Shown here one piece after another: positions 1-25,316 of a stretch of DNA of 25,316 nucleotides. The stretch is from positions 1-25,316 of IMG/VR virus record IMGVR_UViG_3300027896_000201. The stretch is one strand, 5' to 3'. The number at the start of each line of letters is the position of its first letter. Position 1 is the stretch's first letter. Under the pieces are notes generated by a model, which saw nothing but the letters and a program-made list of their open reading frames with translations, ran no database searches and was not told the DNA's origin. The position numbers and the translations under genes were made by a program. The stretch comes from a virus.

Positions 1-79
1 GACCCATCGGGATCTCAATAGTGTCATTGATGTCTTTGATCACAATGACATCCTGCTTCTTGTTTGTTTTTGTTTTCAT
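1..79 (-). CDS. Start of an unidentified gene, cut by the window edge
   Basis: Only the first 26 codons lie in the window; the protein begins MKTKTNKKQDVIVIKD and runs off the left edge. The ATG at 79 sits 2 bases after the stop of the preceding gene, and GGAGG, which is part of that gene's last codons, lies just upstream and could serve as ribosome-binding site. The short spacing puts it in the same transcription unit as the 95-aa gene. The visible part is a lysine-rich N-terminus followed by a beta-like stretch; no function can be assigned. Confidence 0.6.
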   Translation of the reverse strand, partial: MKTKTNKKQDVIVIKDINDTIEIPMG

Positions 80-81
80 AC

Positions 82-369
82 TTACCTCCTGCCATTATGA
101 TCCCTGACCTCAGCAAACTCAATTTCTGCCTCATGTATCAGGCATCTCATGTCTTCATCAAGTCTCTCAAATATTGCAAAGACATCATCACTGTTCTCTC
201 TTGGGATTGAGTAACAAAACTCAGGCTCAACATGAAGCCCATCCATGTCATCAAATCCCATTGTCCAGATCTGGATCTCAGTGGCTGTCCTGATAGCAAT
301 GTGGGTGCTGTTTCTTTTTAATATCTTCCCAGTTATTGAAGGGAGGATCACTTTCGCTGTTGTTTTCAT
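82..369 (-). CDS. Hypothetical 95-aa protein, first gene of the next transcription unit
   Basis: I do not recognise this protein. It has a basic N-terminal third with beta-like pattern (MKTTAKVILPSITGK), a middle with WTMGFDDMDG, and an acidic helical C-terminus (ENSDDVFAIFERLDEDMR...). A longer reading back to 444 is possible, but it would use a codon inside the promoter at 411-440, and the ATG at 369 has the A/T-rich leader typical of Bacteroidota genes. It lies after a 388-base gap downstream of the lysis genes, so it probably starts a separate operon of regulatory or early genes continuing beyond the left edge. No membrane segment or signal peptide. Confidence 0.65.
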   Translation of the reverse strand: MKTTAKVILPSITGKILKRNSTHIAIRTATEIQIWTMGFDDMDGLHVEPEFCYSIPRENSDDVFAIFERLDEDMRCLIHEAEIEFAEVRDHNGRR

Positions 370-410
370 AATTTCTGTTTTTGGTTTATAATTGGTTCTC
401 TTTGACCTGA

Positions 411-440
411 CAAATATAATAATTGTAATTGGAATAACAA
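411..440 (-). promoter_or_regulatory. Bacteroidota-type promoter (-33 TTG, N19, -7 TATATTTG)
   Basis: On the minus strand TTG (438-440) is followed after exactly 19 bases by TATATTTG (411-418). This fits the known Bacteroidota consensus TTTG-N19/21-TAnnTTTG. Transcription would start near 404, leaving a leader of about 35 bases before the ATG at 369. It is the best promoter match I found, and it lies in the largest non-coding gap. Confidence 0.6.
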
Positions 441-686
441 TCACCTCAACCCATTTATTTTATATGTATATAGCAAGATCATTGATACTCAGGCAGATAC
501 AGACCCTTATGAACAACATATGAACACATCTACATATGTGCCCCGAATAAACCTTGTAACTTATTGGGTATCAGCGAGAAGAGAGTTCTCCCCCTCAGAT
601 ATGGTGTAATACCAGTAATAAATGTAATTGTCTTAAATCGCTTAGAAATGGCCTTAAATTACAAATGCAGTTTTCTACATATGTCA

Positions 687-715
687 AGAGCTGCCCCGAT
701 TAACAGAGCAGCTCT
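687..715 (-). terminator. Hairpin downstream of the lysis genes, possible terminator
   Basis: AGAGCTGC and GCAGCTCT form a perfect 8-bp stem with a 13-base loop, about 40 bases after the stop codon of the last lysis gene. There is no U-run on either side, so it is not a classical intrinsic terminator. It could be an RNA 3' end stabiliser or a weak terminator. Its position between two transcription units is the main argument. Confidence 0.4.
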
Positions 716-757
716 CTCCATGAAAAAAGCATGATTGACCCTTCACCAACCAGCTTT

Positions 758-1294
758 TTACTTTATAAATGTCTTGATAATTCCTATCACATTAAACTTC
801 TTGAAGAGATAAAATCCTATGCCAAGGATCAGGACAATGACAATCCAGAGAGAATATTTATAGATCTTAGGAATGTACTTGACCTCCTTTGGAGTCTCAG
901 TGACTTTCTCATATTCACTCTTCCAGTGATATGCTTCCATGATTGCCTTGCTGAGCTTAGTCAATATGGTTGTATCTTTCTGGGTCAGCTTCAGCTGGAG
1001 ATAGCTGTCAGCAATCCATGCCTCAGCTGAGGCAAGAGGAGTATCCTGCCTGAGTGTATCAAAGGAGAAGAGCTTCCCCTCCTCTGGGATCTTGACAAAA
1101 ACTGAATCATGCTTTGTCTCACCTTGGATCTTGACATAAATTGTGGTATCCCTGTATATGATGGAATCCTTCACCTGAGTAATCCTGAGGGTATCCCTTG
1201 AAGGAGGGAACTTCTCAAGGCACTTCTTATAGGTCACACATCCAGAGTGTCCCAGAAGGGCTAAGAATAGGCTTAAATAAAGGATTGCTTTCAT
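758..1294 (-). CDS. Lipoprotein with C-terminal membrane anchor, u-spanin-like
   Basis: A 178-aa protein with a lipoprotein-like signal (hydrophobic residues 3-15, then HSGC with C19), a beta-rich periplasmic part with repeated short strands (DSIIYRDTTIYVKIQ, HDSVFVKI), a helical part, and one strong transmembrane segment near residues 149-165 followed by basic residues. Phage T1 unimolecular spanins have an outer-membrane lipid at the N-terminus, a periplasmic part, and a C-terminal inner-membrane anchor; this protein has the same order and follows amidase and holin. The likely role is fusing inner and outer membranes at the end of lysis. The start at 1294 overlaps the preceding stop as ATGA, which favours it over an upstream codon at 1390. 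Odd: histidine at position -3 of the lipobox is atypical. The role is inferred from architecture and context. Confidence 0.72.
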   Translation of the reverse strand: MKAILYLSLFLALLGHSGCVTYKKCLEKFPPSRDTLRITQVKDSIIYRDTTIYVKIQGETKHDSVFVKIPEEGKLFSFDTLRQDTPLASAEAWIADSYLQLKLTQKDTTILTKLSKAIMEAYHWKSEYEKVTETPKEVKYIPKIYKYSLWIVIVLILGIGFYLFKKFNVIGIIKTFIK

Positions 1295-1902
1295 GGGGTC
1301 TTCTTCTGGATAATTACTGTATCCTGATCTGAGATGAAGGTTGTATATCTCCCTCCCTTCCCTGTCAGGGCAAAGGCAGGGGATGTCCATGTGATCATCT
1401 TCCTCTTGAAGTATGTGCTGTCCTCATATACATTGCGGAGATTCGGGAACTGAGCCTCAGGGAAGATGGACTCATCAAAGATAGCCTTGTCCACATTCTC
1501 AAGATTAAAGGCTGTGAGCTTGTCTGCAAAATTATAGGCATCCTTCATCTGCTCAGCCTGAGCTGTCAGAAGGGATGGATCTACTGTAAAGACTGGCCTG
1601 ATTGTATCCAGCAGGGTCACAGTAAATGCTATCTGCCTGAAGTTCCCTGATGCATCAGTTGCCTTCACAGTCACAGTGGCAGTCTTCGCTGCAGCTGTAA
1701 GCATGAAGCCTGCAGCTGGGGTCTGGGTCAGGGATGAGATCTCACAGTTATCTGTGGCTGCTATTTTCAGCAGATAATTTGGCAGGGGAGCTTGGCATCC
1801 AGCCCCAGCATAAATCTTCTGGGGAGGGATATTCTGGCTCAATAGGCAGCTTCCACATCCTGACAGGAAGAGAGCTGACAGAAGGATCAATATCTTTTTC
1901 AT
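1291..1902 (-). CDS. HYR/Ig-like outer-membrane lipoprotein in the lysis cassette
   Basis: A 203-aa protein with a textbook lipobox (LSGC, lipidated C16 after MKKILILLSALF). Residues about 25-105 resemble a hyalin-repeat (HYR)/Ig-like domain: paired cysteines (C36, C53), then a strand pattern ending in VTVKATDASGN and 'TVTLLDTIRPVF'. The C-terminal half is a mixed helical/beta region with no family I recognise. It lies between holin and the u-spanin-like gene, overlaps the latter by 4 bases (ATGA), and so is probably co-translated. A role as partner in outer-membrane disruption or as a surface protein blocking superinfection are both possible; the sequence does not decide. Confidence 0.75.
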   Translation of the reverse strand: MKKILILLSALFLSGCGSCLLSQNIPPQKIYAGAGCQAPLPNYLLKIAATDNCEISSLTQTPAAGFMLTAAAKTATVTVKATDASGNFRQIAFTVTLLDTIRPVFTVDPSLLTAQAEQMKDAYNFADKLTAFNLENVDKAIFDESIFPEAQFPNLRNVYEDSTYFKRKMITWTSPAFALTGKGGRYTTFISDQDTVIIQKKTP

Positions 1903-1905
1903 GGC

Positions 1906-2154
1906 TTACTTCCCTTGAGTGTCAATAACCTTGGGAGGCTCTAAGGCAAGAAGCTGATCCTGTGAATTTGTGAAGAGATTCTTCAGCAGATACGCAATGA
2001 AGGCCAGCACAGCAGGAAGCACAATTGACTTCATGGTCAAAGCTCCCCCAGCACTAATAATGTCATAGACTCCACTCAGAACCGCTGTGACTACAGCCAC
2101 AACGAGACCCTTGAGAAAGTCTTTCCAGTTGATTGATAAAAATGTACTTTTCAT
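1906..2154 (-). CDS. Holin, two transmembrane segments
   Basis: An 82-aa protein with two hydrophobic segments (about residues 15-37 and 41-60) separated by a short turn, an N-terminal 'INWKDFLKGL' and a polar C-terminal tail of about 20 residues. The motif around WKDFLKGLVVAVVTAVL and the ending YLLKNLFTNS match the small holins common in Bacteroidota phages. It would make the inner-membrane lesion that releases the signal-less amidase encoded immediately before it. It starts 10 bases after the amidase stop. Confidence 0.83.
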   Translation of the reverse strand: MKSTFLSINWKDFLKGLVVAVVTAVLSGVYDIISAGGALTMKSIVLPAVLAFIAYLLKNLFTNSQDQLLALEPPKVIDTQGK

Positions 2155-2164
2155 GATTCTTTAT

Positions 2165-2617
2165 TTAAGGTTTATTGAATGATCTCATCTGGTCTTTTGT
2201 AAAGCCAGCACAGAATGGCCTGTTCACTGGATCAAAATCTGAATGCTGATAAACAGTGATCCCATTATATTGAGATCTCAGCATGGCAAGAAGCTTCATG
2301 AGTGAAGAGATCTGGGCTGGGGTGAATGTGGCTGACTTGCCTATCAAACAAATCTGGACACAATTATTCTTCCCCAGAGTGGCAGCTGCAGTCTCGTCAA
2401 ACTCAAACTGATCATCATCATCCAATGCCCTGCCTGTCTCCACAGATCCATCAAAATACTCATGATGCTTTTTAGCAGTGAGTTGCCCATTGAGAATGAC
2501 ATAGTGATATCCAATGTGAATACCATCCTGATTCTTGAATCCTTTCTCTGCGTGCCATGTATCAATCATGGCAGCATTGCCAAAGGGACTATCTGAGCAA
2601 TGAAGAATAACATCCAT
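2165..2617 (-). CDS. Endolysin, zinc N-acetylmuramoyl-L-alanine amidase (Amidase_2, T7 lysozyme type)
   Basis: The 150-aa protein has the full Amidase_2 core: ILHCSDSPFG near the start (H6), IGYHYVI (Y37), a GRALDDDD stretch, ICLIG (like VCLVG in T7 lysozyme), FTPAQISSL, and QHSDFDP...CAGF at the end. H6, H125 and C136 are the expected zinc ligands. The basic residue usually found two positions before the cysteine is proline here, with an arginine one further away. It cleaves the amide bond between muramic acid and L-alanine in peptidoglycan. There is no signal peptide, so export relies on the holin downstream. Its ATG follows directly after the stop codon of the preceding gene. Confidence 0.93.
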   Translation of the reverse strand: MDVILHCSDSPFGNAAMIDTWHAEKGFKNQDGIHIGYHYVILNGQLTAKKHHEYFDGSVETGRALDDDDQFEFDETAAATLGKNNCVQICLIGKSATFTPAQISSLMKLLAMLRSQYNGITVYQHSDFDPVNRPFCAGFTKDQMRSFNKP

Positions 2618-3028
2618 CTACCTATGTATATGTATTGTCACTGTCTTTGTATCAGAAGGACATCCTGCTTTATTTAGAGTAACAGTATATGTAACAATAG
2701 CCTCCTGTACACTTGTTTTCAGCTTAAAGGTAGCATATATGTGGGGGGCATCAGTTGCATTAACCTGATAGGGCGAAGTTTGCCCTGCAGTCTGTATGGC
2801 ACGCAATAGATAAATTGATGGAGATGAAACATCAATATTTGCGTTTGTCCAGTTGTGAAGCATGGGCAAGGTAATACTGGCCGCAACCTCTGTTAATTCC
2901 TCGTAAGGCGAAGAGAATGGGACTGCTGATACATCAAAAATAGGACACAATGTATCCCCTCTTGGAGAAGGATTAGGTGGAGACTGAGCAATCATAATTG
3001 CTGACATTGAGATCAGTGCTAAAGTCAT
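2618..3028 (-). CDS. Exported beta-rich protein, real start probably upstream
   Basis: As written the protein is 136 aa and begins MTLALISMSAIMIAQS, a signal-peptide core with cleavage after AQ but no basic N-terminus. An ATG at 3044 followed by A8 would supply MKKIL in front if the tract had seven A. The mature part is beta-rich with an Ig-like ending (TYTVTLNKAGCPSDTKTVTIHIHR) and two cysteines (C28, C123). I recognise no family. It lies between tail spike and endolysin and ends directly against the amidase start, so it is co-transcribed with the lysis genes. It may act in the periplasm or at the cell surface; the function is unknown. Confidence 0.65.
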   Translation of the reverse strand: MTLALISMSAIMIAQSPPNPSPRGDTLCPIFDVSAVPFSSPYEELTEVAASITLPMLHNWTNANIDVSSPSIYLLRAIQTAGQTSPYQVNATDAPHIYATFKLKTSVQEAIVTYTVTLNKAGCPSDTKTVTIHIHR

Positions 3029-3065
3029 TAAAATTTTTTTTCATTTTTTCATTTTTAAATTAATA

Positions 3066-5402
3066 CTAAAGATATTTAAAGTTATTAAGAGCCTCATCAA
3101 TAGTGACAAAATCAATCCCTTGGGCAATAGCATAAGCAACTACCTCACTCCAGCCTGCTGCCTTAGGGGCAGTGTATGCGTGCATAGTGAATACAAGATA
3201 TCTATCTTGGGCAATTGCTATGTCTATTTGAGCCTTAGCTGCAGCCACTCCTTCAGGGGTTGTCATGTCATAGCCATAGGAATAGGCAATATCTCCCAGG
3301 ATGATCTGCCAGTCATAAAAATTCATAGCAGCTGGATTCGTTCCTTCAGTTGCTGCAATGATATGCCCATTGTAAGATCTATAGTACTGCCTTGCCAGAT
3401 CCCTCAGGTCAACTGCATTCCTGTTAACTCCATGAGGAATGAGAGTCTTGCAAGTTATGCCATAGCTTTCAATCAGATCCTGAGTAAGTATGAGCTTAGC
3501 CTCAATCTGAGCCTTTGTCATTAAAGTCCAGTTCTCGTTCACCCCATGATTACAAATCTCCCATCCAGCTGCAAGAAGCCTCTGAACCTGTACCCATGAT
3601 AAGTAAGTACCTGAAGTCCCTACATCCAGAGGCAAAATGGCATTCACCCCAACAAGCCCAAGAGCATCCATGAGAGGCTTCCATCCAGTAAAGCAATCAG
3701 CAAGGCTATCATCATACCTGAGAGTCATCATAGGTTTGCTTGATTTTTTCTCTCCTATCTTCAGATATCCATCAGAGTCATAAGTGACAGCCCCGTATTC
3801 ATCAAGCACAGCAGCAATGATGTCACCAGTGAAATTGAATATTTTCTTCTGATTAATACCTGACTTGTCAATAGTGTAAAGGAATATTGACTGGAGAGAT
3901 GTTCTGCTTTCCTCCTCAATGGAATTATCATCCATCTCAACAAAGAGTTTCCCTTTATAACCTACATTCAGCATATTAATGAGACTCCTTTGATTGAGCT
4001 CCCTGATATAAAAATCCTTAGTATTTGAAGAATCATAATCTTTTAATTTTGTAGCAGTCCCATTAAGAGTGAGGCTCAGGTTTATGATTGATGCCTCTGT
4101 GATTGTTGTGTCATATTTTGTCTCAAAGATAAGAGAGTTACTGTTATGCATCAAGGTAATCCCTATCTCATTAAAAGCATAGGCATTGGCATAAACAAAG
4201 TCATAGGCTGTGTAAAACAAATTTGTCCTCCATGTGACTGTGGCTGTTATTCCATTAACTGTGACAGATGCTGTGCCTGAAGTTCCAGACAAGGCAATTA
4301 CTGCTCTCTTGTCAGCCCTTGCAATACTCTTCCAGATTGTTGCATTTGATCTGTCAAAGAATGCATCTGTGAATCTGATTTTGCTATCTGTTAAATTATG
4401 GTTTAGTAGATTCGCTGCAGGAGTTGCCACTTCCCCGTAAACAGTAGCTGATGCAATTTGCAAAGTCCTTAATATTTTACTGCCAGCATAGCTATTGCAA
4501 ATTATTATAGGTTCAGCTGATTTGTCTATATGAGTGTAAACTGAGCAACCATGATCCAGCAACCAAGAGGAGGCAGATCCATATGATCTCTCAAAAGTCA
4601 TGGCTGCCATTGCGTTGAAGTGCTGGGCATTCCCAGAAACATCAGTGCCATCATAGATGAGGGGCTGATGGATCTGGAGATCTGTTAAATAAGAATCATC
4701 TCTGCACTGAGCAAGAGACTTGATGGCTGAGAACTTCTTGAAGTTGAGAGAAGCTATATGGTCTGAGTAGCAGGGCCTAAAATAAATCTCATTATCATCA
4801 TTATTAAAAGTCCAAGACGAAATATCAAGATCTACTATGCTTGTGCCAAGAATTGAATCATCTGATGATTTATAAAAGTCACAACTGATAGTCTTGGCTA
4901 TCCCATCAATCCTGAGGAAAAGTTCAAAATATCCCTGCCCCCTGAAAGTTGCATTGAATAAAGTGGGATATGTAATATTCAGATAAGATTTGTTTGTGCC
5001 ATCTCCAGCACTAAAATGAAGAATTCCATTGAAGATATTGAACTGGACACCCCTGCTTGTTGAGTTGATTGTTGATTGCCCAAACTCAAATAGACCTTTC
5101 TCTGCCCCTGATTCACTGGCATCAGAGACAAGTCTATATTTACAATAAATAGTGTATGTGCCTCCATCAAAAAGTCTCTCAGATGCCCTTGTCTTGTCTC
5201 CAGCAAAATAACCAACCCCATTCCCCAGCCATTCAGGAGTCAGGATTGTATTTACAGACCCATAATCATCCACTAAGGAGAGTCCTGATCTTGATCTTAT
5301 CATCATAGAGAGATCTGGATAATAAGGCACAACTGGCACTCTTGTCTGCTGGAGCTCAAGAGTAAAAACCTTAGGATTTGTATGAGTTAATAAAAACTTC
5401 AT
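3066..5402 (-). CDS. Tail spike/fibre with C-terminal polysaccharide deacetylase-like domain
   Basis: A 778-aa adhesin. Residues about 60-220 have a LamG/concanavalin-like pattern (GYFAGDKTRASE... GTYTIYCKYRL ... GYFELFLRIDG). The middle is beta-rich with no clear family. From about residue 557 to the end the sequence resembles the carbohydrate esterase 4 (NodB) fold: MMTLRYDDSLADC (the Asp-Asp motif), EICNHGVNEN (first metal His), KTLIPHG, and LVFTMHAY near the end. The HxxxH motif is incomplete: glutamate stands where the second histidine belongs. It probably binds and de-esterifies a surface glycan during adsorption. It lies after the hub and before the lysis genes, the usual place of receptor-binding proteins. 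Activity is inferred; the domain could be a non-catalytic glycan binder. Confidence 0.75.
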   Translation of the reverse strand: MKFLLTHTNPKVFTLELQQTRVPVVPYYPDLSMMIRSRSGLSLVDDYGSVNTILTPEWLGNGVGYFAGDKTRASERLFDGGTYTIYCKYRLVSDASESGAEKGLFEFGQSTINSTSRGVQFNIFNGILHFSAGDGTNKSYLNITYPTLFNATFRGQGYFELFLRIDGIAKTISCDFYKSSDDSILGTSIVDLDISSWTFNNDDNEIYFRPCYSDHIASLNFKKFSAIKSLAQCRDDSYLTDLQIHQPLIYDGTDVSGNAQHFNAMAAMTFERSYGSASSWLLDHGCSVYTHIDKSAEPIIICNSYAGSKILRTLQIASATVYGEVATPAANLLNHNLTDSKIRFTDAFFDRSNATIWKSIARADKRAVIALSGTSGTASVTVNGITATVTWRTNLFYTAYDFVYANAYAFNEIGITLMHNSNSLIFETKYDTTITEASIINLSLTLNGTATKLKDYDSSNTKDFYIRELNQRSLINMLNVGYKGKLFVEMDDNSIEEESRTSLQSIFLYTIDKSGINQKKIFNFTGDIIAAVLDEYGAVTYDSDGYLKIGEKKSSKPMMTLRYDDSLADCFTGWKPLMDALGLVGVNAILPLDVGTSGTYLSWVQVQRLLAAGWEICNHGVNENWTLMTKAQIEAKLILTQDLIESYGITCKTLIPHGVNRNAVDLRDLARQYYRSYNGHIIAATEGTNPAAMNFYDWQIILGDIAYSYGYDMTTPEGVAAAKAQIDIAIAQDRYLVFTMHAYTAPKAAGWSEVVAYAIAQGIDFVTIDEALNNFKYL

Positions 5403-5412
5403 GGCTTTAAAA

Positions 5413-5757
5413 TTATGTGATTTGTCCAGTGATGTTAATTACTCCCTTTAGGATTGTCATAATAGCCCCAGTATTATCAATAACTTGAAGGTCATGCAGA
5501 AAAGTTCCTAAGACATTCAAGGGATCTGCCTTAATGATGAGGATATCTTCATCAATTGTGATGGCAGGGGTATCCCCTTCAGTTGAGAAGCTTGCTATGG
5601 TTGTAACTTCATCCAGAGTCTTGATTGTCATGTCAAGCCTCATGCTTGTCATATCATATGCAGACCCATTCAGATCCACAGAAAAGGCAATATCTATGTC
5701 ATCCCCAGCAGTCAAATTTATTGTTGCTGTATCATTTTCAATGTTGTAAACTTCCAT
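5413..5757 (-). CDS. Small beta-rich tail-associated protein (114 aa)
   Basis: The protein is almost entirely beta-like and acidic (NLTAGDDIDIAFSVDLNG..., then DMTIKT and ITIDEDILIIKAD). This resembles the small domains that begin baseplate upper proteins and fibre-attachment proteins in other siphoviruses (BppU N-terminal type), but similarity by eye is weak. It sits directly before the spike with a 10-base gap, and its ATG has a clear A/T-rich leader (TTTTTATAG reversed). The likely role is an adaptor or chaperone for the spike. No signal peptide or membrane segment. Confidence 0.7.
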   Translation of the reverse strand: MEVYNIENDTATINLTAGDDIDIAFSVDLNGSAYDMTSMRLDMTIKTLDEVTTIASFSTEGDTPAITIDEDILIIKADPLNVLGTFLHDLQVIDNTGAIMTILKGVINITGQIT

Positions 5758-5768
5758 AATTTTAATTT

Positions 5769-7280
5769 TTATAGTCCATACTTTGCCTTCAGATAATTAT
5801 AAATCAATGCTTCATCCCCAGCAGAATCAGCAAGTTTTCTGGAGACTATCTCCTTGACTTCAATATTGCTAAATGTAGAGGCATAGTTTCCTTGCACTCC
5901 AATGGTAAGACCTCCTGCATTGTTTGCTCCAAAATTCCCTGTTATCGGTGTTCCTGCGTTTACTATAAGTTTAGATGAAGCACCATTGAAAAGAATCCTG
6001 ACAATGCTCCAAGTATTTACGACAAGATCAGCATTCTCAGCCCCAATAGTGCCAGCATATCCCCTGATTCTTGGAGTCGTGGCACTCTGATAGAGTCTAT
6101 TTGTATTGATTGAAGTACCATCAATAATTGTGTCATTTAATGTCCAAGTCACTTGCCTCATCACCATGTAGATAAAGTGTGGCTGATTAAGTGTAAGCAC
6201 TGGGGTTGTCATATAGTTATCTACTCCATCAAATAATCCTGCAACTGGCCTGAAGGATAAAGTCCCTTGAGCTAAATGATTCCCAAGCACTCTCTTAACC
6301 TTATTATTAGAATCCAATGCGTAAACATCAGCAGCAGCAAAAATATCCCCTATTCCGCAACCTGTAAAAAAGTGATTTGTTTGAGTTGCTGTTATCTCAT
6401 AAACTCCATATTTAACACAATTCCCTGAAGCTTCTTCAGATCCTCTGGAGCTCTTCCCCACAAGCATATCATACCAAGCTTCATCAGCCCCTCCCCTTGT
6501 CAAGACATCATCAGCAGTGGCTGGTATGTACCATCCAAATCCATTGCCATCATTTATAACAAGGGGATGGGTAATATTGTTTGAGACTGTCTGCCCTGAG
6601 AAGGATTCAGTGGCTATCCCTCCCACAAGTCCCTTCAATTGATTTGATACTGGCTTTGTATATGAAACTGTGACTGCATCTGCATAAGCATATGCCACAG
6701 ATACTGTGAGGATCACAGTTGATCCAACCACCTCAGCCAGAGAGATTGTCTTGCCAGCCAGAGTGAAGTCAGTTGTGGCAGGAGTGGATGTCTCATCCAG
6801 TGCCTGATCCATTGTAATGACAACTTTTGTGGGTAGAAGCTGAACTATTGCAGCACTTACAAAGACTGGAGCTGTCCCATGGGTCAATTGCTCAAGCAGA
6901 CCAGATCCCTGAATAGATCCTGAGTAATTCATTGCCTGCTCAGTATCTCTGACTATTTTTATATTATTTATTGTGCCAGATCCTGTCCAGCCATCAGCAC
7001 TGTCATCAGTGGGCTTGAATTTGATTGTCGCTGGAGTTGCCCCTGCAATAGCCAGAGCCATGATCTCCTCAGCCCCAAGACCTACCCCACTCTCATCATA
7101 TCTTCCCTCAAAAGAGATCTCCCACTTTCTAAGTCCCTTGAGATGATCAGCATTGCCCCCAGAGTCCTTGGTTGTCAGGTCTGCCAGATCCTGCTCAGTT
7201 GTCAGGACAGCTCCAGTGGCATAAAGGATCTTATTTGAGTCATGATACACCGCAAAGAGTGTCCCGTTTATTGTGCTCAT
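5769..7280 (-). CDS. Third tail-tube paralog, fused to Ig-like and LamG-like domains
   Basis: A 503-aa chimera. Residues 1-130 clearly align with the two major tail proteins at 13793-14194 and 13024-13788: M.(T/K)ING/ATL at the start, EQDL.D...K(D/E)S.G.A(D/E)H..GLR, FEGRYDESG, and a final SGSIQG.G. Residues about 133-235 look like a bacterial Ig-like SwmB type domain (FVSAAIVQLLPTKVVI ... AVTVSYTKP). From about 240 to the end a LamG-like fold is likely (FDGVDNYMTTPVLTL, then strands to LKAKYGL). It lies in the adhesion region, 6 kb from the other tube genes, so the tube domain may have become an anchor displaying glycan-binding domains on or at the tip of the tail. It could instead assemble as a minor tube subunit. 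Confidence 0.75.
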   Translation of the reverse strand: MSTINGTLFAVYHDSNKILYATGAVLTTEQDLADLTTKDSGGNADHLKGLRKWEISFEGRYDESGVGLGAEEIMALAIAGATPATIKFKPTDDSADGWTGSGTINNIKIVRDTEQAMNYSGSIQGSGLLEQLTHGTAPVFVSAAIVQLLPTKVVITMDQALDETSTPATTDFTLAGKTISLAEVVGSTVILTVSVAYAYADAVTVSYTKPVSNQLKGLVGGIATESFSGQTVSNNITHPLVINDGNGFGWYIPATADDVLTRGGADEAWYDMLVGKSSRGSEEASGNCVKYGVYEITATQTNHFFTGCGIGDIFAAADVYALDSNNKVKRVLGNHLAQGTLSFRPVAGLFDGVDNYMTTPVLTLNQPHFIYMVMRQVTWTLNDTIIDGTSINTNRLYQSATTPRIRGYAGTIGAENADLVVNTWSIVRILFNGASSKLIVNAGTPITGNFGANNAGGLTIGVQGNYASTFSNIEVKEIVSRKLADSAGDEALIYNYLKAKYGL

Positions 7281-7307
7281 ATTTTTACTTCTTTTGTTCT
7301 GTTTCTA

Positions 7308-7784
7308 TCAAAGCTTTGAATGTAATATCCAGCCAATTCCAAGTCCGATAATTAGAGTAATAACCATCCTTATAATGGTATTCGGCAAACTTGAATATTT
7401 CTCAAGAAGTGCAAACTTGATATCTCCATCATTGAGCCTTGCTTCAATGGAGTCCAGCCTGATGTTTATTTGCCTGAGGTTGTCGTTTATCTGACCAATG
7501 AGTTTATTCTGTTCCTCAAGTGCCTTAAACATGTGCTTATTCTGAGTTATTATAACCTCTCCAAGTGCCTCGGCAAGCAACCTGTCTCGGTTGTCAAATG
7601 TATCAGCAAGTAACCTCTCAGTATGTTTGTTCTGCTCTTTAATAGCTTCTTTCAAGGCTTCCGCATTTACCTCATCCTGTCTGTCAAATAAAAGCTTTAC
7701 CCATTTTATATTATCAGGGGTGCGAGACAGTCCTTCTTCCGTTTTTTCGCTTAAAGGCAGGTTGTCATAGTTACTTTTTTCCAT
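7308..7784 (-). CDS. Coiled-coil protein with C-terminal membrane anchor
   Basis: A 158-aa protein: polar N-terminus, long predicted coiled coil about residues 40-125 with repeated 'EQNKH/EEQNKL' elements, and one strong transmembrane segment near residues 135-154 ending in HSKL. No family recognised. It follows the 35-aa membrane protein, with which it overlaps by 14 bases. Its DNA has far more CpG than the flanking tail genes, which suggests later acquisition. A tail-anchored membrane protein is not expected as a virion part; superinfection exclusion or host membrane interference is possible but not shown. Confidence 0.7.
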   Translation of the reverse strand: MEKSNYDNLPLSEKTEEGLSRTPDNIKWVKLLFDRQDEVNAEALKEAIKEQNKHTERLLADTFDNRDRLLAEALGEVIITQNKHMFKALEEQNKLIGQINDNLRQINIRLDSIEARLNDGDIKFALLEKYSSLPNTIIRMVITLIIGLGIGWILHSKL

Positions 7785-7878
7785 GTCTTATAGAGTTACA
7801 GAGCTTGTAAATTGAGTGTAGAAATACAAGCCCAATGATTCCAAAAAATATAAATGCTATAATAATTCCTACTTTCAT
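7771..7878 (-). CDS. 35-aa single-span membrane protein
   Basis: Short reading frame starting MKVGIIIAFIFFGI, with one transmembrane segment (about residues 4-24) and a basic tail ending RHGKK. The ATG at 7878 has an A-rich leader (AAGAAAAA), and the frame overlaps the start of the next gene by 14 bases. It would also overlap as ATGA with the preceding gene if that gene is read in the -1 frame (see 7904-8311). Length, charge pattern and coupling support a real gene; the function is unknown. Confidence 0.55.
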   Translation of the reverse strand: MKVGIIIAFIFFGIIGLVFLHSIYKLCNSIRHGKK

Positions 7879-7903
7879 TTTTTCTTAATGATGAAGTTGT
7901 GTT

Positions 7904-8311
7904 TCACCTGTTTCGATTTGATTGAGTCTGTAACATACTGTAATCTGAACTTTTTTTTTGCTCGTCAATGAACTGCTCCATGAACTTACGGAGGTCGTCT
8001 TTTGTCACTGACTTGTCATTTGCAAGATGGTCGGCAAAGCTCTTGATTATCTTACCCTGATCTTTGCTTATGTTCTTGACATCATACTTCACTCCGCGAA
8101 CATATAAAAGCAATGAGTCGAGCTTTGCCCCCTGATTCTGGAGCACCTGTTCTGTCCTGAGGTCATTCTTTTCATTTGTGATGTTCTTTGCTTTCCAATG
8201 GTCAAGGAAGATTGCTCCTCCTCCAATGATCCCAGCTATTGCTCCGATAGCAACAATCCCTTTCCATGCCTCAGCTATCTTCTTTAAACCGCTTAGAATT
8301 ATCTCCCCCAT
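7904..8311 (-). CDS. Small protein with N-terminal membrane anchor, probably frameshifted at A9
   Basis: As written 135 aa: an amphipathic start, one glycine-rich transmembrane segment (about residues 18-36, IVAIGAIAGIIGGGAIF), then a helical region with KLDSLL and a basic/acidic C-terminal helix. It follows the hub gene by 4 bases. Small membrane proteins of this kind are frequent after the hub gene in Bacteroidota phages; their function is unknown. At A9 (7951-7959) the frame may break: read in -1, the protein continues as FRLQYVTDSIKSKQ... and ends at TGA 7875-7877, which overlaps the next ATG. CpG content is high compared with flanking genes. Confidence 0.75.
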   Translation of the reverse strand: MGEIILSGLKKIAEAWKGIVAIGAIAGIIGGGAIFLDHWKAKNITNEKNDLRTEQVLQNQGAKLDSLLLYVRGVKYDVKNISKDQGKIIKSFADHLANDKSVTKDDLRKFMEQFIDEQKKSSDYSMLQTQSNRNR

Positions 8312-8315
8312 CTTG

Positions 8316-10643
8316 TCACTGTATTACTTCAATCATATCAATATCCCACTTCCTATTCTTCATGTCAAATGTCCCTGCATTGAAGATGAATTTTCTGGCA
8401 ATGCCCCCATAGAGATTAAGATCATCAACAAAGCAACCCAGAGGATCAACATGGGGATCAAGGTCATTCTCATCAAGATCATACACAGGAAGCTGCAGCA
8501 TGCATCTTGGCCTGCTTGTCTGGAGTCCTATTTCTCCCCCAATGAGTTCCAGCAAGGGATCTCCTTCAGATCCTCCTCTTGTATTCCATGCCTTAGTGGG
8601 AGCAATGGCATAAACAGGATCTCCCACATCATTGGGGATAATATTGGCAGCTGAATTTGTTGAGCCATCTATTGTGGCAGCTGCAAAATCAACTCCGGCC
8701 ACATTGGCTGTGAAATCAAAAGTGCCATCGTAATTATCAGTTAGGATCACAGATCCAAAACTTCCCCCATAACTTGAAATAAATCCTGCCACAGTCGTGG
8801 CTGGGTTTGTATTCCAGACCATCACATGGGAATAACCATTGCATCCCACATTGCAATTGAATGGGTAAGCTCCTTTTGTCACCCTGTCAACCCTTGCAAC
8901 CGCCCCAGTATATCCGGTAATATCTCCCTTCATGCCAAGAGCTCCGGCAAACTGCTCAATGATATTCTCAAAGTTCACATCCCCAAGCACTGGAGGGGAA
9001 GATAATTTTGTCACATCCCCCAGCACATAGTCCCTCTGGATCTCTTCCTTGTTTGCTGCATTGTCAATGACATATTGCCTGCTTAGGATATTGATGATAT
9101 TAACTGATTGAACTATCTTCATGTATCCGGTCTGGCTGAGATTCGGGGCTTCATGCCTGCCTCCTCTTCCCTGAAGCTTGGTCAGGTAAACCATCTGGGA
9201 TGTCTCCATTGAATAAGCATAGAACTTGATATTCTTGACAGCCACTCTCAAATTGGCATTATCTGCACAATAGACTTTTATTGTGATGTCTCCGCTATTA
9301 GGAAGGCCAAGGACAGTCTTCTTGAATGTACTCCATCCAGAACTTCCCACAGGGGCATCCTTGATAAATGGCATGGGCACAACTGACACTCCGGTCAGCC
9401 AGTCACAGAATTCATCTGCCCCGATTGCCATGAAATAAGCTCCCTGAGTGATTTCAATAAGGCATCCATGACCAGTGATGGGGGATGCTCCACTATTGAA
9501 GAAAAGAAAGTCAAATTCAAATCCAAGAGTATTGACTGCTCCTCCCCAACTGGCAACTGAATTTGCTCCAAAGGTTGCCTCAATCCCATAGGCATACGGC
9601 AGGGAACTATCCCAGTTATCTATATAACAACCATCTTTCTCTCCTGCAAGAATCGTGGAGAGAGGTGCAATATCCGTTGCCCCTATGGCAGTCCACCCCT
9701 TGAATGCTCCGGCAACAAAGTCCTCTCCCTTCATCTCCCAGCCTGTGATCCAGCTATCCTTCCATCCATAATCATGATTGAGTGTGATCTTCTTGGCAGC
9801 TGGGAGCATCATGAGAGATCCTCCATTTATATCCCTGAGATCTGCTGAGGGAGATGAGGATCTTTTGATGGATGTTACTGTTGATATAGTTGATCCTGAT
9901 TTTGTGGTTGCTCCAGTGAATGTCCTGACATATGCTGTAGTAACCATCTCAAGAGGCCTGTAAATTGTGAAGACCCCATATCTCTGCCTGATGAGGGCAT
10001 TCCATTTGCTGATGATCTTCTCCAGCACATCATAACAGGTATCATTCTTTGGATCAAAATCAGAACATTCAATATACTCCTGATCCATCGGGGAATCTGA
10101 TGTCCCAGAATCCATGTCCTCCTCATAGATATTGACAATCTCCTTGAAGGAAGTCACATTGATCTTCCCAAGGATGTCAAGGAGGATCTGGCTCTCAAAT
10201 TTCCTGCCAGTATATGGGACTCCATCTGAGATCTCATATTTGAAGTTCTTGAGGGCTGCCAGACCACAGACAGCTGTAATTGAGACTTCATAAGGATAGT
10301 CATTGTATGGCTCTGAGAAGCTACATGGAAGAATGTATCCCCTGAAATAAAGAGTATCTCCTGCTCCATAATAGATTGAGCACCTCATCTGGAGATCTGA
10401 CATTGTATAGAATTCCGAATACTGGAAGAGGCTTGATGCCATGACCCTGAGTGTGGCCTTTGTACCCCTGACCGGATTGTCAAGAATATCATCCCCATCA
10501 CTCAGGCATTCATAACTGGCCGGAGATCCAGAGGCCTTCATGGCAGTGATTGTACTTGAATAGCCATCAAGTTCAAAGTCCCACTTCCATGATAGTCCTT
10601 TGACATCATAATATTCACACCTGTATTTAGTTCCCCATGCCAT
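8316..10643 (-). CDS. Tail hub/baseplate protein (distal tail or tail-associated)
   Basis: A 775-aa protein placed directly after the tape measure, where siphoviruses encode distal-tail and hub proteins. The N-terminus (MAWGTKYRCEYYD, then GYILPCSFSEPYND and SDSPMDQEYIECSDF) is of a kind I associate with large tail proteins of Bacteroidota phages. The first 240 residues form a beta-rich part likely equivalent to Dit/Tal hub domains (ILLDILGKI, YDVLEKIISKWNALIRQRYGVF). The middle contains lectin-like beta stretches, and the C-terminus ends with a conserved-looking ARKFIFNAGTFDMKNRKWDIDMIEV. Its ATG overlaps the tape-measure stop as TAATG. The hub role comes from position and general pattern, not from a diagnostic motif. 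Confidence 0.72.
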   Translation of the reverse strand: MAWGTKYRCEYYDVKGLSWKWDFELDGYSSTITAMKASGSPASYECLSDGDDILDNPVRGTKATLRVMASSLFQYSEFYTMSDLQMRCSIYYGAGDTLYFRGYILPCSFSEPYNDYPYEVSITAVCGLAALKNFKYEISDGVPYTGRKFESQILLDILGKINVTSFKEIVNIYEEDMDSGTSDSPMDQEYIECSDFDPKNDTCYDVLEKIISKWNALIRQRYGVFTIYRPLEMVTTAYVRTFTGATTKSGSTISTVTSIKRSSSPSADLRDINGGSLMMLPAAKKITLNHDYGWKDSWITGWEMKGEDFVAGAFKGWTAIGATDIAPLSTILAGEKDGCYIDNWDSSLPYAYGIEATFGANSVASWGGAVNTLGFEFDFLFFNSGASPITGHGCLIEITQGAYFMAIGADEFCDWLTGVSVVPMPFIKDAPVGSSGWSTFKKTVLGLPNSGDITIKVYCADNANLRVAVKNIKFYAYSMETSQMVYLTKLQGRGGRHEAPNLSQTGYMKIVQSVNIINILSRQYVIDNAANKEEIQRDYVLGDVTKLSSPPVLGDVNFENIIEQFAGALGMKGDITGYTGAVARVDRVTKGAYPFNCNVGCNGYSHVMVWNTNPATTVAGFISSYGGSFGSVILTDNYDGTFDFTANVAGVDFAAATIDGSTNSAANIIPNDVGDPVYAIAPTKAWNTRGGSEGDPLLELIGGEIGLQTSRPRCMLQLPVYDLDENDLDPHVDPLGCFVDDLNLYGGIARKFIFNAGTFDMKNRKWDIDMIEVIQ

Positions 10644-12340
10644 TATGTGCTCCTGCTGTTTGAATCTGCATATCTCCTGCTGGAGATATAAATATCCTTG
10701 CCTTGTATCTTGCCCTCCACAATAACCTTCAGATTTTGAGTGGTTGCTCCCATTGATGCCCCTCCTCCTGTGGACATTGCTCCTGATGAATAACTTTGAG
10801 AGCCCTTGGAGATTGCCCCTTTAATCAGTCCGGCAATTGCAATCATTGAAATTCCGGCTGCCAAGGCCACAGGCCACATGGCAGGATTTTGGAGTGTCTT
10901 CATGAATGCCATTGATGCCATTGCATATGAGATAAGGAGTTTACCCATCATTGATAAGAAGTCTGCAATCCCCTCAAGGAGGCTCTTGCCAAAATCTCCC
11001 CAATTCCCTGAGGACATTGCTGCAAATAGATTCTGTACTGTATCCATTGCAAGATCCACAAGTGCCTTCTTTCCATCCTGAAAAAGTTTCTCAACCTCAT
11101 TGAGATCCTTTGCCACTGCCTCCTTCATTGGGGCAAGAGGAGTCCCTACCTGTCCCTTGCCATTGACCCCTCCAAGTTTTTCCCACATTCCAGCCTGAAG
11201 TGCCTTAGTGAGTCCGGTATTATTGAATAAAGCCCCTCCTTCAATATTCAGCATATCAGGAGTGACTTTCTTTGTTGCCCCTGATAAGATATTTGGATTC
11301 ATCATTCCTGCCTGAAGGAGGCTCAGGTATTGCTTCAGATTTGCAATCCTTGCCTGCTCAAGAGATATTCCCACAACATCAGCAGCATTCATCCCCTTGA
11401 TCCCTTCTTCTGCTTGTGAGATCTCCTTTGTCAGATCTTCAATTGTCTTGATCTTCTCCTTCTCTGGAGCTGCAGGCTTGTTTGCAAGATTGTCAAGGAA
11501 GCCCATTGAGGACGGGAAGTTCTTATTCATCCAGTCCCTATTTGCCTGAGCAGCATTCTTATTTGTCTCTTCCTGATTCTTCTTGAATGCAGCATACTGG
11601 TCTGGAGTTCCATTAAGCTTCTGCCAGATGCTGAGATCCTTGTCAGCAAATATTGTTGCAATGTCACCAAGCCATTTGACAAGTGACTGAACAGCTGGGG
11701 AATTATTGATGAATGTGCCCCATGCCTCCTTTGCCTCAGTCCATTTAGTCCCCACTCTCTCCATCCTGATGGAGGCTGTATCAGCAACATCCCCCATCTG
11801 CTTGAGCTTGTCATTCACAAGCCCAATAAGCCCGTCAGAGGTCTGGAATGCTGAGTTTGCTTCCTTTGTTGCAAGACCTATCTGCACAAGACCTCTTGAT
11901 GACTGTCTGCCCACAGCATTGATCATCAGGCCTGCAAATTCAGCCACTGGCTTGCCCAGCCTGATTGCCTGGTTTGTTGCAAATGTGAGATAAGTTCCAA
12001 GATCCTTGAATGGGATGCCAAGAGACTGGGCTTTCAGGTACATCTGCATGAGTTCAGCCTCAGGGATCACTCCCCTTGTGGCCTTCCCCATCTCCTCAAG
12101 GATCTTCTTTGTCTCTCCTCCCATCTTGGAGAATGCAGTCTTGATGCCTTCAGTCTCAGCTGCAAGCTTCATGCATTCCACTGAGAAGTCAACCAAGGCC
12201 TTAGACCCAAATGCAATCCCTATGAATCCGGCAATCCTCTTTGCCCAAGAGCTCACAGATTTCTCGGAACTTTTGAGAGTGCCCTGAAGCTCAGTGCTGT
12301 CCCCAGATATTTTGACCCAGATCTTATTAAGTAGTCCCAT
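10643..12340 (-). CDS. Tail tape measure protein
   Basis: The 565-aa protein begins MGLLNKIWVKISGDSTELQ..L..SE.SV, the N-terminal pattern of tape measure proteins ('vkisgd...l...l..a'), with a helix/glycine-rich hydrophobic stretch after it (RIAGFIGIAFGSKALV). The central part is alpha-helical; near residues 470-515 there is a hydrophobic region (LLISYAMASMAFMKTL, WPVALAAGISMIAIAGLIKGAI) typical of the membrane-active part of tape measures. It follows the frameshifted tail chaperone pair, the universal position. Using about 1.5 angstrom per residue, the tail would be roughly 85 nm long, a rather short siphovirus tail. Confidence 0.88.
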   Translation of the reverse strand: MGLLNKIWVKISGDSTELQGTLKSSEKSVSSWAKRIAGFIGIAFGSKALVDFSVECMKLAAETEGIKTAFSKMGGETKKILEEMGKATRGVIPEAELMQMYLKAQSLGIPFKDLGTYLTFATNQAIRLGKPVAEFAGLMINAVGRQSSRGLVQIGLATKEANSAFQTSDGLIGLVNDKLKQMGDVADTASIRMERVGTKWTEAKEAWGTFINNSPAVQSLVKWLGDIATIFADKDLSIWQKLNGTPDQYAAFKKNQEETNKNAAQANRDWMNKNFPSSMGFLDNLANKPAAPEKEKIKTIEDLTKEISQAEEGIKGMNAADVVGISLEQARIANLKQYLSLLQAGMMNPNILSGATKKVTPDMLNIEGGALFNNTGLTKALQAGMWEKLGGVNGKGQVGTPLAPMKEAVAKDLNEVEKLFQDGKKALVDLAMDTVQNLFAAMSSGNWGDFGKSLLEGIADFLSMMGKLLISYAMASMAFMKTLQNPAMWPVALAAGISMIAIAGLIKGAISKGSQSYSSGAMSTGGGASMGATTQNLKVIVEGKIQGKDIYISSRRYADSNSRST

Positions 12341-13027
12341 CCCTGAACTGTATTAATTTTTTCCTAACTTCTTCAAGCTCCTCAGGGGATACTTTCTTCT
12401 CCATCTTGTCCTGCCTCTGGATCTTGTCATCCTTTATTTTGAAGATATCCCTTGGGCTGCTTGGTTTATCCTTGATATATGGATTGCCATTGATCATTGC
12501 AAAAACAAGTTCTCTCATGAGCCATGCAGTATTCCTCTCCCAATTCCTCCAGTATCCATCAACTGCCAGATAATATTCTGTCAAAGTGGAGAGCCTCCAT
12601 CTCTCCTCAGGCCAGCCCAGCTCCCCACAGGCAAATATCTTAAACTCCCTGAGGCTTACTTTTTTTTTAATGCCTCATCATTGGCCTGAGCCATATCCTT
12701 CAAATAACCAAGAAGTTTCTTCATCTCTTCCATGAAGATCTTCCTTGCTTCAGCGTTCATATATTCAGCCCAGAATGATCCCTTGATCTCTGAATACCTT
12801 GGCTTCTTATAAAGCTCCTTACAGGCTGCCATATATCCATTCCATAGCAGGGATGCATAGACATCAACCTCAGCATTCTCCCTGCCAAAAAGTTCCCCGA
12901 ATTCAACCCCCAAGTCATCACAGGTCATCTCAAGAGTCATGATCTTGAATAAGAATGGGACTTTCTTCTCCCTGAAGATTATCCCGTACTTGAAGGGCAT
13001 TCTTAACCAGACAATATCTGCTCTCAT
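12327..13027 (-). CDS. Tail assembly chaperone long form by -1 frameshift (gpGT-like)
   Basis: The 123-codon upstream frame ends ...ALKKK-stop on a run of nine A (12660-12668). Slipping back one base on it avoids the stop and joins the -1 frame, which is open to the stop at 12327 (about 110 residues more, about 233 aa in total). The added part reads VSLREFKIFACGELGWP, then LTEYYLAVDGYWRNW, and ends in a charged helix. It has no good start of its own: only a TTG at 12584, after the conserved-looking part. A short and a frameshifted long chaperone between tail tube and tape measure is the conserved arrangement of lambda G/GT. The long form binds the tape measure and recruits tube subunits. It overlaps the tape-measure start by 14 bases. 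Confidence 0.82.
12605..12668 (-). promoter_or_regulatory. Programmed -1 ribosomal frameshift signal
   Basis: The mRNA has a slippery run A9 (12660-12668), a 5-base spacer GTAAG that contains the zero-frame stop, and then a perfect 7-bp stem CCTCAGG/CCTGAGG (12648-12654 with 12605-12611) closed by a 36-base loop. Slippery site, short spacer and downstream stem are the classical parts of a -1 signal. The stem could be extended into a pseudoknot, which I cannot test by eye. Confidence 0.7.
12656..13027 (-). CDS. Tail assembly chaperone short form (gpG-like)
   Basis: A 123-aa helical protein starting at ATG 13027 (MRADIVWLRMPFKYG), which overlaps the preceding stop as ATGA; a longer frame from 13102 would lie inside the upstream tail gene and is rejected. 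It has a conserved-looking TCDDLGVEFGELF, then YASLLWNGYMAACK, and a charged helical end (ALKKK). Together with the frameshifted form it should coat the tape measure before the tube polymerises. It is absent from the finished virion in known phages. I see no motif beyond helical pattern; the call rests on position, size and the A9 slippery end. Confidence 0.8.
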   Translation of the reverse strand: MRADIVWLRMPFKYGIIFREKKVPFLFKIMTLEMTCDDLGVEFGELFGRENAEVDVYASLLWNGYMAACKELYKKPRYSEIKGSFWAEYMNAEARKIFMEEMKKLLGYLKDMAQANDEALKKK

Positions 13028-13788
13028 GATGCAACAAATTTGAATACATAAATCGGGGAAGTTGACAGGTTTGATGCCCCTGTATTGCTGATATTCAGGC
13101 ATCCAGTCTGGGTACTTGTCACAGTAAGGGTCACAATATTGAGCCCAGCTGTTAATGTGACCACATTGGAGATTGCAGACCCTCCCACTTGGAAGATGGC
13201 TACATCAGGAAGCTGCCCTGAATTCAGTGTCACAAATAAAACAACCTTGATCACATCTCCATTGCTGACAGAGAATGAATTGCTCTTTGCATATGCAGTC
13301 CCTGCAAGATTGATCAGTGAGCTGAAGGCTTTATTTGCATCTGTATGGGTATCGTAATCAGTCCCTCCTGAGTCAGGATCTGTCAGTAGATCTGCTGAAG
13401 TTCCCTTGAGCTGGTAAAAAGCCCCCTGAACCTTCATGCTTCCACTCAGAGACATCACACCTTCCTGAGGGGCATCTATCTTGATTGAAGCCATATCAAC
13501 CTCAGCGACCATAGGGAAGGCCACTCCTCCCACAATTGTGAGAAGCAATGATGTCCTTCCTGTGATATAGGCCATTAACTCCCCGGCTGAGATCCCAGTT
13601 GTGGAGAATAATGCATCAAAGTCCACAGAGGCATTCCTGAGCCCGTTTATATGCTCAGCCCATCCTCCAGATTCCTTATTGCTGGCATCAGGAAGATCCT
13701 GCTCCACAGAGACAGAACACCCCTTCTGAGCAGCAATGACAACCCCATCTGCATAGAGCAGAAGGAGTGTTGCATTGATCTTGCTCAT
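13024..13788 (-). CDS. Second tail-tube protein with C-terminal beta extension
   Basis: The 254-aa protein is a paralog of the gene just upstream: start M.KIN.TL, then the shared EQDLPD..NKES.GWAEHINGLRN and a final SGSMK..GA. This covers residues 1 to about 130. Residues about 135-254 are an additional beta-rich domain (FSVSNGDVIKVVLFVTLN, AGLNIVTLTVT) resembling the Ig-like or carbohydrate-binding decorations seen on lambda gpV and other tube proteins. It differs from its neighbour in the middle (ALFSTTGISAGELM replaces EGKYDESGSGITPNE). It starts 4 bases after its neighbour's stop. It could be a decorated minor tube subunit or the main subunit; the sequence does not decide. Confidence 0.82.
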   Translation of the reverse strand: MSKINATLLLLYADGVVIAAQKGCSVSVEQDLPDASNKESGGWAEHINGLRNASVDFDALFSTTGISAGELMAYITGRTSLLLTIVGGVAFPMVAEVDMASIKIDAPQEGVMSLSGSMKVQGAFYQLKGTSADLLTDPDSGGTDYDTHTDANKAFSSLINLAGTAYAKSNSFSVSNGDVIKVVLFVTLNSGQLPDVAIFQVGGSAISNVVTLTAGLNIVTLTVTSTQTGCLNISNTGASNLSTSPIYVFKFVAS

Positions 13789-13792
13789 GGCC

Positions 13793-14194
13793 TTATACTG
13801 TTAATGCCAGAGCTCCGTTTCCTTTGATGCTTCCAGAATAGCTTATCCCCTGCTCCTGATCTGCAGAGAGCTTAATGCTCTGGAATGTGCCATTCCCTTG
13901 CCATGCCTTGGTTGCTCCAGTTGTGGGCATGAAATGAATAACAGTATCGGCTGACCTTCCAATGATGGCAGCCATGATCTCATTAGGAGTGATGCCAGAT
14001 CCCGATTCATCATACTTGCCTTCAAAGTCAATTGACCAGTTCCTCAGGCCATTGATATGCTCTGCCCATCCAGCACTCTCCTTGTTTGTTACATCAGGGA
14101 GATCCTGTTCAAGATTGAGAGAGCAGTTTGTCAGGCTCAGTACCTTGTCCGAGCCACTGTAAACTGCATAAAGTGTTCCGTTAATTTTTGCCAT
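13793..14194 (-). CDS. Major tail (tube) protein
   Basis: The 133-aa protein has the compact tail-tube fold of the phi13/TP901-1-like major tail family, as far as can be read: MAKINGTLYAVY, EQDLPDVTNKES, GLRNWSIDFEGKYDESG, then alternating strands to SYSGSIKGNG. It forms the hexameric rings of the tail tube. It follows the tail terminator and precedes a paralog. The leader AAGAAG before ATG is purine-rich rather than a clear Shine-Dalgarno. It is the shortest of the three copies and therefore probably the basic tube unit. Confidence 0.87.
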   Translation of the reverse strand: MAKINGTLYAVYSGSDKVLSLTNCSLNLEQDLPDVTNKESAGWAEHINGLRNWSIDFEGKYDESGSGITPNEIMAAIIGRSADTVIHFMPTTGATKAWQGNGTFQSIKLSADQEQGISYSGSIKGNGALALTV

Positions 14195-14198
14195 CTTC

Positions 14199-14636
14199 TT
14201 ACTCTATTAAAAAGTTATAACTATCTATTATCCTGCTTCTTGAAATACCATTTGCTGCCTGTTCAGTAAATTCATTCTTGACATTGAATGAGAATACTAT
14301 CAAGGTCAAAGTTGATCCAATTGAGAAGGTTGACCCCTTACTTGTCTTCAGTAATCTTCTGACCACATTAAGGATGGCATAGGCCAGCTTCTTGTCTGCC
14401 TGCATCCTGCTCTCATCAACAACCTCCACAAGCACAGTGCCTGAATACATGAATCCATCCTTTGTCCCATCCTCAGAGTGAAGGACATCATGGACATGGA
14501 CATAGATCTCAGCTGATGGCTTTGGTATTGATTTATAGACAGGATATGTCACCCCTCCATAGGTCACATGACCTGAAAGCACTGTGACAATGCCATCAAT
14601 AAGATCATAGCTGATATCAACAAGTTCTGTGCTCAT
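14199..14636 (-). CDS. Tail terminator/completion protein
   Basis: A 145-aa protein in the position of the tail terminator, between the HK97 gp10-like gene and the tube. Features fit that small alpha/beta family: a start helix with DLIDGIVTVLSG, a strand VTYPVYKSIPK, then EIYVHVHDV, GTVLVEVVDE, and an amphipathic helix YAILNVVRRLLK. It would cap the tail tube and join the neck. It overlaps its upstream neighbour by 4 bases (ATGA). No catalytic motif is expected. Confidence 0.75.
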   Translation of the reverse strand: MSTELVDISYDLIDGIVTVLSGHVTYGGVTYPVYKSIPKPSAEIYVHVHDVLHSEDGTKDGFMYSGTVLVEVVDESRMQADKKLAYAILNVVRRLLKTSKGSTFSIGSTLTLIVFSFNVKNEFTEQAANGISRSRIIDSYNFLIE

Positions 14637-15076
14637 CCTTTTTTCAGTAACTTACTAAGCTCATCCTCAACTCTCAACCTCAGGAGCTTCTCCTGCTTCT
14701 GGGCAGCCCAACCCAGAAAAGAATCTCCAGAGAAAAATCTTGTGCCATATTCAATATATGGGGCATATTCCACATTTGTCCCAGCAATGGCCTCCAGCTC
14801 TCCAAAGCTCTCATCAATAGCTCCATCAAAGCTTTTCCCTCCATTGTCAGTATATGTAAATGACTGGCCTTCTTTAATCTCCGCATGAATGGATGCCCTG
14901 AGCCTTCCTGTGATGATGTGCCCATCACTCTTGAGCTTGTTCTTGGCATCAGTTTCAATGGCAAGGGCAGTCCTATCCACTGCCTTCTTGATAGCCTTGT
15001 CACAACTACCTGAAAGCTCATGGAATTTCTTGAAGAGATCTCCAAGCCCTGTCACCGTTGCCTTACCTCTTATCAT
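14633..15076 (-). CDS. HK97 gp10-like neck protein
   Basis: The 147-aa protein shows the HK97_gp10 pattern: a helical start (LGDLFKKFHELSG...KAIKKAVDRTALAIETDAK), HIITGRLRASIH, and the hallmark EYAPYIEYGTRFFSG followed by a C-terminal helix. These proteins act in tail completion at the neck. It overlaps both neighbours by 4 bases, indicating translational coupling. Confidence 0.87.
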   Translation of the reverse strand: MIRGKATVTGLGDLFKKFHELSGSCDKAIKKAVDRTALAIETDAKNKLKSDGHIITGRLRASIHAEIKEGQSFTYTDNGGKSFDGAIDESFGELEAIAGTNVEYAPYIEYGTRFFSGDSFLGWAAQKQEKLLRLRVEDELSKLLKKG

Positions 15077-15396
15077 GCTTTTGTTGCTGCTATTATTTTA
15101 AATACTGCCCTTCCAGACTTGTCTGCATTCCTTGCAGGAGGCCTGATGGGATATAATGTCTTTCCGTTGTATTCAATTTTGATGTTACTGCTCCAGCCGT
15201 TATCCCAGAGCTCAATCTCATAAACCTCCTTGTCAATGAGCTCCTGCTCATTCAGGTATCTTGTGCCATCAATCTGAGTAACTGAAGCTCTTGCACTTAC
15301 TCCTGCATCCCAGACCTCTGAAGCATCCTGATGGCTGTCCAGAGATGATGTCAGGGTCTTGATTACAATGCTATAGAAGAGCTTCCCTGTTCTCAT
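15073..15396 (-). CDS. Head-tail joining (stopper) protein
   Basis: A 107-aa protein with the pattern of head-closure proteins (SPP1 gp16/HK97 gp7-like): 'RTGKLFYSIVI', a hydrophilic DSHQDASEVWDAGVSARASVT segment, then KEVYEIELWDNG, IKIEYNGKTLYPI. Known family members stop DNA leaking from the filled head and bind the tail. It sits in the expected place between connector and neck genes and overlaps both by 4 bases. Confidence 0.82.
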   Translation of the reverse strand: MRTGKLFYSIVIKTLTSSLDSHQDASEVWDAGVSARASVTQIDGTRYLNEQELIDKEVYEIELWDNGWSSNIKIEYNGKTLYPIRPPARNADKSGRAVFKIIAATKA

Positions 15397-15944
15397 AATC
15401 CTGTATTTTGATCAATGGATTCAATCAATCTCAGGGTATCAAATGGCAGCCTTGAAATAGCAACCTCTGAACCATCCTGAGGCTCATTGAACATTGATGC
15501 AGTAATCCTTCTTATGCATTCATTTGCAGTCTCATTTGGCTTGCCAGCTGTGAATGTTACTTCCATATACCATGTCTCAGCAGATCCTCCCACTCTGATT
15601 GTGCCAAAGGATGAATCAGGCTTGACCTTCACAACATTAAGCCCCTTCTGTTCAAATGTGGTTGTCTCTCCACAAACCTCAACAATTAAAGCTGGATCTG
15701 CCAGCACTGGAGATATGGGAAGCTCATAAAATCCACGACTATCCCTGTCTCCCTTCTCAAAATACGCCTTGTATTCCTTGGGGATACAAGATAGAGCTGT
15801 CCTATTTTCAAGCCACTGCCTCGCAACCTTGATCAGCTTAGCAATCCTGACATCCTGATCAGTTCCAAGATATCCCATGAGTTCCTTCATCTCGGTGACA
15901 GTGACAGTCTCCGCAAAGGTTGATGTTAATACTGACAGCTCCAT
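15393..15944 (-). CDS. Head-tail connector (gp6/gp15-like adaptor)
   Basis: A 183-aa protein with an N-terminal helical part (TVTEMKELMGYLGTDQDVRIAKLIKVARQWLENRTAL) typical of phage connector proteins, a beta middle (FYELPISPV, VKVKPDSSFGTIRVGG, WYMEVTFTAG) and a C-terminal helix (NECIRRITASMF). The adaptor ring docks below the portal. The gene is the first large one downstream of the terminator at 16153-16194 and is preceded by a purine-rich leader (AGGGAGGGCGGAAG), one of the few Shine-Dalgarno-like stretches in the window. Confidence 0.82.
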   Translation of the reverse strand: MELSVLTSTFAETVTVTEMKELMGYLGTDQDVRIAKLIKVARQWLENRTALSCIPKEYKAYFEKGDRDSRGFYELPISPVLADPALIVEVCGETTTFEQKGLNVVKVKPDSSFGTIRVGGSAETWYMEVTFTAGKPNETANECIRRITASMFNEPQDGSEVAISRLPFDTLRLIESIDQNTGL

Positions 15945-15958
15945 CTTCCGCCCTCCCT

Positions 15959-16138
15959 TTATTTGGTGCTTCTTCCTGCAGCTTCCTTGTCTTCCTTGTC
16001 CTCTTTGTCAACAACTGTGGCAAATTTGTTCTTCTCAAGGAATGTGGCATGCATACTGGTCACAGTCTTGGTTGTACCCTTCTTGTCAACCTTCTTGTTG
16101 CCATGTACAAAATCTTTTAAGAATTTTACTTTTTTCAT
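15959..16138 (-). CDS. Small basic head-module protein (59 aa)
   Basis: A short frame starting MKKVKFLKDFVHGNKK and ending in an acidic/basic tail (DKEDKEDKEAAGRSTK). The start has an A/T-rich leader just after the terminator, and the stop lies 14 bases before the connector gene. Small 'MK.VKFLKDF' proteins are common between capsid and connector genes. The function is unknown; a nucleic-acid or head accessory role would fit its charge. Confidence 0.65.
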   Translation of the reverse strand: MKKVKFLKDFVHGNKKVDKKGTTKTVTSMHATFLEKNKFATVVDKEDKEDKEAAGRSTK

Positions 16139-16152
16139 GATTTGATTTTTTG

Positions 16153-16194
16153 ATTATTAAAAAAGAAGGGATCTGAGATCTCCCCAGATCCCTT
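16153..16194 (-). terminator. Intrinsic terminator after the head genes
   Basis: Perfect 10-bp stem AAGGGATCTG/CAGATCCCTT (16166-16175 with 16185-16194) and a 9-base loop. On the minus strand it is followed by CTTTTTTAAT. It closes the TerS-to-exported-protein unit, so connector and tail genes either depend on read-through or have their own promoter. I saw no clear promoter in 16139-16165. Confidence 0.88.
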
Positions 16195-16223
16195 GTATTA
16201 TTCCTGCAATTTTATGAGTGTTC

Positions 16224-16760
16224 TCAATACCTCTGTCCGATTTTAATCATCAGCCTTGTGATCACAGCAGCTTTGCCTGCATCAGATCCTGTACAAGAGA
16301 CTTTGATATATCTCCAAAGCACTCCGGTTGATACATCAGCAAGGGAAGCCACAGCTGGAGTTGTACCGGCCTGTTGTGCTGCTGGCAGCCACATGGTTGT
16401 GGGATGGAAGAGCACAGTATCAAGCTTGACCCAGTAAGATTTGTCAATACTCCCATAGGTTGTGACAGTCACATGGTTGCCCACAGTTCTGGCAGTGGTC
16501 AGAGAATAGGCAAGAGATGTGTCATACTCAACCACAAGCTGGTAATAGTTCAGCGTTGGCTTGGCAAGATCAAAGATCCAGTACTTGGTTGCTGTCCCTC
16601 CTATTGTATCCTTGATGCAAGTTGCTGTGTGAGTGGCATAATTAAATGCAGTGTAAGAAGTTACCCCTGCAGGCAGGACATAAGTCGTGCCTGAAGTCTG
16701 AGCCTGCATCCCCATTGAGAATGCAAGCAGGATTGTGATAAATGCTACAAATTTTTTCAT
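16224..16760 (-). CDS. Exported beta-rich protein in the head operon
   Basis: A 178-aa protein with a clear signal peptide: MKKF, hydrophobic VAFITILLAF, then MGMQAQ with likely cleavage after AQ. The mature part is beta-rich (YYQLVVEYDTS, HVTVTTYGS, SYWVKLDTVLF, RYIKVSCTGS) and contains two cysteines. I recognise no family; the ending with a strand pattern IKVSC...ITRLMIKIG recalls ligand-binding beta-sandwiches. It lies between major capsid protein and a strong terminator, so should be made in large amounts. Export by Sec does not fit an ordinary capsid component; it may be a secreted or cell-surface factor made late in infection. Its start has a strong Shine-Dalgarno, unlike its neighbours. 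Confidence 0.8.
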   Translation of the reverse strand: MKKFVAFITILLAFSMGMQAQTSGTTYVLPAGVTSYTAFNYATHTATCIKDTIGGTATKYWIFDLAKPTLNYYQLVVEYDTSLAYSLTTARTVGNHVTVTTYGSIDKSYWVKLDTVLFHPTTMWLPAAQQAGTTPAVASLADVSTGVLWRYIKVSCTGSDAGKAAVITRLMIKIGQRY

Positions 16761-16769
16761 TGCTATTGT

Positions 16770-16775
16770 CCTCCT
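16770..16775 (-). promoter_or_regulatory. Strong Shine-Dalgarno (AGGAGG)
   Basis: AGGAGG lies 9 bases before the ATG at 16760. Nearly all other starts in the window have only A/T-rich leaders, as usual in Bacteroidota. It stands out as a signal for translation of the exported protein after the capsid gene. Confidence 0.7.
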
Positions 16776-16789
16776 ATTTTTGATTATTC

Positions 16790-18046
16790 CTATGCAGCTG
16801 TAATATCACTCAGGATGTCTGAAAGATCATCATAGACAAAGGCATAAATGTGGGCTGTCGGGAATTTAACAGCTGCCCTGCATGATGCAGTGATGGTCTT
16901 CAGATCATATTCTGGATCAGTTGAATCCTGATCCCATACCTTGATCTCAATTCCTCTCTTGAGATAGAGTGTGACCTTGTTAAAGTCACCTACAAGCACC
17001 TTGCCTGATCCTATCAGGTTGCTCGGATATATCCTGATGCCTGATACATTCATCCCTCCAGCAGTAACAAAGGGAGGCATGACATACTGACCATTCTTGT
17101 CTTTTGTCATCTCCATCATTGCGAATTCTGCAGGAGTTACAAATGCAGCATTCGGGATGTAGTTGTATTCAGCAATCTGGTTGCAAGCTGCCCTGATAGC
17201 ATCAAAGTTGTTTGCTGCAGTGATCTTGTTCTGCAGTGAGGTGCTTGAATAAGCTGATGCAGTTGTGATGATCCCATCAAGATGCGGAGTTGTGCCAGTC
17301 CCTTCATAGAGTTCATCCTCAAGAATCCTCTCAACCATCGGGAGAAGTTCATTCTTGATCTGGGTCAGCATCTCATCCCAGTCCTCAAGTGACTCATTTG
17401 TGACCTTGATGTGAGTCCCTATCTTCTCAACCTCTGAGCTATACATACTGTATGTTAGGTCACTCTGGGCATATTGAGCTGCTTCAGCCAATGCAGCTGC
17501 TGCTGCAGTCCTTGCTGTCCTCTCGACCCATGTAACCCTGTTTGAATTTGTCACCCCTCTGGCAACAACATCCAGCATGAGCACCTGCCTGTCCGGTAAT
17601 TTTTCAACTCCGGCAACCCTCATGGGCACAATGACCGCTGTAGCCATTGAGCTGTCTGCAAGCTCAGTATAAGTGTCAATTGTGCTGGCCTTGAGCATCC
17701 TTCTTGGATCTCCCTTGATCTCAAACTCAATGCTTGCACCTGATTTCACTTTGCCTCCCTCAACAACCTTGCCCTTGTTCTCCTTATAGAACTTCTCGAA
17801 GTCTCCAAAAAGAGAGACAGGTTTGCCAAGGGGCTTATCCTTCAGCTGGAGCTGGATGGCATCAAGTTGCTCGCTGAGCTTCTTAATGCTTATCTCTCCT
17901 GCATTTGCTTTATTCACAAGCTCTGTGACCTGATCCACTGAAGCCTTTCCCTTCAGGAGCTCCTGCGTTGCAACATTTGCTTCACTGAACTTCTTGACCT
18001 CTGCCTGAATCTGATCAGTCAGTGCTTTAATGTCAATTTCCGGCAT
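16790..18046 (-). CDS. Major capsid protein, HK97 fold
   Basis: The 418-aa protein has the two-part structure of HK97 gp5-type capsid precursors: an N-terminal helical, coiled-coil delta domain (residues 1 to about 105; IKALTDQIQAEVKKF, LSEQLDAIQLQLKDK) and the capsid core from about residue 125. Core signs: ATAVIVPMRVAGVEKLPD, ARTAAAAALAEAAQYAQSD, KVTNESLEDWDEML, LLPMVERILEDELYEGTGT, AAFVTPAEFAMMEMTKDKNG, GIRIYPSNLIGSGKVLVGDF, and a final strand AVKFPTAHIYAFVYDD. The delta domain is probably removed by the protease encoded just upstream. The start has an A/T-rich leader and no Shine-Dalgarno. Confidence 0.95.
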   Translation of the reverse strand: MPEIDIKALTDQIQAEVKKFSEANVATQELLKGKASVDQVTELVNKANAGEISIKKLSEQLDAIQLQLKDKPLGKPVSLFGDFEKFYKENKGKVVEGGKVKSGASIEFEIKGDPRRMLKASTIDTYTELADSSMATAVIVPMRVAGVEKLPDRQVLMLDVVARGVTNSNRVTWVERTARTAAAAALAEAAQYAQSDLTYSMYSSEVEKIGTHIKVTNESLEDWDEMLTQIKNELLPMVERILEDELYEGTGTTPHLDGIITTASAYSSTSLQNKITAANNFDAIRAACNQIAEYNYIPNAAFVTPAEFAMMEMTKDKNGQYVMPPFVTAGGMNVSGIRIYPSNLIGSGKVLVGDFNKVTLYLKRGIEIKVWDQDSTDPEYDLKTITASCRAAVKFPTAHIYAFVYDDLSDILSDITAA

Positions 18047-18048
18047 GA

Positions 18049-19059
18049 TTAATGATTTTTTAAGATTAGTAAAATAGATTCCAATACTTTGGTATTTTCA
18101 ACAATCGGCTCATCCTCCTTCTGGGTGCTGTCAACCAGCGGCTCATCAGTGACTTTGAGTGATTCTATTTCTTTCATGATGCTCTGGATCTTGAGGATCT
18201 CTGCCTCAAATGCCTCACAGGATTCATCAGTATATCTTCCATTCTTGAGCCCCCTATTCAGGGCATCAAGCCTCTTATATAGGTTTGCATAAATATCCTT
18301 GACCTCTCCCTTTGCGGAGATAATGGATGTCAGGGAATTTGCCCCCCATGTGACTGAGGAATATTCCCAGAGTTTCAGTTCAAGGAGCTTCCTGCAGATA
18401 AGGTTGCCATCACCATCCTTCTGGTCTTCACTCCTCAGGACATTATATCCAAATGACATTTCAGAGATGATCCCATCAATATGCTGCTGAAGCCTGTCCT
18501 GAGAATACTGATCCTTCCCTATTTTGCTCTCAAAATAGAGCCCCTTTGCATCTGGCCTGAGGACTTGGGGAATGCCAATGGGATTCATTGAATCATGCTG
18601 CCAGAGATGCTTGATCCTGAGCTTCTGAGATCCCACTCCCCTCTCAGCAAGGGTCTTGTCAAATGCCTGAGGCATTGTCATGTCCTTGTCTGAATCAATA
18701 TTGTTAAAGATTGCACAATACCCTGTGATTGTGCTGGTCTTCAGATCCGCATCCTTGAGTTCAAAGTTGCTCTTGATCTGGAAGATGATATTATCTGACT
18801 TCCCAGTCTCCTTCTCAAAAGATGTTGTATCAATGCCAAAATGCTTGGCTCTGGCTATGATCTTCCTTCTTGCCTTGGCTTTCTCAGCATCAGTCACATC
18901 AGTGAGCTGGTTGAATCTTGCCATTGCATTGCGGACATGACTCGCATCATAGATGGGAAGTTTGCTGTCACTTGGAGGATCTCTGGGAATGGCATAGAAT
19001 TCCTCAACTGACATCCCCAGTGATGCCCTGACCGACTCCAGAGCTGTCTTGTCTTCCAT
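18049..19059 (-). CDS. Prohead protease (HK97/U35 family) with N-terminal extension
   Basis: The 336-aa protein starts at ATG 19059 (MEDKTALESV), which has a typical A/T leader; a longer frame to 19089 has no ATG. Residues about 30-80 form an extra helical domain (ASHVRNAMARFNQLTD...KARRKIIARAKHFGI), which is often fused to these proteases or to related head proteins. The protease part spans about 95-265 and has RIKHLWQHD (H151, H155) and SEMSFGYNVL (S202), the expected His and Ser of the U35 serine protease. The C-terminus is helical and acidic, perhaps with a scaffold role. The enzyme matures the capsid, whose gene follows after 2 bases. Confidence 0.9.
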   Translation of the reverse strand: MEDKTALESVRASLGMSVEEFYAIPRDPPSDSKLPIYDASHVRNAMARFNQLTDVTDAEKAKARRKIIARAKHFGIDTTSFEKETGKSDNIIFQIKSNFELKDADLKTSTITGYCAIFNNIDSDKDMTMPQAFDKTLAERGVGSQKLRIKHLWQHDSMNPIGIPQVLRPDAKGLYFESKIGKDQYSQDRLQQHIDGIISEMSFGYNVLRSEDQKDGDGNLICRKLLELKLWEYSSVTWGANSLTSIISAKGEVKDIYANLYKRLDALNRGLKNGRYTDESCEAFEAEILKIQSIMKEIESLKVTDEPLVDSTQKEDEPIVENTKVLESILLILKNH

Positions 19060-19063
19060 TATC

Positions 19064-19207
19064 TTAATTTTTAAGTATGTTAAAATCAATCTTTTGCACT
19101 ATCCTTGCCTGACAGATATCCATGTCCAGCCTCTCAAGGATCTTCTTCCAGACCTTCTGGAGGACTTGCTGGAGTTCAGCCTCACTATATTTGCCAGTTC
19201 TTATCAT
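19064..19207 (-). CDS. Small helical protein (47 aa)
   Basis: A short frame starting MIRTGKYSEAELQQVLQKVWKK and ending DFNILKN. It fits exactly between the Mu-F-like gene (6-base gap) and the protease (4-base gap), has a purine-rich leader (GAAGAA), and its codon use matches its neighbours. It is amphipathic and helical. It may be a head assembly accessory; no family recognised. Confidence 0.6.
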   Translation of the reverse strand: MIRTGKYSEAELQQVLQKVWKKILERLDMDICQARIVQKIDFNILKN

Positions 19208-19213
19208 TCTTCT

Positions 19214-20041
19214 TCAAAAATAAGCTCCCCTTCCTGCCCCTTCATCAACATCATAAATGATTGTACATCTGCAGTTGATGATCTCCTCAGGTGCTCCATC
19301 TGGGTCATGGGGGTATTGCAGGCCAGCTGCATACTCCTCATCCATATCCCTTCCCCCTGTCTTCAGATCCTCTTCCTCATACTGGATATGTGTCTCCCTG
19401 ATATTTGGCAGTCCTGATGTGCTCCAGAGCTTCTTGGGGTTGACCCCAGACTCTCTTGCTGCCTCAAATGATCCTTTGTCACTTGCACCCAGCACCTCTG
19501 TCCTTGCAATCCTCTCTGCCTGATACTTGTTGATCTCAGTCAGGCCATCCATGAGATCTGTCCTCATCTGCCTTCCTATCTCAGGAATCCCCAGTCCTCC
19601 CAGCTTCCCCTCCTCAAGCACCTTGTCAATCAGGTCATTCACAATCCTTGCCTGACCGTCCATGATCTCCTCTGTGATTTTCTGGGATCTCTCCCTTGTA
19701 TACCTCCTGAAATAATCCTCCCAGTAGTCAATTGAAGAGAGATCTTGCTTCAGCTGGATCTCAGATCTTTCCTGCTTGTGAATTCCCAGCTTCATGAGGA
19801 GCATCTTCCTGCTCATCTCTGATGCGAAGGTTGATCCCACACTGATCCAGAGGCTGTCAATCATCTCCTTCATCTTATCCCCCTTCATGAGGCCAGCCAC
19901 TCTTGTCTTTAGATGCTCAGGATCTATATGCTCAGCCATGTCAATGACTGGCTGCTGGATCTGGGAGAGGACTCTTTTACAAAGCTTCCAATAAAATAGT
20001 GTCAAAGAACTTCTTTTGCTATCATTTACAGATAGTTTCAT
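19214..20041 (-). CDS. Minor head protein, phage Mu gpF-like (head morphogenesis)
   Basis: The 275-aa protein ends with the Phage_Mu_F domain: RIARTEVLGASDKGSFEAARESGV, KLWSTSGLPNIRETHIQYE, then DPDGAPEEIINCRCTIIYD with the hallmark INCRC. The N-terminal 160 residues are helical. Such proteins sit inside the head near the portal in many phages and may be ejected with the DNA. It follows the portal by 10 bases, the usual order. Its start ATG 20041 is preceded by an AGG-rich end of the portal gene. Confidence 0.92.
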   Translation of the reverse strand: MKLSVNDSKRSSLTLFYWKLCKRVLSQIQQPVIDMAEHIDPEHLKTRVAGLMKGDKMKEMIDSLWISVGSTFASEMSRKMLLMKLGIHKQERSEIQLKQDLSSIDYWEDYFRRYTRERSQKITEEIMDGQARIVNDLIDKVLEEGKLGGLGIPEIGRQMRTDLMDGLTEINKYQAERIARTEVLGASDKGSFEAARESGVNPKKLWSTSGLPNIRETHIQYEEEDLKTGGRDMDEEYAAGLQYPHDPDGAPEEIINCRCTIIYDVDEGAGRGAYF

Positions 20042-20051
20042 ATCCTATGTT

Positions 20052-21374
20052 TTAACCTCCTGCCACAGCCCCATCAGGAGCTCCAAGCACCTGATCAACC
20101 TTGGGCTGAGTGGGCATCATCCCCACTTCATCAAGTGGCACTGTGGTTGATAGTTCATATACCTTGTCCATTGCCGGATCTGGCAGCTCCTCTGCCCCGG
20201 TGGCCTTGCGGATCTCATTCTTCTTGAAGGATCTGCTCAAGACCATCCACTGCACAAGTGCTGCATTATCCTGCTGCAGGACATCAATGCCTGAATAGTC
20301 AGCCCTGATCACCTGATCCTCTTCCCCAAAGAACGGGGCAAGCCATCTTGTCATCTTTCTCAGGTATGCATCCAGATTTGGCATGATTGCATCAGTGTAA
20401 AGAGCTTTCTTTGCCTCCCTATAATTCAGGTATGTCTTATCCTTAGATCCGAACATGAGCACAGCTGGCACATTATAGGCATCACAGATCTTCCCTCCAA
20501 ATGCGCCAAGGGCATCCAGCACTGCCAATTCCACTATTGTCAGGCCAAAGTTTGACCACTTGTGATCCCTGTTAGTTATAACAATTGATCCATTCTTATT
20601 TGATCCAGAATACTCATCCTTATATTGCTCCTTGATCCTCTGCATCAGGGTCTTTCCTGCAGGATTCGGTTTGCCATCCTCTCCCAGAAGGGTCAAGATT
20701 CCCATTGCCCCATGATGCTGGAAGGCAGCCACAAGGGCATCATAGGCTGATCCAGATCCTGTGACTGATTTCAGTATTGGCTTCAGCCTGCTCATGCCCT
20801 TCAAATGTCCTGTGCCCTGATTATCATAATCAGGATTGAATTCCTTCCAGTGCAAAACCCTCTCCTTTTCGTAATCAATGACATTGCCACTCATCAGGAA
20901 CTTGTATCCTGCAATTGGATCAAGATAAGTGCCCAGCACAAGCTCCATCCACTGGGGAGGAAGCACATCAAGCCTGATGGGAAGGTTTGCATTGAGTCCG
21001 TTTGGCACACTTTCAAAGGAAGTGTATTGATCCCCAAAGATCAGGAAGAATGTCAGTGCTGCTTCAATCAATTCCGATCTGTCCATGTATGGATTAGGCT
21101 TATTCAGGAGCTGGATCATCCTTCCCTTCTCATTGATCTTGCCATCCTTGTCATACTGGAAGATAGGTACATTGCTTGCTGGCTCAGTGATCTTATTGAT
21201 GACAGTGAAGACATCCCCGTTCTTTGTGTATCCATGAAGGTATGTGTCTGATGCATAATCAGGATAGACAGCAATATTGGCAATCTGCCTCATGACATAC
21301 TCATCAAGGGCACTGCCTTTGGAGATCCTTGAAGGAAAGAACCTTGAAGCTAAGGAGCTCAGAATTCCTGCCAT
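20052..21374 (-). CDS. Portal protein (HK97 family)
   Basis: A 440-aa protein with the HK97-type portal pattern: an early YVMRQIANIAVYPDY segment, DVFTVINKITEPASNVP, LLNKPNPYMDRSELIEAALTFFLIFGDQYTS, PIRLDVLPPQWMEL, VLHWKEFNPDYDNQGTGHLKGMSRLKPILKSV, then the wing/stem part and a glycine-rich tail. It forms the dodecameric DNA channel at the head vertex. Length and position between terminase and head genes fit the family. Confidence 0.94.
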   Translation of the reverse strand: MAGILSSLASRFFPSRISKGSALDEYVMRQIANIAVYPDYASDTYLHGYTKNGDVFTVINKITEPASNVPIFQYDKDGKINEKGRMIQLLNKPNPYMDRSELIEAALTFFLIFGDQYTSFESVPNGLNANLPIRLDVLPPQWMELVLGTYLDPIAGYKFLMSGNVIDYEKERVLHWKEFNPDYDNQGTGHLKGMSRLKPILKSVTGSGSAYDALVAAFQHHGAMGILTLLGEDGKPNPAGKTLMQRIKEQYKDEYSGSNKNGSIVITNRDHKWSNFGLTIVELAVLDALGAFGGKICDAYNVPAVLMFGSKDKTYLNYREAKKALYTDAIMPNLDAYLRKMTRWLAPFFGEEDQVIRADYSGIDVLQQDNAALVQWMVLSRSFKKNEIRKATGAEELPDPAMDKVYELSTTVPLDEVGMMPTQPKVDQVLGAPDGAVAGG

Positions 21375-21378
21375 CTTC

Positions 21379-21546
21379 TTACTTATTGATCACTTGCTTG
21401 AAATATTTGTCAATCACAATCTGGGCTGTCTCCTTGCTGCCCCATGCCCATTCAGCAAAGGGTCTGATGACCTTGAGAAGATCCTCATCCTTGATCATTT
21501 CATCCTCTTTGATGTTTGTGGTTTGTTCTTTCTTTTGCTTTGCCAT
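21379..21546 (-). CDS. Small charged protein (55 aa) between terminase and portal
   Basis: Starts at ATG 21546 (MAKQKKEQTTNIKEDEM) with an A/T leader; a longer frame reaching back to 21588 would lie inside the terminase. It contains a lysine/glutamate-rich N-terminus and a short helical domain (LLKVIRPFAEWAWGSKE... IVIDKYFKQ). It is followed by the portal after 4 bases. The function is unknown; small proteins at this place may be packaging accessories. Confidence 0.7.
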   Translation of the reverse strand: MAKQKKEQTTNIKEDEMIKDEDLLKVIRPFAEWAWGSKETAQIVIDKYFKQVINK

Positions 21547-21556
21547 ATCATTGATT

Positions 21557-22825
21557 TTAAACAACTTCTCCTCCTCCAGATCCATCAAGATCCATGAGCC
21601 ATGTCACAAGCCAGACAAGGGCATCAATCCTATTGGGGCTCTTGCCATCCTTGGGAGTCCATGTGGTCATCTCATCCTCCAGCTTGGGGAGAGATCCTAC
21701 ATGATGGACTCTTCTCTGTTCATAAAGTGCCTGCACTGGCTCTGCCCTTGTGACCTTCCCTCTGGATGCCCAGACTGACTCATATGCAGCATTGTGATCA
21801 ATCTGATGGATCACTGTCTCAACCAGATCCCCTCCATTGTTTGTCTCAGCCAGAATCCGGTCAGCCTTGACCCTGTGATAGGTATCAACTGCCTTCCCTG
21901 CCCAGACAAGAGGGGTCATGATGTCAGAGAGATCCTCCTTGATATAAATCTGGCCATCAGCAGCCATGCCCCCCATGATGATTCCGCATTCATCAGAGTC
22001 CTTGTTTGATGTGACTGATGGATCAATTGCCACTGCAAGCTTCACAAGATCTGGATGGGTCTTGACCCTATCCCTATCAATCATCCTCAAAGTCCAGAGA
22101 GCACCCTCAATCTCAGATAAGATCTCAGCATTGAGCTCCTGCCTGCCAAGTCTTGTGCCTTCATATTTTGTGAGGATGGTATTCAAGAAGGCTGGGGCAA
22201 GATTCCCAGTATTCTCATAAGTTGATCCTGATGTGACAAATGTATTGGGATCTTTGACCAGATCCTTGATCATCTTTGTGGGTCTGGGAGTGGTTGTGGC
22301 AATCACTCTTGGATGAGTTCCAAGCCTGAGCCCCATCATGAACATATCCCAAGTATCCTGACCATACCTCCATGCTGCCAGTTCATCACACCAGCCTGCA
22401 TGAGACTGGAATCCCCTGAGCCTGTCTGGCTCATCTGCAGTGAAGATCAGGGCATATGCCCCATTCTTCCAGCTGATTTTCCTCTTGGATGGCTCATATT
22501 TGGGCATATCCCATGAAGGAGAGCACTTCAGGATTCCTGATTCTCCCTCAACCATGATGTCTCTTGCATCCCCAGCAGTTGCACCTATGAATGTAATTAT
22601 GGGATATTGATTCTTCCAGATCCTGACTGTCTCAGCCCCTGTTCTTGTCTTGCCCCATCCCCTGCCTGTCTTGACAAGCCAGACTGTCCAGTCACCTTCA
22701 GGGATGAGCTGGGCAGGCCTTGCATTCAGAGTCCATCTGTATCTTGCAGCATTAACAAGCTGCAGGACTTCAGTCTTTCTCTCTGGGGGCAAGGAGCTGA
22801 TTGATTCTTGTGAGAAGTTCAGCAT
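21557..22825 (-). CDS. terL: Terminase large subunit (ATPase/nuclease)
   Basis: The 422-aa protein starts at ATG 22825 (MLNFSQES), giving a 56-base overlap with the small subunit; upstream codons to 22948 would overlap further. Motifs: Walker A-like GRGWGKT (residues 54-60), Walker B GWCDELAAW (144-152; catalytic D-E), ATTTPRPT (coupling motif), and nuclease motif AIDPS (D269), followed by ILAETNNGGD and a final NRIDALVWLVTWLM. It translocates and cuts genomic DNA into the prohead. It belongs to the Terminase_6 group by its GWCDELAAW/TTTPRPT pattern. Confidence 0.96.
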   Translation of the reverse strand: MLNFSQESISSLPPERKTEVLQLVNAARYRWTLNARPAQLIPEGDWTVWLVKTGRGWGKTRTGAETVRIWKNQYPIITFIGATAGDARDIMVEGESGILKCSPSWDMPKYEPSKRKISWKNGAYALIFTADEPDRLRGFQSHAGWCDELAAWRYGQDTWDMFMMGLRLGTHPRVIATTTPRPTKMIKDLVKDPNTFVTSGSTYENTGNLAPAFLNTILTKYEGTRLGRQELNAEILSEIEGALWTLRMIDRDRVKTHPDLVKLAVAIDPSVTSNKDSDECGIIMGGMAADGQIYIKEDLSDIMTPLVWAGKAVDTYHRVKADRILAETNNGGDLVETVIHQIDHNAAYESVWASRGKVTRAEPVQALYEQRRVHHVGSLPKLEDEMTTWTPKDGKSPNRIDALVWLVTWLMDLDGSGGGEVV

Positions 22826-23216
22826 CAGACAGATTATCAAAACTATTCCCATTGTTTGTATGATCAATTTGCTGGGTATCCTTCCAGCCAAAATTTTTAA
22901 GCCAAAAGATTGAACCTGTGGGAGTTGTACCGGAGAGCCTCTTCTCATGATGGCTCATGATCATGTCCCTTGCTCTTTTGATAACAGGTGCAAACTCTTC
23001 ATGTCCGTTATTTCTTTCCCCATAGTCAAGAAAACTCCTATGATCAGCAAATCCAAGATAAAGAGTTAATCCTGTGATAGTTGGGACTTCTTCATTCTCA
23101 TCAATCCATTCAAAAAATTCAGTGATTTTCTTTTCAAGATCTGCAGCAGATGCATACATCGGAGGTCTTCCTCCGTTATTACCAAGGGCATAAAGATTGC
23201 CATAATGAGCTGCCAT
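22770..23216 (-). CDS. terS: Terminase small subunit
   Basis: The 148-aa protein has the Bacteroidota type small-terminase pattern: GGRPPMY, DLEKKITEFFEWIDENEEVPTITGL (helix-turn-helix region), ADHRSFLDY, FAPVIKRARDMIM, then TGSIFWLKNFGWKD and a terminal helix. It recognises the packaging site and recruits TerL. It is the first gene after the terminator at 23294-23324. I saw no clear TAnnTTTG promoter in the 77 bases between them. Confidence 0.92.
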   Translation of the reverse strand: MAAHYGNLYALGNNGGRPPMYASAADLEKKITEFFEWIDENEEVPTITGLTLYLGFADHRSFLDYGERNNGHEEFAPVIKRARDMIMSHHEKRLSGTTPTGSIFWLKNFGWKDTQQIDHTNNGNSFDNLSDAELLTRINQLLAPREKD

Positions 23217-23293
23217 TGTGAGAATGTTATAAGTTCATTAACATAATCTTAACACTTATTTGTGCTTTTTAAGCCATGAGCTGAATTGTAATC

Positions 23294-23324
23294 AAAAAAA
23301 AATAACTCCACAAGAGAAGTTATT
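23294..23324 (-). terminator. Intrinsic terminator upstream of the terminase genes
   Basis: On the minus strand a 9-bp stem AATAACTTC/GGAGTTATT (one G-U pair) with a 6-base loop (23301-23324) is followed by a run of U (A-run 23294-23302 on the plus strand). It would separate the accessory genes on the right from the head operon. The stem is A/T-rich, so strength is uncertain. Confidence 0.65.
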
Positions 23325-23337
23325 AACAATGATATCA

Positions 23338-23345
23338 ACATATGT
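23338..23345. promoter_or_regulatory. Palindrome ACATATGT in the divergent region
   Basis: The 8-base palindrome lies between the divergent terminase and nuclease genes, 35 bases before the nuclease ATG. The same word occurs at 532-539 and 677-684 in the other long intergenic gap, and I found it nowhere else. It may be an operator half or a binding site; unproven. Confidence 0.35.
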
Positions 23346-23379
23346 GAATTCTTGAATATTTCTGGCTTAATTTTGTACT

Positions 23380-23691
23380 ATGGAATTTAGACTCAAAAGA
23401 TACAGGATATCAGAAGCGAATATTCAGGCAGAATGCTATCATAAATTAAAGCTTCTGGGGATAAGGACTTATCTTGAATATGGCTGTGAAAACTGCAGAT
23501 TTGATATGGTTGTCCTTAATGGAAGCAAGATAATTGCAATTGTTGAATTCAAGAATGGAAGAGCTGGCAAGCCAATAAATCAGAATACAAGACAATATAA
23601 AAAATATCATTCTTTTGGCCTTCCTGTAATTTACTGCAAAAGTGTTACTGAAATTGAAGAAACAATAAAAAAAATTCAAGCATTATTTTAA
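23380..23691 (+). CDS. Small PD-(D/E)XK nuclease (VRR-NUC-like)
   Basis: The only gene I support on the plus strand. The 103-aa protein shows a minimal PD-(D/E)XK core: a first helix with E18 (QAECYHKL), GCENCRFDMVV with D42, IAIVEFKNGR with E57-x-K59, then NTRQYKKYHSFGLPVIYC, which is the usual helix-strand ending of the fold. Its size and pattern resemble stand-alone VRR-NUC or Holliday-junction-like nucleases. The DNA is more A/T-rich than the neighbours. The sequence TAATTTTG (23368-23375) just before the ATG fits a -7 box, but would give an almost leaderless mRNA. It may process DNA for packaging or recombination, or be a selfish accessory nuclease. Confidence 0.8.
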   Translation: MEFRLKRYRISEANIQAECYHKLKLLGIRTYLEYGCENCRFDMVVLNGSKIIAIVEFKNGRAGKPINQNTRQYKKYHSFGLPVIYCKSVTEIEETIKKIQALF

Positions 23692-23760
23692 GCACCCCCC
23701 TATTATCCCCCCAAGCTGAATTTGCCCTCATTTTAATCCTTCTGGGGGCTGTTCAAAACA

Positions 23761-23800
23761 TCAGGCCTCTGGAGGATGGGTTGCCTTACCAGAGGCCTGA
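23761..23800. terminator. Strong hairpin between convergent gene ends (bidirectional terminator candidate)
   Basis: Perfect 12-bp inverted repeat TCAGGCCTCTGG/CCAGAGGCCTGA with a 16-base loop, between the 3' ends of the plus-strand nuclease and the minus-strand 75-aa gene. On the minus strand it is followed by TGTTTTG, on the plus strand by no real U-run. G-runs on the left (CCCCCC at 23706-23712, GGGGG at 23744-23748) could form a second stem. Confidence 0.65.
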
Positions 23801-23826
23801 GGGTCTTAAATCGCTTCTTTCGGGCT

Positions 23827-24054
23827 TTAGTCAGGAAGTTTGATTTCATCAGGATGCCCTGTTCTCCACTTCCTGAATTCATCAATCCTTGCCCCTATCC
23901 CAGAGATATGAGCCTGATCACATTTATTGGCCTTGCACAGATCCCTGTAGTGGTCAATAGCACTGACAGAGATCAGATCCTTTGCTGTCAGCACAAAGAT
24001 AGGGATGCCTCTGGCTTCCGAATCTTCAATAATTTTCTTGTCTTTTGTTGTCAT
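23827..24054 (-). CDS. Conserved-looking small protein (75 aa)
   Basis: Starts at ATG 24054 (MTTKDKKIIEDSE) with an A/T leader; the longer frame to 24123 begins with TTG and overlaps the upstream gene, so it is rejected. It has an alpha/beta pattern: ARGIPIFVLTAKDLIS, then AIDHYRDLCKANKCDQAHI, and FRKWRTGHPDEIKLPD. I have an impression of similar small proteins in Bacteroidota phages but know no function. Codon use (CTG, ATC, AGG) matches the core phage genes. Confidence 0.65.
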   Translation of the reverse strand: MTTKDKKIIEDSEARGIPIFVLTAKDLISVSAIDHYRDLCKANKCDQAHISGIGARIDEFRKWRTGHPDEIKLPD

Positions 24055-24110
24055 TGTCTTTGTTATTACTTTCAATAAATGATTTTCTGCGATCTTGCAT
24101 ATCGGTTTTA

Positions 24111-25079
24111 TTATATTCCACAATAACCCTCACATTCATCAATAAGTTCAGGAAACATATCCAGTTGAGTATCGGCATCAAAGTCTATCGAGTCCAATGG
24201 TTTGCATGATCTATGGAGAAATGGAATTGATTTTAAAATAGAATTATGATTTTGCTTTGACTGTATGGTTTGCTCCAATTCACAAGCCTTTATAAATTCA
24301 GTCTTATGTTCTTTCTTTAACCACTTCCAATATCTATCAGAGTGAAAAGGACAAAAGAAACAGGATGATCGCTGTGGTGTTTTTATTCCTTTTGATTTCA
24401 CATAATCAATAGTGCCTTTTCTGACAACAAAATTATCTACAAGCGGATATTTATTTATTCTCCTTTTATTGGTGCTAATCCGCATACGTTCCCTTTCATC
24501 AAAAGACATTCCCAACCAAAGATTATACTTAACCCTTTTCTCAAGTGTTTTATTAATTAAAACCGAAGTCGGATTTGTCTTATAATCTGAAGTACATTGC
24601 CTCATTAACATTCCCTTTGTCCCGTCAGCATTTAGAGTAAAGAAAGGAGGTACTGAAGAAGTATAAAATCCGTTTCTCGATGCTTTTGCTGGATTGCAAA
24701 GTTTTTCTAAAAGAGTATCCCCTTTTTTCTTCGTCAGATAAATATCAAATCCATAGTGTTTCTTACAATACTTTTGGAAGTATTCAAAGTAATCGTATAT
24801 AAATTCAGGTTCTGCACCAGTGTCTGCAAATACGGCAAAATCTGGACGGGGTAAATCATATTCCCCATTTAAAGCCATTAGGATTAACCCCGTTGACTGT
24901 GTACCCGCTCCGTATGAAATCACATTTATCATCATTAACATTTTTGGTAACTCATCCCCCTGCTTGAATCTTGGAGGATTCTTGAGAGGCCAGATCTCAT
25001 CTTCAGTCTGTTCAATCTTTCTCCGGAGATCCCTGATCTGAGCCTGAAGTATCTCCTCTTTTTCTTTTCGTGATGTCAT
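24111..25079 (-). CDS. PP-loop sulfotransferase/PAPS reductase-like protein with N-terminal coiled coil
   Basis: 322 aa from ATG 25079 (a TTG at 25088 is less likely). Residues 4-30 form a coiled coil (EKEEILQAQIRDLRRKIEQ). A PP-loop follows: ISYGAGTQSTGL (S55 to S62), which binds ATP and activates a substrate by adenylation. VFADTGAEP, RQCTSDYKTNP (C162), SSCFFCPFHSD (C240, C243) and a final ECEGYC (C316, C320) give cysteine pairs able to hold a metal or Fe-S cluster, or pass sulfur. The family includes PAPS reductase and DndC relatives; phage members have no agreed role and may modify nucleic acid. From about 24945 leftwards the codon use is clearly different from the coiled-coil part. The true start may be one of the ATGs at 24941, 24935 or 24932. 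Confidence 0.82.
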   Translation of the reverse strand: MTSRKEKEEILQAQIRDLRRKIEQTEDEIWPLKNPPRFKQGDELPKMLMMINVISYGAGTQSTGLILMALNGEYDLPRPDFAVFADTGAEPEFIYDYFEYFQKYCKKHYGFDIYLTKKKGDTLLEKLCNPAKASRNGFYTSSVPPFFTLNADGTKGMLMRQCTSDYKTNPTSVLINKTLEKRVKYNLWLGMSFDERERMRISTNKRRINKYPLVDNFVVRKGTIDYVKSKGIKTPQRSSCFFCPFHSDRYWKWLKKEHKTEFIKACELEQTIQSKQNHNSILKSIPFLHRSCKPLDSIDFDADTQLDMFPELIDECEGYCGI

Positions 25080-25260
25080 GATATTCAATTTTAATGTTGA
25101 ATTTCTTCTTCATGTATTTCTGGATCTGCTTTACTGTCTTCCCCTTGCTTACCAGAGTCAACACAAGGAGGCTCACTGCCTGATCCAGCTCTTCCGCTGG
25201 AGTCTGTGGAGAAGAGATCTGGCTCTCCAGATCCTGCTCCTGATTTGTATCTTCCTTCAT
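25012..25260 (-). CDS. Small HTH-like protein (82 aa)
   Basis: The protein starts MKEDTNQEQDLESQ with an A/T leader (AATTAATCCAATTCT). After an acidic, flexible 25 residues it has a helical region AEELDQAVSLLVLTLVSKGKTVKQIQKYMKKKF whose SKGKTVKQIQKYM part looks like a helix-turn-helix, and ends in basic/charged residues. Codon use matches the phage. It overlaps the next gene by 68 bases. A second frame is open from the edge to 25091, so the real gene at this place is not certain. Possibly a DNA-binding regulator. Confidence 0.5.
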   Translation of the reverse strand: MKEDTNQEQDLESQISSPQTPAEELDQAVSLLVLTLVSKGKTVKQIQKYMKKKFNIKIEYHDITKRKRGDTSGSDQGSPEKD

Positions 25261-25316
25261 AGAATTGGATTAATTTATTGATGTTTGATAACTTACATTC
25301 CTTGCCCTGCTCGATC

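Follow-up and report, generated by a model that had tools for sequence, protein, structure and literature searches.

The target gene of a metagenomic viral contig encodes what is probably (about two chances in three) a structural tail protein, namely, a paralogue of the phage's own tail tube protein that docks at the tail tip and displays an Ig-like spacer and a putatively glycan-binding LamG-like domain. The computed basis of this reading consists of tube homology, the predicted fold, the order of the domains, the position in the tail-tip gene cluster, exchange of the LamG module, and recurrent origins of comparable proteins. Incorporation into the virion, the docking site, the copy number, and glycan binding are what we infer. 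According to the proposed scheme, a duplicate of the tube gene would have diverged into a separate structural tail protein, whose tube domain would dock at or near the tip, either on the last tube ring or on the hub. The Ig-like spacer and the LamG-like module would be held outward, as suggested by analogy with known tube extensions (PMC8718954), and the LamG module would bind host surface glycans and aid adsorption next to the fibre.

Gene neighborhood of the target

The window, i.e., the whole 25,316-base IMG/VR viral contig, carries a siphophage-type structural module, of which most genes lie on the minus strand. The packaging and head genes are followed by connectors, tube 1, tube 2, a pair of small genes, genes resembling those for the tape measure and the hub, two further small genes, the target, a gene of the PHROG 1084 family, a fibre-like gene, and an endolysin-like gene (Table 1). 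Several gene names in the structural module were given by position and general knowledge of the families. As to the host, the nearest relatives (numbered here with the prefix L) point to Bacteroidota and related phages.

TABLE 1 Features of the window and of one related locus
Feature	Coordinates	Strand	Basis
Target, tube domain followed by SwmB/Ig-like and LamG-like domains, 503 aa	5769..7280	-	Intact ORF; family and fold matches
Tail-tube domain, target residues 1-129	6894..7280	-	50% identity to tube 1; Pfam; fold
SwmB/Ig-like domain, target residues ~136-235	6576..6875	-	Sub-cutoff Pfam SWM_repeat; low-confidence model
LamG-like module, target residues ~237-503	5772..6572	-	Homologous adhesins and hub; sialidase/NEL matches
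Tube 1, presumed major tail tube protein, 133 aa	13793..14194	-	Pfam Phage_tail_2 (E value, 6.6e-10); conserved in relatives
Tube 2, tube domain with ~125-aa extension	13024..13788	-	Pfam (E value, 3.5e-6)
Tape-measure-like protein, putative, 565 aa	10643..12340	-	Position; length; same-place homologues in relatives
Tail hub/tip protein, 775 aa	8316..10643	-	Profile and structural homologues
Small membrane-anchored-looking protein between hub and target	7904..8311	-	Sequence only
Small coiled-coil/TM-looking protein directly before target	7308..7784	-	Sequence only
PHROG 1084 protein directly after target	5413..5757	-	PHROG 1084 (E value, 3.4e-5)
Tail fibre-like protein with C-terminal polysaccharide-deacetylase-like domain	3066..5402	-	Pfam Polysacc_deac_1 (19.3 bits, below the cutoff of 23.1)
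Post-hub tube-TSP1 protein of L247 (position in that locus)	2294-3343		

Tube 1 occupies the canonical place before the tape measure, and the pair of tube 1 and tube 2 is kept in sister contigs. A profile of the first 250 residues of the hub retrieved 139 matching ORFs, located after the tape measure wherever this gene was seen. Its homologues in Cellulophaga and Salinibacter phages are annotated as structural, several of them by tandem mass spectrometry (MS/MS). The family PHROG 1084 also occurs near the hub in L014 and L018, where it gives a weak, sub-cutoff match to the LtfC-like (fibre-attachment) family of Pfam. The neighboring long gene is a putative tail fibre by its position.

Tube 2 with its 125-aa extension stands beside tube 1 in the whole sister clade. 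The hub of L084 carries a module resembling this extension (E value, 2e-5) together with a Fib_succ_major domain. The gene at positions 16224 to 16760, adjoining the capsid gene, encodes a protein whose start looks like a signal peptide; L018 has a homologue in the corresponding position (58% identity).

The target begins with a tail-tube domain

The target is encoded in a single continuous frame that starts with ATG. Its residues 1 to 129 align with tube 1 without gaps at 50% identity (E value, 1e-40) and with tube 2 at 34% identity (E value, 2e-14). The Smith-Waterman score against tube 1 was 338, the maximum of 1,000 shuffles being 51. None of the remaining window proteins scored above background against the target tube domain, and the contig contains only three copies of it. 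Approximately 5.7 kb separate the start of the target from the end of tube 2, and 6.5 kb separate it from the end of tube 1. The target lies past the tape measure and the hub, not between the terminator and the tape measure, which is the canonical place of the major tail tube gene.

Family and fold searches gave the same assignment. Pfam Phage_tail_2 matched the target with 25.3 bits, above its cutoff of 23.8, and PHROG 1407, annotated "major tail protein," matched with an E value of 1.5e-14. Searching the PDB by sequence with the target protein as a single query returned no matches, whereas the tube-domain profile retrieved the monocin tube (E value, 1.3e-14) and the RcGTA tube (E value, 4e-4). 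AlphaFold2 modeled most of the domain with a pLDDT of about 90. Structural alignment with VIA-align, whose rows covered the tube part of the model, placed residues 4 to 133 on the RcGTA tail tube with a Z score of 13.7 and a root mean square deviation (rmsd) of 4.3 over 122 aligned residues. The tubes of monocin, Sf11, 80alpha, and lambda were further structural neighbors, and Foldseek matched the target model to 8qhs with an E value of 4.9e-7.

Among 23 positions conserved in the relatives of tube 1, the target has kept 20 and tube 2 has kept 12. One of the exceptions in the target is W43, which is invariant in the relatives of tube 1 (15/15) and of tube 2 (15/15) but replaced by Asn here. 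This position is part of the loop that connects strands 2 and 3; in lambda, that loop holds residues required for ring stacking (PMC8718954). The stacking face of the target may thus have been changed.

Ig-like and LamG-like modules

The Ig-like assignment is based on the sequence pattern and on a match of residues 136 to 210 to Pfam SWM_repeat (E value, 1.9e-4; 22.0 bits) that lies below the cutoff of 27. In the AlphaFold2 model of the whole protein, the Ig domain and an insert were not resolved, and residues 235 to 503 mostly had confidence values of 50 to 80. Pfam gave no match for residues 235 to 503. The conserved core of the LamG-like module spans residues 349 to 503, and about 60 extra residues are inserted near the start of the module. 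Foldseek matches of the target model to sialidases and an NEL protein, as expected for a lectin-like LamG domain, would most plausibly fall on this core.

Residues 349 to 503 share 44 to 58% identity with the C-terminal modules of tube-less adhesin-like proteins in L001 and L073 to L076. The L001 adhesin, whose module is 54% identical to that of the target, adjoins a spike-like gene. A more distant copy forms the C terminus of the hub in L101 (32% identity; E value, 3e-22), a close relative with the tube 1 and tube 2 pair. Since it occurs on a tube paralogue, a hub, and tube-less adhesins, the LamG-like domain appears to be a tail-adhesin module that moves between anchors. Its occurrence on a relative's hub and, in other loci, on free-standing adhesins favors the reading of the target as a tail-tip adhesin.

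These results agree with most of the original prediction, which had described residues 1 to 130 as a third copy of the tube domain, some 6 kb from the others and among adhesion genes, continuing with an SwmB-like Ig domain and a LamG-like domain. The alignments, the place past the hub and beside the tail fibre, the sub-cutoff SWM_repeat match, and the tube-less homologues all conform to it. Comparison of the first 130 residues with tail tubes returned a predicted tube fold, and a non-tube fold was not seen. The further suggestion of receptor-binding domains displayed along the tail or at its tip is strengthened by the LamG module on a relative's hub and weakened by the exact fusion being seen just once in the sequences searched.

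Comparison with known tube and tip proteins

The closest known system is the MTP-Ig-TpeX protein of 936-group lactococcal phages, which joins a tube core, an Ig adhesin domain, and a carbohydrate-binding module in 470 to 530 aa; a GFP-TpeX fusion binds host cells (PMC6669499). The target would have the same order, with its tube domain, a putative Ig domain (a sub-cutoff match), and a putative sugar-binding-type module, which is LamG-like in the target and BppA-like in the 936 phages. In the 936 phages, a frameshift in the one main tube gene produces the long form (PMC6669499), whereas the target is a separate, diverged gene past the tape measure and the hub that involves no frameshift. Lambda gpV, T5 pb6, YSD1, and SPP1 gp17.1* are tube proteins with C-terminal Ig or FN3 domains (PMC8718954) and, as proposed for the target, combine a tube domain with an outward Ig-type domain. 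All of them are main tube proteins, and none comes from an additional tip-cluster gene that also encodes a LamG module.

The original prediction had called such a display unusual. For the domain arrangement this has to be tempered, given the tube-Ig-carbohydrate-binding precedent in the 936 phages (PMC6669499). What is new by comparison is that a distinct paralogue has been recruited repeatedly to the tip cluster and bears unrelated modules, a difference that is genetic and probably also positional. In the open-access papers searched, we found no description of a second tube gene within that cluster.

These precedents bear on a second reading of the target, in which it mixes into the tube rings and shows its Ig and LamG domains along the shaft and not specifically at the tip. 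Shaft decoration is known from gpV-Ig in lambda and MTP-TpeX in the 936 phages. In its favor, the extensions of known tubes face outward (PMC8718954), TpeX attaches to host cells (PMC6669499), and the gapless match to tube 1 with its well-kept conserved residues would suit a ring subunit. The location of the gene in the tip cluster argues against this reading, as does the Asn at W43, inside a loop that makes ring-to-ring contacts in other tubes. Moreover, tube 2 already supplies a decorated tube protein. We consider shaft decoration unlikely but a live rival to the tip anchor.

Tube-domain copies past the hub in related phages

Hub and tube profiles were run over related loci. Including the window, 122 complete tube-domain ORFs were located past the hub in 84 loci, a total that is biased because one scan was seeded with post-hub copies, and some of the loci are overlapping fetches of the same contig. 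In half of these copies (61), no more than 7 residues follow the tube domain. The other 61 have an extension of at least 73 residues: 73 to 76 in 24 copies, 94 to 96 in 34, and at least 376 in 3, the target included. Among contigs that were seeded with the canonical tube, contain the hub, and extend past it by 1 kb or more, a post-hub copy was present in 12/30 and absent in 18/30. Elsewhere, the first post-hub copy starts 3 to 39 bases after the hub. The target starts 1,035 bases past it, with two genes between, which counts against the tip-anchor reading.

Two cultured phages carry such a gene. In Flavobacterium phage 11b, gp44 is a Phage_tail_2 protein encoded directly after the hub, gp36 being the canonical tube; in Cellulophaga phage phi10:1, the corresponding proteins are gp089 and gp084. 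Both gp44 and gp089 resemble the target as Phage_tail_2 paralogues past the hub but differ from it in having short C-terminal tails of about 35 aa and a separate origin in the tree. The annotation of gp089 cites sequence similarity only and not MS/MS, which counts against the tip-anchor reading, albeit weakly, since detection is not recorded for the main tube gp084 either.

Because roughly one post-hub copy in two lacks an extension, adhesin display is not their sole role, and the tube domain itself is suggested to act at that place. It could mainly build a Dit-like ring at the junction of tube and hub, to which extensions are optional additions. A separate Dit gene was not evident in the window, and the Dit protein gp49 of JBD30 has a tube-like tip core with oligosaccharide-binding domains inserted in it (PMC11445458), comparable to the sugar-binding-type domains proposed for the target at the tail tip. 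The 18 contigs without a post-hub copy indicate that such a ring is not generally required. Dit proteins are general parts of the tip, and their genes precede the hub, normally between it and the tape measure. The target differs in being located after the hub, in how closely its sequence matches the tube protein of its own phage, and in its optional presence. A tube-derived distal ring is quite improbable as the main role of the target, yet it is still a live rival to the tip anchor.

The exact fusion was sought more widely. No tube-Ig-LamG protein was found in phages, in viral contigs, or in the records behind 39 loci, and the exact Ig-LamG fusion is known from one metagenomic contig only. 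The 395 genomes of the phylum Bacteroidota gave few tube matches, at most two per genome, and not the same fusion; a scan of genome contigs yielded one close relative, L069, with the canonical tube pair only. A third tube copy is missing from L014, L081, and L084, all of them near relatives, which counts against the tip-anchor reading. The original prediction had proposed that the fusion be sought in related phages: post-hub tube proteins with other modules proved widespread, while the exact combination was absent. A decaying duplicate, or an assembly artifact joining a tube gene to an adhesin, would account for a fusion seen on a single metagenomic contig with no orthologue found, but it is very improbable given the intact frame over 503 aa, a G+C content like that of neighboring genes, the conserved tube residues, and a divergence from tube 1 (50% identity) greater than a recent duplication or misjoin would leave (tube 1 and its counterpart in L005 share 76% identity). 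The same divergence led us to dismiss misplacement of the main tube gene by misassembly.

Origins of the post-hub copies

When 79 tube domains were placed in a tree, the post-hub label had to change three times, and well-supported branches made each of these changes necessary. The post-hub pair of 11b and phi10:1 clusters with the main tubes of these phages, the large environmental post-hub clade forms one group, and the target falls within the tube 1 group. A single clade of all post-hub copies was rejected (P = 0.00027). An orthologous relationship between the target and the post-hub copies of the large clade was disfavored modestly (approximately unbiased [AU] test, P = 0.03). Deep branches are uncertain because the tube domain is short; as judged from these sequences, post-hub tube paralogues appear to have arisen separately at least three times.

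We tentatively propose, at somewhat less than even odds, that Bacteroidota-type siphophages possess a class of tail-tip anchors made of tube paralogues. These would have been recruited independently at least three times. At the distal end of the tube, which they would form or cap, they would provide an exchangeable mount for glycan-binding modules and fibres; in some phages, anchor and fibre would come together in a cassette that is duplicated and inverted.

Should the tip-anchor reading hold, the tube fold would be a connector in current reuse, beyond its roles in the shaft and as ancestor of tip rings, and a phage could duplicate its tube gene and attach new receptor-binding modules to the copy. 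Three separate origins with different modules would then amount to a general evolutionary route for changing host range. Post-hub proteins annotated "major tail protein," such as 11b gp44, may then be adhesin anchors. With 11b and phi10:1 in culture, the idea of a tube anchor can be tested in the laboratory.

Modules carried by post-hub tube copies

The extensions of post-hub copies vary in kind. A relative of 11b gp44 in L247 combines the tube domain with two thrombospondin type 1 (TSP1) repeats (Pfam E value, 1e-26) and a further C-terminal domain. TSP1 is best known from animals, and we found no report of it on phage tails in the open-access papers searched. The modeled C-terminal domain of the L184 type matches Gp48/49 of phage B2 (Z score, 9.5; rmsd, 1.7; 66 residues) and TSP4 of CBA120 (Z score, 8.8; rmsd, 2.0; 69 residues); this predicted domain is tailspike-adaptor-like and resembles domains of tailspike and fibre systems. 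In L199 (3039-4736) and L204 (2582-4249), the part behind the post-hub tube domain consists of repeated Cys-containing domains joined by long Thr/Ser-rich linkers. In L203 and L100, a 160-residue module interrupts the tube domain behind its first strand. This module shares 33 to 46% identity with a module of long fibre-like proteins that are encoded, in related contigs, directly downstream of post-hub tube copies.

In L124 (3978-6478), a tube paralogue and a long fibre gene are present twice in opposite orientation, with an 829-base spacer between the arms. The arms are 836 bases long and 86% complementary, and they are located before the main tube gene. The arrangement looks like a duplicated or invertible anchor-fibre cassette, and the doubling of both genes suggests that anchor and fibre travel together. 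Fibre-like genes of more than 1,200 aa were also seen away from the tip cluster, between the connectors and the tube gene, in L109 (858-4862) and L133 (4751-8569). In L014 (2523-3692), tube 1 and tube 2 share the same frame, separated by one TAA followed by ATG; readthrough of this TAA would yield a tandem tube protein.

Follow-up and report, generated by a model that had tools for sequence, protein, structure and literature searches.

The window is a 25,316-base viral record from IMG/VR, analysed over its whole length, with the structural genes on the minus strand. Read from the right, these are terminase, portal, head morphogenesis, protease, capsid and connector genes, followed by a tail completion gene, two tail-tube genes (TTP1 and TTP2), two probable chaperones, a tape measure and a hub, as assigned from position and a reading of the translations. 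A 178-aa protein with a signal-peptide-like start is encoded between the capsid and connector genes (16224-16760, minus strand). A 778-aa protein (3066-5402, minus strand) has a weak polysaccharide-deacetylase match (E 0.0011, below the cut-off) and is possibly a tail protein acting on surface sugars. The tail features are as follows:

14199..14636, minus strand: tail terminator or completion protein, directly upstream of TTP1 (position only; weak phrog_6430 match)
13793..14194, minus strand: TTP1, plain tail-tube protein of 133 aa, ring domain only (PF06199, phrog_1407, AlphaFold2 model)
13024..13788, minus strand: TTP2, second tail-tube paralogue of 254 aa, ring domain plus extension (PF06199, 44% identity to TTP1, own tree clade)
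13411..13788, minus strand: TTP2 ring domain, residues 1-126 (PF06199 match, locus profile scan, model)
13027..13404, minus strand: TTP2 C-terminal beta-sandwich, residues 129-254, carbohydrate-binding-module-like (predicted structure)
12656..13027, minus strand: tail-assembly chaperone, directly downstream of TTP2 (position only; overlaps the TTP2 stop)
10643..12340, minus strand: tape-measure protein of 565 aa (position; phrog_32115, function not annotated)
8316..10643, minus strand: tail hub or tip protein of 775 aa (position; phrog_33803, function not annotated)
5769..7280, minus strand: TTP3, 503 aa, with a third tube-like ring domain joined to adhesin-like domains (PF06199, 50% identity to TTP1, inside the TTP1 clade)
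6891..7280, minus strand: TTP3 ring domain, residues 1-130 (PF06199 and identity to TTP1)
5772..6236, minus strand: TTP3 C-terminal module, residues 349-503 (54% identity to a 238-aa protein encoded by another phage, L124)

TTP1 and TTP2 are separated by 4 bases (13789-13792), and the TTP2 stop codon overlaps the start of the next gene as ATGA. This gene at the chaperone position follows TTP2 in the same order in loci L005, L013 and L020. In the window and in the other loci listed, PF06199 genes sit between tail completion genes on one side and chaperones and tape measure on the other.

In a BLASTP comparison, TTP1 and TTP2 are identical at 57 of 129 positions (44%, E 5e-32). All three ring proteins exceed the curated cut-off of 23.8 bits for PF06199 (Phage_tail_2), with 39.6 bits for TTP1 (E 6.6e-10), 27.5 for TTP2 (E 3.5e-06) and 25.3 for TTP3, and both TTP1 (E 3.1e-20) and TTP2 match phrog_1407, 'major tail protein'. 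By these matches TTP1 and TTP2 are tandem tail-tube paralogues of PF06199, which bears out the reading of 13024-14194 in the initial annotation. Identity is low in residues 13-26 and 80-102, and the TTP2 ring departs locally from TTP1, with gaps near alignment columns 62-63 and 81-83.

Prediction of each structure alone, suggested earlier as a check, gave a tube fold for TTP1 and a sandwich for the TTP2 extension, but a poor TTP2 ring. The AlphaFold2 model of TTP1, built with 56 related sequences, has a pLDDT of 86, and its top structure matches are tail tubes (GTA, monocin, 80alpha, SPP1 and lambda). The closest solved fold is the RcGTA tail tube (Z 14.2, rmsd 2.1, 124 aa), and the Listeria monocin tail tube, MttP, gives Z 14.0 (rmsd 2.9, 129 aa). 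The TTP2 model, built with 16 sequences, has a pLDDT of 73.8, with residues 30-51 of the ring part below 50; its fold-comparison rows cover residues 128-254, the ring being assigned by sequence only.

The beta-rich extra domain of TTP2 that had been noted initially (about residue 127 to 254) is indeed predicted as a beta-sandwich over residues 129-254, and residues 141-250 are well predicted (block-mean pLDDT 74-92). Residues 129-254 align with the CBM4 domain 1gu3 with Z 10.6 (rmsd 2.5, 113 aa), and the extension scores Z 10.5 against CBM86 (6sgf) and 10.2 against a porphyran CBM (8xmz). Over residues 128-254, Z is 9 to 10.6 to CBM4, 86, 29 and others, with Vip3 and Eph domains scoring alike. 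When an SPP1-type Ig/FN3 decoration was considered, CBMs were among the best matches of the sandwich and an Ig fold is also conceivable; no Pfam family matches the extension. The model suggests a carbohydrate-binding-module-like (CBM-like) fold, and a shared fold alone does not establish sugar binding. Among the best 80 of 296 loci, 30 of the 31 complete TTP2s have an extension of 122-134 residues, and in several dN/dS comparisons the extension evolves faster. At L063:10381-10860, a TTP2 orthologue with an intact 136-aa ring domain has no extension, a natural deletion of the decoration. Decoration alone therefore cannot explain the retention of TTP2, and its ring probably has some structural role as well.

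Conservation was followed in the same best 80 of 296 loci, so that clade counts are lower bounds. A profile scan of these fetched loci found at least 35 of the TTP1 clade, the window included. In two, L006 and L011, the sequence stops 101 and 44 bases past TTP1, and these were left out of the pair count. TTP2 directly follows TTP1 in all 33 loci with room downstream, some of them near-duplicates, with gaps of -1 to 32 bases; it is complete in 31 of the 33, and cut by the contig end in L008 and L014. More distant relatives (e.g. L027-L030 and L034-L037) carry one plain tube gene, then chaperones and tape measure. In a tree of 103 ring domains, obtained from 150 distinct ones by clustering at 90%, TTP2 forms a supported group (24 rows, SH-aLRT 98), TTP1 together with the TTP3 of the window forms another (26 rows, SH-aLRT 99), and the two are sisters (90). 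This topology indicates that TTP1 and TTP2 both arose from one old duplication, with TTP3 coming from the TTP1 side. Among genome pairs with a TTP1 dS of 0.05-1.6, to which the dN/dS list was confined, omega is 0.07-0.51 for TTP1 (22 pairs) and 0.06-0.29 for the TTP2 ring in the 12 of these 22 pairs without dS saturation. These values indicate purifying selection on both genes; a conserved pair selected in this way had been named beforehand as support for a two-component tube.

A genome_contigs scan of cellular genomes found one relative, L053, which lies in a Bacteroidota MAG and carries the pair. Since a full TTP2 occurs in this MAG only among 395 genomes of its phylum, with marginal partial matches in two others, the host assignment is weak; the hosts of the pair clade, a family of environmental tailed viruses, are probably Bacteroidota. 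Searching 50,697 phage records with TTP2 gave matches in 24, none covering 80% of the protein and, among the matches listed, to the ring part only. TTP1 matches 19 records of phage isolates, all below 60% identity.

If TTP1 and TTP2 had evolved separately, the two proteins of one genome should be no more alike than those of different genomes. This was evaluated in 25 genomes, hand-picked from the 33 pair loci with near-duplicates dropped, and ten clades for the one-per-clade and leave-out tests were hand-assigned from the ring-domain tree. In the hinge loop (residues 27-52), TTP1-TTP2 identity is 0.615 within and 0.521 across genomes (excess 0.095), and in residues 103-122 it is 0.400 within and 0.297 across (excess 0.103). 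The value for 27-52 was reached in none of 5000 label permutations and, in phylogeny-aware simulations that let the two genes evolve independently along the tree of the genomes, in 0/500 (z 9.3); the value for 103-122 was also reached in 0/500 (z 8.2). With one genome per clade the count is 0/100 for both segments, and the signal holds when any clade is omitted. For the control segments, the excess and the simulations reaching it are -0.001 and 277/500 (13-26), 0.006 and 61/500 (80-102), 0.028 and 98/500 (53-66), and 0.019 and 30/500 (123-131). The N-terminal 12 residues (0.051, z 4.3) and helix 67-79 (0.043, z 3.5) covary too, so that the signal is not limited to the two loops.

In the models, residues 31-50 form the loop between two long strands, and residues 112-116 join the last two long strands. 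Among solved tubes, the largest contact between rings is in most cases that of the beta2-beta3 loop, which is also the chief partner of the N-loop (PMC8718954), and in JBD30 loops 217-227 of the next ring hold the hinge loop between them (PMC11445458). Judged from the order of secondary structure elements, not from superposed coordinates, segments 27-52 and 103-122 should lie on opposite axial faces of the ring. The matching contact loops suggest that both proteins are built into the same tail. As both faces match TTP1, TTP2 rings stacked among TTP1 rings are favored over a lone end ring. Covariation is mostly absent outside the axial loops; this is a weak pointer to homomeric rings and against freely mixed hexamers.

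The preferred reading, which we hold with a probability of about 0.6, is that TTP1 and TTP2 are subunits of one flexible tube, in which TTP2 stacks with TTP1 and carries its CBM-like domain on the outside. The neighbouring genes would yield two proteins that polymerise around the tape measure, TTP1 forming plain hexameric rings and TTP2 contributing rings, or subunits of rings, to this stack, with the beta-sandwich displayed on the tube exterior. Both proteins would then be found in the virion, as hexamers interspersed along the tube body. The displayed domains would bind sugars, probably giving weak reversible contact with those of the host surface, as in SPP1. TTP2 would thereby do the job of the frameshift-made long tube protein of SPP1 by means of a separate gene, whose dose and sequence can evolve apart. 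A mixed tube of plain and decorated rings was among the possibilities raised initially, and the covariation suggests that it fits.

The other possibility raised initially, a specialised initiator or last ring, would make TTP2 a single ring at one tube end (terminator or hub side) and leave the whole body to TTP1. It has some appeal: in RcGTA the fold of the tube protein recurs in the stopper, the terminator and the distal tail protein (PMC7296036), the TTP2 kept without an extension in L063 suggests a structural role, and TTP3, like far copies of another clade, adjoins hub genes. However, a lone end ring meets TTP1 by one axial face only, yet both segments match, and the TTP2 gene adjoins TTP1, not the hub. 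In well-known phages the distal tail protein gene lies between tape measure and hub, whereas here TTP2 precedes the tape measure and TTP3 follows the hub. We therefore regard an end ring as unlikely. A stronger doubt attaches to gene conversion between the tandem copies, by which likeness within genomes would come from sequence exchange and not from contacts. Copies 4 bases apart are good substrates for conversion, and in residues 103-122 identical codons are commoner within genomes (82/194) than across (1162/3486); elsewhere they are slightly commoner (207/508 against 4086/11162). In the hinge, however, identical codons are as frequent within genomes (148/375, 0.395) as across (2938/7520, 0.391), so conversion does not explain the likeness there, and the likeness is limited to some segments, with none in neighbouring ones. 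Some old conversion may have affected 103-122, and ancient exchange whose synonymous identity has since been lost is conceivable, while conversion as the general explanation is improbable. Lowest of all we place the reverse assignment, with TTP2 as the main tube protein, TTP1 minor and most of the tail decorated. The dose of the two is not fixed by sequence, and the tubes of lambda, T5 and YSD1 bear a projecting Ig-like domain (PMC9022992), but single-copy relatives carry only the TTP1-like plain gene, so that TTP1 looks ancestral, and this assignment is very improbable.

The initial annotation had counted only two copies, but a third ring domain opens the 503-aa protein at 5769-7280. The TTP3 ring is identical to TTP1 at 65 of 129 positions (50%, E 6e-42) and matches PF06199 over residues 17-130 (E 1.8e-05), with a SWM_repeat match below the cut-off on residues 136-210. 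From its place inside the TTP1 clade, TTP3 is an offshoot of the TTP1 side. It follows the hub gene and keeps recognisable versions of both contact segments (27-52 and 103-122). The L124 protein that resembles its C-terminal module is encoded just before a 540-aa protein, and a search of viral contigs with TTP3 found only this module, in that one other phage. For the C-terminal part, phmmer against PDB sequences gave nothing to E 1 and Pfam gave nothing; sequences of this kind can have a lectin (LamG-like) fold, which this part may share. TTP3 was rejected as a trait of the clade, as the 8 pair-clade records searched whole hold exactly two tube copies each. It may serve as a third such tube subunit, one with a different adhesin module. 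Tentatively, and with well under even odds, the tube could then be modular, with plain TTP1, CBM-bearing TTP2 and adhesin-bearing TTP3 as three ring proteins that can replace one another and share a co-evolving axial interface. If so, the gain of new genes could place further adhesins along the tube.

The common view is of the tail tube as a homopolymer whose decoration is encoded in frame or through a frameshift. The premise of the initial annotation, that a single protein usually makes up a siphovirus tube, needs qualifying by the SPP1 frameshift and by actinophage precedents. In SPP1, plain gp17.1 and C-terminally decorated gp17.1* form one tail in a ratio of 3:1, and the gp17.1* extension is dispensable (PMC8718954; PMC9022992). 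The likeness lies in two tube forms, plain and C-terminally decorated, predicted here from the genes. The SPP1 forms, however, come from one gene with a frameshift and have identical ring parts and an FN3 decoration, whereas here there are two diverged genes and a CBM-like domain; these are two complete ORFs, each with its own ATG, separated by the 4-base gap, unlike a product of SPP1-type frameshifting. In Skunavirus (936), carbohydrate-binding modules occur along the tube on part of the subunits (MTP and TpeX), and one TpeX bound host cells (PMC6669499). Those modules are displayed on part of the tube subunits, as proposed here for a domain that is CBM-like by prediction, and they come from one gene by frameshift in contrast to the second gene of the window. 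The neck passage structure of 936 phages was set aside as a tube-like precedent, since its start is BppU-like, not tube-like.

Separate genes occur in the cluster DJ actinophages, in which two major tail genes are present in all 56, with roles left undetermined in the account given (PMC12859696). In FortCran, of this cluster, the two proteins are 43% identical and one has a C-terminal extension (PMC12859696). Cluster EL also has two major tail genes, and features of this type are ascribed to AM, AU, AW, BI, CC and DJ as well (PMC11080557). The actinophages thus share with the window separate paralogous major tail genes, one with a C-terminal extension, but differ in having a gene between the first two tube genes and longer proteins, and the passages on these genes report no covariation test (PMC12859696). 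Microbacterium phage Count (L131:9016-11948) has three annotated major tail protein genes, the first with 480 similar places in 243 phage records, and is a cultured phage suited to the testing of multi-component tubes. RcGTA and the Listeria monocin, whose tube proteins are the solved folds closest to TTP1, are similar in fold; the RcGTA tube differs in consisting of five discs of one tube protein only (PMC7296036). Cellulophaga phage phi17:1, one of the isolates identified through portal similarity (30% identity), carries a tube gene of PF06199, but one only. Two apparent precedents were rejected. The second 'phage tail tube protein' of MW202897.1 (L126:28293-28673) is a PF11836 tail-assembly chaperone; the Pfam title of PF11836 itself says tail tube protein and is the likely source of the misnaming. 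The 'two major tail proteins' of JBD30 are two copies of one protein (PMC11445458).

Two-form tubes made by frameshift (SPP1, 936) and two or three major-tail genes in actinophages are thus already known, and among the literature matches listed for paralogous tube genes the two-gene form was not found in Bacteroidota phages. New here are the directly adjacent PF06199 genes, the CBM-like extension on one of them and the evidence for shared stacking faces. A two-gene tube across a clade would be another way to control tube decoration, and would suggest a possible way for phages with probable Bacteroidota hosts to hold on to sugar-coated cells over the full length of the tail. Covariation between paralogues would here also reveal how rings stack, and the same analysis offers a specific test where duplicate major-tail genes are unexplained, those of cultured actinophages included.

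Extra tube-domain genes are found outside the pair clade. A second clade (with L092, L102, L106, L107 and L112 among its members) has one or two more after the hub, which form their own branch (SH-aLRT 100), and in L065-L070, L084 and L108 the main tube gene is accompanied by an additional, independent short copy that lacks an extension. From these copies, tube-domain duplication is judged to be recurrent in these viruses. Tube-domain genes lie right after the hub at L092:8992-10033, L107:6410-7218, L106:5808-6608, L112:13316-14348 and L076:14015-15205, and some of the hub-adjacent genes carry inserted or C-terminal extra domains. At L034:1494-2720, one gene combines a gp17 tail-completion domain (PF11367) with a concanavalin-like lectin domain (PF13385, E 3.4e-12), and L035:6930-8156 looks like the same fusion; the neck ring of L034 may thus be decorated too.
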